A stretch of 64,000 nucleotides of DNA from an uncultured Anaerolineae bacterium (GTDB lineage: Bacteria; Chloroflexota; Anaerolineae; Anaerolineales; Villigracilaceae), in NCBI GenBank assembly GCA_903822545.1, contig CAIJPN010000068.1, forward strand, positions 1 to 64,000, given 5' to 3'. Position 1 is the first letter of the stretch. Every line of letters begins with the position of its first letter. The position numbers and the translations under genes were made by a program. The notes beneath the pieces are model-generated. The model saw nothing but the letters and a program-made list of their open reading frames with translations, did no database searches and had not been told where the DNA came from. Shown piece by piece: positions 1 to 64,000 of the stretch.

Positions 1-748
1 CAAGGCCGATAACACGGTGGGCGTGAAGCTCTTCGATGCGGCTGGCGCTGTCCAGGAAATCTGGACCGATAATGCCCTCGGCGGCGAAAACCCCAAGACC
101 GTCACCAACGAATTCGTGCAGATGTGTCTCAATCTCGATGCCTTCACCGACATCGACCTGGCCCAGGTGGATAAAATCCAGTTTGCCATGTTCTGGGCCG
201 GCACCTACTATGTCGATGACATCGAATTCATCCCCGCTGAAGGCGCTGCCGCCCCCGCAGGCGAAAAAGCCACCGAAGCAGCTGTCGCCCAGGATTTTGA
301 ATCGGAAGGTGAGAATTTCTATTCCGATTATCAGGCAGATGTCAGTCGCGATACCACCGTCTTCCACGGCGGCAAGGCTTCTCTGAAAGCCACCAGTGCC
401 AGTGGCGAATGGCACGCCTTTGGCGCTTACCCCTCCACCCGCCCGTTTGATGCCAGCAAGTTTGCCAAAGTCTGCTTCTGGGTCAATGACACCACCACCA
501 ACAATAGCGGCAAGGCCGATAATACGGTGGGCGTGAAGCTCTTCGATGCGGCTGGCGCTGTCCAGGAAGTCTGGACTGACAATGCCCTCGGCGGTGAAAA
601 TCCCAAGACCGTCACAAATGAATTCGTGCAGATGTGTCTCAATCTCGATGCCTTCACCGACATCGACCTGACCCAGGTGGACAAAATCCAGTTCGCTATG
701 TTCTGGGCCGGCACCTACTACGTTGACGATATCGAATTCCAGCCGTAA
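1..748 (+). CDS. C-terminal part of a protein with tandem carbohydrate-binding-like modules (5' end outside window)
   Basis: The reading frame is open to the left edge of the window, so only the last 248 or so codons are present. It ends at TAA 746-748. The protein is built from modules of about 170 residues: bases 1-237 and 511-747 are nearly identical copies, separated by an Ala/Pro/Glu-rich linker followed by the start of the next module (DFESEGENFYSDY onward). The fold signature is that of a beta-sandwich, galactose-binding or CBM-like domain: alternating strands, a VWTDNALGG loop and a terminal YYVDDIEF strand common in such modules. No catalytic domain is visible. It stands directly before a carbohydrate-type ABC importer operon, so glycan binding at the cell surface is a reasonable inference. 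The family assignment is by appearance only. Confidence 0.6.
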   Translation, partial: KADNTVGVKLFDAAGAVQEIWTDNALGGENPKTVTNEFVQMCLNLDAFTDIDLAQVDKIQFAMFWAGTYYVDDIEFIPAEGAAAPAGEKATEAAVAQDFESEGENFYSDYQADVSRDTTVFHGGKASLKATSASGEWHAFGAYPSTRPFDASKFAKVCFWVNDTTTNNSGKADNTVGVKLFDAAGAVQEVWTDNALGGENPKTVTNEFVQMCLNLDAFTDIDLTQVDKIQFAMFWAGTYYVDDIEFQP

Positions 749-768
749 GGTTTCTATCCCATCCCAAC

Positions 769-803
769 CTTCCCCCATTTTCAGTTTTTGAAAATGGGGG
801 AAG
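769..803 (+). terminator. Hairpin after the module protein
   Basis: Perfect 14-bp inverted repeat (769-782 and 790-803) around a 7-base loop, lying 20 bases after the stop codon at 748. There is no T tract after the + strand stem, so it may act as an mRNA 3' end stabiliser as much as an intrinsic terminator. Confidence 0.5.
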
Positions 804-851
804 CGGCTTACACCAGCCTGCGAGTGACAGTCCATCCCAAAAGGCCAAAAA

Positions 852-1883
852 ATGAAGTCCAAAACCATTTCCCGGCGTGATTTCCTGCAACTGGCGGCGC
901 TCGGCGCAGGTGCCTCGGCCCTGTACGCCTGCGCCCCCACCCCGGCACCGGCCACAGTAGTCACCCAGCCTCCGCCAACAGATACCCCTGTTCCTGAACC
1001 GACACAAATCCCCACCCCCGCTGCACCCCAGCCAGTACTGCGCATTGCCCACATCTCCGATATGCACATCGAACCCTCTGGGCCGGGACGCGAAAAATTC
1101 TCGCGCGCCATGCGCAGCATCCAGAATCTCTCTCCGGCGATCGATTTCATCATCAACGCCGGTGACTGTGTCATGGATTCACTTTTTTCCAGCCCGCAGC
1201 GCGCCAACGAACAATGGGACACCTTCCAGTCGGTGCTTGGCCCCGATTTCCCCATCAAAGTGCACCACGCCATCGGCAACCACGATGTCTGGGGCTGGGG
1301 CTTGATCCAAAAAGAACAGGACCTGTATAAAGACGATCCCTTGTTTGGCAAAGGCCTGATCATGCAGCGCCTGGGCATGGACAACCGCTATTATTCTTTT
1401 AACCAGTCTGGCTGGCATTTCATCGTGCTCGACAGCGTTCACCCGCGCGAAGTGACAGAATCGGAACACCCTTACACCGGTAAGCTCGACGAAGAGCAGT
1501 ACACCTGGCTCGAAAAGGAACTTGAAACCACCGCCGCAGCCACCCCGGTTTGTATCGTCTCCCATATCCCCATTTTAGGCACCTGCGGCCTTCTGGATGG
1601 CAACAATGAATCCAGCGGCAACTGGAACATGCCCGGCGCGTGGATGCACATCGACGCCCGGCGACTGTTCTCACTATTTTGGAAACACCCCAACGTCAAA
1701 CTTTGCCTGAGCGGGCACACCCACCAGGTTGAAGATTTGCGCTATCATGGCGTCAAATACCTGACCAACGGAGCCATCTCTGGCAACTGGTGGCAGGGCC
1801 CCTACTTCGACTTCCCGCCCGGCTACGTCCTGCTCAGCTTGTATGCCGATGGCACATCCGAGAGCGAATACATCGCCTATTAG
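852..1883 (+). CDS. Tat-exported lipoprotein metallophosphoesterase (calcineurin-like)
   Basis: A 343-residue calcineurin-like phosphoesterase. The N-terminus is a Tat signal (SRRDFLQLAALGAG) ending in a lipobox, LYAC, with Cys27 as the probable lipidated residue, followed by a Pro/Thr linker to about residue 60. The dinuclear metal site is complete: DMH at 70-72, GD at 104-105, GNHD at 142-145, a VSHIP histidine near 236, and GHTH at 288-291. The protein should sit on the outer face of the membrane and hydrolyse phosphomono- or diesters; the substrate cannot be read from sequence. A solute-binding lipoprotein follows 9 bases downstream with the same type of Tat signal, so the two are probably cotranscribed. 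A link between extracellular dephosphorylation and uptake of the product is an inference. Confidence 0.85.
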   Translation: MKSKTISRRDFLQLAALGAGASALYACAPTPAPATVVTQPPPTDTPVPEPTQIPTPAAPQPVLRIAHISDMHIEPSGPGREKFSRAMRSIQNLSPAIDFIINAGDCVMDSLFSSPQRANEQWDTFQSVLGPDFPIKVHHAIGNHDVWGWGLIQKEQDLYKDDPLFGKGLIMQRLGMDNRYYSFNQSGWHFIVLDSVHPREVTESEHPYTGKLDEEQYTWLEKELETTAAATPVCIVSHIPILGTCGLLDGNNESSGNWNMPGAWMHIDARRLFSLFWKHPNVKLCLSGHTHQVEDLRYHGVKYLTNGAISGNWWQGPYFDFPPGYVLLSLYADGTSESEYIAY

Positions 1884-1892
1884 GAGGCAAAA

Positions 1893-3551
1893 ATGACCAA
1901 CCCACAACGGCGCATCAGTCGCCGCGACTTCCTGCGCCTGGCAGCCCTGAGTGGCGGCGCAATGGCGCTTTATTCCTGTGGAGTTAAACCCACCGCCTCG
2001 ACACCTGACAGCACATCCGGGGTGGATGCCGTTAACGTCGCCCTGAAAACTGCTGGCTGGCCGACCGACGCTTTCTTCCCCGATGCCGCCGCCGGCTCTT
2101 TCCAGGCTGGCCACAACAAAGCCCTGCAAGCCTGGCTGGATGCCAACCCCGGTGCAAGTATCGAACAAATCGAATTCAACCCCTGGAGCGCCGACGCCCT
2201 GCGCACCGGCGTGGCGGGCGGCACCGCACCCTTCAACTATCCCATCGGTGTGCTCGGCAACTGGAGTGTCCCCGGCATCCAGGCCGCCAATGCAGAAGGG
2301 TTGTTCGCCGATATCACCGAAGTCTTCAACAAATACAACGTCAAAGACCTGCTTGATCCCAAAGTGGCCGCCAGCACCTCCCGCTGGCAAACCCAGGATG
2401 GCAAAATCTTTGGGATCCCCTACGAAGTCGTCTCCAGCGAGGGCTTTTTCTTCAACCGCGAATATTTCTCTGAGGCTGGTATCGATGAGCCGCCCCTCAC
2501 CTGGAAATGGTCAGATATGCGCGAAATCGCCCTAAAACTGACCAAAGGCGAGCGCAAAGGCCTGGCCATGGCCGCTTATGTTCTCGACTGGATCCTGCCA
2601 TCCTACGGTATCGACTTCGACGGGCTGCTCTCACGCTATCCCGTCCCTGGACGCAGCTTCAACTGGCGCTGGGATTTCACATCCAATGTAGATGACATAA
2701 TCGAGGGCGTGAACCTGTGGCGCGCCATGTACTTTGAAGATAAATCCGTTTACAGCGACCCCAACTTCTGGGATTACTCGCAAAATGGCCAGCTTGCCGC
2801 TGCCTTCTACGAGGGCAAAGCAGCCATGACGCCCGGCATCCACCTGTTCTTCTCGGATATGGCTACCAAAATGAAAAAATCCATCACCGAAGCCGACGCC
2901 TTCATGGGATTTGTCCGCCAGCCGCTCGGCCCGCTTGGATACACCTACCAGCTGCCGTTTTCCGTCAGCGCCTGGGGCTTCAACCCTGACTTGAAACCGG
3001 ACGAACTCGACAAGGCCATTTCGCTCTTCACCTACATGCTGCTCGGCGACGGCTTTATCACCACCGCCAAAGAAATCTACTCGGCCAAACAAGATGTCAG
3101 TGAGATCATCCGCGCCATCCGCTGGCCGTTTGCCAACAAATACTCCGAGATCATCCCCGGCATCGATGGTTCGCTCAGTGCCGCTGCAGGCAAGCGCTAC
3201 GCTGACGCGCTCAACACCATTTTCAGCCAGCCTAAACTGCCCGAAGTCGGTGAATACACCCCCGCCGAAGTTAATCGCGGCCCTGGTGATACCCCCTGGT
3301 ACGACAAACTCTCGCGCTGGGCTTTCTCGCAAGATGCGGTCGATGTCAAAACTGATGCCGCCGCCCTGGAGGGGATCCTCAACCAACAGGCCAAAACCTT
3401 CCCATCCGGCGTAGATGAAAACGCCTTCGCCGAGGGTGTCAAGAAATACTACACCGATGTGACGGCCTACCTGCAAGCCAACGCCCCCGATTTTTACGAA
3501 AAGCGTTTCAAACCGTTCTACGACCTGCGTATTAAGCCGAATTTTGGCTAA
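1893..3551 (+). CDS. ABC transporter solute-binding lipoprotein (Tat signal)
   Basis: A 552-residue extracellular solute-binding protein of the carbohydrate type (SBP family 1-like). The strong ribosome site AGGAGG lies 8 bases before the ATG. The signal has the twin-arginine motif SRRDFLRLAAL and a lipobox ending at Cys29 (LYSC). The mature part shows the usual alternating lobes with GIPYEVVSSEGFFFNREYF and many surface Trp/Tyr residues that commonly stack on sugars. It is longer than a typical maltose-type binding protein (about 400-450 residues), so a large or unusual ligand is possible. Two MalFG-like permeases and two MalK-like ATPases follow on the same strand, which supports its role as the receptor of this importer. 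The substrate is unknown. Confidence 0.85.
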   Translation: MTNPQRRISRRDFLRLAALSGGAMALYSCGVKPTASTPDSTSGVDAVNVALKTAGWPTDAFFPDAAAGSFQAGHNKALQAWLDANPGASIEQIEFNPWSADALRTGVAGGTAPFNYPIGVLGNWSVPGIQAANAEGLFADITEVFNKYNVKDLLDPKVAASTSRWQTQDGKIFGIPYEVVSSEGFFFNREYFSEAGIDEPPLTWKWSDMREIALKLTKGERKGLAMAAYVLDWILPSYGIDFDGLLSRYPVPGRSFNWRWDFTSNVDDIIEGVNLWRAMYFEDKSVYSDPNFWDYSQNGQLAAAFYEGKAAMTPGIHLFFSDMATKMKKSITEADAFMGFVRQPLGPLGYTYQLPFSVSAWGFNPDLKPDELDKAISLFTYMLLGDGFITTAKEIYSAKQDVSEIIRAIRWPFANKYSEIIPGIDGSLSAAAGKRYADALNTIFSQPKLPEVGEYTPAEVNRGPGDTPWYDKLSRWAFSQDAVDVKTDAAALEGILNQQAKTFPSGVDENAFAEGVKKYYTDVTAYLQANAPDFYEKRFKPFYDLRIKPNFG

Positions 3552-3557
3552 AAATGC

Positions 3558-3651
3558 GTAAGGGCGACCCGCCCTGTGCGAACAGGTATCCATTTATGTC
3601 AGCTATTCTGGCAAAACAGCATCTTGTTATGCCAGGATGGGTCGCCCCTAC
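3558..3651. repeat. Family A element, copy 1 (94 bp, inverted termini)
   Basis: The ends GTAAGGGCGACCC and GGGTCGCCCCTAC form a 13-bp terminal inverted repeat with one mismatch. The same ends and the same total length recur at 17181, 18504, 22691, 48421 and 54825. It fills the gap between the binding-protein gene and the first permease gene. Confidence 0.8.
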
Positions 3652-3747
3652 CGTGCCACTGCGGAAAAATGGATTTCCCGGTTCTATCCGTGTTCATCCG
3701 TGAAATCCGTCTAATCTGTGTACAAAAACCACCCCAAAGGTGTCCTC

Positions 3748-4656
3748 ATGACTATTGGCACGCCCGCAATTGAAACCCCCACCCCGCCGGTGGATGGCGG
3801 CAAAACTGCCAACCGCTGGCAGTACTGGATATTCGCCATCCCGGCCATCATCTTCCAGTTCTTCTGGGGCTGGTATCCCATGCTGATTGCCATCTTCCTC
3901 AGCATGACCAACGCCCCCATCCGTGGCGCGATCACCTTCCAGGGATTGGGCAACTTCGAGCGGCTTTTCGCCGACCCGCTGGTGGCGGATTCGTTCAAAA
4001 TCACCTTCATCTACGCCGCGCTTTCCATCACACTGACCTTTCTCATCCCTATTTTTGTCGCCATCCTGCTGATGGAAATGCCGCCCAACCTGATGCGCGT
4101 GATGATGCTGCTGTGGTTTGTGCCGCTCAGCGGCATCGCCAGCACCATCTTCTGGCAGTATCTTTATAATGAGCAGTTCGGCATCTTGCAATACATCGCC
4201 ACTGGCGTTCTGGGAATGCCGCCCCAGGCTTTCCTCAGCAGCGAGCGCTGGGTGCTCTTCTGGCTGGTTTTCCCCGGTATCCTGATGTTTGGCCCCGGGC
4301 TGTACTACATGACCGGCCTGCAAAGCATCCCCAAATCCTATTACGAAGCCGCTGAAATCGAAGGCGCCGGGTTCTGGCGCAAAATCTGGACAATTTCCCT
4401 GCCGCGCCTGCGCCCGATCATCTCCATGACCCTGTTGTTCTCCATCATCGGCACCATGCAGGAATTTTCCTTCCCCGACCTGATGACACGCGGCGGCCCC
4501 AACGGCGCCAGCCGCACCGTGGTCATGTATATGTTCAATATCCTCAGCAATGGCCGCTACGGCGATGCCACCGCCCTGGCTGTCATGCTGTTTATCGTCA
4601 TCATGGCAATGGTGCTGGTTTACCGCACCGTGTATAAAGACGACCCTGATATTTAG
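3748..4656 (+). CDS. ABC sugar transporter permease, MalF-like
   Basis: A 302-residue integral membrane protein with about six hydrophobic segments. It carries the cytoplasmic EAA loop that docks on the ATPase (YYEAAEIEGAGFWRKIW, near residue 200), typical of binding-protein-dependent sugar permeases. The ATG at 3748 was chosen because AAAGGTG lies at the right distance before it; an in-frame GTG at 3718 would add ten residues made from a repeat-like stretch and has no ribosome site. It pairs with the second permease at 4774 and the two downstream ATPases. Confidence 0.88.
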   Translation: MTIGTPAIETPTPPVDGGKTANRWQYWIFAIPAIIFQFFWGWYPMLIAIFLSMTNAPIRGAITFQGLGNFERLFADPLVADSFKITFIYAALSITLTFLIPIFVAILLMEMPPNLMRVMMLLWFVPLSGIASTIFWQYLYNEQFGILQYIATGVLGMPPQAFLSSERWVLFWLVFPGILMFGPGLYYMTGLQSIPKSYYEAAEIEGAGFWRKIWTISLPRLRPIISMTLLFSIIGTMQEFSFPDLMTRGGPNGASRTVVMYMFNILSNGRYGDATALAVMLFIVIMAMVLVYRTVYKDDPDI

Positions 4657-4670
4657 ATTGCACCAACAAA

Positions 4671-4747
4671 CCCTCACCCCGACCCTCTCCCAAAGGAAGA
4701 GGGGGCAAAACTCCCTTCTCCCGCCGGGAGAAGGGCTGGGGATGATG
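4671..4747. repeat. Family B GC-rich repeat, copy 1
   Basis: About 77 bp made of C-rich half-sites followed by complementary G-rich half-sites (CCCTCACCCC ... CTCCCGCCGGGAG ... GGCTGGGGATGATGG), able to form two adjacent hairpins. Related copies are at 5794, 7029 and, inside a gene, 58694. It lies between the two permease genes. Confidence 0.8.
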
Positions 4748-4773
4748 GCTAACCGTCTCCCGGAGTTACTCCC

Positions 4774-5787
4774 ATGAGCCTTTTCCCCGCTGTTGGACGC
4801 AAACAACCCCGCCTGCGCCTCGCCTGGTGGGCTGTCGGCCTGATTCTATGGACGGGCATCATCCTGCACCTGATCCCGTTCTTCATCATGATCTCGACCT
4901 CGCTCAAACCTGCTGCCGAAGCGATGTCCATGCCGCCCACCCTCTGGCCCAAAGAACCCACCTTTGTGGCCTGGAAACTGATCTGGAACATTTCCGACAT
5001 CGGGAAATCCGTCCTGGCCCAGCCGCTCAGCCGCTACTTCCTCAACTCGCTGATCATGACCTTTGGCACGATTTTCCTGTCTATCCCGGTCACATCGCTG
5101 GCAGCTTACGCCTCCAGCAAGCTGATCAAAGGACGCATCGCCCGCCCGCTCTTCATCTTCTTCATTGGCACGCTCATGCTGCCAGGCATCGTCACCCTGA
5201 TCCCATCCTTCCTCCTGACCCGCAATTTTCCCTTTCCCGTGCCAGTCGCCCCCAACATCCCCGGCACCGATATTCCCTTCCCCACCTGGCGCATCTGGAA
5301 CACTTACTGGGGCATCATCCTGCCCGCCGGGTTCAGCGCCGGGAACTTCCTGCTCTTCAAGGGTTTTTTCGATGGCATCCCCGACTCCATCATCAACGCC
5401 GCCCGCGTAGATGGCGGCTCGGAATTCAACATCTTCCGCCGCATCATCCTGCCGATGAGTATCCCGGTCTACTCTGTCACCACCTATTTCACCTTCGGCG
5501 GCGTCTGGGATAGCTACCTGTGGCCGATGGTCATCGTCCAGGATAGCGCCATCGCCCCGTTGACCCTGGCCATCCGTCGCATCTCAGACGCTTTCTCTTA
5601 CGCTGGCACGACCAGCACCATGACCGTTGTCGGCGCATCCTCCGCGCTCAAACCGCTCATCGACCAGGGCCTTTCGTGGAACGGCCTGATGGTGCTCGGC
5701 CTGCTGCAAGCCATCCCGGTCTTTATCTTCTTCATCCTCGCCCGCGAATACCTGCTCAAAGGCGTTCGCATCCAGGGCTTAAAATAA
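4774..5787 (+). CDS. ABC sugar transporter permease, MalG-like
   Basis: A 337-residue permease with about six membrane segments and the EAA-type loop (INAARVDGGSEFNIFRRI, near residue 210). A long periplasmic insert around residues 125-175 (FPFPVPVAPNIPGTDIPFP) is larger than in standard MalG proteins. It should form the translocation pore with the protein starting at 3748. Family B repeats flank the gene on both sides, so expression from a single transcript would pass through two sets of hairpins. Confidence 0.88.
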   Translation: MSLFPAVGRKQPRLRLAWWAVGLILWTGIILHLIPFFIMISTSLKPAAEAMSMPPTLWPKEPTFVAWKLIWNISDIGKSVLAQPLSRYFLNSLIMTFGTIFLSIPVTSLAAYASSKLIKGRIARPLFIFFIGTLMLPGIVTLIPSFLLTRNFPFPVPVAPNIPGTDIPFPTWRIWNTYWGIILPAGFSAGNFLLFKGFFDGIPDSIINAARVDGGSEFNIFRRIILPMSIPVYSVTTYFTFGGVWDSYLWPMVIVQDSAIAPLTLAIRRISDAFSYAGTTSTMTVVGASSALKPLIDQGLSWNGLMVLGLLQAIPVFIFFILAREYLLKGVRIQGLK

Positions 5788-5793
5788 AACTTT

Positions 5794-5867
5794 CCCTCAT
5801 CCCCAACCCTTCTCCCAATGGGAGAAGGGAGTCCTCTCCCCCCTCGGGGGAGGGCGGAGGGTGAGGG
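5794..5867. repeat. Family B GC-rich repeat, copy 2
   Basis: A 74-bp copy of the double-hairpin repeat (starts CCCTCATCCCC, ends GGAGGGTGAGGG). It is followed at 5868-5894 by three to four tandem copies of a CACTTAC heptamer that run almost into the next start codon. Confidence 0.8.
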
Positions 5868-5896
5868 CCACTTACCACTTACCACTTACCACTCTT

Positions 5897-7021
5897 ATGG
5901 CCAGTGTCACCCTCACTAACATCACCAAACACTACACCCCACCCGTTGGCGCGCCTGCCGGCCTGCCACCGAGCGGCCTCGAAAACGTCAGCCTGACCAT
6001 TGCCGATGGAGAAACAGTCAGCGTCGTTGGCCCTTCCGGCTGCGGAAAAAGCACCCTGCTCAAAGTTATCGCCGGGCTGGAATTCGCCGACCAGGGCAAA
6101 ATCTTGTACAACAACTACGATGTCACCCAACTCGCCCCCCAGGCGCGCGGCGTTGGCATGGTCTTCCAGGATTACGCCCTCTACCCCAGCAAAGAAGGCG
6201 AAGACAACCTGGGCTACTACTTTGAAGTCCGCAAAAAGACGCCCGAAGAAAAAGAACGCCGCCTGCGCGAAACCGCCGACATGATGGGCATCGGCTTCGA
6301 ACTGCTCATGGATCGCAAAGTCGATACCCTTTCCGGCGGCGAAAAACAGCGCGTCGGCATTGCCCGCTGCATCGTCCGCGAGCCAAACGTCTTCCTGATG
6401 GATGAACCCATCTCGAACCTCGACGCCAAACTGCGCGAAAGCACCCGCACCGAAATCAAAAAACTGCTCAAAAAATTCGGCATCACCACCCTTTACGTCA
6501 CCCACGACCAGCAGGAAGCCATTTTCATGGGCGACCGCATCGCCGTCATGCGCCTGGGGCGGCTGGAGCAGATTGGGACGTTCGACGAACTGTATTATTC
6601 GCCCGCCAACCTGTTTGTGGCAACGCTGATCGGGACTCCACCCCTGAACGTGATTCCAGCCGAAGTGCGCGATTCCGCTCTTTGGCTGGGACAAACCGCC
6701 CTGCCGCTGCCCGCCGATATAATGGACAAACTCCCCGCCGGGGCAGTCCGCCTGGGGGTGCGTCCAGAAGCCTGGATGGTCAGCCACCAGCCCGGTGACG
6801 GGATTCCGATGCCTGTCTCCCGCGTGGAACGACTCTATACCGAGCGGGCTGCCTTTGCGGGCGGGCAAATCTCCGGCACAGCCGTCAACGTGCTGGTGCC
6901 GCTCGATTTCCCCGAATCTGCCAAACAAATCCACCTGCAACCCGATTGGACGCAGGTTTACTTCTTCGCCGCCACCGGCGAAACCGCACTCCACACCCCC
7001 GGCGCGCCGGACCTGTTCTAA
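5897..7021 (+). CDS. ABC transporter ATPase, MalK/UgpC-like (first of two)
   Basis: A 374-residue ATPase. It has Walker A GPSGCGKST, Q-loop VFQDYALYP, signature LSGGEKQR, Walker B VFLMDEP, the D-loop SNLDAKLR and the H-loop VTHDQQEA, all intact. The C-terminal 130 or so residues form a TOBE-like regulatory domain as in MalK. The ATG at 5897 was chosen because an earlier in-frame GTG at 5861 lies inside the family B repeat. No clear Shine-Dalgarno sequence precedes the chosen start; the leader is CACTTAC repeats. It probably powers the two permeases upstream, alone or as a heterodimer with the ATPase at 7127. Confidence 0.88.
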   Translation: MASVTLTNITKHYTPPVGAPAGLPPSGLENVSLTIADGETVSVVGPSGCGKSTLLKVIAGLEFADQGKILYNNYDVTQLAPQARGVGMVFQDYALYPSKEGEDNLGYYFEVRKKTPEEKERRLRETADMMGIGFELLMDRKVDTLSGGEKQRVGIARCIVREPNVFLMDEPISNLDAKLRESTRTEIKKLLKKFGITTLYVTHDQQEAIFMGDRIAVMRLGRLEQIGTFDELYYSPANLFVATLIGTPPLNVIPAEVRDSALWLGQTALPLPADIMDKLPAGAVRLGVRPEAWMVSHQPGDGIPMPVSRVERLYTERAAFAGGQISGTAVNVLVPLDFPESAKQIHLQPDWTQVYFFAATGETALHTPGAPDLF

Positions 7022-7028
7022 ACGCTCT

Positions 7029-7103
7029 CCCTCACCCCTGCCCTCTCCCAAAGGGAGAGGGGGAAAGTCCGCTCCCCCGCCGGGGGAGGGCGGAGGGTGA
7101 GGG
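7029..7103. repeat. Family B GC-rich repeat, copy 3
   Basis: A 75-bp copy with the same ends as the copy at 5794 (CCCTCACCCC to GGAGGGTGAGGG), again followed by a CCACTTGCCACTTTCTACT tail just before a start codon. Confidence 0.8.
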
Positions 7104-7126
7104 CCACTTGCCACTTTCTACTGCCT

Positions 7127-8269
7127 ATGTCATCAATCACCGTCTCCCACCTTGTCAAGCAATTCGCCAACCCCGAATCTGGGGAAAGCAAACGCGCCGT
7201 CAACGACATCTCCTTCACTCTCGGCGAACACGAATTCCTGGTGCTGGTCGGCCCCTCGGGCTGCGGAAAAACCACCACCCTGCGCATGTTGGCCGGGCTG
7301 GAGCCGGTTTCCTCGGGTGAGATTTTCTTCGGGGAGAAACGCGTCAACGAAACCCGCCCCAAAGAGCGCAACGTGGCGATGGTTTTCCAGGATTATGCTG
7401 TTTTCCCGCACATGACCGTCTATGAGAACATCGCCTACGGCCTGCGCTCACGCGGCGCCCCAGCGGCGATGATCAAGGAGCGTGTCCCCAAGGCCGCCCA
7501 GATTTTCCGCATCGAACACTTGCTCCAGCGCAAGCCGCGCCAGCTCAGCGGCGGCGAGCGCCAGCGCGTGGCGCTTTCGCGCGCCATGGTGCGCGACGCT
7601 GACCTGTACCTGTACGATGAGCCGCTCGCCAACCTGGATGCGCAGCTGCGCTACCAGGCCCGCGAGGACATCATGGCACTGCACAAGGAAAAACAAAAAC
7701 CGAGCGTTTACGTCACCCACGACCAATCTGAAGCGATGGCAATGGGTGACCGTATCGCCGTGATGAATGGCGGGCGCATCGAGCAGATCGGCAGCGGCGC
7801 GGAGTTGTATGAGCGCCCCAACAGCCTGTTTGTGGCCTATTTCATCGGCACGCCGAGCATCAACCTGTTTGATGTGGAGATTTTGGCCGAAGACCAGGCG
7901 CTTTTTGCCGTTTCAACGGCTTTCCGCCTGCGCCTGGCCGATTCCCACCTCGACGCGCTGCGCCCCTACAGCGGAAAGCGCATCAAAATGGGCCTGCGCC
8001 CCGAAGACCTGCACGTCCCACGCCTGGCGACTTTCCTCGTCAGCCCCGAAAACCAGATTCAGGGCGTGGTCAACGTGGTCGAGCCGTCCTCCACGGGCTG
8101 TGCCGTCTACCTGAGCACCTTGGACGAGACATCCAGGGATTACGTTGCCACCCTGCGCACCCGTATGCCCGCCACGTATCTTGGCAAAGAAGTGCCGCTC
8201 GCCGCGAACATGGCCAAGGCGCATTATTTTGACCCGGCGACTGAAAAATCCATCCTTGTGGCAATTTGA
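7127..8269 (+). CDS. ABC transporter ATPase, MalK/UgpC-like (second of two)
   Basis: A 380-residue ATPase with Walker A GPSGCGKTT, Q-loop VFQDYAVFP, signature LSGGERQR, Walker B LYLYDEP, D-loop ANLDAQLR and H-loop VTHDQSEA, plus a TOBE-like C-terminal domain. It differs clearly from the ATPase at 5897, so the pair is not a recent duplication. Most MalFGK-type importers use one ATPase gene; systems with two unlike ATPases (for example GlpS/GlpT) are known, so a heterodimeric engine is possible. The ATG at 7127 was chosen over an in-frame GTG at 7097 inside the repeat. It is the last gene of the operon. Confidence 0.87.
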   Translation: MSSITVSHLVKQFANPESGESKRAVNDISFTLGEHEFLVLVGPSGCGKTTTLRMLAGLEPVSSGEIFFGEKRVNETRPKERNVAMVFQDYAVFPHMTVYENIAYGLRSRGAPAAMIKERVPKAAQIFRIEHLLQRKPRQLSGGERQRVALSRAMVRDADLYLYDEPLANLDAQLRYQAREDIMALHKEKQKPSVYVTHDQSEAMAMGDRIAVMNGGRIEQIGSGAELYERPNSLFVAYFIGTPSINLFDVEILAEDQALFAVSTAFRLRLADSHLDALRPYSGKRIKMGLRPEDLHVPRLATFLVSPENQIQGVVNVVEPSSTGCAVYLSTLDETSRDYVATLRTRMPATYLGKEVPLAANMAKAHYFDPATEKSILVAI

Positions 8270-8298
8270 GCCATTCCCGACAAAAATCTCGGATAAAA

Positions 8299-8363
8299 AA
8301 CGACCATTTTCCTCGCTGAGCGGGTAGTCGAAATGACTGCGCTATCGCTGGAAAATGGTCGTT
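8299..8363. terminator. Long hairpin between convergent genes
   Basis: Perfect 14-bp inverted repeat (8299-8312 and 8350-8363) enclosing a 37-base loop that itself contains a CGCTGAGCG/CGCTATCGC-like partial match. It lies 30 bases after the ABC ATPase stop and 23 bases before the end of the cyclase gene on the other strand, so it is placed to stop transcription from both sides. Confidence 0.6.
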
Positions 8364-8385
8364 ATGTATTATTCTCGTTAGCTTT

Positions 8386-11300
8386 TTACACTTCCCCCAG
8401 CTTTTCCAGCGCACTGATAATCGCTGCCTCGCGCTGACGGTTGCCGATGGCCCGGTAAATCTCCAGAGCGCGCTGGTAGTGTTCCCGTGCCGCGGCTGTG
8501 TCACCCAAATGGGTGGATAGCGCCCCCAGGTTGCTCAGCGCATTGGCCTCGCCCAGGCGGTTGCCGGTTTGGCGGTAGATTGCCAGGGCCAGGTCGAACC
8601 AGTTTTGGGCCTGGATGGGCTCATTTTGGGCAACCGCCACCAGCCCCAGGTTGTTCAGCGCACCGGCCTCGCCCGGACGATCTCCAATTTCCCGATGAAT
8701 TTCTAAAGCCTGTTGGTGATATTCGCCCGCCTGGGCGTAATTCCCCTGGCGCGTGGATGTGCTGCCCAGGTTGGTCAGCACCAGTGCCTGGCCCTGCCGG
8801 TCGCCAATTTCACGGTAGATGGATAGGGCTTGCTGGCGGTAAACTTGCGCCGCTTCGAGCTGGTTTTGGGCCTGCACCACGAGCGCCAGGTTGTTCAAAA
8901 CCCCGGCTTCTTTGCGCTGGTCGCCCAAATCCTGGTACAGTTTTAGCGCCGGTTGGAAGTGTTGCTGCGCCCCGGCATAATCGGATTGTTTGATGGCTGC
9001 CGCGCCCAGGTTGTTGAGCGTGGCGGCTTCACCTTCCGGGTCGTGCGCAGCCCGGCTGAGTGCGAGCGATTCTGCATAGCAGGCTGTTGCCAGGGTGGTA
9101 TCGCCGCGGTTGCGGGCTACCACGCCCAGCTTGCGCAGCGCCGTTGCCAGCGAGCGGCCTGCACCCAGTGGACGCAGCCTTGCCACGGCCTGTTCGAGAT
9201 GAGTTTGGGCCGCAGCATACTCTCCTTGCAGGCGCAGCGCCTCGCCCCAGGCAGTTTCGGCGCGCGCCAGCAGGTCGGGTGCGGGGTTGGTTTGGAGCGC
9301 GGCGATGGCTTGTTCGGCAGCGGCGATGGCTGCCGGGAAGTTGCTGGTGGCTTCGGCGTAGTTGGCTTGCCGCAAAAAGAGCTGGGCGCGTTTGTGGGGC
9401 TGATCTTGTGTCAGTTTTTCGAGGGCGGCCAGGTCTTCGGCTTGTTGGGGGCGGGCACCCAGCCGGTCGTTGGCCTGTTCGCGGGCCAGCAGTAATTCGA
9501 AGCGGGTATCTGTCTCGGTAACGGGAGTCAGCGCCAGGGCGCGTCTGAAAAATGCGACAGCGTTGGCCTGATCCCCCTGCTGCACAGCCTGGTCACCCGC
9601 CAGCCGGGCGTAGTGCCGTTCCTTTTCCGCATCTTCGGCATGGTGATAGTGATGCACCAGCAGCGGCAGGTAGGCGGCCAGTTCGCCCGGCCCTGTAAAG
9701 GTGCTTTCGTACCACTCGGCCACACTGCGATGGATGCGCTTGCGCTGGTCGAACAGCAGGGTCTGGTAGGCGACTTCTTGGGTGATGATGTGTTTGAATA
9801 GGTAAGAAAGACCTGGCTGGGGCGTTTGTGGGAGCAGCATATCTTGTTCGACCAGGGTCGCCAACTGGTTCAGCAGCGTTTCACTGGGGATGGGGTAGGT
9901 GTGCTGGAGTGTGGGGTATGCAAAGGAACGGCCAATCACGGCGGCCATTTTGAGCGCGGCCTGGCGTTCGGGCGGCAGGCGGTCGATGCGTGTCAGGATT
10001 ACGCCCTGTAAATTGTCTGAAAGTGCCTGGCCGGGCCTGGCCAGTTCGCCGTGGATTTCACAGTGACCCCCGGCTACCTTGAGCACGCCCTGGTCGCGCA
10101 GCGCAAACACCAACTCTTGCGCAAAAAATGGATTGCCTTCGGCGTTGGCGCGCACCAGTTCAGCCAGTTCGCCGGGCAGCGCAGCAGGCTCCAGCCCCAG
10201 GTGGGCTGCCACCAGCGCGGTGATCTCTTGCGGGCTGAGCGCCTTCAGCGAGATGGTTTGCGTGGCGGGCAGGCTGCGCAGTTCGGTCAGTTTATTGGCG
10301 CCGCTGTCGCGCTCATCCAGTGGGCGCGTGACCAGCACCAAAAGCATGGGATGTTTGGAAGCTTGCAGCCCGCGAGCCACCTGGAGCGTGAGTTCCCACG
10401 AGAGCGCATCCAGCCATTGGGCATCTTCCAAAACCAGGCAGGGCGGTTTTTGGCTGGCGGAGGCGCGCAGCAGGTTCAGTACCAGCAGTGTCAGGCTTTG
10501 CTGGCGCAGTTCGGGGGAGAGATAGGCGGTCAGCTCATTTTCGGGCAAACCCAGGTGCAGGATGTCGTTCAGCAGGGGCAGGCGCCGAATCTGCCCTGGC
10601 ACCAGGCGCGCCACCGTCCGCTGAACCTGATCCAGCCTGGCAGCGGCCTCCGCGCTCACATCCAGCCCGAAAAACGCGCCCAGCAAATCGCGCCAGGCGC
10701 GGTAGGGCGTATTTTGCTCAATACTTTGCCCCAGCCCAGCAAAAGCGTCCAGCCCGCGCGCCTGCAACACTTCGAGAAAAGCGCTCACCAGCCGCGATTT
10801 GCCCATGCCGGCCTCGCCATCCAGGCAGATGATGCGGTTCTGGCCCGCTTCAACCTCTGACAAAGCTGCCGCCATTTGTTGGAGTTCGGATTTGCGGCCA
10901 ACCAGCGTTTGTTCGCGCGCTGTGGCAGTTTCGGGATGGATTTCCCCGGTAATTTCAGCGATGGCGAGCGGTTCCACCCGCCCTTTGACCTGGATCTCAC
11001 CCAATGCCCGGAACTGGAAGCGATCGGCCGTTATATCGGCCACCTGCCTGGTGGTCAGGATTTGGCCGGGTGCGGCGCGCACCATCAGGCGCGCTGCCAT
11101 GTTAACCTCGTTACCCATCACACCGTAATAATGACGGGTGGCAGCACCGCACGCGCCAGTCCACACTTCGCCGCGCGTAATGCCGATTTGCACTTTTCCG
11201 ATGTAATCAAACGCCCCCGGCGGATTTTGCAGCGCCAGGGCGACCGTTGTGATGCGATGCGGGTCATCTTCATGGGTGATCGGCGCGCCAAAACAGATGA

Positions 11301-12228
11301 ACATATTGCTGCCCTTGTCGCCGATGGTCAGTTGCAGCAATGAGCCATTGTAGCGGTGGACAATCGCCTGCACCCAGTTGACGTAGGCATCCAGCTTGTC
11401 ACCGGCGGATTCATCGTTGTCGTAGTCGATGCCGCCAAATTTCAAGAACAGCGATGACACCGGGCGTAAATCGCCCAAAAGGCCCCCACCGGAGCTTGAT
11501 CGGGCAAAAACGGCCGGTAAAATCCACGGGCGCACCTGGGTTTCGCTGAACATATCCACCGGGAAAGCCGGCCAGGGCGCGCGTACTGCCTGCGAGGATA
11601 ATTCTCCCAGCAGGGCATAGCGTTGTCCGTCTTCACCAGAACGCCATTCCAGGGCTGTTAGTGGATGCAAAACCCCATCATTCAACTGCCGGAAAGTCTG
11701 CTCATCGATCACCACCTCGCCTTTGTTGGCGTGATGTTCGGCTGCGGCCATCCGCTCCAGTGTGGAGCCGGCCAGGGTTTCGAGCACATGAATGGCCGGG
11801 TTTCCCACCAGGAAGCGGCGGATCGGCCCGGCAGCCACAGTCACCTTAACGCCCATCGTCACGGGAGCACCCGCCGGGGTGTAGACGGTGGAGAACTGTC
11901 GCATGGCGGCCTGCATGGCAAAGGCGCAGGTCAGTGCGCGGGGCGCATCGTCAAACCAGCAGGTGATGGCATCCCCTGAGAAACAGATGACACTGCCGCC
12001 ATAGCTGTGCAATTCGGTGATCAGGGCTTCATAAACCGGGTTGATGTAATCCAGCACCTGCTCGGCCCCGCGCTTGCGTCCCAGTTCTTTGGATAAGGCC
12101 GCCGTCAGTGGTGTGAACCCAGAAATATCGGCAAACAAAGCCGCGCCGGTCGCGCGATCGGGCAGGGACTCTCCACGTGATAATGCGCGCAGTCGATCTT
12201 GGGGGAGATAGGCGCTCAAGTTTGGCAT
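8386..12228 (-). CDS. Soluble-adenylyl-cyclase-like protein: two cyclase domains, AAA ATPase, TPR repeats
   Basis: A 1280-residue cytosolic protein with the domain order of mammalian soluble adenylyl cyclase. Cyclase domain 1 (about 25-180) has both metal Asp residues, D34 in FADISGF and D86 in FSGDA. Cyclase domain 2 (about 255-410) lacks the first metal Asp (LFLKFGG) but has K305 in IGDKG and the transition-state pair N376/R380 in GNEVNMAARL, so the two halves should make one active site. A P-loop ATPase follows (Walker A GEAGMGKSR at 471-479), then a helical region, then at least six 40-residue TPRs at the C-terminus. The start at 12228 has GAGGG before it; an upstream ATG at 12303 would add 25 residues. 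Cys82 occupies the position of the bicarbonate-binding Lys95 of ADCY10. The partner proteins are unknown. Confidence 0.85.
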   Translation of the reverse strand: MPNLSAYLPQDRLRALSRGESLPDRATGAALFADISGFTPLTAALSKELGRKRGAEQVLDYINPVYEALITELHSYGGSVICFSGDAITCWFDDAPRALTCAFAMQAAMRQFSTVYTPAGAPVTMGVKVTVAAGPIRRFLVGNPAIHVLETLAGSTLERMAAAEHHANKGEVVIDEQTFRQLNDGVLHPLTALEWRSGEDGQRYALLGELSSQAVRAPWPAFPVDMFSETQVRPWILPAVFARSSSGGGLLGDLRPVSSLFLKFGGIDYDNDESAGDKLDAYVNWVQAIVHRYNGSLLQLTIGDKGSNMFICFGAPITHEDDPHRITTVALALQNPPGAFDYIGKVQIGITRGEVWTGACGAATRHYYGVMGNEVNMAARLMVRAAPGQILTTRQVADITADRFQFRALGEIQVKGRVEPLAIAEITGEIHPETATAREQTLVGRKSELQQMAAALSEVEAGQNRIICLDGEAGMGKSRLVSAFLEVLQARGLDAFAGLGQSIEQNTPYRAWRDLLGAFFGLDVSAEAAARLDQVQRTVARLVPGQIRRLPLLNDILHLGLPENELTAYLSPELRQQSLTLLVLNLLRASASQKPPCLVLEDAQWLDALSWELTLQVARGLQASKHPMLLVLVTRPLDERDSGANKLTELRSLPATQTISLKALSPQEITALVAAHLGLEPAALPGELAELVRANAEGNPFFAQELVFALRDQGVLKVAGGHCEIHGELARPGQALSDNLQGVILTRIDRLPPERQAALKMAAVIGRSFAYPTLQHTYPIPSETLLNQLATLVEQDMLLPQTPQPGLSYLFKHIITQEVAYQTLLFDQRKRIHRSVAEWYESTFTGPGELAAYLPLLVHHYHHAEDAEKERHYARLAGDQAVQQGDQANAVAFFRRALALTPVTETDTRFELLLAREQANDRLGARPQQAEDLAALEKLTQDQPHKRAQLFLRQANYAEATSNFPAAIAAAEQAIAALQTNPAPDLLARAETAWGEALRLQGEYAAAQTHLEQAVARLRPLGAGRSLATALRKLGVVARNRGDTTLATACYAESLALSRAAHDPEGEAATLNNLGAAAIKQSDYAGAQQHFQPALKLYQDLGDQRKEAGVLNNLALVVQAQNQLEAAQVYRQQALSIYREIGDRQGQALVLTNLGSTSTRQGNYAQAGEYHQQALEIHREIGDRPGEAGALNNLGLVAVAQNEPIQAQNWFDLALAIYRQTGNRLGEANALSNLGALSTHLGDTAAAREHYQRALEIYRAIGNRQREAAIISALEKLGEV

Positions 12229-12896
12229 CAGGTTCCCTCGTCTGTGAATGATGTTCGATAGAGTTGGATTAAGTGTAACATTGTTCATCCCAGGCTTATG
12301 CACAAGCGTGGAATTTCAGGGTGCCCACACATGGGTAGCGTGATTTTGCCGTTTTGTCCAAATATCTGGCCAGAACCGCTGCTGGTGATTGAGGCAGGGA
12401 CTGCGTAGCGTCCCGGTGAATCAAGCGACAAAGCAGTATGCCTGAGCAGTTATGGCAAATCTGCGGATTTACCCTGTAAAGAATTTGGCGCGGGTATTGT
12501 CCCTGGGCAACTATATTAAGGCAATCGCGCATAACTTACTAAAGATTTGAAAAAGAAGGGTTCAGCGCAACCGGCGGAACAGCAATCTGAACAACCCCGC
12601 CAGGACTTGAAGCGTCGCCCACCATTTCGATTGGCCGGTGTTGAAATGTTCGAGAAGTTGTCTGAAATGTGCGACATTTGTCGTCAATTTTTGTCCATTG
12701 TTTCAGCCGCGCAACCCTGTGTTCGACGCAGGGAAAAACACCGTTTTTGCCACGAACGCTCAAAACCAGCCTGGGAAATCTTTTTGCTGTATACTAACAG
12801 CACCTCCCGGCGATAGCATCAGTGGATTTTCCCCATCTCATAAATCACAAAGAACGATCAGCTGAGCTCCTGGCCCTGATTCTTTTTGGCAGGCAC
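12229..12896. other. Divergent intergenic region without a convincing gene
   Basis: 668 bases between the cyclase gene and the MFS gene, which are transcribed away from each other. It holds a small imperfect palindrome around 12448-12460 (AAATCTGCGGATTT), a looser version of the perfect palindrome at 31479. A TATACT box at 12790-12795 lacks a good -35 partner. No ORF here shows coding character. Promoters for both neighbours must lie here but I cannot place them with confidence. Confidence 0.5.
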
Positions 12897-14219
12897 ATGA
12901 CTACCCCAATTCCCAGCACATCCCCTCGCGACATGAGAACCTTCTTCATCATCTGGACCGGCCAGCTTATTTCGATGCTTGGTTCCGGGCTGACCAGTTT
13001 TGCCCTGGGGGTGTGGATTTACGACCAGAGCAGGCAGGCCACCCCGTTTGCAATCACCGTTTTATTGGGTTCACTGCCCCGTATCATCCTGCTGCCCTTC
13101 GCCGGTTCAGTGGCTGATCGCTTCAATCGCCGCTGGATCATGATACTGGCCGATTCGCTCAATGCTGTGCTGACCCTGGCGGTTTTTCTCCTTTTGAGCA
13201 CCAACAGCCTGCAACTGTGGAATATCTACCTGATTTCGCTACTCGGCTCGGTCTTTAGCGCCTTCCAGGAACCAGCCTCCAGCGCATCCATGGCGATGAT
13301 CGTGCCCAGGGAACAGCTTGGCCGCGCCAATGGTTTGGTGCAAATGGGCCAGGGCGTGACCACCATCCTGACCCCGGCGCTTGCCGGCGCATTATTTGTT
13401 TCGATTGGTTTCACCGGCATCCTGGTGATCGACTTTGTCACCTTTTTCTTTGCGGTGGGGGCGCTGATCCTGGTTTCCATCCCGCAGCCGGAGCGCGCGC
13501 CCGAGCACCAAGACTCCACGCTCTGGCAGGATATCGCCTTTGGCTGGCAATATATCCGCGAGCGCAGCGGATTGTTGGGGCTGTTGCTTTACTTTGCCAT
13601 GGTCAACTTCCTGCTCAACTGGTCGACGGTTTTGCTCATCCCCATGGTTCTGAGCAATTTTCCAGCCAGCGTTTTGGGCGCAATCCAAACCGTGATGGGG
13701 GTTGGCATGTTGCTTGGCAGCCTGGTCATGAGTAGTTGGGGAGGCCCCAAGCGGCGCATCCCGGCTGTGATCGGGTTTATTTGCCTGGCTGTGCTCGGAT
13801 TCCTGATCGGGGGCTGGCGAGCTGACCCTTACTTCATCGGCGCGGGAGCTTTTGTGCTGATGTTTTTTGTCCCGCTGGCATCCGGCAACAGCCAGGTTAT
13901 CTTCCAGACCAAAGTGGCGCGCGATGTCCAGGGGCGGGTGTTCTCTGTCCGCTCGGCCATCTCGCAGTCGATGATGCCCATTGCTTTCCTGACCGCCGGG
14001 CCGCTGGCTGACCGGTTCTTCGAGCCGCTGATGCTGCCTGGCGGGGCGTTGGGGAACTCATGGGTTGGGCAAATGCTGGGAACCGGCGCCGGACGCGGGA
14101 TTGGGTTGATGCTCATCATCTCTGGCATCGCGGCCCTGTTGGTCAGTGCCCTGGTGTATGCCAACCATCACATCCGCAACATCGAAGATGAAATGCCGGA
14201 TGCCGTATCTGCGGAGTGA
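12897..14219 (+). CDS. MFS transporter, EntS-like exporter family
   Basis: A 440-residue membrane protein with about twelve hydrophobic segments in two halves. The loop after the second segment, GSVADRFNRRWIM, matches major facilitator motif A (GxxxDRxxRR). The overall pattern (FFIIWTGQLISMLGSGLTSFALG at the start and a central cytoplasmic loop around residue 200) fits the MFS_3/enterobactin-exporter-like group, which mostly exports siderophores or drugs. The ATG at 12897 was chosen over an in-frame GTG at 12822 because it gives a normal length; the ribosome site is weak. The SDR gene starts 6 bases after its stop, so the two are cotranscribed. The substrate is unknown. Confidence 0.82.
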   Translation: MTTPIPSTSPRDMRTFFIIWTGQLISMLGSGLTSFALGVWIYDQSRQATPFAITVLLGSLPRIILLPFAGSVADRFNRRWIMILADSLNAVLTLAVFLLLSTNSLQLWNIYLISLLGSVFSAFQEPASSASMAMIVPREQLGRANGLVQMGQGVTTILTPALAGALFVSIGFTGILVIDFVTFFFAVGALILVSIPQPERAPEHQDSTLWQDIAFGWQYIRERSGLLGLLLYFAMVNFLLNWSTVLLIPMVLSNFPASVLGAIQTVMGVGMLLGSLVMSSWGGPKRRIPAVIGFICLAVLGFLIGGWRADPYFIGAGAFVLMFFVPLASGNSQVIFQTKVARDVQGRVFSVRSAISQSMMPIAFLTAGPLADRFFEPLMLPGGALGNSWVGQMLGTGAGRGIGLMLIISGIAALLVSALVYANHHIRNIEDEMPDAVSAE

Positions 14220-14225
14220 AATAAC

Positions 14226-15146
14226 ATGGAAAATTATCCCGTTTTGGTTACCGGAGCAAGCACCGGGATTGGCAACGATATCACCCATCAGTTGGCCGCC
14301 CAGGGGACGCTGGTGTTTGCCACCGCCCGCAAGGAGGCTGACCTTCAATCGTTATCGCGCATCGATAACGTGATCCCTGTTCGGCTGGATGTGCGTGATC
14401 CGCAGCAACTGGCGGCAGCCGCGGAACAGGTCAGTCGTTATGGGCATGGGCTGTATGGCCTGGTTAACAATGCCGGGGTGGGAGATTTGGGCCTGTGCAG
14501 CACCTGGACGGATGAAGAACTGGTGGATATTTTCAATGTCAATGTTTTTGGCCCATTTCGCGTGACCAATGCTTTCCTGCCTATGCTGGTGGAGTCGCGC
14601 GGGCGGGTGGTGTTGATCAGTTCGCAGGGTGGGATGATCTCGAAAAAGTATTATGGCCCCTATACCATGACCAAACATGCCCTGGAAGCCTATTCTGTTG
14701 CGCTGCGCGATGAACTGTCAGATTATGGCGTGCAGGTGAGTATTGTCCAGCCGGGAGGGGTGGTGACCAATATCGGGGCGAATTCCTTCCCGGGTATGGT
14801 GCGGCGCTTCCAGCGTGCCCAACCCCCATTCAAAGCGGAAGCAGATGCCGTGCTCGAGTCATTTAACCAGCCGCCTCCACCTGCCCCTGAAACGGATGAA
14901 GAATCTGAAGGTAACCGCAAACCATCCCCGCCCGGTGTGGTAACCCAGGCTGTGCTGGATGCGCTCTTTGCCCAAAAGCCCAAATTCCGCTACCTGGTGG
15001 GCACAAGATGGGAAGGCGACCGGGTTATCCACGCACTGATTGAGAAACTACTCGATGAGAACGATAACCCCCAGCATCGTTATTCCCGCGAATCGCTGGT
15101 GGCTTTGCTGACACAGAAGATAGAAGCGCGCCACGCCGGGCAGTAG
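14226..15146 (+). CDS. Short-chain dehydrogenase/reductase
   Basis: A 306-residue classical SDR. The Rossmann motif TGASTGIG is at 10-17, NNAG at 81-84, the structural Asn in NVNVFGPFR near 106, Ser133, and the catalytic YTMTK at 146-150, so the catalytic tetrad is complete. Residues 36-39 (RKEA) after the second strand suggest NADP(H) preference. A Pro/Glu-rich insert (QPPPPAPETDEESEGNRKP) near 218-236 is unusual for the family. The gene is coupled to the MFS exporter upstream. The substrate cannot be predicted. Confidence 0.85.
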   Translation: MENYPVLVTGASTGIGNDITHQLAAQGTLVFATARKEADLQSLSRIDNVIPVRLDVRDPQQLAAAAEQVSRYGHGLYGLVNNAGVGDLGLCSTWTDEELVDIFNVNVFGPFRVTNAFLPMLVESRGRVVLISSQGGMISKKYYGPYTMTKHALEAYSVALRDELSDYGVQVSIVQPGGVVTNIGANSFPGMVRRFQRAQPPFKAEADAVLESFNQPPPPAPETDEESEGNRKPSPPGVVTQAVLDALFAQKPKFRYLVGTRWEGDRVIHALIEKLLDENDNPQHRYSRESLVALLTQKIEARHAGQ

Positions 15147-15190
15147 TGCGGGGGGTTCATTCTTGCCAGCTCTGGTTGGTTCCTGGTGCA

Positions 15191-15234
15191 TTAAACCCAA
15201 AAACGCGCCATCGACGGCGCGTTTTTGGGTTTAA
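15191..15234. terminator. Strong bidirectional terminator
   Basis: Perfect 19-bp inverted repeat (15191-15209 and 15216-15234) with a six-base loop; each arm carries an A5/T5 run next to a GC-rich core (GGCGCG), so both strands read as stem plus T tract. It lies between the SDR gene (+) and the tRNA gene (-) and can serve both. Confidence 0.85.
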
Positions 15235-15258
15235 TGCAGGTGTGGCTCTGTTTTGATG

Positions 15259-15349
15259 TGGCGGAGAGAGTGAGATTCGAACTCACGGTGGACACAAGGC
15301 CCACAACGGTTTTCGAGACCGTCCCATTCAACCACTCTGGCATCTCTCC
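15259..15349 (-). tRNA. tRNA-Ser (anticodon CGA)
   Basis: Read on the minus strand, the 7-bp acceptor stem is GGAGAGA with TCTCTCC. The anticodon stem ACGGT/ACCGT carries loop CTCGAAA, giving anticodon CGA for UCG serine codons. The T arm is GTGAG-TTCGAAT-CTCAC and there is a long variable arm (GGGCCTTGTGTCC region), diagnostic of a class II tRNA such as serine. The discriminator is G and the 3' CCA is encoded (15261-15259). Confidence 0.95.
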
Positions 15350-15468
15350 GAAACGAACAGTAGCTATTTTACAGCATTATTGCCAATTCTGGAGAGTTTT
15401 TTCAGCAACTCTAAAGCTGAAACTCGATTTACCAGTGCGAATGTCATAAGCTGGTCTTGTCAGGAGCA

Positions 15469-16053
15469 TCACTTTACTGTTGCCAGGTATTCCAGGACTT
15501 TCTCAAAGAGCAGGGTTTTGGCGGCCTGGCCGCTGCCGGTGGTCTGACCAGATGCGGCGGCGGTAGCCTGGGCGGCAGCTTTTTCTTCTTCGGTTTTGCC
15601 GCTGCCCGAGCCCGGGACTTTGGTGACGCCAGGAACAGGCGTGGGCAGGGTAATGCCAAACTGTGCGTAGAATTCACCCAGCCTGGCGTTGGTGATTTGC
15701 ATGGCAGCAATGGCTTTGAGCTGGTCGGGGGTCATTGCCGAGGTGATTTGATCCTGTACGGCGGTTAATTCCTCGGGGGCAGTGGTGCTATCCCCAGACA
15801 TGGTCAGGATGGCCTGCCAGAGTGGGGTCAGGCCTTTGGCCTGGTCGGGGCTGATGGCGTTGGGGGTTCCGGCCAGCTGCAGGGTGCCAAAGGCCAGTTG
15901 GCTGCGCAGATTGGCAGCGTCGGCGTATTCAATCGACAGGTATTCGCTGGCAAGCGAGGTGGGAACTGCCGGGGCGGCGGGTGCAGCCGGTGCACAGGCG
16001 GTGATGATTGAAATAATGAGTGTCGAGATGATAAGCAGGGCAGTTTTTTTCAT
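15469..16053 (-). CDS. Small lipoprotein of an efflux-linked paralogous family (third copy)
   Basis: A 194-residue lipoprotein: hydrophobic signal followed by lipobox IITAC, then an Ala/Pro linker. The core shares a pattern with the two genes upstream: YADAANLRSQLAFG, then a TPNAISPDQA region, then PLWQAIL, then a TPDQLKAIAAMQI segment. The tail is rich in Ala, Gln and Gly (TAAASGQTTGSGQAAK). AAAGGAG stands at the proper distance before the ATG. No known enzymatic motif is visible. It is the last gene of the operon that encodes two adaptors and a MacB-type pump, so a role with that pump in the envelope is inferred. I do not recognise the family. Confidence 0.8.
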   Translation of the reverse strand: MKKTALLIISTLIISIITACAPAAPAAPAVPTSLASEYLSIEYADAANLRSQLAFGTLQLAGTPNAISPDQAKGLTPLWQAILTMSGDSTTAPEELTAVQDQITSAMTPDQLKAIAAMQITNARLGEFYAQFGITLPTPVPGVTKVPGSGSGKTEEEKAAAQATAAASGQTTGSGQAAKTLLFEKVLEYLATVK

Positions 16054-16066
16054 GGTTTCTCCTTTG

Positions 16067-16591
16067 TTATTGGCTGATGGATTGTAAATGCTTGATGATG
16101 CTATCTACGAGTGTGGTGTTCATTTCTCCGGCAGTAGCAGTTTGCTGGGCATGGCGGGTGGCTTTGGCTTCGGGTGAAAGACCTTTGCCAGAGCCGGTTT
16201 GACGGATTTCCATGGTTATGCCGTTATCGTTGGCCCAGGCCTGCATATCGGTTTGGGTTATTTTCATCCCGGCTATGGCCGTGAGCTGGTCCACTGTTAG
16301 GGCGGCTTCGATTTGTTGGAGTAGCACTGAGTCATCCATCTGGGTGTTTCGTAAATCTTGCCAGAGCGGTATCATGATATGGGCTTGTTCAGGTGTAACT
16401 GCGTTGGGGGTCCCGTCCATTCTCAGGATTCCCAAGGCCAGTTGGCTGCGCAGGTTCGCCGCATCGGTGTAGCCTGTTGACAGGAATCCGCTGGTCGGTG
16501 CGGTAGGCGTTTCGGGAATGGGGGTGGCAGCAGGCGCACAGGCAGCCAGGAACCCGATAATAAGCACCCATATTATGGTATGACGTTTCAT
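16067..16591 (-). CDS. Small lipoprotein of an efflux-linked paralogous family (second copy)
   Basis: A 174-residue lipoprotein with signal peptide and lipobox LAAC. It shares YTDAANLRSQLALG, a TPNAVTPEQA region, IPLWQDLR and the closing VDSIIKHLQSIS with the neighbouring copy at 16596, and a SPEAKATR segment before the tail. The ATG at 16591 was chosen because it begins the signal peptide; the open frame continues 53 codons upstream, but that stretch overlaps the preceding gene. It starts four bases after the stop of the upstream gene, so translation is probably coupled. Function unknown. Confidence 0.78.
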   Translation of the reverse strand: MKRHTIIWVLIIGFLAACAPAATPIPETPTAPTSGFLSTGYTDAANLRSQLALGILRMDGTPNAVTPEQAHIMIPLWQDLRNTQMDDSVLLQQIEAALTVDQLTAIAGMKITQTDMQAWANDNGITMEIRQTGSGKGLSPEAKATRHAQQTATAGEMNTTLVDSIIKHLQSISQ

Positions 16592-16595
16592 CGTT

Positions 16596-17147
16596 TTACT
16601 CGCTGATGGATTGCAGGTATTTAACCACCCCGTCAACCAGCGCTGTGCTGGCTCCGCCACCCTTGGCGCTTTGTTCGGCCTGGCGTGTGGCTTTGGCTTC
16701 GGGTGAAAGTTCCTGGCCGGAGCCGGGCTGACCGCTGCCCATGGTGACACCGTTGGCGCTGGCCCATTTCTGCATATCGGCCTGGGTCAGTTTGAGCGTG
16801 GCGATGGCCGAAAGCTGCTCCTGGGTGAGTGAATCTTCGATCTGCTTGAGCAGGGCTGAGACTTCTTCGGTGGCGCTGCCGCTGCCCTGGGTGCTGCGCA
16901 GGGCCTGCCAGAGCGGGATCAACGTTTTGGCCTGTTCGGCGCTGATGGTCTGGTCGGTGCCATCGAGGGCCATGATGCCGAGGGCCAGCTGGTTGCGGAC
17001 GGATGTCGCGCCTTCGTAATCAGTCGGCAGGTTGGCGCTGACGTAGGCGCTGGCTGATGGCGCGGAGCTGGTGGCCGCCGAGTCGCTGCCGCAGGCGGTC
17101 AGGAACAGGGCAAAAATGAGGGTGATGAAGAGAAGGTTGCGTTTCAT
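16596..17147 (-). CDS. Small lipoprotein of an efflux-linked paralogous family (first copy)
   Basis: A 183-residue lipoprotein; lipobox LTAC after a short hydrophobic signal, then a Ser/Ala-rich linker. The core reads YEGATSVRNQLALG, a DQTISAEQA region, IPLWQALR, then TQEQLSAIATLKLTQADMQ and VDGVVKYLQSIS. These blocks define the family of three paralogs at 15469, 16067 and 16596. An AAAAGGAA ribosome site precedes the ATG. A family A element and about 130 bases separate it from the MacB-like permease gene upstream on the same strand, so it may also be transcribed separately. Confidence 0.8.
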   Translation of the reverse strand: MKRNLLFITLIFALFLTACGSDSAATSSAPSASAYVSANLPTDYEGATSVRNQLALGIMALDGTDQTISAEQAKTLIPLWQALRSTQGSGSATEEVSALLKQIEDSLTQEQLSAIATLKLTQADMQKWASANGVTMGSGQPGSGQELSPEAKATRQAEQSAKGGGASTALVDGVVKYLQSISE

Positions 17148-17180
17148 GAGTGTGGGTTCCTTTTTTGATTTTATGGTTGA

Positions 17181-17274
17181 GCAGGGGTGACCCGTCCAGG
17201 CATAACCAGGTACTTGTTTGCAAGAAACCCTGGCGTAATTGGGTGATTTCTCACCCAGGATGGGTCGCCCTTAC
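17181..17274. repeat. Family A element, copy 2 (94 bp)
   Basis: Ends GCAGGGGTGACCC and GGGTCGCCCTTAC. The interior contains TTTGCAAGAAACCCTGGC, which it shares with the copy at 54825. It lies inside the efflux operon between permease and lipoprotein genes. Confidence 0.8.
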
Positions 17275-17277
17275 AAA

Positions 17278-18489
<1,212 letters not shown>

Positions 18490-18503
18490 AGTTGATCCTT
18501 CTG

Positions 18504-18596
18504 GTAGGGGCGACCCATTCGGGGTAAAAAGCGCATTACTTTGCCAGAGTTTCTTGCAAAAATGTTTCTTGTTACACCTGGGTGGGTCACTCTTAC
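18504..18596. repeat. Family A element, copy 3 (93 bp)
   Basis: Ends GTAGGGGCGACCC and GGGTCACTCTTAC. Its interior carries GCCAGAGTTTCTTGCAAA, the reverse complement of the interior motif of the copy at 17181, so it is in opposite orientation. Confidence 0.75.
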
Positions 18597-18603
18597 ACCG
18601 GAG

Positions 18604-19308
18604 TTATCTCGTTTCAGCGCAATGGCCGTCGTTCATGATTTTGCCATCGCGCACACAGATGGTGCGCTGGGCGTGGGCGGCGATATCGTGTTCGTGGGTG
18701 ACCATGACGATGGTTGCGCCACCGGCGTGGAGTTTGTGCAGGATATCCATGATTTCAACGCTGGATTTTGAATCCAGGTTGCCGGTGGGTTCGTCGGCCA
18801 GGATCAGCGGCGGGCGGTTGACCAGCGCGCGGGCGATGGCCACACGCTGCTGCTGTCCGCCGGAAAGCTGGTTGGGGCGGTGGTGCAGGCGCGTGCCCAG
18901 CCCAACCGATTCGAGCGAGGCGATGGCGCGGGCTTCGGACTCTTCGTCGCTGATGTCTTCGACCGGGTTGTAGAGCATCGGCAGCATCACGTTGGCGAGG
19001 GCGCTCAGGCGCGGCAGCAGGTTGAAGGACTGGAAGATAAAACCAAGCTTCTGGTTGCGGACTTCGGCCAGTTCGTTCTTGCTGAGCTGGCTGACATCGC
19101 GCCCATCAAGGATGTAGGCGCCGCTGGTGGGGCGGTCGAGGCAGCCCAGGATGTTCATCAGCGTGGATTTGCCGGAGCCGCTTGGCCCCATGATGGCGAC
19201 AAATTCGCCGCGCTCCACCGTCACATCCACCCCGGCCAGGGCCGAGACGGCGGCCTCGTCTTCGCCGTAGATTTTTGTCATTTCACGGATTTGAATGATT
19301 GGTTCCAT
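18604..19308 (-). CDS. MacB/LolD-like ABC ATPase
   Basis: A 234-residue ATPase with Walker [11 protein letters not shown]-loop IFQSFNLLP, signature LSGGQQQR, Walker [10 protein letters not shown] and H-loop VTHEHDIA, all intact and typical of the MacB/LolD/FtsE branch. It follows the adaptor gene at 19319 by 10 bases and precedes the permease. Together with the two HlyD-like adaptors it forms a tripartite-type efflux unit, although no outer-membrane factor gene is present, consistent with a Chloroflexi envelope. Confidence 0.9.
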
Positions 19309-19318
19309 GGTTACCTGT

Positions 19319-20701
19319 TTATTTGCTTTCGAGATTGCCCGTGCTGATGGTATCCCCGGCGCTGAGACCGCTCAAAATCTCAACATTTGCGAAGTCGCTC
19401 AGGCCGAGTGTAACGGGAGTGGGCTGGATGCTGCCATCGGGCAGGATACGGTTTACGTATGGGCTGCCGGTTTCATCATAATGGATCGCCTGGCTGGAAA
19501 GCAGCAGGGTGCTGGCTGATTGCGCCAATGTCACGGTTACATCCACATTCATGCCCGGCATGAGTTTGATCGCCAGATCGTTGGGTGAAATCTCACCCCA
19601 GATGGTGACCTGGGCATCGGCAGACACAGCCGGGGCGATGGCGGTGATGACGCCGGCTAATTCGAGGTTGGGGTATGCGCTCGGGCTGGCAATAAAGGGA
19701 TCGCCCACCGAGAGCAGGTTCAGATCGCTTTCATCCAGGGAGAACTGGACGGTGAAGGGGGCATCTGCCACCAGGGTGAGTACCGGCTGGTAGGCTGAAA
19801 CTTGCTGACCTGGCTGGGCTGTCACCCGTGTCACCGTGCCGGAGAATGGAGCTTGCAGGGTGGCAGCGGCCAGGGTTTGCCGGGCCAGTTCCAGGTTGGC
19901 CCAGGCGCGCTGTAATGGCAGGATTTCTGGCTGGGGGTGATCCCCGAAAGAGAGTAATTCACTTCCAGCCACCGATAAGGCTGCCAGGGTGTTGGTTTGC
20001 GTCAACAATTGGCTCTGAACAGCTTCCAGGTTACCTTGAACCAGCATCACGCGGGTGGGGTCTGGTTGGTAAGCCAGGGCCCATTCCAGGTCAGCCTGGG
20101 CTTCTTCCACAGCCAGTTCGGCGGCATCCAGCCGGGCATTCAGGCGAGGCAAAGCTTCACGGAGTTTCTTTTTGGTCGATGAACGGGCTTCTGCCACAGC
20201 TTTCATTGCATCCCAGTAATCGCGTTCAGCTATCGCCAGCAATTCCTGGTAATAGGCAACATCTGGGCCGAGAACAACATCGTTATACGCTTTTTGGGCA
20301 TCTGCGAGTTCTTCCTGGAACTGCAATTCATCAAACCTGGTGGCGGCAAGTTCGGCGGGTGAGATCAGCTTTTGCCAGGCGAATTCAGCATTCTGGACAT
20401 TAAGCAAAGCCTTTTGGCTGTCGAGTGTGGCCAGTGTGTCACCGGCTGCCACAAACTGGCCGGGGCGGGCAATTTCATCCAGGTTCCCGGCAACGGCAAA
20501 CCCAAGTGGGAGCATGTTTTGTTGAAGGGTGCCTGTGCCGCTGGCGGTGATCACCAGGCTGCCACTCCGAACTTTGGAAACCGCATCCGTGACCGGGGTA
20601 GCTTCACCAGATGGGCGCAGCCCATACCACCAGGCAGCCAGCGCAACAAGCGCGAGCAAGGCCAGGGCTTTGATGGCGGTTGGAACGGTTCGCGTTTTCA
20701 T
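19319..20701 (-). CDS. HlyD/MacA-like membrane-fusion adaptor (second)
   Basis: A 460-residue periplasmic-type adaptor: N-terminal anchor (ALALLALVALAAWWYGL), lipoyl-like half sites (ITASGTGTLQQNMLPLGFAV and QAPFSGTVTRVTAQPGQQV), a coiled-coil hairpin between about 110 and 260 that is rich in Ala, Glu and Leu, and a beta-barrel with VQFSLDESDLNLLSVGD. The family links the ATPase/permease pair to the outside. It is a diverged paralog of the adaptor encoded just upstream at 20721. Confidence 0.87.
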   Translation of the reverse strand: MKTRTVPTAIKALALLALVALAAWWYGLRPSGEATPVTDAVSKVRSGSLVITASGTGTLQQNMLPLGFAVAGNLDEIARPGQFVAAGDTLATLDSQKALLNVQNAEFAWQKLISPAELAATRFDELQFQEELADAQKAYNDVVLGPDVAYYQELLAIAERDYWDAMKAVAEARSSTKKKLREALPRLNARLDAAELAVEEAQADLEWALAYQPDPTRVMLVQGNLEAVQSQLLTQTNTLAALSVAGSELLSFGDHPQPEILPLQRAWANLELARQTLAAATLQAPFSGTVTRVTAQPGQQVSAYQPVLTLVADAPFTVQFSLDESDLNLLSVGDPFIASPSAYPNLELAGVITAIAPAVSADAQVTIWGEISPNDLAIKLMPGMNVDVTVTLAQSASTLLLSSQAIHYDETGSPYVNRILPDGSIQPTPVTLGLSDFANVEILSGLSAGDTISTGNLESK

Positions 20702-20720
20702 GAGCGGGTCTCTTGGGTCG

Positions 20721-22163
20721 TTATTTGGTTTCTACCGTACCGGTGCTGACGACATCCCCGGCCTTTACCCCGCTCAAAATCTGGGCGTTGGCAAAATCGC
20801 GCAATCCCACTTCCACCGGGGTCAGCTTCAACGAATTGTCAGGCTGGACGATGAATACTGCGTAAGAACCGGGGCTCAATTCACGCAGGGCCTGCACCGG
20901 CACCAGCAGCGCATCCTGCGCTTCGCCGCCCACCACTTCCACTTCCACAGTCATGCCTGAAAGGATCGGCAAGCCATCGGGATTGTTGAAAGATGCCCAC
21001 GAAACAATCACCGGGGTGCCATCTATAACCTGGAGCGCCTGCTCAATGGCCGTGATCTGCCCTGCGATGGTCGCATTGGGGAAAGCGTCAAAGCTGACGT
21101 TGATTTTGTTGCCGACGGTGGCTTTATCCAGGTCGGTTTCATCCAGGTAAAAGCGGATCTGCAAATCCTGGGTGGTTGCCAGGGTAAGGATTGGCGCGGT
21201 ATTGACAGTTTGTCCGGCAACAACATCCAGGCGAATAACTACACCGTCAAAGGGAGCCGTTAAACGGGCGTTTTCAAGCGTCAGGCGGGCATTTTCCAAC
21301 GCCAGGCGGGCCTGCTCGATTTTGGCAGTTTCGCTGCCCTGAACAGCCGCAACCGGCCCGCTGATGGATTGCGCTCCCGCCTGCAAGATTTCCAGGTACG
21401 AGCGCGCATCTACTACGGCAAAGCGGGCCGAATCCAACTCGGCGCGCACCAGGGCAATATCGCTGATGGTGGGGGCGATGATGGTGGTCACTTCTTCATC
21501 AGTTTCTGTGTCAATATAAGTGTACGTAAAGGTCGCTGGAACATATTCCACACGGTAACGCTCCTGGGCGGCAAGCAGGTTTGCCTGGGTACGTTCCAGG
21601 GTTTTCTGGGCAGCGGTCTTTTGTTCTGCGGTGGCGCTGGTATCATTCTTTAGGGCGGAGATGGAAAGGTTGGCCTTTTCAATTTCAGTTTCCCAAAAAT
21701 AAACTTCCGGGCTGATCAAATATTGCAGGTCTTCCACCGCAGCAGCCTGTTTGATCTCGGCATTTGCCAGCGTGATCCTGGCTTTGGCAAGGTTGGCTTC
21801 TGAGAACAAAGCCTGGAAATCTGCATCTGCCTGGGCCAGTTGCGCCTGCTGGAGGTTGTCATCCAGCCTGGCAAGCACCTGCCCTTTGGTAACGCTTTGC
21901 CCGACTGCCACATCGACCTGCCGAACGATGCCGCTGGTGCGAAATCCCAGGTCGACCTGCATATTGGGAACGATGTTGCCGCTGCCACTGGCCGTGATAG
22001 CCAGGTTGCCCGTGCGAACTTTGGATGTTTGCAGGGTTGGGGCGGCAGCTACTACTTTGCTGGTGGTTTGGTACCAGTAGTAGTATCCGCCAGCAATGGC
22101 GGCGATCAGTACCAGGGTTAGGACGATGATGGTGGTGCGATTTTTCGACGTTGGTTTTTTCAT
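20721..22163 (-). CDS. HlyD/MacA-like membrane-fusion adaptor (first)
   Basis: A 480-residue adaptor and the first gene of the efflux operon. It has an N-terminal membrane anchor (IIVLTLVLIAAIAGGYYYW), lipoyl halves around LAITASGSGNIVPNMQVDLG and TAPFDGVVIRLDVVAGQTV, a long coiled coil between about 110 and 290, and a beta-barrel region with IRFYLDETDLDKATVGN. Two adaptors for one ATPase/permease pair suggest a hetero-hexameric adaptor ring or two alternative pumps; this is inference. Its promoter region contains direct repeats described at 22198-22251. Confidence 0.87.
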   Translation of the reverse strand: MKKPTSKNRTTIIVLTLVLIAAIAGGYYYWYQTTSKVVAAAPTLQTSKVRTGNLAITASGSGNIVPNMQVDLGFRTSGIVRQVDVAVGQSVTKGQVLARLDDNLQQAQLAQADADFQALFSEANLAKARITLANAEIKQAAAVEDLQYLISPEVYFWETEIEKANLSISALKNDTSATAEQKTAAQKTLERTQANLLAAQERYRVEYVPATFTYTYIDTETDEEVTTIIAPTISDIALVRAELDSARFAVVDARSYLEILQAGAQSISGPVAAVQGSETAKIEQARLALENARLTLENARLTAPFDGVVIRLDVVAGQTVNTAPILTLATTQDLQIRFYLDETDLDKATVGNKINVSFDAFPNATIAGQITAIEQALQVIDGTPVIVSWASFNNPDGLPILSGMTVEVEVVGGEAQDALLVPVQALRELSPGSYAVFIVQPDNSLKLTPVEVGLRDFANAQILSGVKAGDVVSTGTVETK

Positions 22164-22197
22164 GGGGAAAGTCTCCGAATGGCAGGTTGATACGGGT

Positions 22198-22251
22198 AGT
22201 ATAGGTGCGGCCTGTAAAGATTATTTCGTTGAAGTGTAAAGAATTTGTGAA
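22198..22251 (-). promoter_or_regulatory. Putative promoter and OmpR/PhoB-type direct repeats for the efflux operon
   Basis: On the minus strand TTCACA (22251-22246), TTTACA (22240-22235) and TTTACA (22218-22213) lie in the same orientation with start-to-start distances of 11 and 22 bases, i.e. one and two helical turns. A -10-like TATACT follows at 22203-22198. No good -35 hexamer is present at the usual distance, as at activator-dependent promoters. TT(A/C/T)ACA units at 11-base spacing are the form of PhoP/PhoB-family boxes; the regulator is not identified. Confidence 0.45.
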
Positions 22252-22875
22252 GGATTGGCGGGCGTTTTTATGGGCCGGGGCGTTGCTCAATTCCCCAAAC
22301 ATACTATTGGATGCAAAACTGGCGCAGATGTTTCAAGAAAACTGGAAACATGCCACGCTGCCGGGGCTAGTTCCTGGCAGTGCGCGGATTGCCAATCTGC
22401 GCTATATCTGGCGATGTTCCACGCTGGTTCCACAAGAGCCAAAAAAAGTCGGTGTAGGAAAAATGCTGTATACTAAAATTACCATTGGTGACATTCATCC
22501 AATGACATTGCAGTGCATATTGCAAGAAAACAGCGGTCTTGATGTGACTCCCTTCACCATTCGGTAACAAAATGGGGACATTACCGACATCCCACATTCA
22601 CTGAGACGCTCAACAAATTGTGCGGTTTGCACTGATTTGACAATGTCATATGGGTGCATTTTTGAAAACGCCGGGTTCCTTTCGTAAAACGTAAGGGTGA
22701 CCCGCCTGGGCATAAAAATCAGTAGTTTTGGCAGAACAGCCCGGCAAAATGTAGCTTTTTCTGGCATTGCAGGGCCGCCCCGGCCCCACCAGAAGCCAGG
22801 GTGCAGCTTGAGAGATGCACCCATGTCCTATCGGCACATCATCCGGGCTCCAATATGCGTTTCAGGAGTGACAGT
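22252..22875. other. Divergent intergenic region between efflux operon and PAS kinase
   Basis: About 620 bases with no convincing gene. It contains a family A element (22691-22784), a short palindrome at 22386-22396 (GATTGCCAATC) and a TATACT box at 22469-22474 about 400 bases before the kinase start, in the sequence context TGCTGTATACTAA that also occurs at 12785-12797. I see nothing else in it. Confidence 0.5.
22691..22784. repeat. Family A element, copy 4 (about 94 bp, decayed right end)
   Basis: The left end GTAAGGGTGACCC is intact; the right end GGGCCGCCCCGGC has diverged from GGGTCGCCCCTAC but sits at the expected distance. Confidence 0.65.
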
Positions 22876-25800
22876 ATGAAAATGAAACGGAAAAACAACC
22901 CTCAATCTAACAAAGATGCGGAAGCACCAACAAAACACTATACTCTCGATCAGTTCTTCCAGATAGTTCCTGATCTGGTGTGCATCGCTTCCACAGATGG
23001 TTATTTCAAAAAACTCAACCAGGCCTGGGAACAAACTCTCGGGTTTACACTCGACGAACTACTCAGCCAGCCGTTTGTCAATTTCATTCACCCTGACGAT
23101 ATTGAACCAACCCAGCGGGAAATTGAAAAACAGGTCAATGGCCAAAGCACCATGCGATTTATTAACCGGTATCATACCAAGGACGGTGCTTATCGCTGGT
23201 TGGAATGGAACGCTACCCCGGCCGAGGGCGGATCGGTTTTATATGCCATTGCGCGGGATATTACCAGGCAAAAGCAGGTAGAAGAAGCGCTTTATCGCTC
23301 GGAGCAGGATCTAATACAATCCCAGGAAATTGCTCGCGTTGGAATCTGGAAATGGGATATCGAAAACGGAGACATCACCTGGTCGGATGAGATGTATCAC
23401 ATCTTCGGCATCGACAAAAACTCTCACACCGGGCGGCTGGGAGATATCATCGCCAGGATTATCCATCCCGATGATCTTCATCTTCTCCTGCCTTCCCGCG
23501 CCGGAGTCCTTGCCAAAGAACCAATCGAATATAGAATTATCATGCCCGATCAATCCATCCGCGATATTTGGGCAAAAACAGGGGAGGTCTTTTATAACGT
23601 TGATGGCAAACCAGTTTACCTGACAGGAATCGCCCAGGATATTACCGAGCGCAAACAGGCTGAGAAAACTTTACTCCAGGCCAACAACCGTTTGTCATTG
23701 GCCCAACGCTCCGCAGGGGCAGGCGTTTGGGATTGGGATATGATAACCGGCCTGCTGGATTGGTCCCCAGAGCTGTTTCACCTGTTCGGGTTGAATGCGA
23801 CCATTTCCCCTACCTTTGATGTCTGGCGCAGCGTGCTGCACCCTGAAGATATGCAAATTGCTGAAGATCGGATCAATCAGTCTATTCGGGAGCATATCCC
23901 ACTAGACAATGTTTACCGCATCGTACTTCCATCCCAGGAAATACGCTGGATCAATGCTCTTGGTAACACCATTTACAACGAACTCGGGGAACCGCAACGA
24001 ATGTCTGGTATTTGTATTGATATTACAGCCCGAAAGCAAATGGAAGATGCCTTGCGTGAAAGTGAATCTTTTAACCGGGCCATTCTTGACAATTCTCCCA
24101 TTGGGATTTCAGTGCGCAGCCCCAAGGGAAAACTGCTATCGGCCAATGGCGCGTGGAAAAAGCTTTGGGCAATCCCAGACACTGATGTGTGCGACGATAT
24201 TATGCGTGAACGGCAAGCATTAAGATTCAACGAGCGGGATGATTACTTGAAGATGCATGCAGATGAAGTGCGGCGTGTGTATGAACAGGGCGGTCATCTT
24301 CATCTTCCAGAGCTAAAAACCACGCACCCCCGCCCAGGCGCTGCCGAATGGATTTCGCAGCATTTCTACGCAATTCCTGATGCGCAGGGAAAAGTTGCGC
24401 GGGTTGTCATACTGACCGAAGATATTAGTGAGCGAAAGCGGAAAGAAGACGCACTGAAGGCGAGCGAGGAGAAGTTTCGAAACCTGGTGGAACAAATGGG
24501 TGAGGTTTTCTACTCCATCGATACGCAGGGTTTAATAGAATACACATCACCATCCATCCAGGCCCTGCTGGGTTTCACCCCTGAAGAACTGCTTGGCCGG
24601 AAAGTTTTTGAGTTGATCCACCCGGAAGATCACGAAAAAGTAGTGCGAGGTCTCAGCGATGCAATCCGCGGAGTTGATTACCCAACCGAGTTCCGTATCG
24701 TTGATAAATCAGGCTCATTTCACTGGGTCAGGAGTTCAGATCGGGCTGTTGTGCGGGATGGCCAGGTGGTTGGGCTTCAGGGGATCTGCGAGGATATTAC
24801 CGAGCGCAAGCGGGCAGAAGATGTGATGAAAGAAAATGAAGAAAAGTTGCGGACGGTCCTGAATACCATGGAAGAGGGGCTGGCGTTAAATGAACTGATC
24901 TTTGATGAAAATGGGGATGCTGTGGATTACAGGATTTTGGAAGTAAATACAGCCTTTGAGGAGATATCATTCCTGACCCGTGAACAAGCAATTGGCAAAA
25001 CAGCGACAGAAATTTACTTTATGGAACCTGCCCAAATTACTGCGTTTTGGAAAGCGCACCAGAACGATGATCACGCCATCAAATCAGATATGTACATTCC
25101 CGAAATTAACAAATGGCGGCATATTTCCACATCCAAGATAGCCGGGAATAAATTTGCAACCCTTTTCTTTGATAATACTGAGCAGAAGAATGTGGAAATT
25201 GCCCTGAGAGAAAGCCAGGAGCGCTTTTCCAACGCTTTTGAATTTGCGCCCATTGGCATGGCGCTTGTTTCACCAGAAGGAAGCTTGCTCAAGGTAAATC
25301 GGGCGGTTTGCAACATGCTTGGATATTCTGGGGATGAATTGCTGGAAACCAGCTTCCAAACCATCACTCATCCTGATGATTTGAACGCTGATCAGGGATA
25401 TGTGGAGCAAATGCTGTGTGGGGGACTCACCACCTACCAGATGCAAAAACGATATATTCACAAGTCAGGGGATATTGTTTGGGTATTGCTCGGTGCATCA
25501 CTTGTCTGTGATGGAAAAGGCAAACCGCAATATTTCATTCACCAGGTTGTTAATATCACTGAACGCAAAAAAGCTGAGGAAGCGCTACGTCAAAACGAAG
25601 AGATGCTGCGCACCCTGTTTGATAACTCACCTATTGGCCTGGAAATTTATGACCGGCAGGCTATTGTGCGCCAGTGTAACCGCAAGGGCTACGAGATGTT
25701 TGGTATGATGCCCAGTAACGTTATTGGCAAATTCAACTTGCGTGACGATCCAAATTATCAATATCCCGATGTATGGGAACGCCTGAATCGTGGCGAGGAA

Positions 25801-26616
25801 GTGCGGCATGAGATCGCATTTTCTTTTGATAAAACGCCTTATCCCACAAATAAAACCGGAATCAGCTATTACCATATCATTACAACGCCAATCCCAGTGG
25901 AAATTTCCCCTGGGATTGGCTACATCATGCAAATCCTTGATGTCACCGAGCGCAAGCTGGCGGATGAGCAGATCAAGAAATCTCTTTCTGAGAAAGAAAC
26001 TTTGCTGCGCGAACTGTATCACCGCACTAAAAACAACATGGCAGTCATTATTGCCCTGCTCGACATCCAGTCTGATGGTTTTGATGATGTGCGGCTGCGG
26101 GAGGCGTTCGCCGATGCCCAAAACCGCATCCATTCGATGGCGCTGGTGCACCAAAAGCTTTACGAATCCCAGGATATTTCGCGGATCAACCTGAAAGATT
26201 ACACCACCGACCTCATCGAACTGATGCTAAAAAGTTATAATATCGCGCCATCTCGAATCTCGATCGTTTCCTCGATGGAAGATGTCTTCGTCCTGATCGA
26301 TAGCGCCGTTCCGTGCGGGCTGGTGCTGAATGAGTTGATTTCTAACGCACTCAAATATGCCTTCCCAAATGAGATGAATGGCGAGATCAGGATTGGTTTG
26401 CACAGAACGGAACAAGGTGTGATCGAGCTTGATATTGCTGATAATGGTGTGGGGGTGCCGCCCGGTTTCGATTTCCGCCGGGATGGGCAGCTTGGCACCC
26501 AGACCTTATTCCTGCTTGCAGAAAACCAGCTCCAGGGGCAGATAACTTTTGATACCCACCAGGGTGTGGCCTGTAAGATCAGGTTCCAAGATATTTATTA
26601 TCAGCCCCGGATATAG
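22876..26616 (+). CDS. Cytosolic sensor histidine kinase with eight PAS domains
   Basis: A 1246-residue protein with no signal peptide or membrane segment. Eight successive PAS/PAC units occupy about residues 20-1050; each ends in a PAC-type helix such as DITERKQAEKTL, DISERKRKEDAL or NITERKKAEEAL. The kinase core is HisKA_2-like: the phospho-acceptor His lies in RELYHRTKNNMAVI, followed by an HATPase domain with N-box LNELISNALKYAF and G1 box ADNGVGVPPG. The last part matches kinases that control stand-alone receivers. AGGAG lies 8 bases before the chosen ATG; the frame remains open 25 codons upstream without a ribosome site. The receiver gene follows after two bases. Ligands of the PAS domains are unknown. 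Confidence 0.9.
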   Translation: MKMKRKNNPQSNKDAEAPTKHYTLDQFFQIVPDLVCIASTDGYFKKLNQAWEQTLGFTLDELLSQPFVNFIHPDDIEPTQREIEKQVNGQSTMRFINRYHTKDGAYRWLEWNATPAEGGSVLYAIARDITRQKQVEEALYRSEQDLIQSQEIARVGIWKWDIENGDITWSDEMYHIFGIDKNSHTGRLGDIIARIIHPDDLHLLLPSRAGVLAKEPIEYRIIMPDQSIRDIWAKTGEVFYNVDGKPVYLTGIAQDITERKQAEKTLLQANNRLSLAQRSAGAGVWDWDMITGLLDWSPELFHLFGLNATISPTFDVWRSVLHPEDMQIAEDRINQSIREHIPLDNVYRIVLPSQEIRWINALGNTIYNELGEPQRMSGICIDITARKQMEDALRESESFNRAILDNSPIGISVRSPKGKLLSANGAWKKLWAIPDTDVCDDIMRERQALRFNERDDYLKMHADEVRRVYEQGGHLHLPELKTTHPRPGAAEWISQHFYAIPDAQGKVARVVILTEDISERKRKEDALKASEEKFRNLVEQMGEVFYSIDTQGLIEYTSPSIQALLGFTPEELLGRKVFELIHPEDHEKVVRGLSDAIRGVDYPTEFRIVDKSGSFHWVRSSDRAVVRDGQVVGLQGICEDITERKRAEDVMKENEEKLRTVLNTMEEGLALNELIFDENGDAVDYRILEVNTAFEEISFLTREQAIGKTATEIYFMEPAQITAFWKAHQNDDHAIKSDMYIPEINKWRHISTSKIAGNKFATLFFDNTEQKNVEIALRESQERFSNAFEFAPIGMALVSPEGSLLKVNRAVCNMLGYSGDELLETSFQTITHPDDLNADQGYVEQMLCGGLTTYQMQKRYIHKSGDIVWVLLGASLVCDGKGKPQYFIHQVVNITERKKAEEALRQNEEMLRTLFDNSPIGLEIYDRQAIVRQCNRKGYEMFGMMPSNVIGKFNLRDDPNYQYPDVWERLNRGEEVRHEIAFSFDKTPYPTNKTGISYYHIITTPIPVEISPGIGYIMQILDVTERKLADEQIKKSLSEKETLLRELYHRTKNNMAVIIALLDIQSDGFDDVRLREAFADAQNRIHSMALVHQKLYESQDISRINLKDYTTDLIELMLKSYNIAPSRISIVSSMEDVFVLIDSAVPCGLVLNELISNALKYAFPNEMNGEIRIGLHRTEQGVIELDIADNGVGVPPGFDFRRDGQLGTQTLFLLAENQLQGQITFDTHQGVACKIRFQDIYYQPRI

Positions 26617-26618
26617 CT

Positions 26619-26990
26619 ATGAAGAAATTGAGATGCCTGATCGTTGAAGATGAAGCCTTGATCGCTTTTCAACTGAAAACGAACCTGACACGCAGCGGGT
26701 ATGATGTCTGCGGTGTGGCGACGCGTGGGGAACAAGCGGTGGAAGCTGCACGGGTGGAAAACCCCGAGGTTATCTTAATGGATATTCGCCTGTTGGGCGT
26801 TATGGATGGGATCGAAGCGGCTCAGCATATCAAGGTGTTCTGCCCGGCGCATATTATCTTTACTACCGGATATTCTGACCCCAGGTTGAAGGAACGCGCC
26901 ATGGCGTTGAGTCCGGTTGCATACCTGGTCAAACCCGTCAGTGTCAGTCAGATTACTGCTGCGCTGGAGTCGGTTTACAGGGTAGACTGA
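26619..26990 (+). CDS. Receiver-only response regulator
   Basis: A 123-residue single CheY-like domain. The acidic pocket is E10/D11 (IVEDE), the phospho-acceptor is Asp55 in ILMDIRL, the switch Thr lies in FTTGYSD, and the conserved Lys in LVKPVS. No output domain follows. It starts two bases after the stop of the eight-PAS kinase and is almost certainly its partner. Receivers of this type (with GYSD and LVKP) commonly pair with HisKA_2 kinases and work by protein contact or phosphorelay. Confidence 0.9.
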   Translation: MKKLRCLIVEDEALIAFQLKTNLTRSGYDVCGVATRGEQAVEAARVENPEVILMDIRLLGVMDGIEAAQHIKVFCPAHIIFTTGYSDPRLKERAMALSPVAYLVKPVSVSQITAALESVYRVD

Positions 26991-27182
26991 AAATGCCCGG
27001 GCTTTTGGCGTTTGCCCATGGCGGTCACATTCCCAGTGTGGCCATCGATTTTAATTCGCTCGATTGTGACGAATGCACATCATCACACAATGCTCGCAGC
27101 TGTGACCTGGAAAAAAGAAGGGCATAATGGATGCGCCCGGAAGGTCACCCCGCCTGGGGCCAGGCTGATTTTAGGAACTAAG
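26991..27182 (+). promoter_or_regulatory. Intergenic leader with several TGTG/CACA half sites
   Basis: 192 bases before the ABC operon. Half sites TCACA, TGTGG, TTGTGAC, GCACAT, TCACACAA and TGTGACC cluster between 27025 and 27106, some as inverted pairs. None has exact CRP spacing (TGTGA-N6-TCACA). A CATAAT box is at 27123-27128. Regulation by a CRP/FNR-like protein is possible but not shown. Confidence 0.3.
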
Positions 27183-29063
27183 ATGAACCACCCAAATATC
27201 ATTATTCAAATGCAAGATGTAGTCAAACGCTTTAACACGGGTGATCTCCCGTTTATGGCGCTGAAAAATGTCACACTTGATATTCGTCAGGGCGAATTCC
27301 TGGGGATTACAGGCAAATCGGGGGCTGGGAAAACTACATTGTTAAACATGATTGCCGGGGTGAGTGAAGTGACTTCCGGGAAGATCCTGTTTCACTGGGT
27401 GGGGGAAGGCCGGGCAGTGGACAACCCGCCTGTGTCCATCCAATCCCTGAGCGAGGACAAACTGGCTCAATGGCGAGGTGAACACCTGGGGATTATTTAC
27501 CAGTCCTTCGAGTTGATGCCCACCCTCAGCCTGCTTAAAAATGTGATGCTCCCGCCCGACTTTTTGGGCAGCTACCAGCCGCTCATCACCAAACAGCGCG
27601 CGCTCGAACTGCTGGAGATGGTGGAACTGGCTGAACATGCTCACAAGATCCCCGCGCACATTTCGGGCGGACAAAAACAGCGCGTGGCGATTGCCCGGGC
27701 GCTGGTCAATGATCCGCACCTGATCATCGCTGATGAACCGACCGGCAACCTGGACAGCGTGACCGCCGAAACGATTTTGCAGATTTTCGAAAAACTGGTG
27801 GCGCAGGGCAAAACCATCGTCATGGTGACGCACGATGAGAGTTTCGCGCCGCGTTTCACCCGCCGCCTGCAAATTGTAGATGGTGTGGTGAGCGAACCAG
27901 GCGGGGCCGCAAAAGCCACACGCCGCGAACATGCCCACATTGTCGCTGCGCACCGCCCCAAACACCGGGAGGGCGAAATGCCCGCCATCATCCTGCGCAA
28001 TGTGGATAAGGTTTATGAAAACGCGGCAGGCACATTCCGGGCGTTGAAAAAGATCAACCTGCAGCTCAGTGCCGGGCAATTTATCTCGATTGTGGGCAAA
28101 TCGGGCTGCGGAAAATCCACCCTGCTGAACATGGTCACGGGTATCGATCACCCTACCAGTGGCGATGTGCTGATCGCTGGTGAGCGTATCTATGAGATGA
28201 GTGAGAGCGAGCGCGCCCTGTGGCGCGGTAAAAACATGGGGGTGGTCTTCCAGTTTTTCCAACTGCTGCCCACCCTGACTTTGCTCGAAAATACCATGCT
28301 CCCAATGGATTATTGCAACATGTATTCGCCAAATGAGCGCCGCAGCCGGGCTATGGAACTGCTTAAAATGGTGGGGCTGGAGGAGCAGGCCAATAAACTC
28401 CCGACCGCCGTTTCCAGCGGGCAGCAGCAGTGCGCCGCCATCGCGCGCGCGCTGGCCACCGACCCAGCCATCATCCTGGCCGATGAGCCGACCGGAAATC
28501 TCGACTCGCGCTCGGCTGAGACGGTTTTACAGCTTTTTGAGCGCCTGGCCCAGCAGGGCAAGACCATCCTGATCGTGACGCACGACCCGTCCATCACCCT
28601 GCGCACCGACCAGACGATTATTCTCTCGGATGGGGAGATTATCGACCCGATTGTGGCGCGCGCCCTGCCCTACCTGACACATCCGCAAATGCTGGCAGCC
28701 ACGAAAACAGCCGAAAAACGGAAGGCAGCTCCGGGGCATGCCATCCTGAAGCGGGGCGAAGCGGTCGAGTACTTCTTCATTGTCACCAGGGGTGAAGTGG
28801 ATATCATCATGGAAAACTTTTTCCGCAAGGAAGTGGCGCTAACCCGCCTGGGGCCGGGGCAATTCTTTGGCGAAATTGAGCTGATGCAGGGCGGGCAGGC
28901 CGTGGCGCATGTCCGCGCTGCCGAACAGGGCGCGGAACTGGCACTTATCCCCAAATCACTGTTTTATGAGTTGATCGACGGTTCGCCGCTGACACGTTCC
29001 GCCCTGCATGAGGCTGCCACACGCCACAAAACCGAACACGAGAGAAGGAAATTCAGCCGATGA
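27183..29063 (+). CDS. Tandem ABC ATPase fused to a cyclic-nucleotide-binding-like domain
   Basis: A 626-residue protein of three parts. ATPase 1 (about 5-235) has intact motifs: Walker A GKSGAGKTT, signature ISGGQKQR, Walker B IIADEPTG. ATPase 2 (about 265-500) has Walker A GKSGCGKST and Walker B ILADEPTG, but its signature is VSSGQQQC in place of LSGGQQQR, so one composite ATP site is probably degenerate. Residues 518-606 form a cNMP-binding-like beta-roll (GQFFGEIELMQGGQAVAHVRA region, split here by family comparison) in which the phosphate-binding Arg is missing. The ATG at 27183 follows TTAGGAA. The stop overlaps the start of the permease gene by ATGA, so the two are translationally coupled and form one MacB/LolCDE-like transporter. 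Confidence 0.87.
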   Translation: MNHPNIIIQMQDVVKRFNTGDLPFMALKNVTLDIRQGEFLGITGKSGAGKTTLLNMIAGVSEVTSGKILFHWVGEGRAVDNPPVSIQSLSEDKLAQWRGEHLGIIYQSFELMPTLSLLKNVMLPPDFLGSYQPLITKQRALELLEMVELAEHAHKIPAHISGGQKQRVAIARALVNDPHLIIADEPTGNLDSVTAETILQIFEKLVAQGKTIVMVTHDESFAPRFTRRLQIVDGVVSEPGGAAKATRREHAHIVAAHRPKHREGEMPAIILRNVDKVYENAAGTFRALKKINLQLSAGQFISIVGKSGCGKSTLLNMVTGIDHPTSGDVLIAGERIYEMSESERALWRGKNMGVVFQFFQLLPTLTLLENTMLPMDYCNMYSPNERRSRAMELLKMVGLEEQANKLPTAVSSGQQQCAAIARALATDPAIILADEPTGNLDSRSAETVLQLFERLAQQGKTILIVTHDPSITLRTDQTIILSDGEIIDPIVARALPYLTHPQMLAATKTAEKRKAAPGHAILKRGEAVEYFFIVTRGEVDIIMENFFRKEVALTRLGPGQFFGEIELMQGGQAVAHVRAAEQGAELALIPKSLFYELIDGSPLTRSALHEAATRHKTEHERRKFSR

Positions 29064-31465
29064 GCGCAGAATTGAAACCCAATCTCTTATCCCCGCGCTG
29101 GAGCAAGGTTTTCACCGACCTGTGGGATGATAAAACCCGCACCGGGCTGGTGGTGGCGTCGATTGCGGCGGGCGTTTTTGCCATCGGGATGATACTCAGC
29201 GCCTACCTGATCATGCGCGCCGATATTGACCGCAGTTACCAGGCCGTCAACCCGCCCAATATCGAAGTCCAGACCGACCCGTTTGACGATCAGCTGGTTC
29301 AGACCATCCAGCTGGTGCCCGGCGTGAAAGATGTGGAAGGCCGCTACATCCTGGGTGTGCGGGCGCGGCGCGGCGCCGAAGACTGGATGAAATTGACCCT
29401 GGTGGGGCTGGATACCCTGGAGAGCCGCATCAACCTGCGCGTGCCGGTGGAAGGCGTGGGCCTGGCCGGGAAGGATGAAGCGCTCATCAGCCAGGATGTG
29501 ATGCACCTCAGCGGCCTGCACGTGGGTGATGTGATCGAGGTCGAACTGCCCGATGGCTCTAGCCACACCCTGAGCGTGGTTGGGCTGGTGGCCGACCAGA
29601 CAACCTCCAAGCCAGACCCGGCTGCCAACAACCTGATGTTCATCACCGATGACACGATGCGATCGATGGGACTGGATGGCTCGTTTAACCAGCTTTACCT
29701 GACCGTGCAAAACGGCGGCAATAGCCAATTTATCGACAGTGTGGCGACTGCCATCCAGGATAAAGTGGAAAAAAGCGGGCGGACGGTCTACCGCGTGGAT
29801 CAATATCTTTCCACTGAACACCCCATGACCGATATCACTTTTATCATTATCGGTATCCTGGCGGTGCTGGGCGGATTGATCACTATTTTGAGCAGTTCGC
29901 TGATCGTCAACACGCTCAACGCCCTGCTGGCCCAACAGCTGCGCCAGATCGGCGTGATGAAGCTGGTAGGGGCGCGCAGCCGTCAGATTTTGGGGATGTA
30001 CCTGGTTTTGGTGATTTCATATGGCGTCATCGCGCTGGTCATCGCCATCCCGCTCGGCGCGCTGGGCGGCTATGGGCTGGCATCCTTCATGGCCTACCTG
30101 CTGGGTGCGGTGCTGGGGGGCTTTCGCTTCGAGCCGCTGGCCATCCTGGCCCAAACGCTGGTCGCCATCTTGATTCCCCTGGGTGCGGGCTTTGTCCCGG
30201 TCAATAACGGCGCCAAAACCAGCGTGTTGGAAGCCATCAGCAACTATCGCCCTGGCGGTGACCCTGGAACCAACACCCAAAGCCGTTTTTCTGGCTGGAT
30301 CAGTGGCATCTCCCGCCCGATCCTGCTCTCGTTTCGAAATACATTTCGCAAGCGAGGGCGTTTACTCCTGACCATTTTCACGCTGACCGTTGCCGGGGCT
30401 GTTTTCATCGCTGTTTTCAACGTCCGCGACTCGCTGACCGCTGTGATGGAAAACCTGCTGCAACACTACATGGGCGATGTCACCGTCAACTTCAGCCAGC
30501 CTTACCGGGTCAACGACATCCAGAAAACCCTGCTGCAAATCCCTGGCGTGGAAGGTGTGGAGGGCTGGTCGGGCGCCTCGGGCGAGATTTGGGACGAGAA
30601 CGACAACTTTGTCACCAATCTCTCCATTGTTGGCCCGCCGCAAGATTCCAAACTGCTCAACCTGCGCCTGGTGGCGGGCCGCTGGCTCCAGCCGGGTGAG
30701 AAAAAAGCCCTTGTGGTCTCTGACAGCCTGTACCTGACCTACCCCAACCTGAAACCCGGCGACCAACTCACCATTAAACTCCCCGGCCAGCGCAAAGAGT
30801 CCTGGACGGTAGTGGGCGTCTTCCCCTTCCTGGCCATGTTCGGCGACCCAATGGCTTACGCCAACTTTGAATATGTGGCCGCCCAAACCCACATGGCCAA
30901 CCGGACGGTCACCTACCGCATCATCACCCGGCTGCATGACCCTGAATCTAACCTGGAACTGACCCGCAACGTTGACACTTACCTAACCCAGCGCAATTTC
31001 GCCGTCCAAAGCGTGGAATCGGGTTCAGCCCTGCGCCAAAAAGCAAGCATCGCCATCAACGTGGTGATCGTTTTCCTGCTGATTATGGCAGTGTTGACTG
31101 CCTTTGTCGGCAGCATGGGCCTGACGGGGGCCATGAGCATCAACGTGCTCGAGCGCACCCGCGAAATCGGCGTGATGCGCACCATCGGCGCGGTGGATAA
31201 GGTCATCATGCAGTCGGTCATTATCGAAGGGTTGGTGATCGGCCTGATCACCTGGGTGCTGGCCATTGGCGTATCTTTCCCTATCGGCTACACCCTGCTG
31301 GGAATCATTAGCAAAGCCCTCGGCACACCCATGGACCTGACTTTTACCCCGCTCGGAATATTGCTCTGGCTGGGAGTGGTCATCATCCTTTCGGTATTTG
31401 CCAGCATCATGCCCGCCCGCAACGCCGCCAGGCTGACCATCAACGAAGTGCTGGCTTACGAGTAG
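29060..31465 (+). CDS. Large ABC permease with two FtsX/MacB units
   Basis: An 801-residue membrane protein formed by two repeats of the MacB/LolC layout: one membrane segment, an extracytoplasmic domain, then three membrane segments. Unit 1 spans about 1-400 and unit 2 about 420-801; the second carries the family sequence LERTREIGVMRTIGA, whereas the first has the corresponding LAQQLRQIGVMKLVGAR. It should pair one-to-one with the tandem ATPase whose stop codon it overlaps. Transporters of this type move lipids or lipoproteins or power envelope proteins without a channel of their own. No adaptor gene is adjacent. Confidence 0.88.
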   Translation: MSAELKPNLLSPRWSKVFTDLWDDKTRTGLVVASIAAGVFAIGMILSAYLIMRADIDRSYQAVNPPNIEVQTDPFDDQLVQTIQLVPGVKDVEGRYILGVRARRGAEDWMKLTLVGLDTLESRINLRVPVEGVGLAGKDEALISQDVMHLSGLHVGDVIEVELPDGSSHTLSVVGLVADQTTSKPDPAANNLMFITDDTMRSMGLDGSFNQLYLTVQNGGNSQFIDSVATAIQDKVEKSGRTVYRVDQYLSTEHPMTDITFIIIGILAVLGGLITILSSSLIVNTLNALLAQQLRQIGVMKLVGARSRQILGMYLVLVISYGVIALVIAIPLGALGGYGLASFMAYLLGAVLGGFRFEPLAILAQTLVAILIPLGAGFVPVNNGAKTSVLEAISNYRPGGDPGTNTQSRFSGWISGISRPILLSFRNTFRKRGRLLLTIFTLTVAGAVFIAVFNVRDSLTAVMENLLQHYMGDVTVNFSQPYRVNDIQKTLLQIPGVEGVEGWSGASGEIWDENDNFVTNLSIVGPPQDSKLLNLRLVAGRWLQPGEKKALVVSDSLYLTYPNLKPGDQLTIKLPGQRKESWTVVGVFPFLAMFGDPMAYANFEYVAAQTHMANRTVTYRIITRLHDPESNLELTRNVDTYLTQRNFAVQSVESGSALRQKASIAINVVIVFLLIMAVLTAFVGSMGLTGAMSINVLERTREIGVMRTIGAVDKVIMQSVIIEGLVIGLITWVLAIGVSFPIGYTLLGIISKALGTPMDLTFTPLGILLWLGVVIILSVFASIMPARNAARLTINEVLAYE

Positions 31466-31478
31466 CATTGTGCGCAAT

Positions 31479-31510
31479 CGGCAGGACAAATCTGCAGATT
31501 TGTCCTGCCG
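31479..31510. terminator. Perfect 32-bp palindrome between convergent genes
   Basis: Both 16-base halves match without a mismatch or loop (CGGCAGGACAAATCTG and its complement). It lies 13 bases after the permease stop and 11 bases before the end of the DinB-like gene. There is no T tract, so the RNA hairpin may block or mark 3' ends. Looser relatives occur near 12448. Confidence 0.6.
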
Positions 31511-31521
31511 CAAACCGCCTG

Positions 31522-31989
31522 TTACCCAACCTTCGTCACCGTGTCCCAATGCTCTCGGATGTGTGCCAGCGCCCGCTCGGCCCAAATTTGCAGCGTGCGC
31601 TCTCCCTGGGTTTCGTGGCGGCTCAGGCGGCTCCAGGCCTCGGGTGGCAGGGTAGAGAATACAGCCGCCAGGTCATCCACGTCTGCCTTAAACTGATTCA
31701 AAATCGCATCTAACGGCTCGGCGGCATCATAATGCTCCGCCATCCAGGCCTCGGCATCAAAATTGGGGAAAACCGGCTCATCCTCCGCCAGTGTCCGGCG
31801 CATACGCATCCCGTAAACCTGCAAATGCACATCGCGGGTATGCGCCGCCAGCTGGTGAACTGTCCACCCACCCGGTTGAGTATCGTGCGGGTCAGCCACT
31901 GCCCGGCAGGCCGCACAAAAACCATCGGCAGCCGACACAATGCCAGCCAGCAAGCGTTCCCGGTAGCGCAAAACTTCCTTGTTTTTCAT
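31522..31989 (-). CDS. DinB/maleylpyruvate-isomerase-like four-helix protein
   Basis: A 155-residue helical protein of the DinB/YfiT/MDMPI superfamily. It has the N-terminal helix with RYRERLLAGI, the WTVHQLAAHTRDVH helix whose His residues usually bind a metal, and the C-terminal ALAHIREHWDTV helix with the third His. Members are metal-dependent, often thiol-linked transferases or isomerases, but most remain uncharacterised. The start ATG overlaps the stop of the upstream SDR gene by 4 bases, so the two are cotranslated. Confidence 0.75.
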   Translation of the reverse strand: MKNKEVLRYRERLLAGIVSAADGFCAACRAVADPHDTQPGGWTVHQLAAHTRDVHLQVYGMRMRRTLAEDEPVFPNFDAEAWMAEHYDAAEPLDAILNQFKADVDDLAAVFSTLPPEAWSRLSRHETQGERTLQIWAERALAHIREHWDTVTKVG

Positions 31990-32618
31990 ACTTCCTCCAG
32001 GCGAATTACCGTCCCGGCGGCAAAATCACCCCGGCACAGGCTGAAAACGGCATTCACACAATCTGCGCCGTTTGTCATCACACCATAAAGCTGGATATTG
32101 TGGATATTTAACTCATCCCAGGCCGATTCGACCAACCCGGGCATGGCAGCGCGGCTGGAAATATATGCCGCAGCGGGCCGCCCCCGCGCCTTTGTTGCAG
32201 TTTCGATAATGATTCCGCCACCCTGACTGCGCATCACCCGGCCCACCACCTGCGCTACCAGCATCGCCCCAATCGCATTGACCTCGAACGTGCGGTGCAA
32301 ATCCCACTCATCCATCTCCAGGAAAGACATGTGCGGCTCAACATTGGCGCAGTTGACCAGGATGTCGATACGTCCAAACACATCCACCACCTCGTTGACC
32401 ATCGCTTGCAGCGCCACCTTCTTGGCAATATCGTGGACAAACGCCCGCGCCCGCCCGCCATTCGCGTTGAGCTGCGCCACCACCGCATCCACATTCACCG
32501 GGGATATATCATTGGCCGCCACCAGGGCACCCTGGCGGGTAAAAGCCTCGGCCAGCGTGCGCCCGGTTCCCTTGCCTGCGCCCGTCACCAAAACCACCTT
32601 CCCTAAAAAATCGTTCAT
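31986..32618 (-). CDS. SDR-fold protein with an altered catalytic site
   Basis: A 210-residue SDR-fold protein, shorter than the usual 245-300. The cofactor motif TGAGKGTG (12-19), an aspartate after the second strand (D37, NAD-type), a degenerate NNAG motif (NCAN at 89-92) and the structural Asn114 are visible. At the active site Tyr152 is present but Arg156 replaces the essential Lys of YxxxK, and the usual Ser is replaced in IIIETATKARG. It may therefore bind a dinucleotide without normal dehydrogenase activity, or have a different reaction. It is the first gene of a pair with the DinB-like protein. Confidence 0.75.
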   Translation of the reverse strand: MNDFLGKVVLVTGAGKGTGRTLAEAFTRQGALVAANDISPVNVDAVVAQLNANGGRARAFVHDIAKKVALQAMVNEVVDVFGRIDILVNCANVEPHMSFLEMDEWDLHRTFEVNAIGAMLVAQVVGRVMRSQGGGIIIETATKARGRPAAAYISSRAAMPGLVESAWDELNIHNIQLYGVMTNGADCVNAVFSLCRGDFAAGTVIRLEEV

Positions 32619-32694
32619 GCCATCCTTTTACCTGTACCGCAAACTTTAGTTTGCCCGCGGCGATCTATTAAGTGTGCGCAAACCCCAGCTTGCG
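32619..32694. repeat. Two short hairpins between genes
   Basis: GCAAACTTTAGTTTGC (32639-32654) is an inverted repeat with 7-bp arms around TT, and GCGCAAACCCCAGCTTGCGC (32678-32697) has 6-bp arms around an 8-base loop. Together they fill the gap between the M23 peptidase and SDR genes. Confidence 0.45.
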
Positions 32695-33405
32695 CTACCT
32701 GGCAACCGGCATGCAAACTGGCACATCATCCTGGTTGGTATTGGCATTCAATGCCAGCCCAAAATAGGGTGACGGGTCATAAGTATTGTTGATGTCCAGT
32801 TCATTCATGAAATAGCCCATCCCATTATCTTTCACCACCGAAATGTGCAGGTGCACCCCCACCGGGTTGTTTGGGTCACCCGAATAGTTGCCCTGGAACC
32901 CGATCAAGGTGCCAGCCTGAACCGGGATTTCACTCACCCCCGGCGGGAAATCTTCCGAAATGTACGAGTTCCCCTGTGGGTCAGCCATGTGGGTGTAATA
33001 CACCCAAACCTGCCGGCCGGGTTGCAGCGGGTCCGATGGTACCCGCACAATCACAGACGACTTCCAGTCGGCGTTCCGCGTCAGGTAACCAGGATAAGCC
33101 GCGTAGACGGGGGTCACACCCACATCTGTCCCAGCAAAAATGTCGATTCCCTGGTGACGATGCCCGGGGCGGAAAGAATCATCCCAGATGTAGCCCACCA
33201 GCCCGTTGGTGGGGAAAAAGAATGGGGCTTCGCCGCACTTCGTCCCGGCTTTCATCGTATTTTGATAATAGGATGCCGGGCTGGCGAAAAACTCCCAGAC
33301 TTTTTGGTTGCGCTGGGACGAGTGGGCATAGCTGCGGACGCCGTAATAGCCCAATCCCAACATGATGCCCGAAAGAATGACCAGGAGAAGGGTTCGGTTT
33401 AGCAT
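32695..33405 (-). CDS. M23-family metallopeptidase (LytM-like), membrane-anchored
   Basis: A 236-residue protein: an N-terminal membrane anchor (LLLVILSGIMLGLGYYGV) and an extracytoplasmic M23 peptidase domain. Zinc ligands are recognisable in HRHQGIDIFAG (HxxxD) and in VHLHISV (HxH) near the C-terminus, with an intervening WVYYTHM strand. The family cleaves peptidoglycan cross-bridges or acts on cell-wall peptides; the substrate is not known. The ATG at 33405 is placed six bases after a TATAAT box, which suggests a leaderless message; another in-frame ATG at 33435 lies upstream of that box. Confidence 0.85.
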   Translation of the reverse strand: MLNRTLLLVILSGIMLGLGYYGVRSYAHSSQRNQKVWEFFASPASYYQNTMKAGTKCGEAPFFFPTNGLVGYIWDDSFRPGHRHQGIDIFAGTDVGVTPVYAAYPGYLTRNADWKSSVIVRVPSDPLQPGRQVWVYYTHMADPQGNSYISEDFPPGVSEIPVQAGTLIGFQGNYSGDPNNPVGVHLHISVVKDNGMGYFMNELDINNTYDPSPYFGLALNANTNQDDVPVCMPVAR

Positions 33406-33411
33406 AAGGAC

Positions 33412-33419
33412 ATTATAAT
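33412..33419. promoter_or_regulatory. Shared palindromic -10 box for the M23 peptidase and dnaG genes
   Basis: The 8-bp palindrome ATTATAAT reads TATAAT on both strands: 33414-33419 on + and 33417-33412 on -. On each strand exactly six bases separate TATAAT from the ATG (33426 for dnaG, 33405 for the peptidase), so the A of each ATG is at the usual +1 position. Both genes would then be transcribed as leaderless mRNAs. Neither start has a Shine-Dalgarno sequence. -35 matches are poor on both sides. Confidence 0.65.
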
Positions 33420-33425
33420 TCCAGT

Positions 33426-35351
33426 ATGTCTTCAATCGATGAAATCAAAGCCCGTATCGACATCGTCGACCTTGCCAGCGAGGCCGGGGTGAAACTGCGC
33501 CGCAGCGGGCGCACCCAGACGGGCTTTTGCCCCTTCCACCAGAACACGCGCACGCCCGCTTTCGTCATCTGGCCCGAGACGGGCACCTGGCGTTGTTTTG
33601 GCGAGTGTGGCGAGGGCGGTGACATCTTCAAGTTCGTGATGAAAAAAGAAGGGGTAGACTTCAAAGAAGCGCTGCGCCGTTTGGCCGAACGCGCCGGGGT
33701 GCAGTTGGAGAGCTTCCAGGCCGAAAAGCCCGAGCAAAAAGAAGAAAACCAGCGCCTGCGGAATTTGCTGGAGGATGCTGTCACTTTTTACCGTCATCAG
33801 CTGTTGAACACCCCCGGCGGGAAACCCGCCCTGGATTATTTGCTCGAAAAACGAAAACTGACTCTCCAGACCATCGAAAACTTTGGGCTGGGGTTTGCCC
33901 CCCATTCGTGGGATGCCACCTTGAACCATTTCAAGGCCAAGCATTACAGCGAACAGGATCTGTTGGATGTGGGCATGCTGGCTGAGCGTGAAAATGGCGG
34001 TTACTACGACAAATTCCGCAATCGCATCATGATCCCTATCCGCGATGAGAATGGCAAGATGACCGGTTTCGGCGGGCGCATCCTCGACCCCAATGACATT
34101 CCCAAGTTCATGAATTCGCCGCAGACGGTTTTGTTTGACAAAGGCCGCCTGCTTTACGGGCTTGACCGGGCCCGCAAGCCCATCCGCGCGGCTGACCAGG
34201 CGGTGATCGTGGAAGGCTACCTGGATGTCATTGCTGTGCACCAGGCCGGGTTTGAGAATGTCGTCTCGCCGATGGGCACGGCCTTGACCGAGGACCAGAT
34301 GCGCCTGCTGAAGAAGTTCACCCGCAAGATCGTGCTGGCGCTCGACCCGGATGTGGCCGGGCAAAAAGCCGTACTGCGCGGGCTGGATGCGGCGCGCGCT
34401 TCGATGGATCGTGAAGGGGAGCTCGGTTTTGATGCGCGTGGAATGCTGCGCAACGAGGCCCGCCTGCAAGCCGACCTGCGGGTGGCAACCATGCCCGATG
34501 GCCTGGATCCAGATGAAATTGTGGCGCGCAGCCCCGAAGAGTGGAAAAAGCTGATCGAAGCGGCCAAACCGATCGTGGAGCATGTGCTTGATGCGCTGAT
34601 GGCCGGGCAGAATGTCAATGATGCGCGGGTCAAATCCGAAATCGCCTCCCAGGTGTTACCACTTATTGAAGATTTGCCCGACCCGGTGGTGCGCGATTCG
34701 TACCGGCAAATGCTGGCGCGGCGGCTCAAGGTGGATGAACGCACGTTAATCGGGAAGCATGTGCAGGGCGGGCCGCCCGTCCGCCCGGTGAAGCGGCCGG
34801 GTGTGGAGCCTGCCCAGGTTCAGAAACCGGAAAAGGCGGCTGTATCCGCTTCCAATCCTTCCAGGAAACTGGAAATGGCCTGCCTGGGTATCTTGCTGCG
34901 CCGCCCCGATCTGCTGCCTCGTCTAGACAGGCGCTTGCAAGAAGCCGGGTTGGGGGCGCTATCTGTGGCAGATTTCGAGTATACTGACCATCAGTTGATG
35001 CTGGGGCTGATCCAGCAGTCGCTGGAACAGGATCATGTCGAACAGCGCGCTTTTGTAGAAGCGCGGCTGGATGAGAGCCTGAAAGATACTTTTTTGGCGC
35101 TGATGGCGCTGCCCGCACCCAGCGGCCTGGATGATCATGTGATTGATGATCTGACACGCCAGGCAATTTCGGTGCGGGCCGGGAGTTTGACAGCATCTGT
35201 AAACCAGTTACGGTTTCTAATGGAAGATAGCGCCGGGCAATCGGGCCGTGAGCTTGCGCGCGCATATAATAAAATGGTGAGCGAGCAAGCGTTGGTGAAA
35301 AAATGTTTCGATACCCTACGTCAGAATATGAGTAACCACCGGAGATCATAA
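33426..35351 (+). CDS. dnaG: DNA primase DnaG
   Basis: A 641-residue primase. The N-terminal zinc domain has ligands C35, H38, C57 and C61 (CPFH and CFGEC). The catalytic core follows with the RNA polymerase-like segment (DKFRNRIMIPIRDENG) and the TOPRIM site VIVEGYLDVIA plus ALDPDVAGQKA. The C-terminal third is the helicase-binding domain. It makes RNA primers at the replication fork. It is followed without a gap by the primary sigma factor gene, the order of the macromolecular synthesis operon, but rpsU is not upstream. No Shine-Dalgarno sequence precedes the ATG. Confidence 0.96.
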   Translation: MSSIDEIKARIDIVDLASEAGVKLRRSGRTQTGFCPFHQNTRTPAFVIWPETGTWRCFGECGEGGDIFKFVMKKEGVDFKEALRRLAERAGVQLESFQAEKPEQKEENQRLRNLLEDAVTFYRHQLLNTPGGKPALDYLLEKRKLTLQTIENFGLGFAPHSWDATLNHFKAKHYSEQDLLDVGMLAERENGGYYDKFRNRIMIPIRDENGKMTGFGGRILDPNDIPKFMNSPQTVLFDKGRLLYGLDRARKPIRAADQAVIVEGYLDVIAVHQAGFENVVSPMGTALTEDQMRLLKKFTRKIVLALDPDVAGQKAVLRGLDAARASMDREGELGFDARGMLRNEARLQADLRVATMPDGLDPDEIVARSPEEWKKLIEAAKPIVEHVLDALMAGQNVNDARVKSEIASQVLPLIEDLPDPVVRDSYRQMLARRLKVDERTLIGKHVQGGPPVRPVKRPGVEPAQVQKPEKAAVSASNPSRKLEMACLGILLRRPDLLPRLDRRLQEAGLGALSVADFEYTDHQLMLGLIQQSLEQDHVEQRAFVEARLDESLKDTFLALMALPAPSGLDDHVIDDLTRQAISVRAGSLTASVNQLRFLMEDSAGQSGRELARAYNKMVSEQALVKKCFDTLRQNMSNHRRS

Positions 35352-36887
35352 ATGTCCCCGAAAAAGCATGTGAGCAAACCAGGTGAGATACCACCCGAAG
35401 ATTCCAGCGAAATGGAAGAGTTTGGGCCGGAAGCTGACGATACCGATCTGTTGGCGGCAGAGGATGGCCTGGAAATTGAAGCAGATGAAGTTATTGGGCC
35501 GGTCTTCCACACGGCTTCTAATGAGCTTTCAGAAGACCCGGTGCGGCTGTACTTGCGGGAAATTGGCCAGGTGAAACTGCTCGACTCTGATCGTGAATTC
35601 CGCCTTTCGACCTTGATCGAAGCCCAGCGCATGATCCTGAGCCTGGACCGGCGGGTAACGCCCCAGGATGACGAGCGGGCAACGGCAATTTACATCGCTG
35701 CGCTGGAAGAAATGGTCATCTCATGGCGGCGGCTGGAGGAAGATGCCGGGCTGGCAAACATCCACCTTCCGGATATTGCGCTGGTGCTGGCCGAGGCCCA
35801 AACCCTGCGCAACGGCTGGGAATTGGACGCGCCCTCATACCTGCGGGCCTTTCTCGATAACGGCCAGTGGGGTACTGAAACGCTCTGGAACCGATTGGCA
35901 GGGCATGCCTTCAACCTGTTCACCGGGTTATACATCCTGCCTGCCGGGGTGGTGGATTGGCTCAAACGCTATTGCAAAGCCAAAAATTCGGCCTGTCCAT
36001 CGGCCAAAAGCCTGGAAAAACACCTGCCTCCAGAAGAAGAACTGGTTTCGGATATGCGCCTGATTTCTGTGCGTGCCGAGGATGCCAGCCATGCGCTCAT
36101 CCGCGCCAACCTGCGGCTGGTGGTGAGCGTGGCCAAGCGCTACCTGGGGCGCGGTATTTCGTTCCTGGATCTGATTCAGGAAGGCAACCTGGGGCTTTTG
36201 CGCGCTGTCAACAAGTTTGATCCGCGCCGGGGCTTTAAATTCTCCACCTACGCCACCTGGTGGATCCGGCAGTCGATTAATCGCTCTATTGCCGAGCAGG
36301 CCCGCACCATTCGCATCCCGGTACACCTGTTTGAGTCTATTACACGACTGTTGCGCATCCAGCGTTCGCTGGTGCAGCAGTATGGGCGCGAGCCAAAGAT
36401 CGACGAAATTGCGCTCGAAGCGGGATTCCTTTCAGCGGCAGATGTGCAGGCCATCTTGCGCGCCAAAGCCGAAGAGAGCGAACTTGACCCGACCATCCAG
36501 CACCGCTGGGAGCAGGCTACTTCCAAAGTGGATAAAATCCTGCGTTCGGCTGAAGAACCGGTTTCGCTCGAAGGGCCGGTCGGTGATGAGGATTCATCCC
36601 AATTGGGAGATTTTATCCAGGATGATGATGCCCTCGAGCCGATGGATGCTGCTGCGCGCGAAATGCTGCGCGAACAGGTGCAGCACGCCCTGGCAGCCCT
36701 CTCTGAACGCGAACGGCAGGTGCTGGAACTGCGCTTTGGTTTGATCGACGGCAAAGATCACACGCTGGAAGAAGTCAGCCGTTATTTCAATGTGACTCGC
36801 GAACGCATCCGGCAGATCGAAGCCAAGGCGCTGCGCAAACTGCGCCATCCCACCCGCAGCCGCAATTTGAAAGATTACCTGGCCTAA
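35352..36887 (+). CDS. rpoD: Primary RNA polymerase sigma factor (sigma-70, RpoD/SigA)
   Basis: A 511-residue sigma-70 factor. An acidic N-terminus (residues 1-50) leads to region 1.2 ([12 protein letters not shown]), then a non-conserved region, region 2 with [14 protein letters not shown], the core-binding and -10 recognition helix ([20 protein letters not shown] split over 2.3-2.4), region 3, and region 4 with the helix-turn-helix [20 protein letters not shown]. These are the hallmarks of the housekeeping factor. The ATG follows directly on the dnaG stop codon, with GGAG 8 bases before it. An insertion of about 110 residues between 1.2 and 2.1 resembles the non-conserved region of other primary sigma factors. 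Confidence 0.96.
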
Positions 36888-36900
36888 ATTTCACAAAAGA

Positions 36901-36959
36901 AGGGGCGGCCCGCCCTATACATAAAAAGCGCCTTTTTATGTATAGGGCGGGCCGCCCCT
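36901..36959. terminator. Perfect 27-bp hairpin after rpoD, related to family A ends
   Basis: Arms 36901-36927 and 36933-36959 match without mismatch around the loop GCGCC. Its outer part AGGGGCGGCCCGCC resembles the termini of family A elements, but the whole is only 59 bp. It lies between rpoD and the convergent lipoate ligase-like gene and can end transcription from both sides; each stem includes an A5/T5 run next to the loop. Confidence 0.75.
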
Positions 36960-36988
36960 ATCATTTTAACTCGTGAAAAAAGTAGATT

Positions 36989-37804
36989 CTAAATTCGTTT
37001 TGTCCAACCATCGTGCTCATAATGCTCGCGCAGGAGTTCTCTGGCGCGGGCATTTTCTTTTGCGGTCAGTTCCGCGGGGATAAGCTCCAGGTCAAGCTGG
37101 CGCTCGAAGGCCTGGGCCAGGGTGTCGGCGGCGGTTTGCCAGTCGATAATGCGGTTCAGGACGGTTTCGACGGTGGTGGCGCGTTCCAAAAGACGGCTGG
37201 CGGCTCGCTGGCGGGCGGAATCATCGCTGAAAATGAGCGCCTGGGTGATGCGGGTCAGGTCGCCGTAAAGCGGCAGGGAACCGTGCTGGAGCACGCCTTC
37301 TTTGCGGCGGGCCTGGGCCGAGCCGATCAGCTTTTTGCCACCCACGGTGATTTCGTAAGTCGATGGGACTTCAAAACAAACCGGGTTATTCCCCAGCTTT
37401 TCGACAGGCTCATTTTCCTGCATTTCTACTGGTAACCCCAGCTCACGCACAGCGCGGATGAGGGCGTTTGCCAGCCGCGAGTAGCTCTCCAGGATGGTTC
37501 CCGACACGCGCGGTTCATCCAGCGGGGCGGTGACGGAGTAGGTGAGTTCATCAGTGTGCAGGATGGCGCGCCCGCCGGTTGGGCGGCGGACAATTTCCCA
37601 GCCGTGTGCGGCCAGCGCGGGCAGGTTGACATCCCCGAATGGTTGGGCGTATCCCAGCGAGAGACAGGCCGGGTTCCAGGCATACAGCCTCAGGGTGGGC
37701 AGTGATTCGCCGCGCCCGGCGCTTTCAAGGATGGCTTCATCCACTGCCATGTTCCACGCGCCGCGAGCGGGCGGGGTGGTGAGCAATCTCCATTGATCGG
37801 TCAT
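36989..37804 (-). CDS. Lipoate-protein ligase A-like enzyme
   Basis: A 271-residue protein of the BPL/LplA/LipB fold. Typical blocks are NMAVDEAIL near the start, the lipoyl-AMP loop RRPTGGRAILHTDELTYSV, and the catalytic Lys region GGKKLIGSAQARRKEGVLQHGSL (split by family into KK and SAQ motifs). Such enzymes attach lipoate or octanoate to carrier domains or transfer octanoyl groups. The exact activity (LplA, LipM or LipL) is not resolved: there is no large C-terminal accessory domain. The start at 37804 lies a few bases after the stop of the DapA-like gene, so the two are in one operon. Confidence 0.82.
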   Translation of the reverse strand: MTDQWRLLTTPPARGAWNMAVDEAILESAGRGESLPTLRLYAWNPACLSLGYAQPFGDVNLPALAAHGWEIVRRPTGGRAILHTDELTYSVTAPLDEPRVSGTILESYSRLANALIRAVRELGLPVEMQENEPVEKLGNNPVCFEVPSTYEITVGGKKLIGSAQARRKEGVLQHGSLPLYGDLTRITQALIFSDDSARQRAASRLLERATTVETVLNRIIDWQTAADTLAQAFERQLDLELIPAELTAKENARARELLREHYEHDGWTKRI

Positions 37805-37808
37805 GATG

Positions 37809-38714
37809 TTAGCAGGCTTCCAACTCGCGGATGGCGGTAGCGGCGGTTTCGGGGCTGACATCTACCAGCGGAGGGCGCACGGGCCAGCGCGGCAGGTCGT
37901 GGAAGTGCGGCATGATGGCTTTGAGTATCTGCGGGAATGGCGCGTAGCGGTCGATGACTTTGCGGCGCGCGTTGAGGGCTTCCTGAGCTTCGAGCGCATC
38001 CCCACCCTGGTTGAAAATATCCCAGACCTGGCGGATGAGTGGCGAATACAGGTTTGCCATGGCAGTGATTGCTCCACCGGCGTGGTGTTCGATGGCGTGC
38101 AGGGTCAGGCCGTCGTTTCCATTCAGTACCAGCAGGTTGGGGCCAAAACGCATGCCGAGGGCAACGGCATAATCTGGGTCGCCGGTGGAGTCTTTGATGC
38201 CTGCAAATTTTTGTGGGTGTGCATCTTTGAGCCGGGCCAGCAAGTCGAGTGAAAGGCCGATGCCAGCCTGGGCTGGGATGTGGTATCCGAGCAGGTATTT
38301 GCCAGCCGGTACAGCGCGGCGGATGAGGGTATCGAACCAGGTGAATAGTCCATCGTCGCTGGCTTTGCGGAAGTAGTAAGGTGGCAGGGTGACAACGCCA
38401 TTGAATCCGAGTTTGAAGGCGGCGCGGGTGAGTTCGATGGCATCTTCCAGGCTGGGGGAGCCGGTTCCGGCCAGCAGTTGGAAATTGGGGTAGGTGTGGC
38501 GCACATCCCGCGCGGCGCGCAGGATGATTTCGCGCTCTTTGACGCCAAAGGATGGGCCTTCGCCGGTTGTGCCGAAGAGCAGCGCGCCGTGGCAGCCCCG
38601 GGATGCGAGGAAGCTCAGGTAGGGCAAGACCGCAGCGGGGTCGACAGAAAAATCAGCTTTGAGGGGGGTCAATGCGGCAGCGTAGACGCCGGCAAGTGGG
38701 TGGAGGTGAGTCAT
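37809..38714 (-). CDS. DapA/NanA-family class I aldolase
   Basis: A 301-residue TIM-barrel lyase of the dihydrodipicolinate synthase/N-acetylneuraminate lyase family. It has the GTTGEGPSF motif near residue 48, the catalytic Tyr in LLGYHIPAQAG, and the Schiff-base Lys in GIKDSTGD. These residues are shared by DapA and several sugar-acid aldolases. The neighbourhood (phosphoesterase, lipoate ligase) does not contain other lysine genes, so dapA should not be assumed. The start at 38714 has AGGAC upstream and lies 16 bases after the phosphoesterase stop. Confidence 0.82.
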   Translation of the reverse strand: MTHLHPLAGVYAAALTPLKADFSVDPAAVLPYLSFLASRGCHGALLFGTTGEGPSFGVKEREIILRAARDVRHTYPNFQLLAGTGSPSLEDAIELTRAAFKLGFNGVVTLPPYYFRKASDDGLFTWFDTLIRRAVPAGKYLLGYHIPAQAGIGLSLDLLARLKDAHPQKFAGIKDSTGDPDYAVALGMRFGPNLLVLNGNDGLTLHAIEHHAGGAITAMANLYSPLIRQVWDIFNQGGDALEAQEALNARRKVIDRYAPFPQILKAIMPHFHDLPRWPVRPPLVDVSPETAATAIRELEAC

Positions 38715-38730
38715 CTTTTTGTCCTGTTGG

Positions 38731-39354
38731 TTATGGGTTGATTTCAAGGATGCGCGAGGGGTAGATATTGATTATTTCGGTGTCGTAATAAGTGGTGAAG
38801 TGTGGCTGGATGTTTTGCCGGTAGAAGATGGTGTGTCCATGCAGCATGTAGCGCGGGCGCGCCATACGGATGAGCCAGTTGAGGGCTTTGAGACCCTGGT
38901 GGGCGGGGTCGTCATCATCGTGGATGCCGTAGGCGGGGGAGTGGGTGATGAGCAGGTCGAGTTTGCGGCCATATTTGAGCTGGTTCCACCAGATGGTGGG
39001 CAGGAGTTGCATGGCGCGCCTGTACATTTGCTCCTGACTGTATTGGTTGGGTGAGTTGGGATGATAAACGATACTTCCACCCAGCCCGGCAAGCAGCAGC
39101 CCCTGGGAGTAGGCAACAGACATATCGAGATTAAATCCGCCTTCGGCGCGCGAGCGATTATCGAGATCGTGCCGGGGGTCATGGTTGCCCGGGACGTAGA
39201 ACATGGGGATGTTAAGCACTGTCACCAGGAACTCGAGGTAGGTATAGGGCAGATCACCGCAACCGATTATCATGCGCACATCTGGGTAGTTTTCGCGCAC
39301 GTTGGTTGAGTATAGCCGTTCGACAATCTGGTCACTGACAGCGAGGATTTTCAT
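38731..39354 (-). CDS. Cytosolic metallophosphoesterase
   Basis: A 207-residue compact calcineurin-like phosphoesterase. Its sites are AVSDQ (D plus a Gln where His is usual), GCGDLPYTYLEF, PGNHDPRHD, ITHSP and HGHT, so most of the dinuclear metal shell is conserved, with the first DxH motif reading DxI (SDQI). It has no signal peptide. The start at 39354 begins at MKILAVSDQ, as in other family members, and removes 26 upstream residues. It is the first gene of an operon with the DapA-like aldolase and the ligase. Confidence 0.78.
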   Translation of the reverse strand: MKILAVSDQIVERLYSTNVRENYPDVRMIIGCGDLPYTYLEFLVTVLNIPMFYVPGNHDPRHDLDNRSRAEGGFNLDMSVAYSQGLLLAGLGGSIVYHPNSPNQYSQEQMYRRAMQLLPTIWWNQLKYGRKLDLLITHSPAYGIHDDDDPAHQGLKALNWLIRMARPRYMLHGHTIFYRQNIQPHFTTYYDTEIINIYPSRILEINP

Positions 39355-39445
39355 GCTGGTTTTGAATTGTAAGGGATAGCGGGATTTGATGCAATGTGCC
39401 AATCGTGGTCGAACATTACCAATGATGGACAAATCTATGGGTTTA

Positions 39446-39475
39446 TTGTCATTCGGGATAAGGATAGGCTATAAT
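39446..39475 (+). promoter_or_regulatory. Sigma-70-type promoter for the kinase operon
   Basis: TTGTCA (39446-39451), an 18-base spacer and TATAAT (39470-39475). Transcription would start near 39482, giving a leader of about 45 bases before the kinase ATG at 39528. This is the best promoter match in the window. Confidence 0.7.
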
Positions 39476-39527
39476 TTATTAATGTTCATCCGGGTACTCT
39501 TTCATATCATAAACACTTTACAGGGTT

Positions 39528-41411
39528 ATGGAAACTCAAATTATTAATGACCCTGGAGACCTGCCAGGCCGACAAAGCTCAGGTCAATTACAACCAGGAA
39601 CTAATCTGGTAAATCGGTATTTAATCCAGGATGTGGTTGGGATTGGCGGTATGGGCTCGGTATATCGTGCTCGCGACCTGCACTTCCCCAATGTTATCAA
39701 ACTGGTGGCGGTTAAGGAGATGATAAATCAGGCTCCTGACCCGTTGGTGCGGCAAACCATCGTGTCGAATTTTGAGCGGGAGGCCAACATCCTGGCAACG
39801 CTCAGTCATCCGGCCATTCCACGCATTTATGATTATTTTTCGCTTGATAATCGCTCTTACCTGGTACTGGAATTTATCGGTGGGCACGATCTGGAAGTGA
39901 TCATCAGCCAGACGGAGGGTTTCCTGCCCGAAGAGCAGGTGCTGGCTTGGGCCATTGAGCTGTGCGATGTGATGTCGTTTTTGCACAATCACAAGCCTGA
40001 TCCAATCATCTTCCGTGACCTGAAACCATCCAATGTGATGATCAACCAGCACAATCACGTCATCTTGATCGACTTTGGCATCGCCAAAGTTTTCCAAAGC
40101 GGTCAGAAAGGGACGATGATCGGCACCGAAGGCTATTCGCCGCCGGAGCAATATCGTGGCGAGGCTTCTGTCCAGGCAGATATCTACGCCCTGGGGGCAT
40201 CGCTCCATCACATTGTGACCAAGCGCGATCCGCGCCTTGAACCGCCCTTCTCGTTCAATGAGCGCCCGGTTCGCAAGATCAACCCCAATGTTTCTGCCGA
40301 GCTTGAATCCGTCATCAACATTGCGCTGCAATACACGCCCTCAGACCGTTTCAAATCGGTGGAAGATTTCAAACAAGCGCTGATCGCGGCTGGGCGTAAA
40401 ACTGGCCTGCTGAATCGCATCAACGTTGGCCCATCGGTAATTGTGCAGGGAAACGATATAAAACCGCTGTGGGTCTTCAAGTGCGAAGATGAAATTCGTG
40501 GTACGCCAGCTTATCATAATGGCAGTTTGTTTGTTGGCTGTTACGATAACAACCTGTACGCGTTGGACGCTGCCGAAGGCAAATTCCAGTGGAAATATGC
40601 CACCGATGGCGGAGTTGTCAGCCGTCCGGCAGTTTTTGAAGAATCCCTGTTCTTTGGCTCCGAAGACAAACTGGTACACGCTGTTAATATGCGTTCTGGC
40701 AAAGTGGTATGGACTTATGCTACCGATGGGCGTGTGCGTTCCTCCCCGCGGATTGCTGATGGGCATGTCTTTGTCGGCTCTGATGACCGTATGCTCCATG
40801 CCATCAACCTTGCCACCGGGCGACGCGCCTGGACCGTTGACGCGGGCGGTGAAGTGCGTTCCACCCCCTTTGTCACCCCGGACCTCATTTATTTTGGCGC
40901 AGAAAGCGGAGATTTCATCTGCGCCAACTTCAATGGGAACATCAAATGGCGTTTCAAAGCCAAACGCTCACTGACATCTTCTCCGTGGGTTTACAAAGAT
41001 ACGGTTTTTGTCAGTTCAGTGGACAATCACCTGTACGCATTGGACGCCAAAAGCGGCTGGGCCGTTTGGCGCTTCCGCATGGATAAACCTTCCATATCAT
41101 CTCCCGCAGTGGCCGATGATATGGTGTTTGTTGGTTGTTCTGATGCCCACATCTATGCGGTAGATGCGCGCTCATCCAAAGAAATCTGGCGATTCAAAAC
41201 AGAACACCAGGTAAATGGTTCTCCCGTACTATATAAAGATGCCCTGTATTGTGGTTCCATTGATGGGAATCTGTACTGCATTGAATATAAAACAGGTCGT
41301 ATGCGCTGGAAATTCAACACCAAAGGCCCAATCACCGGAACGCCGGTTGTATACGACGATATTATCTACGTTGGTTCCAACGATCATTTAGTTTATGCGT
41401 TGCTCGCCTGA
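39528..41411 (+). CDS. Ser/Thr protein kinase fused to an eight-blade PQQ-type beta-propeller
   Basis: A 627-residue protein. Kinase domain about 30-285: glycine loop GIGGMGSVYRA, ATP-binding Lys63 in AVKEM, catalytic loop FRDLKPSN (Phe in place of the His of HRD), DFG in LIDFGIAK near 181, and PPEQYRG for APE. Residues 305-627 hold eight PQQ-like blades, each beginning with a GTPAYHNG- or SSPAVADD-type strand and ending near LYALDA. No membrane segment lies between the parts, so the propeller is probably cytosolic, unlike most receptor kinases. It is the first gene of a cassette with PP2C, J-vWA and FHA genes. The propeller may sense a ligand or dock substrates. Confidence 0.9.
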   Translation: METQIINDPGDLPGRQSSGQLQPGTNLVNRYLIQDVVGIGGMGSVYRARDLHFPNVIKLVAVKEMINQAPDPLVRQTIVSNFEREANILATLSHPAIPRIYDYFSLDNRSYLVLEFIGGHDLEVIISQTEGFLPEEQVLAWAIELCDVMSFLHNHKPDPIIFRDLKPSNVMINQHNHVILIDFGIAKVFQSGQKGTMIGTEGYSPPEQYRGEASVQADIYALGASLHHIVTKRDPRLEPPFSFNERPVRKINPNVSAELESVINIALQYTPSDRFKSVEDFKQALIAAGRKTGLLNRINVGPSVIVQGNDIKPLWVFKCEDEIRGTPAYHNGSLFVGCYDNNLYALDAAEGKFQWKYATDGGVVSRPAVFEESLFFGSEDKLVHAVNMRSGKVVWTYATDGRVRSSPRIADGHVFVGSDDRMLHAINLATGRRAWTVDAGGEVRSTPFVTPDLIYFGAESGDFICANFNGNIKWRFKAKRSLTSSPWVYKDTVFVSSVDNHLYALDAKSGWAVWRFRMDKPSISSPAVADDMVFVGCSDAHIYAVDARSSKEIWRFKTEHQVNGSPVLYKDALYCGSIDGNLYCIEYKTGRMRWKFNTKGPITGTPVVYDDIIYVGSNDHLVYALLA

Positions 41412-41429
41412 ACGCAAGGAGTAAAAGCC

Positions 41430-42341
41430 ATGATGGATTTCATCAAAAACCTCTTTGGCGGGAAGAAAGAACCCCCCAAGCGTTCTGCCATTGACAACGT
41501 TATCACTGCGCCCTTGTCCGAAGCCCAGCTTCAGTCGATTAAAGCCACTGCTAGCGCACGTTTTGAACCAGTGCAGTTGATCGTGGCGAGTGGACAATCG
41601 GTGGGCCGGCAGCGCGAACTAAACGAAGACAGCCTGTTCACCCTGGCATCCACCATTGCCGGGAATAGCGGCAACCCGCCTTTTGGGCTGTTCATCATCG
41701 CTGATGGCATGGGGGGGCATCAATATGGCGAAGTCGCCAGCAATACTGCCATCCGCAGCATTTCGGGCTATGTGCTGAACAAATTCCATGGTTCATTCTT
41801 TGCCATGCCCAGTGTGCCGTTGGAAGAATCACTGCAAGAGATTCTGATGGGTGCCATCATGGATGCCCAGCGCCGGGTTTTGCAAGAAGCCCCCGGCAGT
41901 GGAACCACCGCTACATCGGCGCTGGTTGTAGGCCAGCAGTTAACAATCGGCCACGTGGGCGACAGCCGGGCATACGCCATTTATCCCGATCACCGCATCG
42001 AACTGCTCACACGCGATCACTCGCTGGTGCGACGGCTGGAAGAACTCGGGCAGATCACTGCATCTGAAGCGGCGGTTCACCCCCAGCGTAATGTGCTCTA
42101 TCGCGCCCTTGGGCAGGGTGAAAGCCTCGAGCCAGATATTGTCACCATGCCTTTCCCGGTAGGAGGCTATTTAATGATCTGCTCTGATGGGTTATGGGGC
42201 GTACTTTCAGACGATGAAATCTCTAAAATCGTACTCGGTGCGCCAGATATTCAACGCGCTTGCCAGGAGTTGGTGGCAGCCGCCAACAATGCAGGTGGGC
42301 CAGATAATATCAGTGTCATTATTGCGCGTATGCTCAGCTAA
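41430..42341 (+). CDS. PP2C-family Ser/Thr protein phosphatase
   Basis: A 303-residue cytosolic PP2C. All metal-site motifs are present: RELNEDS, ADGMGGH, GDSRAYA, SDGLWGV and GGPDNISV. An N-terminal extension of about 50 residues (KNLFGGKKEPPKRSAIDN region) precedes the domain. AAGGAG stands 9 bases before the ATG, 19 bases after the kinase stop. It most likely reverses the phosphorylation made by the neighbouring kinase. It has no membrane segment. Confidence 0.92.
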   Translation: MMDFIKNLFGGKKEPPKRSAIDNVITAPLSEAQLQSIKATASARFEPVQLIVASGQSVGRQRELNEDSLFTLASTIAGNSGNPPFGLFIIADGMGGHQYGEVASNTAIRSISGYVLNKFHGSFFAMPSVPLEESLQEILMGAIMDAQRRVLQEAPGSGTTATSALVVGQQLTIGHVGDSRAYAIYPDHRIELLTRDHSLVRRLEELGQITASEAAVHPQRNVLYRALGQGESLEPDIVTMPFPVGGYLMICSDGLWGVLSDDEISKIVLGAPDIQRACQELVAAANNAGGPDNISVIIARMLS

Positions 42342-42349
42342 GGTTACGC

Positions 42350-43831
42350 ATGGCAAAACGGCCTAATTTGTATGTACTCCTGGGTATCCTCCGGTCAGCC
42401 AGTCAGGAGGAAATCCGGCATGCCTATTTGAAGGCCGTTAAAAAACTACATCCTGATAAAAACGGGCCGGGCGCAACCGAGATGTTCCTGGATGTGCAGG
42501 AAGCTTATGAAACCCTGGCAGATCCAGATCGCCGCGCTGCGTATGATGCTACCCTCCCGAAAGAAAAAGAAAACGAATCATCCATCCCATTTAATTGCGA
42601 GGTTGTTCTTAGCCGTTCTTACGTGCCTCGCATGAGGGATACTCAACTGGTTTATGCGCTGGTCAAACTGGCTCCATCGGTTGAGTTTGGACAGCAGGTG
42701 ATTGCGCCGACCCTGAATGTTTGCCTGGCCATTGATTGTTCCACGTCAATGAAAGGCGAGAAGCTGGATATTGTTAAGAGCACGGCTATCGCGCTGCTGC
42801 GCAAGCTGCGCCCGCAAGATTTTTTCTCGGTGGTCACATTCAGCGATCGGGCCGAAGTGTTGATCCCGGCCACGCGGCAGGTGGATATCCGGCGTTCTGA
42901 AATCAAGATACAGATGCTGAACACGTATGGGGGAACTGAGATTTTGCGAGGGCTGGAAGCAGCCTATCGCGAAGTCCAGCAATATGCCAGCTCAAAGTAT
43001 GTCAATCACATTATCTTGCTCACAGATGGGCAGACGTATGGTGATGAAGAAGCCTGCTATCATCTGGCAGATCTGGCTATCAAGAACAATATTGGCATTA
43101 CCGGTATGGGGCTTGGGGCAGAGTGGAATGATGTTTTTCTCGATCAACTTTCGGGGATCGCTGGCAGCAGCGCCATTTTTGTGGCCCAACCGCAGGATAT
43201 TTACAGGTTGCTGACCGAAAAGTTTAACAAACTTGGGAAGGTATGTGCTGAAACGGTAACCTTTGATTACCAGCTTCATGCCGATATTGAACTAAACTAT
43301 GCCTTTCGCCTGTCTCCGAATTCGAATGCGCTGCCGATTGAAACGCCGATCCAGTTTGGTTCAATTTTGCGAGATGAACCATTCAGCCTGTTGATGGAGT
43401 TACGGATTTTGCCCAAGGCCATTTTAAAGGCTCGTTCTGTGTCGGTACTGAGTGGGCATATCAAAATCTTGGCGGCCAATCTCTCATCCCCGGTGCCGCT
43501 GATCCCAATTAATATTGCCATGCCGGTTTCGACAGAGATTTCCCAAGATTCGCCGCCAGACGTGATTGTAAAAGCGCTTTCCAAACTGACCCTGTATCGG
43601 ATGCAGGAGCGCGCCCGCCTGGAAGTGAATGAAGGAAAGTTTGAAGAGGCTGCAGAGCATTTAAAAACGCTGGCAACCCGCCTTTTGGCCCAGGGGGAAC
43701 GCGCGCTGGCACAAACAGTGTTGCTTGAAGCTGAAAATATTACGCAGAAGAAGGCATTTTCTGAGAATGGCGAAAAACAGCTTAAATATGGCACCAGATC
43801 ACTCCTCATGCCAGGAAATATGCCAAAATGA
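42350..43831 (+). CDS. J-domain/von Willebrand factor A fusion protein
   Basis: A 493-residue protein. Residues 1-70 are a DnaJ-type J domain: NLYVLLGILRSASQEEIRHA and the HPD motif in KLHPDKN, followed by FLDVQEAYETLADPDRR. After a linker, a vWA domain of about 120-300 has an intact MIDAS: DCSTS near 128, the Thr in GGTEIL near 195 and TDGQTYGD near 225. The C-terminal 180 residues are beta-rich then helical, without a known name. The J domain implies contact with an Hsp70 partner; vWA domains act in metal-dependent protein assembly. It sits between the phosphatase and FHA genes and overlaps the FHA gene start by ATGA. Confidence 0.87.
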   Translation: MAKRPNLYVLLGILRSASQEEIRHAYLKAVKKLHPDKNGPGATEMFLDVQEAYETLADPDRRAAYDATLPKEKENESSIPFNCEVVLSRSYVPRMRDTQLVYALVKLAPSVEFGQQVIAPTLNVCLAIDCSTSMKGEKLDIVKSTAIALLRKLRPQDFFSVVTFSDRAEVLIPATRQVDIRRSEIKIQMLNTYGGTEILRGLEAAYREVQQYASSKYVNHIILLTDGQTYGDEEACYHLADLAIKNNIGITGMGLGAEWNDVFLDQLSGIAGSSAIFVAQPQDIYRLLTEKFNKLGKVCAETVTFDYQLHADIELNYAFRLSPNSNALPIETPIQFGSILRDEPFSLLMELRILPKAILKARSVSVLSGHIKILAANLSSPVPLIPINIAMPVSTEISQDSPPDVIVKALSKLTLYRMQERARLEVNEGKFEEAAEHLKTLATRLLAQGERALAQTVLLEAENITQKKAFSENGEKQLKYGTRSLLMPGNMPK

Positions 43832-44325
43832 ATGTATGTCCCAATTGCAATCATAAAGAATTAACTGGCACCATCTTTTGCAGTGAATGTGGTGCACAGT
43901 TGATCGCTGGTTCTCGGAATGAGACATCTCCGGCGGGTGTGCCGATTGATGAAAAGCCAACTACTCCAATGTCTGCGACCCCGTTTGGGGGCAATTCCTG
44001 GATTTCCCTCCAGCTTGTGGAGACCGGTGAATTGTTGCCCCTGAATGAAGCAAATGAGTTCACGATGGGACGCGCCAGTGAAAACCAGCCGATCATGCCT
44101 GATGTTGATTTGACGTCTTGCAAGGCTTATGAAAATGGAGTTTCACGGCTGCATGCCGTGATCAGGCGTTCCAAGGATAACCGTGTCAGCATCATGGATT
44201 TGGGATCTTCCAACGGTACGTATGTTAACGGAATTCGTATCAGCCCAAATATTCACCAGGTTATTCGAAATGGTGATGTTGTTTCAGTAGGTAAATTGAA
44301 ATTCCAGGTGATCTTAATCAAATAA
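43828..44325 (+). CDS. Zinc-ribbon/FHA domain protein
   Basis: A 165-residue protein. The N-terminal zinc ribbon has two CxxC knuckles (CPNC and CSEC). Residues 60-160 form a forkhead-associated domain with FTMGRASE, GVSRLHAVIRR and DLGSSNGTYVNG, including the Arg and Ser that bind phosphothreonine. It should read phosphorylation made by the kinase of the same operon. Its start overlaps the stop of the J-vWA gene, which implies translational coupling and a matched amount. Confidence 0.9.
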   Translation: MNVCPNCNHKELTGTIFCSECGAQLIAGSRNETSPAGVPIDEKPTTPMSATPFGGNSWISLQLVETGELLPLNEANEFTMGRASENQPIMPDVDLTSCKAYENGVSRLHAVIRRSKDNRVSIMDLGSSNGTYVNGIRISPNIHQVIRNGDVVSVGKLKFQVILIK

Positions 44326-44335
44326 CAGGTGTCGA

Positions 44336-44581
44336 ATGCAAACAATTCTCATCCATATCGCAAATGAAGAACCAATCCTGGCTGAAGTTGACGAACTGCC
44401 GGGCCTCACAGATATCATGATCAAAGCCAAAAATCCGCGCAAACGTGATGGCAAAGATTTGACTTATTTGGCGCATAATGTTACCCAGGTAATTTGGCCA
44501 ATGGCGCGCATTGGTTTTATCGAAATCATGCCCAGCGATGACGATGAAGAGATTATCGGCTTTGTTCGGGAGCAACAGTAA
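44336..44581 (+). CDS. Small conserved-looking protein of unknown function
   Basis: An 81-residue soluble acidic protein. It has no signal peptide or membrane segment and no motif I recognise. It is tightly packed between the FHA gene (10 bases) and the response regulator, whose ATG follows its stop directly. This packing and its normal codon use support a real gene that may be a partner of the signalling cassette. A block with LPGLTDIMIKAKNPRKRDGK stands out as possibly functional. Confidence 0.7.
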   Translation: MQTILIHIANEEPILAEVDELPGLTDIMIKAKNPRKRDGKDLTYLAHNVTQVIWPMARIGFIEIMPSDDDEEIIGFVREQQ

Positions 44582-45307
44582 ATGCCTGAAGAATATGACA
44601 GACGACGTATCCTGGTGGTGGATGATGAAGAGCGCATGGTGCGCTTCATCCGCCTGAACCTGGAACACGATGGGTTCCAGGTGAGTGAGGCTTTTAACGG
44701 GCGGCAAGCGGTGCAAAAGTTCCGCGATGTCAACCCGGATTTGATCTTGCTGGATGTGATGATGCCTGACCTGGATGGTTTCGATGTGCTGGAGATGATC
44801 CGTGAGATCAGCCAGGTGCCGGTGATCATGCTGACAGCCAAAGGCGAGGAAGATGACCGGGTGCGCGGCCTCGAATTAGGCGCCGATGATTATGTTACCA
44901 AGCCGTTTAGCCCGCGAGAACTGGTGAGCCGTGTGAGGGCAGTGCTGCGCCGCACGGAGAGCGCCAGCGGCTCGATGCACGGGCTGATGGAGATTGACGA
45001 ACGCCTGAAAATCGATTTTGACCGGCGCGAGGTCTGGTTGGAAGGCAAAATCGTCAAGCTGCGGCCCACTGAGTATCGGCTGTTGTTCCACCTGGTGCAA
45101 AATGCCGGGTGGGTGGTTTCTCATGACCAGCTTTTGGCGAAAGTTTGGGGTTATGAGTACCGCGATGAGCCGCATTATGTGCGCCTGTATATCAATTACC
45201 TGCGCCAGAAGCTGGAAAAGGATCCGGCTGACCCGAAATATATCTTGACGGAGCGCGGTGTGGGTTATCGCTTTGTCGATTATCGCAGGCCAGGAAAAGC
45301 TGATTAA
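44582..45307 (+). CDS. OmpR/PhoB-family response regulator
   Basis: A 241-residue regulator. The receiver has DDE at 14-16, phospho-acceptor Asp58 in LLDVMMPD, the switch Thr in MLTAKGEED, and Lys in VTKPFSP. The C-terminal winged helix has [31 protein letters not shown] and the wing [11 protein letters not shown]. No histidine kinase gene is adjacent, so it is an orphan in this window. It may be controlled by the Ser/Thr cassette upstream or by a distant kinase. It directly follows the small protein gene and is followed by a terminator. Confidence 0.93.
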
Positions 45308-45414
45308 ACGGCGACCCAGGCAACAGGGCGGTGTGCCTGGCTAAGATAACGGTGTTTGCGTAGGCCTGGTGATAGTGTTTAAACGGGCACTATTCCCAGT
45401 TCTGACGTTTTGTT

Positions 45415-45458
45415 GATACAGGATTTGTGTTTTTCTGACACGAATCCTGTATCTTTTT
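45415..45458 (+). terminator. Intrinsic terminator after the OmpR-type regulator
   Basis: GATACAGGATTTGTG (45415-45429) pairs with CACGAATCCTGTATC (45439-45453) with one G-T wobble and a 9-base loop, followed by TTTTT. It ends the long operon that starts at 39528. Confidence 0.85.
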
Positions 45459-45494
45459 GAGTGGAAGAACATCCAAGTTGGAAAGGAGTTTTTT

Positions 45495-45701
45495 ATGCCG
45501 CTTTATGATTTTGCTTGTGCCGAGTGCGGCACAACCTTTGAGAAGAAAATCTCGTACCAGGGCAGCCTGAATGATGTTTCTTGCCCGCAGGGACATCATG
45601 CTGTGCGGCGTGTATATCGCCCGCCGCAGGTGGTTTTTAAGGGCAGTGGCTGGTATGCGACCGATCATCGCAAGCCGGAATCGGCCAGCGCTGACAGGTA
45701 G
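45495..45701 (+). CDS. FmdB-family zinc-ribbon protein
   Basis: A 68-residue protein of the FmdB/CxxC_CXXC_SSSS type: MPLYDFACAECGTTFE at the start gives the first knuckle, and CPQGH the second, in which the usual second Cys is replaced by a His spacing variant. A short basic and polar tail (HRKPESASADR) follows. AAAGGAG precedes the ATG. Family members are putative regulatory proteins of unknown action. It stands alone between two regulators. Confidence 0.82.
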   Translation: MPLYDFACAECGTTFEKKISYQGSLNDVSCPQGHHAVRRVYRPPQVVFKGSGWYATDHRKPESASADR

Positions 45702-45786
45702 GTTGGCGCAGCTTTGTCAATCAGACACCAGCTCCTTAACGGCTGGTGTTTTGGTTTATTGCTGAAGCGGACATTTTGGACAACCC

Positions 45787-45815
45787 TTGTCATACATTCT
45801 CCTCTCGGCTATACT
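45787..45815 (+). promoter_or_regulatory. Sigma-70-type promoter for the NarL-type regulator
   Basis: TTGTCA (45787-45792), a 17-base spacer and TATACT (45810-45815), with the predicted start near 45822 and the ATG at 45845. Confidence 0.65.
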
Positions 45816-45844
45816 CTTTATCCCATTGGAGACGCGAGGATTGC

Positions 45845-46504
45845 ATGGCAAAACAAAGAATTTTGCTCGTCGATGATCATGAAGTTGTTCGTTTAGGCCT
45901 GAAGGCCCTGCTAGAACGACACCCTAGCTTTGAGGTGATTGGCGAGGCTGGTTCGGCCCGCGATGCGATTGAACAGGTTGCCACACTCTCACCTTCGGTG
46001 GTGGTGATGGATATCCGCTTGCCGGGGTCATCTGGTATTGAGGCGTGCGAGGAAATTGTGCATCGTTTCCCCGATACGAAAGTGATTATGTTGACTTCGT
46101 ACGCTGAGGATGAGATGCTGTTCTCGGCCATCCGTGCCGGGGCTTCGGGCTACATCTTGAAGCAGATTGCCAGCGATGATTTGGTGCGCGCGCTGGAAGC
46201 GGTTGGGCGCGGCGAAGCGCTGCTCGACCCGGCGGTAACACAGCGTGTCTTCCAGGAAGTGCGCAAGGCGGTGAAAGAGGAGGAAGCTTCGGCGTTCTCG
46301 CACCTTAGTCAGCAGGAAAAGCATGTCCTTTTGCTGGTTTCAGAAGGCAAAACCAACCGCGAAATTGCCAAAGCATTATTCCTGGGCGAAGGCACCGTGC
46401 GAAACTATGTTAGCAGCATTCTTTCCAAGCTGGGTGTCAATAACCGGGCGGAGGCCGCCGCGTATGCGGTGGAGCACAACCTGAAAGATTACATTCAACC
46501 TTAA
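45845..46504 (+). CDS. NarL/FixJ-family response regulator
   Basis: A 219-residue regulator. The receiver has DD at 10-11, phospho-acceptor Asp56 in [10 protein letters not shown] and Lys in ILKQIAS. The LuxR-type helix-turn-helix near 155-205 reads [22 protein letters not shown] and [22 protein letters not shown] (shown in two parts, both of the family form). The ATG at 45845 was chosen since GAGGA lies before it and the receiver begins there; the frame is open 33 codons upstream through the promoter. No kinase gene is adjacent. A terminator follows at 46511. Confidence 0.92.
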
Positions 46505-46510
46505 CCTAAA

Positions 46511-46533
46511 AGCGGACGAAAGTCCGCTATTTT
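46511..46533 (+). terminator. Intrinsic terminator with GAAA tetraloop
   Basis: AGCGGAC (46511-46517), loop GAAA, GTCCGCT (46522-46528), then ATTTTA. A compact stem with a stable GNRA-type loop right after the regulator stop codon. Confidence 0.8.
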
Positions 46534-46545
46534 ATTCTTACAGCC

Positions 46546-48384
46546 ATGACTCAAATGACACAACGCTTTATCACTGCGCTGATGGGGGTGATGGCCGCAC
46601 TGCTGATCGTGGCGTTCATCGCTGTGCTATATCCCTACGCAGGGTTCGATTATAAGTATTTCCTTGCGCGCCTGTTTGATTCCTACCTGCACTATCGTGT
46701 TAACGGGTTCAGCATCCAGTGGTATACGCCCAGCTTTGGTGGCGGACTTCCAGCTTATCCCAACCCCCAGCAGATCCAGTTTTCGTTGCCGCAGTTGTTG
46801 ACGGCCATCACCGACCCCTGGAAGGCCTCCCTGATATCCATTTTTATTTATGCCCTGGCCGGTTTTGGGGGCACCTACGCAGTTTGCCGCCGCCTGTATC
46901 ATTGGGATTGGACATCCAGCACCCTTGGGGCGATTCTTTTTACGATTAACGGGTTCTACCTCGAGCACATGGCCATCGGGCATCTTGGATTTCAGGCTTT
47001 TCCTGTGCTGCCGTTATTTTTACTGTGCCTGATGCTGCCCTCCTTGCCCGATGTGACTTCTGGCGCGTTGGTCGGGTTGCTCTTCGCGGTTCTAATCTAC
47101 TCTGGCGGTTTTTACCCGATTGTTTACATCGCCATCTCGATGGGCATTTTGCTACCTTTTGCCTATCTTATCAACCCACGGCTTTTCTTCCCGCGGCGTT
47201 TCTTCACACGCCTGGGCTGGAGTGTGGTCTTTGGGCTGGCCCTGGGCGCCTCCAAGATTTACGCGGTGCTCTCATTCATGCGCTTTTTCCCACGCATCGT
47301 TGCTGAAACCTTCTCCACCAGCATACTCCAGGCTTTTTTGGGGATGCTGGCGCAGCTGGCCGGAATGATGCTGTTGGGGCCATACTTCCTGCTAACCGGG
47401 CAAAACCTGGTAAATGTGCGCAACTTCCTGCAAGACATCAATGGCACAGGGTCTGGCCTGTGGGAAATGGATAATTCCCTTTCACCGGTATTGTGGCTGT
47501 TGCTGCTGGCCGGGTTCGCCTGGCTGACCCTGGAAATCATTCGCGCTGGGAAGGAATGGCTTGCGCGATCTCCCCAAAAGGCAGGGCAGTTTGTCGCTGA
47601 AATCAGGGCGCATAGACGGGGATTGTGGGCTGCGGTGCTCATCCTGGTTCTAATGATCGAGATCTCAGTAGAATTTTGCCTGGCGCGCGGTTTTTTCTAC
47701 CCGTTGTTGATCCAGCTGCCTATCTTGAAATCGCTGCACGTCAATACGCGCTACAGCTCGGTCTTTATCCTGCCGCTGGTGATTTTGGGGACGCTGGTGT
47801 TTGAGAAACTGCGAGAAAAGCTCAAAGGGCGGACTATCTGGGTCTTTTTCACACTCTCCGCGCTGGTGTATCTCTTCGCCGGAATCTATTTCATCTCCCC
47901 CATGAAAATTTTGCAAGGCCGCCAGTATTACGTTGATGGGATTGTGAGCGTTTATGAAACCACCCGCGCAACCGGCGAAATCTTCCCGGTCAGGCAAATT
48001 GTCGGCGAGTTGAATGACCCGCGGGTGTTTGACCAGTATGCCAGCAACCTGAATCCATACGAGGTGCTGTTTGGCTACAAACTCGGGAAGTTAAAACCCC
48101 AGCTTGTGCCAGGATCAGTATGGGATGTCCGCGATGGTTTTTTTAACATGACCAACCCAACCGGGTATGTTTTCCCTGAAACGAATAACTCCGTCGTTTT
48201 TGAGCGTATCCCGGCAGACCAGGCTGAAACTTTACGCCAGTTCGTCAACCGCCGCCAGCCTGCCGCCTGGAAACTGCCCCTTACCCAACTGGCGCTGAAC
48301 GGGCTGGGGATTTTTGGCTTCCTGGCTGCTGTGGCGGTTGTGGGGTGGACAGCTAAAAAATATATCGCCACCGCGCAGGCATAG
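46546..48384 (+). CDS. Large polytopic membrane protein, YfhO/GT-C-like
   Basis: A 612-residue membrane protein with about twelve hydrophobic segments and a soluble C-terminal part of about 130 residues before a last membrane segment. After the first segment comes an acidic loop (FDYKYFLARLFDSYLHYR) as in YfhO-like and GT-C glycosyltransferases. I do not recognise a specific family. No Shine-Dalgarno sequence precedes the ATG; TATTCT ends 7 bases before it, so a leaderless start is possible. A second in-frame ATG is 9 bases further on. A role in cell-surface glycan or lipid modification is a guess from topology. Confidence 0.75.
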   Translation: MTQMTQRFITALMGVMAALLIVAFIAVLYPYAGFDYKYFLARLFDSYLHYRVNGFSIQWYTPSFGGGLPAYPNPQQIQFSLPQLLTAITDPWKASLISIFIYALAGFGGTYAVCRRLYHWDWTSSTLGAILFTINGFYLEHMAIGHLGFQAFPVLPLFLLCLMLPSLPDVTSGALVGLLFAVLIYSGGFYPIVYIAISMGILLPFAYLINPRLFFPRRFFTRLGWSVVFGLALGASKIYAVLSFMRFFPRIVAETFSTSILQAFLGMLAQLAGMMLLGPYFLLTGQNLVNVRNFLQDINGTGSGLWEMDNSLSPVLWLLLLAGFAWLTLEIIRAGKEWLARSPQKAGQFVAEIRAHRRGLWAAVLILVLMIEISVEFCLARGFFYPLLIQLPILKSLHVNTRYSSVFILPLVILGTLVFEKLREKLKGRTIWVFFTLSALVYLFAGIYFISPMKILQGRQYYVDGIVSVYETTRATGEIFPVRQIVGELNDPRVFDQYASNLNPYEVLFGYKLGKLKPQLVPGSVWDVRDGFFNMTNPTGYVFPETNNSVVFERIPADQAETLRQFVNRRQPAAWKLPLTQLALNGLGIFGFLAAVAVVGWTAKKYIATAQA

Positions 48385-48420
48385 GGATTTTTGGCTCTAC
48401 CGTTTTTGGTGTGAAAATCT

Positions 48421-48514
48421 GTAGGGGCGACCCTTCAAAGCATAAACAGGCGCATTTTTGCAGGGAATTCAAGCACAAAGCCACGATTTTTCGCACGGAG
48501 CGGGTCGCCCCTAC
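48421..48514. repeat. Family A element, copy 5 (94 bp)
   Basis: Ends GTAGGGGCGACCC and GGGTCGCCCCTAC form a perfect 13-bp terminal inverted repeat, the best-preserved copy. It lies between the convergent membrane-protein and acyltransferase genes. Confidence 0.85.
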
Positions 48515-48562
48515 CCGTTCCCCATTAAGAACGGGAGAGCCGGATTTTTATAACGCGCATAC

Positions 48563-49582
48563 TCACAAACCAAACAAACCCGCCAGCCGCGCATTTAACT
48601 TGATTCCCAACTCATACAAAAGCACAGGAACCAGCACCCCCAAGCCCCATGCGCCGAGGCTGGCAGGCCAGCCCCCCCCCACCAACGCCGAGAGTTTATC
48701 GCCTGCAAACGTTACCACCGGGATGTGGAACAGCAAAATGATGATGGAGATACGCCCCAGGTAGGCCAGCGAACCTGCCAGCCAGCGCGGAGAGCGTTCC
48801 AACTGCGTGGAAAGCGCCAGTATGAAGACAATCCCGGTCAGCGCCGCCAGTGTGGCAGCCAGTGCCGGGGCATACACCCGCTCTGTCAGGTTGAGAGTGA
48901 TCGGGAAAGCCAGGTTAAACCCCAGGTTCAGCGCCAGCGCTGCCAGCAGCACCCAGACAGATGAAAAATAGCGCGCCAGCCCATTTGCGCTGCTCTCATA
49001 ACCAGCCACAAAGAAAAACCCGGTCAGCAGCACCAGGTCGAGGTTCCAGGGCAGGCCCATCAGCACCAGGTTACGCCCAAAAACGGAAAGATCCCAATGG
49101 GTGAAGCGTCCCACCATCCACACGCCAGCCACCAGCAGCCCCAGCGAAAAAACCCAGGATTTCCACCCGCCAAACAGGCGGTAAAAGCCCCAGGCCAGCA
49201 GGTTGGTCACAAACAATGCTGGCAGGAACCACCACACCACCCAATCCAGGTAAAAACCGGTGCCATAAAGCGCTTTGAGCGCCCGCGAGAGCGCCAGCGA
49301 CAGGCTGGTGCTGCTAAAAAACACTGAAAAGAAAAACACCACAAACACCACGAAAAAATACGGTTTTGCCAACGATTTCCAGCGTCGGCGCAACAGATCA
49401 GCCAGCGTCATGCCTGGCCTGAAAAACATGCCCGAAAGGAAGAAAAACAACGGCATGTGGAACGAGTAAACCCACTGAAAGAGCAATGGTGAAATGGCGC
49501 GCGCATCACTATGGCCCAGCACCACCAGCAAGATGCCGATCCCACGCGCAATATCGATATATTCCAACCTTTTTGGGGACAT
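48563..49582 (-). CDS. Acyltransferase 3 family membrane protein
   Basis: A 339-residue integral membrane protein with about ten membrane segments, of the OafA/NodX acyltransferase 3 family. The N-terminal EYIDIARGIGILLVVLGHS carries the family His and the following FHMPLFFFLSGMFF segment is typical. Such proteins transfer acetyl or other acyl groups to surface sugars. The start at 49582 was chosen because family members begin just before EYIDIARG; the frame continues 28 codons upstream into the SMP-30 gene end. GAGAAG is about 10 bases before it. Confidence 0.87.
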   Translation of the reverse strand: MSPKRLEYIDIARGIGILLVVLGHSDARAISPLLFQWVYSFHMPLFFFLSGMFFRPGMTLADLLRRRWKSLAKPYFFVVFVVFFFSVFFSSTSLSLALSRALKALYGTGFYLDWVVWWFLPALFVTNLLAWGFYRLFGGWKSWVFSLGLLVAGVWMVGRFTHWDLSVFGRNLVLMGLPWNLDLVLLTGFFFVAGYESSANGLARYFSSVWVLLAALALNLGFNLAFPITLNLTERVYAPALAATLAALTGIVFILALSTQLERSPRWLAGSLAYLGRISIIILLFHIPVVTFAGDKLSALVGGGWPASLGAWGLGVLVPVLLYELGIKLNARLAGLFGL

Positions 49583-49604
49583 TGGGATAGCTTCTCTTCG
49601 CCAG

Positions 49605-50519
49605 TTAATCCTGGAAAACAAAAGTGGCCGCCCCCGTGACATTGGTCTGCACGCGGAATAGACCACCCGTCAGCGGGTATGCCGTTAAATCGGCTTTATC
49701 CAACCCTTTGCGGGCGCTGGTGACGTATAGCTGGTCGAGATTGGGGCCGCCGAATGCGCAAGCAGTCACGTTCTTTGCTGGTATTTTGACCGTTTCGACC
49801 AGTTTGCCTGTTGCCGGGTCCCAGACGGTGATGGCGCTGCCGCCCCACATCGCCACCCAGAGCCTCCCCTGTGAATCGGATGTCATTCCATCCGGCCAGC
49901 CCAGGGCCTGGGGAATGGTGATCACTTCTCGCGGGTTGGCAATTTCGCCGCTGGCCGGATCGTACTCGAAAGCGGTAACAGCCCGGGTGGGGGTATCGAT
50001 GTAGTAGAGTGTTCCCTGGTTGGGGCTCCACGCCAGGCCGTTGGAGATGCGTATGGCGGTTTTGAGGGTTTTGAATGTGCCATTGGGGCTGAGCGAGTAG
50101 AGCGCGCCGCTGGGGTCTTTTTCGGCCATGTCCATTGTGCCTGCCAGGAAGCGGCCTTCGGGGGAGCATTTGCCATCGTTGAAGCGGTTGCCAGGCAGGT
50201 GGAGTTCGGGTTGGGCCAGGAATTTAACCATGGTACCCGGCTGCCCTCTATCAGCGAGAGGGGAATCGCCCATAACGGCATCCAGCGGCAGGGCGGCTAA
50301 TCCGCTGTGCAAACCCAAAAGCAGGTTGCCAGCCCGGGTGGGGGCAACACATCCCAGGGTTTGACCAAGTTCGAATTTTTCATCCAGGTGTTGGCCTGGC
50401 TGGTAGATGTGCAGGTGCCCGGCCAGGATGTCTACCCAGTAAAGCTGGTTGCGGGTGGCGTCCCAGGATGGGCCTTCGCCAAGTTCGGCGTGCGCGTTGA
50501 GGATAAGTTCTGGCTGCAT
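49605..50519 (-). CDS. SMP-30/gluconolactonase/LRE family protein
   Basis: A 304-residue six-blade propeller of the SMP-30 type. The metal site is visible: Glu in ELGEGPSWD near 15, the Asn/Asp in GNRFNDGKCSPEGRF near 112, Asn in ISNGLAWSPN near 155, and Asp in GWPDGMTSDSQGRLWVA near 208. The family hydrolyses sugar lactones or related esters. No signal peptide. The gene lies 22 bases before the acyltransferase gene in the same direction. Confidence 0.88.
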   Translation of the reverse strand: MQPELILNAHAELGEGPSWDATRNQLYWVDILAGHLHIYQPGQHLDEKFELGQTLGCVAPTRAGNLLLGLHSGLAALPLDAVMGDSPLADRGQPGTMVKFLAQPELHLPGNRFNDGKCSPEGRFLAGTMDMAEKDPSGALYSLSPNGTFKTLKTAIRISNGLAWSPNQGTLYYIDTPTRAVTAFEYDPASGEIANPREVITIPQALGWPDGMTSDSQGRLWVAMWGGSAITVWDPATGKLVETVKIPAKNVTACAFGGPNLDQLYVTSARKGLDKADLTAYPLTGGLFRVQTNVTGAATFVFQD

Positions 50520-50548
50520 GAGCGGCTCCGGTTGGGTGTTTCAAATAA

Positions 50549-50595
50549 GAACGCGGAGAGTTGCGGATTGTGCATTTTCCGCGCTCTCCGCGTTC
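50549..50595. repeat. Family C inverted repeat (GCGGAGAG type)
   Basis: GAACGCGGAGAG (50549-50560) and CTCTCCGCGTTC (50584-50595) form perfect 12-bp arms. A related sequence is at 59293-59361. It is in the gap between the mutase and SMP-30 genes. Confidence 0.6.
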
Positions 50596-50625
50596 CCGGC
50601 GCTAAAAGGCCTGGTGCTGGCTGGT

Positions 50626-52305
50626 TTAGATCATGGTTGGTTCGTGGTAGACGCCGTAGACTTCTTTCATGACCTGGATGATTTCTCCGAGTGTGGCGTA
50701 GGCGCGGACGGCATCTAGCAGGTAGGGCATGGTGTTTTCGGTGCCCTGGGCGGCGATGCGCAGTCGGTCGAGGGCCTGGCCGACCTGGCCGGGGTCGCGG
50801 GTGGCGCGGATTTCGTTCAGGCGGTTGACCTGGCGCTCGTAGCCGGCCGGATCCATGACCAGGATGGGAATGCTGATGGGTTTGTGCTCATTGTAGGCGT
50901 TGACGCCCACCACTTTGCGCACGTTGGTGTCGATTTCGCGCTGGTAACGGTAGGCGGCATCGGAGATTTCGCCCTGGAAAAAGCCTTTTTCGATGGAAGG
51001 CAGCACGCCGCCGAGGCTCTCGATGCGCCGGAAGTAATCATACGCCTGGGCTTCGATACGATCCGTTTGGGCTTCGACGAAGAACGAGCCGCCGAGTGGG
51101 TCGACGGTGTTGGCTACGCCTGATTCTTCGGCCAGGATTTGCTGGGTGCGCAGCGCAATGGTGACGGCGTGTTCGGATGGCAGTGCCAGGGCTTCGTCCA
51201 TGCTGTTGGTGTGGAGCGATTGCGTCCCGCCGAGCACGGCAGCCAGCGCCTGCACCGCTACGCGGACGATGTTGATCTCGGGCTGTTGGGCGGTGAGCGA
51301 TGCGCCAGCCGTTTGGGTGTGGAAGCGGCACAGCCAGGAGCGCGGGTTTTTGGCCCCAAAGGTATTGCGCATTTCGCGCGCCCAGATGCGCCGGGCGGCG
51401 CGATATTTGGCGATTTCTTCAAAAAAGTCATTGTGGGCGTTGAAGAAGAACGACAGGCGGGGGGCGAATTCGTCCACATCCATGCCACGGGCGATGCCCC
51501 AGCGCACGTATTCCATGCCGTCGGCCAGGGTAAAGGCCAGTTCTTGTGCGGCGGTGGAACCGGCTTCGCGGATGTGGTAGCCGCTGATCGAGATGGTGTT
51601 CCACTGCGGGACGGATTGTGAGCCGAATTCCATCGTATCCACCACCAGCCGCATCGACGGCTCTGGCGGGAAGATGTATTCTTTCTGGGCGATGAATTCT
51701 TTCAAGATATCGTTCTGTGTGGTGCCGCGCAACTGGTCAGGGCGCACACCTTGTTTTTCGGCGGCGGCAATGTACATGGCCCAGATGATAGATGCGGGGG
51801 AGTTGATGGTCATGCTGGTGGAAACTTTATCGAGCGGGATGCCATCCAGCAGGATTTCCATATCTTTAAGCGATGAAATCGCCACGCCGCACTTGCCAAA
51901 CTCGCCCAGGGATTCGGGCGCGTCGGTGTTGTAGCCCATCAGCGTGGGCAGGTCAAAGGCGATGGAAAGGCCAGTCTGGCCCTGGTCGAGCAGGTATTTA
52001 AAGCGCTGGTTGGTCTCTTCGGCGGTGCCGAACCCGGCGAACATGCGCATCGTCCACAGTTTGCCGCGATGCAGCGTGGGGTGGACTCCGCGCGTAAACG
52101 GATACTGCCCCGGCAGGCCGAGGTCTTCTTCGTAATCCAGGTTTTCGATGTCGAGCGGGGTGTAGAGCCGGTCGATTGGCTCTGACGAGGTGGTGATGAA
52201 CTCTTTGCGACGCTCCGGCATCCCGGCCAGCGTTTTGGCTACATCATTGTCTTCCCATTTTTTGTGGGAATCGTGCAATTGGTTGAGTTTTTCACGGTCA
52301 AACAT
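50626..52305 (-). CDS. Acyl-CoA mutase large subunit (B12-dependent; MCM family, ICM-like active site)
   Basis: A 559-residue catalytic subunit of the methylmalonyl-CoA mutase family without a B12-binding domain, which must come from a separate small subunit not in this window. The TIM-barrel blocks [50 protein letters not shown] and [20 protein letters not shown] are clear. Numbering coincides with the Propionibacterium enzyme: Phe89 replaces Tyr89, Ala116 is kept and Gln207 replaces Arg207. Tyr89 and Arg207 hold the carboxylate of methylmalonyl-CoA; Phe/Gln is the pattern of isobutyryl-CoA mutase. The substrate is therefore probably not methylmalonyl-CoA. The start at 52305 has GGAG 9 bases before it. 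Confidence 0.88.
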
Positions 52306-52339
52306 GGGCGCTCCTCTCCTTTGGCGAAGGAATGCGCGA

Positions 52340-52369
52340 ATTATACTGTTTTTCATCCTGGCGGACGAA
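52340..52369 (-). promoter_or_regulatory. Candidate promoter for the mutase gene
   Basis: TATAAT on the minus strand at 52345-52340, with TTCGTC at 52369-52364 and an 18-base spacer. The -35 match is partial. Confidence 0.4.
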
Positions 52370-52464
52370 CTTATTCATTTTCCAGGCGATAAAAAATCAG
52401 CCAATTTTGGTATACTGGTATAAACGTTTCCATACATTCGATTTCCTGCTCAGGAAGCCCAGCC

Positions 52465-52992
52465 ATGCCCCGTTTTGAAATTGACATAGACCCCTGTGAC
52501 CATATCACCGCCGATGCAATTGGCGCGCCAGGACAGCGCATTTTTTACTTGCAAGCTTTCCAGGCCGCCCGCACCGTCACGATCATCATCGAAAAACTCC
52601 AGCTCCAATCGCTTTCAGTCGGGGTAGAGCAGTTCCTGGCGCAGCTGGCCACCCAAAACCCCGATTTGTCTGAAGCATCCCCCGAATTTTACGAAGCCCA
52701 AATGCGCATCAGCCCGCCGGTCGAACCCATCTTCCGCACCGGGGAAATTGGCCTGGGCTACGACAAAGATCGCGACATGCTGGTTATCGTCACCCGCGAA
52801 GTGTTGATGGAAGGCGACGAACCTGAAGAAGCCGCCGTTATTCGTTTTTGGTGCACCCGCAGCCAGGCGCGCGCCGTTGCTCGCTGGGGCATGGAAGTTG
52901 TCAAACGCGGACGCCCCATCTGCCCGCAATGCGGCCAGCCAATCGACTCGGGCGGCCACTTCTGCCCCAAAAAGAACGGGCACCGGCACTAA
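52465..52992 (+). CDS. DUF3090 family protein
   Basis: A 175-residue protein matching the DUF3090/TIGR03847 pattern: GQRIFYLQAFQAARTVTIII near the start, the strand GEIGLGYDKDRDMLVIVTRE, the helix with FWCTRSQARAVARWGMEVV and a C-terminal zinc ribbon (CPQCGQPI and HFCPKKNG). Its function is unknown. In Actinobacteria and Chloroflexi it neighbours a TIGR03843 protein, as it does here 21 bases downstream. AGGAAG precedes the ATG. Confidence 0.85.
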   Translation: MPRFEIDIDPCDHITADAIGAPGQRIFYLQAFQAARTVTIIIEKLQLQSLSVGVEQFLAQLATQNPDLSEASPEFYEAQMRISPPVEPIFRTGEIGLGYDKDRDMLVIVTREVLMEGDEPEEAAVIRFWCTRSQARAVARWGMEVVKRGRPICPQCGQPIDSGGHFCPKKNGHRH

Positions 52993-53013
52993 AGGGCGCG
53001 CCGCAACATCCCC

Positions 53014-53739
53014 ATGCCCACCCCAGACGAACTAAAAACAGCCTTCAGTGAAGGCCAGCTTGAGCTAAAAGGACAGTTTACGCTCGGCTCAAACTATACC
53101 TTCCTGGTGCACGTGCTGCACGAAGGGCAGGATTTCCTGGCCGTCTACAAACCCGTCAAAGGTGAACAGCCGCTCTGGGACTTCCCCGAAAACAGCCTGG
53201 CCGGGCGTGAAGTCGCAGCCTACCTTATCAGCGAAGCCCTGGGATGGGGGCTGGTACCCTACACCATCATGCGCGCCGAAGGCCCCTTTGGCCCTGGCTC
53301 ACTCCAGCAATACATCCAGTACAACCCCAACTACCACTATTTCAACTTCAAAGACGATGATAAACAGCGCCTGCGGCCCGTGGCGCTGTTTGACCATCTC
53401 GCCAACAATGCCGACCGCAAAGGCAGCCACATCTTCTTTGAAAAAGGCACCCGCCATCTTTACGCCATTGATCACGGGCTGTGCTTTAATGCCGATGACA
53501 AACTACGGACAGTGATCTGGGATTTTGCAGAAGAACCCATCACACCGGACTTTTTATCGGCGCTGGAAAATCTCCACCGCCAACTGGAACCGCCCTCGCG
53601 CCTGCATACCGATCTATCGGCCTATCTCTCCCTGGAAGAGATTGCCGCGCTCAGCCAGCGCACCGAAAACCTGATCGTTACCGGCACCTTCCCGCCACCC
53701 CCGCGCGATCGCCGCGCCTTCCCCTACCCGCCGCTGTAA
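53014..53739 (+). CDS. TIGR03843/SCO1664 family protein (PI3/4-kinase-like fold)
   Basis: A 241-residue protein with features of a kinase-like fold: the GSNYTFLVHV strand, FLAVYKPVKGEQPLWDFP with a Lys in the place of the ATP-binding residue, AGREVAAYLISEALGWGLVP, FDHLANNADRKGSH as the catalytic loop and YAIDHGLCFN as the metal-binding strand. These blocks correspond to the SCO1664/TIGR03843 family, related to phosphatidylinositol 3/4-kinases and their bacterial relatives. Its substrate is unknown. It is the partner of the DUF3090 gene upstream. Confidence 0.82.
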   Translation: MPTPDELKTAFSEGQLELKGQFTLGSNYTFLVHVLHEGQDFLAVYKPVKGEQPLWDFPENSLAGREVAAYLISEALGWGLVPYTIMRAEGPFGPGSLQQYIQYNPNYHYFNFKDDDKQRLRPVALFDHLANNADRKGSHIFFEKGTRHLYAIDHGLCFNADDKLRTVIWDFAEEPITPDFLSALENLHRQLEPPSRLHTDLSAYLSLEEIAALSQRTENLIVTGTFPPPPRDRRAFPYPPL

Positions 53740-53785
53740 TCCCTTAACACAGATTTTCAACCTGCGCCACATTTTAGGAGACCAC

Positions 53786-54814
53786 ATGACCCATTACAAA
53801 ATCGCCCTGCTTGGCTTTGGCAACGTTGGCCGCGCCACCGCCGAACTTTTATTGCGCAAAGAAGCCGAACTGAAAGAACGCTACGGCATCACCTTCAGCG
53901 TCACCGGCATTGCCACCGGCTCCAAAGGCCGCGCCATCGACCCCCATGGCCTGGATCTGCCCAAAGTGCTCGAAGCCGCCAAAGCGGGCAAACCGCTCGA
54001 AGCCTTTTCGGCCATCCCATCGGCAGATTCGCTCGATTTCATCCAAAAATCGGGCGCAGATGTGCTCTTCGAGAACAGCCCCGTCAACTACGAGACCGGC
54101 CAGCCTGCCATCGACCACATCAAAACCGGGCTGAATTTGGGCATGTATGTGGCGACTGCCAATAAAGGGCCGGTTGTGCATGCCTGGCACGAACTCAAAG
54201 CCCTGGCAAAAGCCAAAAACCGGCAATTTTTCCACGAATCTTCGGTGATGGATGGCGCACCGATCTTTTCACTCTTCCGGGGTGCGCTGCCCGCCGCACA
54301 GTTGCTTGCATTCAAAGCCATTCTCAATTCCACCACCAACCTGATCTTGACCCGCATGGAAAACGGCGAGAGCTTCGACGACGCCGTGAAATATGCCCAA
54401 AAAATCGGCATCGCCGAAACCGACCCATCTGGCGATGTGGATGGTTGGGACGCCGCCATTAAAATCGCAGCGCTGGCAACGGTGCTGATGGACAAGCCGC
54501 TCAAACCGGCAGAGATCGAGCGCACCGGTATTCGCGGCATCACGCCCGGGATGATTGCCGATGCAAAAGCCCAGGGCAAACGCTACAAGCTGATCTGCAA
54601 TGCCACCCGCGAAGGCGATACCATCCACGGCAGGGTCGCACCAGAGATGGTTCCCATGTCCTCGCCGTTTTATAGTGTCGAGGGCACGACCTCCATCATC
54701 GAATTTGTCACTGATGTTTTGGGCAATCTGACCCTGATCGAATCTGACCCTGGCCCGCATACCACCGCTTATGGGCTGCTGGCCGATTTTGTGAATGCGG
54801 TACAGCCAGCATAA
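53786..54814 (+). CDS. hom: Homoserine dehydrogenase
   Basis: A 342-residue enzyme of the aspartate pathway that interconverts aspartate semialdehyde and homoserine with NAD(P)H. The N-terminal nucleotide motif is GFGNVGRATAEL; the active-site block ANKGPVVHAW contains the conserved Lys; the family signature ETDPSGDVDGWDAAIKIA is complete near residue 210. There is no C-terminal ACT domain, so feedback inhibition by threonine is less likely. TAGGAGACC precedes the ATG. The gene stands alone, 46 bases after the TIGR03843 gene. Confidence 0.92.
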   Translation: MTHYKIALLGFGNVGRATAELLLRKEAELKERYGITFSVTGIATGSKGRAIDPHGLDLPKVLEAAKAGKPLEAFSAIPSADSLDFIQKSGADVLFENSPVNYETGQPAIDHIKTGLNLGMYVATANKGPVVHAWHELKALAKAKNRQFFHESSVMDGAPIFSLFRGALPAAQLLAFKAILNSTTNLILTRMENGESFDDAVKYAQKIGIAETDPSGDVDGWDAAIKIAALATVLMDKPLKPAEIERTGIRGITPGMIADAKAQGKRYKLICNATREGDTIHGRVAPEMVPMSSPFYSVEGTTSIIEFVTDVLGNLTLIESDPGPHTTAYGLLADFVNAVQPA

Positions 54815-54824
54815 TTACCCCAAA

Positions 54825-54918
54825 GTAACGTCGACCCGTCCAGACACAACGGAATACTCTTTTGCAAGAAACCCTGGCACAAATGGATGACTTTTCACGC
54901 ATAATGGGTCGCCCCTAC
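54825..54918. repeat. Family A element, copy 6 (94 bp)
   Basis: Ends GTAACGTCGACCC and GGGTCGCCCCTAC; interior TTTGCAAGAAACCCTGGC matches the copy at 17181 in the same orientation. It fills the gap between hom and folK. Confidence 0.8.
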
Positions 54919-54933
54919 CATTTTTAGAGAAAT

Positions 54934-55419
54934 ATGAATCATACCGTCTACATCGCCCTCGGAACTAACCTCGGCGACCGGCTGGAAAACCTGCGCGCGG
55001 CGCTGGATGCTTTGGCGCCAAAAGTGCATATCCTGGCCAAATCAGCGATCTATGAGACGCCGCCCTGGGGAGTGACGGATCAACCCGCGTTCTTGAATAT
55101 GGTGGTGAAGGCTGCCTCGGCGCTGGAGCCAGGCGGGTTACTGGATTTTCTCAAGGCGTTGGAAACCGGCCTGGGACGCGTTCCCAGCTTTCGAAACGGG
55201 CCACGGTTGATCGACCTGGACATCCTGTTTTTCGATGACCTGGTGGTGGATACTGCCCCGCTGGTGATTCCGCATCCGCGGTTGCATGAGCGCGCGTTTG
55301 TGCTGGTGCCGCTGGCTGATGTTGCGCCAGAACTTGTTCATCCGCTGCTGGGCGTCAGCGTGGCTCGGCTTCTCGAAACGGTGGACCGGCGCGGAGTGGA
55401 AATTTTCCGCGCTGGATGA
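54934..55419 (+). CDS. folK: 2-amino-4-hydroxy-6-hydroxymethyldihydropteridine pyrophosphokinase (HPPK)
   Basis: A 161-residue folate-pathway enzyme that transfers pyrophosphate from ATP to 6-hydroxymethyl-7,8-dihydropterin. The start IALGTNLGDRLENLRAALD, ETPPWGVTDQPAFLNMVV and the metal/ATP block GPRLIDLDILFFDD, then IPHPRLHERAFVLVPLAD are all diagnostic. No other folate genes are adjacent. The ATG lies 15 bases after a family A element and has only a weak AGAGAAA before it. Confidence 0.95.
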   Translation: MNHTVYIALGTNLGDRLENLRAALDALAPKVHILAKSAIYETPPWGVTDQPAFLNMVVKAASALEPGGLLDFLKALETGLGRVPSFRNGPRLIDLDILFFDDLVVDTAPLVIPHPRLHERAFVLVPLADVAPELVHPLLGVSVARLLETVDRRGVEIFRAG

Positions 55420-55437
55420 TCTTGGTGTGTGATGTCT

Positions 55438-55463
55438 GCCCGGGTTTTGGGGAATGCCCGGGC
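55438..55463 (+). terminator. Weak hairpin after folK
   Basis: GCCCGGG (55438-55444) and CCCGGGC (55457-55463) around a 12-base loop; no T tract follows. Confidence 0.35.
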
Positions 55464-55501
55464 GTTGTATCCCTTTCCGATCCCCAAAAAAGGAGATTTT
55501 T

Positions 55502-56191
55502 ATGAAGGTTGAGATTCTATACCAGCCATCTTATTCACTGGCAGTTGTTAAGCTGGATCCCAATGAGCAAATCCGGGCGGAAGCCGGGGCGATGGTGAGT
55601 ATGAGCAGCGGGATCAGTGTGGAAACCCGCGCTGAGGGGGGCTTTTTTTCATCGTTGGCGCGCTCGGTGCTGGGCGGTGAGTCGTTTTTCCAGAATTTTT
55701 TTGTGGCTCCATCCTCTGGTGGTGAGATTACGCTGGCGCCTGACCTGCCTGGTGATGTGGTGTTGCTTGAGTTGAAGGATCAGAAGTATATGCTGCAATC
55801 GGGGTCGTATATGGCTTCGGAGAGTGGTGTGAAGCTGGATGCCAAGATTAGCGCGAAGGCGTTTTTGTCGGCTGAAGGGATTTCGATGCTGGAGGCGAGC
55901 GGTTCGGGTAAGCTGCTGGTGTCTTCGTATGGCGCGATTTTTGAGCGTGAGTTGAAGGCTGGTGATAAGTATATTGTGGATACGACTCACCTGGTGGCGT
56001 TTGACGCGACGATTGGTGTGGAGACCAAGCCGATTGGCGGTTTTAAGGCGACGGTTTTGAGCGGCGAGGGCCTGGTGGTGGAGTTGACCGGCCCGGGTAA
56101 GGTGTATATGCAAACGCGTTCGCCTAAGGCGCTGATTAATTGGATTATCCCCCAGTTGCCGAAGCAGACGAGTTCTAGTAATAATGGTTAG
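55502..56191 (+). CDS. AIM24/TIGR00266 family protein
   Basis: A 229-residue all-beta protein of the AIM24 (TIGR00266) family, a tubby-like fold with unknown biochemical function. Recognisable blocks are LDPNEQIRAEAGAMVSMSSG at the start, ESFFQNFFVAPSSGGEITLAP, the FLSAEGISMLEASGSGKLLV strand and GPGKVYMQTRSP near the end. AAAGGAG is 8 bases before the ATG; an in-frame start at 55454 would add 16 residues. Codon endings shift to G and T in this gene compared with its C-rich neighbours, which may reflect high expression or transfer. Confidence 0.88.
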   Translation: MKVEILYQPSYSLAVVKLDPNEQIRAEAGAMVSMSSGISVETRAEGGFFSSLARSVLGGESFFQNFFVAPSSGGEITLAPDLPGDVVLLELKDQKYMLQSGSYMASESGVKLDAKISAKAFLSAEGISMLEASGSGKLLVSSYGAIFERELKAGDKYIVDTTHLVAFDATIGVETKPIGGFKATVLSGEGLVVELTGPGKVYMQTRSPKALINWIIPQLPKQTSSSNNG

Positions 56192-56214
56192 AGCCTGAAA
56201 GAAGTTCACAGCAA

Positions 56215-56257
56215 ACAATAATCCCCAAGGTTTATCTTTGGGGATTGTTGTTTTTTA
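56215..56257 (+). terminator. Intrinsic terminator after the AIM24 gene
   Basis: ACAATAATCCCCAA (56215-56228) pairs with TTGGGGATTGTTGT (56238-56251) with one wobble pair, followed by TTTTTAT. It overlaps the end of the convergent membrane-protein gene (56232). Confidence 0.85.
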
Positions 56258-58313
56258 TATCCGGATCAGGGGCTTGTTTGCAGAAAACAGTGCCAATCAA
56301 TTCAGACATTTCACTGGAAAACTGGTAGCCTGAATTTTGCATGGATGTAAAATTCTGGCAGGCAAGCTGGCGATAGAATGGATGGGTATTAATCACTGTG
56401 GAGAGTTGTTTCACGGATTTCACATCACCGGCCAGGGCGTAAGCTTGCAGGAAAGGCATCCATTCAACCTGGTCAACTGGGCGATAATCTTGGGCTTCTG
56501 CCTGTTTTGCCAGGCGGATAATTTCGTCCCAGTCGCCTTTTTGGCGAGCCAGGTCTGCTTTTTGGTAATAGTAGCACCACTGGTGGGGAGGTTCCGCGCC
56601 AATGGCGTAGGTTGGGATTTTGTATTGCTCTTTTTCGGTTGAAATGTTTTTAGTTTTTGAGTTCTGGTAGCTGGCATGTACCAAAGGATCATCGTTGATA
56701 GAAATATCGGGCCAGCGAGGATCAATTGTATGCATGCATGAGCCATAGATCGGCTGACTCATTATGAGCATTTTTTGATAGTCGTAATGAGTTACGGCAT
56801 TTTTGATGACCAGGTCGGTGACTTTGATGTTACGTTCGCCGCGAATGATTTCCAGTTTGGAATCTTGCTCCAGGCGGGATGCTGCTATGGGTACGTTGAT
56901 TGGTGATTGACCCTGGAATTCATCGGCATAAATGAAGTTTGCCGGTCCCCAGACAATATCGTTCTCATCCAGGTAATTTAGCTCGGGATACAAGGCCACC
57001 AGCAAGGTATCGTTTTTGATTTCTGGCGCACGCCAGATCACTTGCCACCAAAATTCGGAGATGGTTTTTTCTTCTCGAACGGCCCGGGCAGCCAATCCGT
57101 GTTGGGATAGAATACCCAATCCAATGGCGAGAGCTAAAAACAAAAAGCGAATGTTTTTTTGATTGATGGATGAAAGCAGGCCAAAGAAGAAAATAATCCC
57201 GGCCAGGGATGCGGGGAGGGTGTATTGCGAAGTCCGCTCAAAAGCTACTACGCGATTGGCAAAGACAACCGGGAAAACACCTGCGAGAGCGCCTAAAAGG
57301 CCAATCAGGAGCAATTCTTTGTTCCAAGATGTTGAGTCTTGCTCGTGAACATCGTCACTCAGGGATTTGTGGGCCCAATATAGCAGCAGGAGTGATCCAA
57401 GGGTGAAAACCATGCCCAGGAGTATATCGCGCAGGCGGTTGCCAGGAAAGTTGGTCTGGAAAGGCACAAACCAGGGCATGATGGTGACGTTTAGGATGCT
57501 GTGAATAATGTCTATGCTACGCCAGGCCAGCGTGACAGGTGAACTGATTAACTGGATGATCTGCACACTGGCATCCTGGGCTTTGCGCCAGTTATCGAAG
57601 AAAAACTGGTACCAGATGAAAAAAGCGGTTGGGATGATCAGGAAGATGGCAGATTTTTTTAGGGTGGAAGTTGCCGTTGAAACGGCAGGCTGCTGCGGGT
57701 TCTGGTGATGGATGTAGAGGTAAATGCACAGGATGCGGAAAGCTTCCATCCCGATGGCGTATTCAACCAGGGCGAGGTAAATCCAGCCGGAAAAGATGGC
57801 GAAAATTGTCCAGGTCGCTCGCCGGGAAAGCATTTCACTCTGGATTGCTTTAAGTGTAAATGCAATCGACAAAACTTGTAGGCTGACACTAAGTACATAT
57901 GGCTGGAATTCGAACCCAGAAACCCACCACATAAAGCCAGGGAATACGATAAAGAGGCAGGCCAGGTAAAAATTAGATTGTCGGCGGCCAGGCCAGAGCA
58001 GGTTGAAAAGCCAAATGGCCGCGAGCCCGCCAGCGAGACGCGTAAGATATTCAACGATATGGTAAGGGAAGGGATTCAGGCCGAACCAGGTATAGTAAAG
58101 CGCATATAACGGCCCTCGGATAGGACGGGTATGCAAAGCAATATCAATAAAAATGCGCGGCCCTGAGACAAGTGCACCATACAGGAAGTACCAATCATCG
58201 CGGTAATATAAGAGTTCGCCAATACGCGGTAAGTAGGTAAAGCCTGAAATTAAAGTCAATAACAGGGTTTCAAGCCAGTATGGTTTTTTGAAGATTCTCA
58301 AGAGCCTGCGCAT
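56232..58313 (-). CDS. GT-C-like membrane glycosyltransferase or surface-glycan membrane protein
   Basis: A 693-residue membrane protein with roughly eleven hydrophobic segments in the first 420 residues and a soluble C-terminal half of about 250 residues. After the first segment, YRDDWYFLYG places an acidic DD pair where GT-C transferases have their catalytic acid. The C-terminal part shows helical repeat-like segments (QKADLARQKGDWDEIIRLAK), perhaps TPR-like. It is the last gene of a cluster with a sulfotransferase and a capsule-type transferase. Assignment to a defined family is not possible by eye. Confidence 0.75.
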   Translation of the reverse strand: MRRLLRIFKKPYWLETLLLTLISGFTYLPRIGELLYYRDDWYFLYGALVSGPRIFIDIALHTRPIRGPLYALYYTWFGLNPFPYHIVEYLTRLAGGLAAIWLFNLLWPGRRQSNFYLACLFIVFPGFMWWVSGFEFQPYVLSVSLQVLSIAFTLKAIQSEMLSRRATWTIFAIFSGWIYLALVEYAIGMEAFRILCIYLYIHHQNPQQPAVSTATSTLKKSAIFLIIPTAFFIWYQFFFDNWRKAQDASVQIIQLISSPVTLAWRSIDIIHSILNVTIMPWFVPFQTNFPGNRLRDILLGMVFTLGSLLLLYWAHKSLSDDVHEQDSTSWNKELLLIGLLGALAGVFPVVFANRVVAFERTSQYTLPASLAGIIFFFGLLSSINQKNIRFLFLALAIGLGILSQHGLAARAVREEKTISEFWWQVIWRAPEIKNDTLLVALYPELNYLDENDIVWGPANFIYADEFQGQSPINVPIAASRLEQDSKLEIIRGERNIKVTDLVIKNAVTHYDYQKMLIMSQPIYGSCMHTIDPRWPDISINDDPLVHASYQNSKTKNISTEKEQYKIPTYAIGAEPPHQWCYYYQKADLARQKGDWDEIIRLAKQAEAQDYRPVDQVEWMPFLQAYALAGDVKSVKQLSTVINTHPFYRQLACQNFTSMQNSGYQFSSEMSELIGTVFCKQAPDPDIKNNNPQR

Positions 58314-58345
58314 ACAACTCCAATGAATTGGCGGCTTGCAAATTT

Positions 58346-59281
58346 TTACCAGTTGTTGTCTTTCTCATACCCCAGCCTGATCAATAAGTCCCCGGCTACA
58401 TCTTTGAAGATGGTTTTGTGCTCGTCTTTGAAGTATTTTTTCCACTCGCCGGTTTTGCCGGATCGGAAGGTGGGGGATTTTTGGGGGTTGATGGCGGTTT
58501 CCAGCGATTGGGAAATGGTAATTGGGTCAATTGCCAAGGGCGCGCGTGCCAGGAAATGTTTAATAATACGATCCAGTGTGCCGGGGCGGTCGTGGATGAA
58601 GTCTTCGAAGTGGATTTCAAGCACCTGGGGCTGGCCGAGCCAGCCCAGGTAGGGCGCGAAGCGGGCGGCGATGTCGGGGAATTCGACATTTGCCATCACC
58701 CCTACCCCATCTCCCGGTGGGAGAGGGGAAATCACCCTTCCCCCTATGGGGGAGGGGCCGGGGGTGAGGGAAGGAATGCCCAATATGCTGGTCTTGAGCC
58801 GCGCATCAAAATTAGGCAGGGATTGGTAGTAGGCGTGGTGGACGTGGTTCTTTTCCATTTCGGTGACGTAGAAAACGTGTGAAACGGCCACATCACGTGG
58901 GTCGCGGTAGATAAAGTAGGGTACGAAAGCCGCTGTCAGCACTCGTTGGCTGGCTTCGGGCGAGGCAAACAGATGGGCGGATGTCACATCTAGCGGGTGG
59001 AGTGATTCGAGCCAGGCGATTGTCTCGGCGCTGGAGCGTTTGCGGCCTGTGTTGCCATCATATTGGGCGTAGAACGAGTGCAATCGGCGCGAAAACGGGG
59101 CAACATCTGAAAAGCCGAGCAAAACCTGGTCGAGCAGGTGTGTGCCACTTTTGGGGAAGGAAATGCCCAGGAGAATTGGCCAGCCAGCTGTTGGGGGGGG
59201 GGTGGATGCGAATTTAACCCGCTGGGCGAGTTTTTCGGTCTGGTAGACAGTCTGGCGCAGGAGTTGGCGAAGGTTAGGCAT
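58346..59281 (-). CDS. Sulfotransferase family protein with an in-frame repeat insertion
   Basis: A 311-residue PAPS-dependent sulfotransferase-like protein. The 5'-phosphosulfate loop is ISFPKSGTHLLDQ near 40-52; the 3'-phosphate motif is YRDPRDVAVSH near 125-135; a C-terminal GKTGEWKKYF segment matches the family GxxGxWK block. Residues 171-196 (SLTPGPSPIGGRVISPLPPG and the next six) are encoded by a family B repeat, so the gene carries a foreign-looking Pro/Gly-rich loop without losing its frame. It is likely to sulfate surface glycans made by the neighbours. Confidence 0.85.
   Translation of the reverse strand: MPNLRQLLRQTVYQTEKLAQRVKFASTPPPTAGWPILLGISFPKSGTHLLDQVLLGFSDVAPFSRRLHSFYAQYDGNTGRKRSSAETIAWLESLHPLDVTSAHLFASPEASQRVLTAAFVPYFIYRDPRDVAVSHVFYVTEMEKNHVHHAYYQSLPNFDARLKTSILGIPSLTPGPSPIGGRVISPLPPGDGVGVMANVEFPDIAARFAPYLGWLGQPQVLEIHFEDFIHDRPGTLDRIIKHFLARAPLAIDPITISQSLETAINPQKSPTFRSGKTGEWKKYFKDEHKTIFKDVAGDLLIRLGYEKDNNW
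58694..58770. repeat. Family B GC-rich repeat, copy 4 (inside the sulfotransferase gene)
   Basis: C-rich and G-rich half-sites in the same arrangement as copies at 4671, 5794 and 7029 (ends ATCACCCCTACCCC and GGGGGTGAGGG). It is wholly within the coding region at codons 171-196. Confidence 0.8.
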
Positions 59282-59292
59282 AAAAACCTTTT

Positions 59293-59361
59293 CACCGCAG
59301 AGCCACAGAGTTCACGGAGATTTTTTTGATGATTTTCTCTCCGCGCTCTCCGTGTTTCCGT
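59293..59361. repeat. Family C inverted repeat (second copy)
   Basis: CCGCAGAGCCACAGAGTTCA and, after a T-rich centre, CTCTCCGTGTTTCCGTGG form an imperfect inverted repeat between the sulfotransferase and capsule-type transferase genes, related to the one at 50549. Confidence 0.5.
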
Positions 59362-59366
59362 GGTTA

Positions 59367-61022
59367 TTATTCTTCCAGCAAGAAATCGCCGTTTTCGAGC
59401 AGTCCCCTGGTGATGGTCTGGATGGCGGGCGATTTCAGCAGGTTGTGTGGGTCGAAGAGTTTGAGTTTGGCGTGGGTGGTGCGAATGCCGGTTTCGAGGA
59501 AGTCGCCAAAGGGCAGGGATGTGCGGAAAAGCTGGTAGTACAGGAAGCGCCGCCCGTTGCGGCGGAATTCGGCGGGGGGTTCGATTTTTTCGGCTTTCAG
59601 GAAATTTTCCAGCGTGGCGCAGTATTCAGCAACTGATTGCGGGAAGAATACGCTCGGGTATTGGGTAAAGCGGGCTTTCCCGGCGCTCAAGACCGCTGCG
59701 CCCATGATGGTGGCTTCCAACCCGATGGTGGAGTTATAGATCATGACGAATTTAGAGCGCTGGATCAGTTCGTAGGAGCTTAAGTGCTCATGTGGCGGCA
59801 CAAATATCACGTTTGGCAGGTCGGCGGCGCGGCGGCTGGCAACCCACCCGGCCACGGTTTCGAGGCTGGCTTTGCGAATGCGGGTTTCGTCAGGGTGGGC
59901 GCGGATGATGAAGAGCGTTTCGGGGTGGGCGCGGGCGGTTTCCAGCACCAGGTCGAGCCAGGCGAACATATCGGTGAAAACCGTGTTGGCGTGGGGCTGG
60001 CTGGTGTCGAAGATGACGTTGGTGAAAACGGGGATAATTTGTTTGAATTTTTCGGCCCTGGCGATGAATTCGGCATCCAGGCCTTTTATCGAGGGCCAGA
60101 ATTTGACCCCGGCCATGCTGAAGTTGCCCTGGAAGCGCTTTTCGAGATACGCATCCAGCCGGGCATTCTGCGCCTCGGTCAGGTCAAAGCTTTCGGGGAT
60201 GGTGATGGGGTAGGCAGTGGATTCGCCCTCGGTGAAAAATCCGGTGATGGGTTGGAGTCCAACCTCGTGGGAGATGACTCTTAGCCCGCGCTTTTTTGCC
60301 ACCCATTTGGCAGTTGCTTCGGGGTAGAACTGCCCGTTAAACACCACGACAAGCTGAGGGGCGGTCAAATCCAGGAAGTGCTCGAAGCGTTGGGCCAGGC
60401 TGAACGCGGAGAGCATGTATTCGCGCAGGAAAAATCTTGTCGCGTCATCATCCACCAGATTGTGACGCCGCAAAATCCAGCGCAGGCCGGGCAGGACGAG
60501 CGCGCCGAGGGGCAGGCCTTCCCAGTTGAAGGTTGAAAGGTTGGAAAGCGGCAGGTTTTTTAATGCGTTTTCGAGGGCGGGGTCGCGGTGGAAGGTAAAG
60601 TGAGTGACTGTTGTTTGGTTGTCCGGTTGTCTGGTTGGCTGGATGGCCGGATAACCGGATAATGGATGAACTGGAACGCCGGTATACAAAGTTTTCGATT
60701 GATATACACACGAGCGGCAGGGCGGTTGTTTGGATGGGTTGTCGCGGTCGGTGCCAAGCACACAGCGGCTCATGCCGTGGTCGCAGGCGAAGTAGGCGAC
60801 CGGGATGCCTTGCAGGCGCAGGCCCCAGCTTGTCAGCAGGTGGAAGGCGCTGTTCCACGAAAGGTCGTCGATGCCGCTGGATGCTTTGAAGAAGGCGATT
60901 GGGCGGGTAGCGCGGGGGGTGGGTGCGGCTTTTGCCACGCGCAAGGCCATGGTGGCGATGCGGGCGTTGTTGATGTGTCGGGCTATGCGGCGCAGGATGT
61001 TTTGGGTGTAGAAATCTTTCAT
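59367..61022 (-). CDS. Capsule polysaccharide biosynthesis-type glycosyltransferase
   Basis: A 551-residue protein. The C-terminal two thirds have the look of the capsule synthesis/KpsC-type GT-B fold: LVVVFNGQFYPEATAKWVAKK, IIPVFTNVIFDTSQPH, LFIIRAHPDE, VIFVPPHEHLSSYELI and YNSTIGLEATIMG. Residues about 122-150 contain an odd Gln/Pro/Thr-rich stretch (GYPAIQPTRQPDNQTTV) encoded by a low-complexity repeat at 60605-60665. The start at 61022 was chosen because the preceding frame overlaps the promoter area; a TACAAT box lies 8 bases before the ATG, so the leader is at most one or two bases. Confidence 0.75.
   Translation of the reverse strand: MKDFYTQNILRRIARHINNARIATMALRVAKAAPTPRATRPIAFFKASSGIDDLSWNSAFHLLTSWGLRLQGIPVAYFACDHGMSRCVLGTDRDNPSKQPPCRSCVYQSKTLYTGVPVHPLSGYPAIQPTRQPDNQTTVTHFTFHRDPALENALKNLPLSNLSTFNWEGLPLGALVLPGLRWILRRHNLVDDDATRFFLREYMLSAFSLAQRFEHFLDLTAPQLVVVFNGQFYPEATAKWVAKKRGLRVISHEVGLQPITGFFTEGESTAYPITIPESFDLTEAQNARLDAYLEKRFQGNFSMAGVKFWPSIKGLDAEFIARAEKFKQIIPVFTNVIFDTSQPHANTVFTDMFAWLDLVLETARAHPETLFIIRAHPDETRIRKASLETVAGWVASRRAADLPNVIFVPPHEHLSSYELIQRSKFVMIYNSTIGLEATIMGAAVLSAGKARFTQYPSVFFPQSVAEYCATLENFLKAEKIEPPAEFRRNGRRFLYYQLFRTSLPFGDFLETGIRTTHAKLKLFDPHNLLKSPAIQTITRGLLENGDFLLEE
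60605..60665. repeat. Low-complexity GGTTGTCCGGTTGT-type repeat within the transferase gene
   Basis: Degenerate tandem units of GGTTG, GGATGG and CCGGATAA run through this stretch on the + strand. On the coding strand they give the Gln/Pro/Thr-rich insert. The reading frame is kept. Confidence 0.6.
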
Positions 61023-61175
61023 CGGGGCGTATTGTATCAGAAGCGGAATGATCGTTTTCCGTATCTTGATGTTATCGGGGAGTGAAAAATCCAGGGCTTC
61101 CTGAACGTTGTGGTGGTGCGATGCACTCGCGGCGCAAATTCCCTTTAGCAAGTCCTGGTTAAAAACCTCCGGCGT

Positions 61176-61205
61176 TTGCCAGGGTTTGCCATTATACGCT
61201 ACAAT
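61176..61205 (+). promoter_or_regulatory. Promoter for the cysteine-cluster gene, leaderless
   Basis: TTGCCA (61176-61181), an 18-base spacer and TACAAT (61200-61205). Six bases separate TACAAT from the ATG at 61212, the same geometry as at the dnaG/M23 promoter. Confidence 0.6.
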
Positions 61206-61211
61206 TTACTC

Positions 61212-61910
61212 ATGAAAAAATTCAGCCTGAAGTCGCCGCTGGCCGATATTCGCGCTTTGTATGATGCTTTTGATGCTCCGCTGACAGCGCTGGACTGTGG
61301 GCAGATGTGTGCGCTGCATAACCCATCTGGCAAGCCGTTTTGCTGCGATATTTGCCATGCTGTCCCGGCAGCTTACCAGCAGGAGTGGAATTTTTTGCGC
61401 GAAAAGACCGATCTGTGGCATTCCTGGCGTGGGGATGAGTGCAAGGCCGGGGCGGATGCCGAAAAGCTGCGAGATGAAACGCCCGATAACATGGTTTTGC
61501 TGGCCTGCCTGGGGCCGCAAGCCTGTCAGCGGATGTACCGGGCTTTGAGCTGCCGCCAATTCCCGTTTTTTCCTTACGTTACAGCGGATTTCCGTTTCGT
61601 GGGGCTGGCTTTTGAGTGGGAGTTTGCTCCGGTTTGTTGGGTGATCCAAAACCCCGATGCGGTGACGGATGTCTACCGTCAACAGTTTGTGGCGCTACAC
61701 GACCGGCTGTTTGCGCTGGAGCAGGAGATTTTTGAGAGTTATGCCATTCACTCGGCGCGCATGCGCGAGGTGTATGCGGCGCACAGGCGGCGCATTCTGC
61801 TGTTGCATCGCGCTGGCGGCTGGAGGCTGATCAGCCCGGGGAGCGGGCGGATGGCGATGATGCGCGGGGGGAAGTGCGTTGCACCAGGCAGCTGGACAAA
61901 ATCTCGTTAA
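61212..61910 (+). CDS. YkgJ-like cysteine-cluster protein
   Basis: A 232-residue protein with a Cys-rich N-terminal half of the Fe-S/zinc cluster type: LDCGQMCALHN, then PFCCDICHAV, DECKAG, LACLGPQACQRM and ALSCRQFPFFPY. The last block (CRxFPF) is typical of YkgJ-family proteins, in which the cysteines bind a metal cluster; the function is unknown. The C-terminal part is helical and basic. The ATG at 61212 was preferred because of the promoter geometry. Confidence 0.78.
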   Translation: MKKFSLKSPLADIRALYDAFDAPLTALDCGQMCALHNPSGKPFCCDICHAVPAAYQQEWNFLREKTDLWHSWRGDECKAGADAEKLRDETPDNMVLLACLGPQACQRMYRALSCRQFPFFPYVTADFRFVGLAFEWEFAPVCWVIQNPDAVTDVYRQQFVALHDRLFALEQEIFESYAIHSARMREVYAAHRRRILLLHRAGGWRLISPGSGRMAMMRGGKCVAPGSWTKSR

Positions 61911-61975
61911 ACGAGGCCTTGTTTTCGCTTGAAAATTGTTTCCCTTATACGGGGCAAGCCACCAGCTTAGGATAG

Positions 61976-62009
61976 AAAAAGCGGGACGCTGGTCAGCATC
62001 CCGCTTTTT
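61976..62009 (-). terminator. Intrinsic terminator of the helicase gene
   Basis: AAAAAGCGGGACGCT (61976-61990) and AGCATCCCGCTTTTT (61995-62009) pair with a single wobble on the minus-strand RNA, a 4-base loop and a T5 end. It also follows the cysteine-cluster gene on the + strand, so it can serve both. Confidence 0.85.
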
Positions 62010-62032
62010 GATTGGGTCAAAATCGAGGCAGT

Positions 62033-63760
62033 TTAGGCCACATCAACGGTGAAATCTTGCTTGCGGATGGCGTAGCCGCCATTTTTGGCGAGCACGCGTC
62101 CGACGGCGGCTTCGGGAACATCCACCAGGGTGTGTTTATCCTGGATGCTGATCTTGCCGATGGTGTAGCCGGGGATGTCGGCGTGGAAGGCGATGGTGCC
62201 GACAACATCTCCGGGGCGGATGCCGTGGATTTTGCCAATGCTCAGGCTCAGGCGTACCATGCCTTCTTCGTGGGATGTGCCGTTGATTTCGCGCGGGGCG
62301 CGGTCAGGGCGGCGTGTGTCGTTGAAGCGGGGGGCACGTTCGGGGCGGGAGAATTTCTCGGGACGGGAGCCGCGTTCGAAACGGGAGCCAGATTCAGGGC
62401 GGTAGGAGGAGCGGTCATGGGTATATTCGCGCTTTTGTTCCACCACTTCGGCAACCGGGTAGATGGGGCGCTGTTTTTCATCCGCGCGGGCGATTTTGAG
62501 GGCGGCGGAGGCGATTTCCATCGGGTCGAAGCCTTCGGCCACCAGTTCTTCCACCATGGCGCGTTCGCGCTTGTAGCGGGCGCGGTTGAGCCAGGTGGTC
62601 ATCTGGCGCTTGAGATCGGCCTCACGGTGGGCGATGATGTCGGCTTCGGTGGGCAGGTTGACGCGCTGGATGCTCTGGCGGGTGAAGCGTTCCAGGTCAC
62701 GCAGGCGGCGTTTTTCGTAGGGGGTGACGAGGGCAATGGCGATGCCGGTTTTGCCAGCGCGGCCAGTGCGCCCGATGCGATGTACGTAGATTTCGGGATC
62801 ATCGGGCAGGTCGAAGTTGAAAACGTGTGAGATGTTGTCGATGTCGAGGCCGCGCGCGGCAACGTCGGTGGCGACGAGCACTTTGATCTGGTTTTCGCGG
62901 AAGCGGTTGAGGGTGCGTTCGCGGGCATCCTGGCTCAGGTCGCCGTTGAGGGCTTCAGCAGGGAAGCCGCGCAGTGAGAGTTCGTTGGCGAGGTCGCCGG
63001 TGCCGATGCGGGTGCGGACGAAGATGAGGGCTGATGTGATGTCTTCGATTTCGAACAGGCGGGTGAGGGCGGCGGTTTTGTCGTGTTCGTTGACGAGGTA
63101 GTAGCGCTGTTCGATGGCGGCCACGGTGACCTGTTCGCGCTGGATGACGATGGACTGCGGCTGGCGCATGTATTTTTCGGCCAGGCGGCGGATTTCGGTG
63201 GGCATGGTGGCCGAGAAGAGCGCAGTCTGGCGTTCGGCGGGGGTGGCGGCCAGGATGGCTTCGATGTCTTCGATGAAGCCCATCGAGAGCATTTCATCGG
63301 CTTCGTCGAGGACGACGGTGCTGACGTGCGAGATGTCTAGCAGGCCGCGGTTGAGCAGGTCGATCAGGCGGCCAGGGGTGCCGACAACCACATCCACGCC
63401 GCGTTTGAGTTGGGTGATCTGGCGGGTGTAAGATGCGCCGCCGTAGACTGCCAATACCCAGGCGTCGAGGTGCTTGCCCTGTTCCTGGATGGCTTTGGAA
63501 ACCTGTAAGGCCAGTTCGCGGGTGGGGGTGAGCACCAGCGCCTGGGGGGCGGTTTGGTTGGGTTTCAGGTTGTGAAGGATGGGGAGGGAGAATGCGGCGG
63601 TTTTGCCGGTGCCGGTCTGGGCCTGGCCGATCACGTCTGCACCGGTGAGCATGACGGGGATCAGTTGGGCCTGGATGGGGGTGGGGGTGGTGTAGCCAAG
63701 TTCGAGGATGGCCTGCTCCAGTTCGGGGCGCAGGTTTAAAGAAGTAAATTCGGTTGTCAT
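62033..63760 (-). CDS. deaD: DEAD-box RNA helicase, DeaD/CsdA-like
   Basis: A 575-residue helicase. All core motifs are present: Q motif with TPIQAQLIP, AQTGTGKT, PTRELALQ, GTPGRLID, DEAD, SAT, the LIFVRTRIGTGDL segment, ATDVAARGLDID and HRIGRTGRAG. A basic, Arg/Ser/Glu-rich linker with repeats (RFERGSRPEKFSRPERAPR) covers about 440-495, followed by a DbpA-type RNA-binding domain at the C-terminus (RLSLSIGKIHGIRPGDVVG). Enzymes of this type unwind RNA during ribosome assembly and in the cold. AAAAGGAA precedes the ATG. The mRNA leader is long and carries a terminator-like stem. Confidence 0.95.
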   Translation of the reverse strand: MTTEFTSLNLRPELEQAILELGYTTPTPIQAQLIPVMLTGADVIGQAQTGTGKTAAFSLPILHNLKPNQTAPQALVLTPTRELALQVSKAIQEQGKHLDAWVLAVYGGASYTRQITQLKRGVDVVVGTPGRLIDLLNRGLLDISHVSTVVLDEADEMLSMGFIEDIEAILAATPAERQTALFSATMPTEIRRLAEKYMRQPQSIVIQREQVTVAAIEQRYYLVNEHDKTAALTRLFEIEDITSALIFVRTRIGTGDLANELSLRGFPAEALNGDLSQDARERTLNRFRENQIKVLVATDVAARGLDIDNISHVFNFDLPDDPEIYVHRIGRTGRAGKTGIAIALVTPYEKRRLRDLERFTRQSIQRVNLPTEADIIAHREADLKRQMTTWLNRARYKRERAMVEELVAEGFDPMEIASAALKIARADEKQRPIYPVAEVVEQKREYTHDRSSYRPESGSRFERGSRPEKFSRPERAPRFNDTRRPDRAPREINGTSHEEGMVRLSLSIGKIHGIRPGDVVGTIAFHADIPGYTIGKISIQDKHTLVDVPEAAVGRVLAKNGGYAIRKQDFTVDVA

Positions 63761-64000
63761 CAGATTCCTTTTGGTAGTATGCGCAAGATGCTTTCTCGCG
63801 CCACAGATAAGAGGGACGTTCTGACGACTTCACAAATTCACTACTTCATACAAACTGGCTGGCCCTTGCGGGCGGCGCCATCCCGTGATGATGCAATAAA
63901 AATCCCGGCCATGCTGCCGGGCGATGCGTTTGAAGCGGTCAAAACATAGTCCCAAAAGCGGTTGCTCTTTTCCAGAGCCGCAAGAGTATATCACAGTTTT
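63761..64000 (-). promoter_or_regulatory. Long leader of deaD with an internal terminator-like hairpin
   Basis: A minus-strand TATACT box at 63990-63985 gives a likely start near 63978, so the leader is about 215 bases. Within it CCCGGC (63921-63916), loop AGCATG, GCCGGG (63909-63904) and then ATTTTTATT form a short intrinsic-terminator shape. This may attenuate deaD, or it may end a gene outside the window. The -35 region lies outside the window. Confidence 0.5.

Follow-up and report, generated by a model that had tools for sequence, protein, structure and literature searches.

We found that an operon in the window (the whole stretch of 64,000 nt analyzed here) probably, at roughly two chances in three, encodes a bacterial phosphothreonine switch of the ArnA-ArnB type, with writer and eraser encoded together with the rest. 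This reading is carried by gene order, predicted folds, motif invariance and co-occurrence, all of which were observed. The features are as follows.

39446..39475, + strand: sigma-70-like promoter TTGTCA-18-TATAAT, 11 of 12 consensus bases, 52 bp 5' of the first ATG; a consensus match only
39528..41411, + strand: K, Ser/Thr kinase (kinase part about 39624-40355) with eight-bladed PQQ-type propeller; open reading frame and domain matches
41430..42341, + strand: P, PP2C phosphatase with catalytic motifs; open reading frame and domain match
42350..43831, + strand: V, J domain and ArnB-fold vWA (split beta-sandwich, MIDAS vWA, four-helix bundle); domains and predicted fold
42449..42457, + strand: HPD tripeptide of the J domain of V, residues 34-36; from the translation
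43793..43804, + strand: T482-R-S-L485, the T-R-x-L motif ending the last bundle helix of V; phospho-switch predicted from conservation
43828..44325, + strand: F, zinc ribbon (43837-43890) and FHA domain (44062-44292), ArnA-like layout; open reading frame and domain matches
44336..44581, + strand: O, 81-aa protein of predicted Sm/LSm-like fold, family absent from Pfam; open reading frame and predicted fold
44582..45307, + strand: R, OmpR-family response regulator, phospho-acceptor D58 conserved; open reading frame, domain match and alignment
45415..45453, + strand: strong intrinsic-terminator-like hairpin, 17-pair stem and T-tail; putative operon end, predicted

The open reading frame list of the window bore out the coordinates and tight packing of the five genes K to O described in the earlier note, with intergenic spacings of 18, 8, -4 (ATGA) and 10 nt. 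The single strong promoter claimed for them was also found, being the best among 12 promoter-like sites in the region (7.6 expected). Of the two ATGA or direct overlaps reported, one is indeed an ATGA overlap and the other a direct abutment, but the latter (TAAATG) joins a sixth gene to the unit. The cassette does not end at 44581 as had been assumed: the regulator R starts with zero gap at 44582 and belongs to it, and the putative terminator lies downstream of R.

The writer K matches a kinase domain (E 2.7e-38) and a PQQ propeller. Eight blades are backed by tryptophans 315, 355, 395, 435, 474, 514, 554 and 594, and a membrane segment is lacking, as the highest 19-residue hydropathy is only 1.03; both agree with the earlier description. 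The catalytic residues, FRD (162-164) and DFG included, are at least 93% conserved across 91 K proteins. K resembles the PQQ-propeller kinase AfsK but reaches 213.8 bits against the AfsK equivalog model of NCBIfam, below its curated cut-off of 1300, and in lacking a membrane segment it differs both from AfsK and from RqkA, another PQQ-propeller kinase. The eraser P has the domain and catalytic motifs of a PP2C phosphatase, again as claimed. In the reader F the FHA domain was matched, and the zinc ribbon falls below the Pfam cut-off but C4, C7, C18 and C21 are present, so that this assignment held too; the ribbon pattern recurs in 84 of 97 F proteins. The best sequence match of F among solved structures is GarA, and phmmer gave E 0.0019 for ArnA 5a8i and about 0.002 for 8s05_C. 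In GarA and OdhI a threonine motif folds back on the protein's own FHA domain (intramolecular binding), and FHA domains have pT+3 preferences. A T-x-x-[I/L] stands right after the zinc ribbon in many relatives of F, counted on the 84 proteins with the ribbon pattern, from where it could bind the FHA domain of the same protein as in GarA/OdhI; F of the window lacks it at this position, and F differs from GarA/OdhI by its zinc ribbon and vWA partner.

The AlphaFold2 model of V (mean pLDDT 93.6) contains the split beta-sandwich and the C-terminal four-helix bundle of the ArnA-ArnB module, and the adjacent zinc ribbon-FHA partner of that module is present beside it. Residues 79-489 of V superposed along the length of ArnB (8s05, chain 8s05_B) with Z 30.7, rmsd 4.0 and 371 aligned, and matched the ArnB paralogue vWA2 (5a8j) with Z 26.1; the best fold match was 4fx5 (Z 35.8), a bacterial chain with no link to FHA known to us. 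The V profile matched 8s05 by sequence with E 2e-21; judged by sequence alone, other vWA chains (4fx5, inter-alpha-inhibitor) are at least as near to V as ArnB is, and Pfam ArnB_C (PF18677) matched 2 of 53 V proteins at E<1, with a best E of 0.014. Judged by predicted fold, the nearest relative of the cassette is the archaeal ArnA/ArnB switch and not TerY-P, to which the earlier note had likened the cassette. The TerY-P triad consists of kinase, PP2C and vWA and is linked to ter genes (TerD family). The operon shares these three components but differs by its ArnB-type vWA and its FHA reader, and since the TerD family has 0 matches in the genome we rejected a TerY-P identity.

According to the literature on ArnA-ArnB of Sulfolobales (8s05, 5a8i, 5a8j), the phosphothreonines of ArnB lie in its C-terminal four-helix bundle, with ArnC as kinase and PP2A as phosphatase, the FHA domain of ArnA binds phospho-ArnB while its zinc finger binds unphosphorylated ArnB, and in Saccharolobus ArnA acts as a repressor of the DNA-damage response. 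The 2026 ArnAB paper describes ArnB-like architectures as widespread, mostly outside multi-phosphorylation processes. Common to both systems are the zinc ribbon-FHA reader and the vWA protein with split beta-sandwich and four-helix bundle, together with threonine in that bundle and a kinase and phosphatase, which in the operon are predicted to act on it. The operon differs in being bacterial, in joining kinase and phosphatase in one operon, in using PP2C instead of PP2A and in having one invariant T-R-x-L in V compared to several threonines in ArnB; the LSm-fold protein, the kinase propeller, the J domain and the response regulator are extras.

We analyzed conservation in 40 order-level, 40 class-level and 40 wider-phylum loci. 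These 120 loci were found through O, so that the persistence of O is partly by construction, and K- and V-anchored checks were added; loci cut by contig ends were retained in the pattern counts, which makes absences there upper bounds. The order kinase-PQQ, PP2C, vWA, FHA, 81-aa protein (and regulator) is kept in Anaerolineales, and in the other Chloroflexota examined the cassette order is kept with the J domain mostly missing and the regulator absent throughout. Of 80 loci fetched independently, 63 showed exactly the complete order K, P, J-vWA, F, O, R, a recurrence beyond chance; the contig scan used exact peptide patterns with 80 of 204 relatives kept and says little on distant phyla. Within the searches made we encountered no scattered single homologues lacking the conserved order, and no identical gene set was found in the open-access literature. 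The conserved gene order and the cytosolic module of writer, eraser, reader and scaffold that had been proposed are supported.

V was detected in 88 of 121 loci. Among the 86 complete V proteins (two truncated rows were left out) 20 columns are invariant, 16 of them in the vWA domain and the others being P323, T482, R483 and L485. All 88 V proteins carry a T-x-x-[L/I] within the last 40 residues, compared to a mean of 31.6 and a maximum of 47 in shuffles. When sequences with their last 200 residues identical to the first set were excluded, 65 held-out V proteins remained (mostly Anaerolineales), showing TRxL in 61 cases, TRxI in two, TKxL in one and none in one. Outside the O cassette, at 20 loci (from 17 of the 22 class genomes that have V and lack O, with three second copies of V added), T[RK]x[LI] was found in 19 of 21 tails and TVKL in the other two, and each of the 20 loci has an FHA-matching open frame. 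A tblastn search of plasmids with V gave 61 records, 11 of which, chosen by hand, were examined. All five FHA-linked cyanobacterial and Deinococcus homologues end in Thr-rich tails that contain T-x-x-[L/I/M], TVKM or TLKI being shared among them, and in all five homologues without an FHA neighbour (by annotation, the PLSDB gene tables being incomplete) the motif is absent from the last 70 residues, which in two of them, both fusions, may not be homologous. Nostoc sp. ATCC 53789 (tail TIKM), whose record ends before the next gene, was assigned to neither group. The plasmid clusters combine a homologous vWA with FHA and PP2C nearby and a kinase in four of five, and they differ from the operon in gene order and kinase lengths, with no O detected in these loci; the Tolypothrix cluster has an N-terminal zinc-ribbon-like start, unlike the window operon. 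A Deinococcus version adjoins pprA-lexA.

The T-R-x-L motif closes the C-terminal helix bundle of V and may be structural, because T482 sits in the last predicted helix (472-484). It is conceivable, although we think it rather unlikely, that the motif serves the bundle structurally, as a cap or dimer contact, and that within a vWA scaffold system F reads a different phospho-protein: the helix ended by the motif is confidently predicted, the Arg and Leu of the motif are no less invariant than the Thr, and the reader of V need not be F because the genome holds 15 FHA-domain matches. However, at each of the 88 loci V is followed by F and never occurs without it, the FHA-linked cyanobacterial tails repeat TVK[MI] as expected of a docking peptide, and the five homologues without annotated FHA (two fusions included) lack such a tail.

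The J domain of V, whose HPD is present as noted earlier, occurs in 36 of the 40 order-level loci, in 29 of the 40 at class level and in 1 of the 40 from the wider phylum. The presence of HPD in 35 of the 40 order-level loci and in all 61 J-positive V proteins of the held-out set would suit V as an Hsp70-recruiting co-chaperone in which phosphorylation gates chaperone delivery, but we regard this as improbable, as 12 of the 13 V proteins from the wider phylum have no J domain and HPD is degenerate in 9 of 67 J-positive ones while T-R-x-L stays. For the same reasons the J domain was rejected as the defining part; it is a lineage add-on, and Hsp70 recruitment, which the earlier note had suggested, is not core. 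A defence or conflict system of TerY-P or VMAP-like type is very improbable, given that O is present in 90 of the 101 relatives, or 70 of 75 when those of good quality are counted, unlike patchy defence loci, that TerD is missing from the genome and the MoxR AAA+ partner of VMAP ternary systems from the six proteins, although kinase, PP2C and vWA occur together in such systems too (PMC7159879) and PADLOC models match K across the kinase domain (PD-T4-6, mad6) and P (PDC-M21C, E 4e-14), which we read as generic domain matches.

O, previously called an orphan, is a phylum-wide family with a predicted Sm/LSm-like fold, new with respect to the libraries searched: at the limits used it had no match in Pfam, NCBIfam or PADLOC. 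Its model has the five-strand bent-sheet barrel of Sm proteins, a likeness confined to the fold (best Foldseek E 0.02), with Z 6.7-8.0 for Lsm/Sm chains, where a Z under 8 may reflect a common arrangement and a designed TIP60 chain ranks first. The suggested co-occurrence with the cassette was confirmed, O being found in 89 of 93 relatives with the kinase and sometimes as its only partner. Without the cassette, O lies in comM-dprA-...-O-topA neighbourhoods in one distant family, with comM, dprA and topA all present at 10 of 12 loci, and in NAD kinase-recN-FHA-O neighbourhoods in 5 of 8 loci. O as a kinase substrate was not favoured because its nearly invariant residues include no Ser/Thr. An O-regulator fusion, suspected from open frames of 322-366, was dismissed, as none of 121 loci has both domains in one frame. 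A 'Bacteroidetes' MAG contig (L206) carrying O is likely contamination, since only that genome among 118 of the MAG's phylum has O.

For the ArnA-ArnB-type switch we infer the phosphorylation of T482, the FHA binding and the roles of O, J domain and R. K would be steered by its propeller, and probably also by O, and would phosphorylate V at T482, a site predicted from sequence. The FHA domain of F would then bind pT482 while the zinc ribbon contacts V, so that the V-F complex is changed, and P would reverse the phosphorylation. Two parts have been added in Anaerolineae: the J domain, through which V may recruit Hsp70 for remodelling of the complex, and R, the likely transcriptional output. Only tentatively do we propose that O senses nucleic acid or another ligand and controls the propeller kinase driving this switch in genome maintenance or stress signalling throughout the Chloroflexota, an idea based on the comM-dprA-topA and NAD kinase-recN contexts of O, pprA-lexA in Deinococcus and the DNA-damage role of ArnA.

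Taken together, the operon offers a bacterial protein of ArnB fold, by its predicted structure, encoded next to an FHA reader, a kinase and a phosphatase of its own and bearing a single invariant threonine, and the cassette names a widespread small protein family absent from the libraries searched. The signalling pathway looks near-universal in one order of the Chloroflexota.

All five open reading frames described in the earlier note were recovered at identical coordinates, and their tight packing was confirmed by intergenic gaps of 18, 8, -4 and 10 nt. Domain searches also agreed with the predicted kinase and PQQ propeller, PP2C, DnaJ and vWA, and zinc ribbon and FHA domains, and gave no match for the 81-aa protein. 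The cassette had been taken to end at 44581, which is one gene short, as a response regulator gene starts at the next base:

39528-41411 (+), K, Ser/Thr kinase with PQQ propeller
41430-42341 (+), P, PP2C phosphatase
42350-43831 (+), V, J domain and vWA protein
43828-44325 (+), F, zinc ribbon and FHA protein
44336-44581 (+), O, 81-aa protein
44582-45307 (+), R, OmpR-type response regulator found by domain search, directly after O
45415-45453, strong terminator-like hairpin downstream of R

A LuxR-type response regulator gene lies beyond the terminator (45746-46504), and several relatives too have a receiver-domain gene after R. Upstream, a divergent metallophosphoesterase gene (38731-39432) shares its upstream region with the operon.

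We compared 120 O loci, hand-picked across families, in which O is present by construction because the loci were found through it. Conservation of the gene order was borne out: K-P-V-F-O-(R) was unpermuted in all of them except L129, where starts are hidden by overlapping long open frames.

Genes, and the J domain of V, detected per block of 40 O loci
Order level (including the family): K 39, P 39, V 39, F 39, R 39, J 36
Class: K 34, P 31, V 35, F 36, R 23, J 29
Wider phylum: K 17, P 13, V 13, F 21, R 0, J 1

Reduced forms comprised K-O alone (6), K-P-O (3, one of these with R) and F-O (8), and 14 O loci had no detected partner, two of them with a cut or broken kinase. From the block counts and these reduced forms, R and the J domain look like later additions to the operon. 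F follows V in 88/88 loci. The exact six-gene order was found in 63 of 80 loci of a second set, and all six genes are present in the named strains Bellilinea caldifistulae, Thermanaerothrix daxensis, Ornatilinea apprima, Leptolinea tardivitalis, Anaerolinea thermolimosa and Leptolinea sp. HRD-7. Two loci (L107, L117) carry an additional kinase-FHA open frame between F and O. An Anaerolineales-like O contig in a MAG labelled Bacteroidetes (L206) is probable contamination.

Among 101 relatives, including the window's own genome, V had a match in 96, counting genomes where nothing beyond a generic J or vWA domain was hit, and in 87 at E 1e-60 or better; K was found in 93 (E 1e-100 or better) and O in 90 (70 of the 75 good-quality genomes). 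Co-occurrence of the 81-residue protein with the cassette was observed: O is present in 87/87 genomes with strong V and 89/93 with K, the four exceptions being G067, G094, G042, whose K lies at a contig end, and G082, whose K has only 33% identity. A profile search found O in 105/249 class genomes and 130/400 phylum genomes; 117 of the same 249 class genomes have strong V, 95 of them together with O.

The AlphaFold2 model of V (mean pLDDT 93.6, 53 homologues) predicts the following parts:

7-68, J domain
81-109 and 298-394, split beta-sandwich
121-296, vWA domain
404-484, helix bundle

Its top whole-length match among solved structures was 4fx5 (Z 35.8); the archaeal ArnAB complex 8s05 (Z 30.7, 371 residues, rmsd 4.0) and vWA2 (Z 26.1) also matched over the whole length. 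Later matches mostly cover the vWA domain only, inter-alpha-inhibitor being an exception among the matches listed. Sequence alone places V at no smaller distance from ArnB than from other vWA chains; by its model, V is a protein of predicted ArnB fold. According to PMC6509490, PMC12852372 and PMC10470591, the phosphothreonines of ArnB are located in its C-terminal bundle, with ArnC as kinase and PP2A as phosphatase, and ArnA binds phosphorylated ArnB through its FHA domain and unphosphorylated ArnB through its zinc finger. F has the zinc ribbon-FHA layout of ArnA, although its top sequence matches are GarA proteins. T-x-x-[L/I] begins 6-14 residues past the zinc ribbon in 58/84 F proteins (shuffles 10.1, maximum 21); the F protein of the window lacks this pattern at that place.

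Of the 88 V proteins, 86 are complete, and across these 86 there are 20 columns without variation, 16 of them in the vWA domain and the others P323, T482, R483 and L485. The last three, also kept in both incomplete rows, make up a T-R-x-L motif with which the helix bundle ends. T-x-x-[I/L] is an FHA ligand pattern. Of 65 further V proteins, mostly from Anaerolineales, 61 carry T-R-x-L, 2 T-R-x-I and 1 T-K-x-L, and the one without a motif (L275) has an odd C-terminus. Outside the O cassette (20 class loci, 21 tails), 19/21 tails conform to T-[RK]-x-[LI], the remaining two being T-V-K-L. We examined 11 plasmid homologues, none with a detectable O in its locus: T-x-x-[L/I/M] tails (TVKM or TLKI shared) occur in 5/5 with an FHA neighbour, the motif is absent from the last 70 residues in 5/5 without an annotated one, and one was placed in neither group. 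Class clusters of vWA, FHA and PP2C genes without O (L296-L315) each contain at least one kinase, and most have the tail TRKLT. A related cassette on Deinococcus wulumuqiensis plasmid pDrdA (L291, 4137-11876) adjoins DNA-repair genes, with pprA, lexA, then vWA, protein kinase, FHA and PP2C genes on a single strand.

The 92 members of the O family gave no credible Pfam match. The AlphaFold2 model of O has five strands (mean pLDDT 89.5); among its best 50 structural matches the top three are the designed nanoparticle TIP60, followed almost entirely by Sm, LSm or Gemin chains, with a best Z of 8.0 and a likeness at fold level only. Kinase-less O lies downstream of comM-dprA and upstream of topA, with all three genes in 10/12 loci of one distant family, and in another setting follows NAD kinase, recN and an FHA gene in 5/8 loci. 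These neighbourhoods hint at a possible link to genome maintenance. In L192-L203, from a distant Chloroflexota family, the O homologues have a C-terminal extension and most lie between comM-dprA and topA; in L173, L174, L179, L181 and L185 the NAD kinase, recN, FHA and O genes are consecutive.

The component parts and the ArnAB principle are already known; in searches of an open-access library we found no prior description of a dedicated bacterial ArnAB-type operon with a single invariant threonine and a new LSm-fold partner. Alongside the demonstrated gene order, predicted folds, invariant positions and co-occurrence, we propose that K would phosphorylate V at T482, that F would read the phosphorylated residue and that P would erase the phosphate, while O may tune K. 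R, with its receiver residues conserved in no fewer than 93% of 63 R sequences, would provide the transcriptional output, and in Anaerolineae the J domain may recruit Hsp70.
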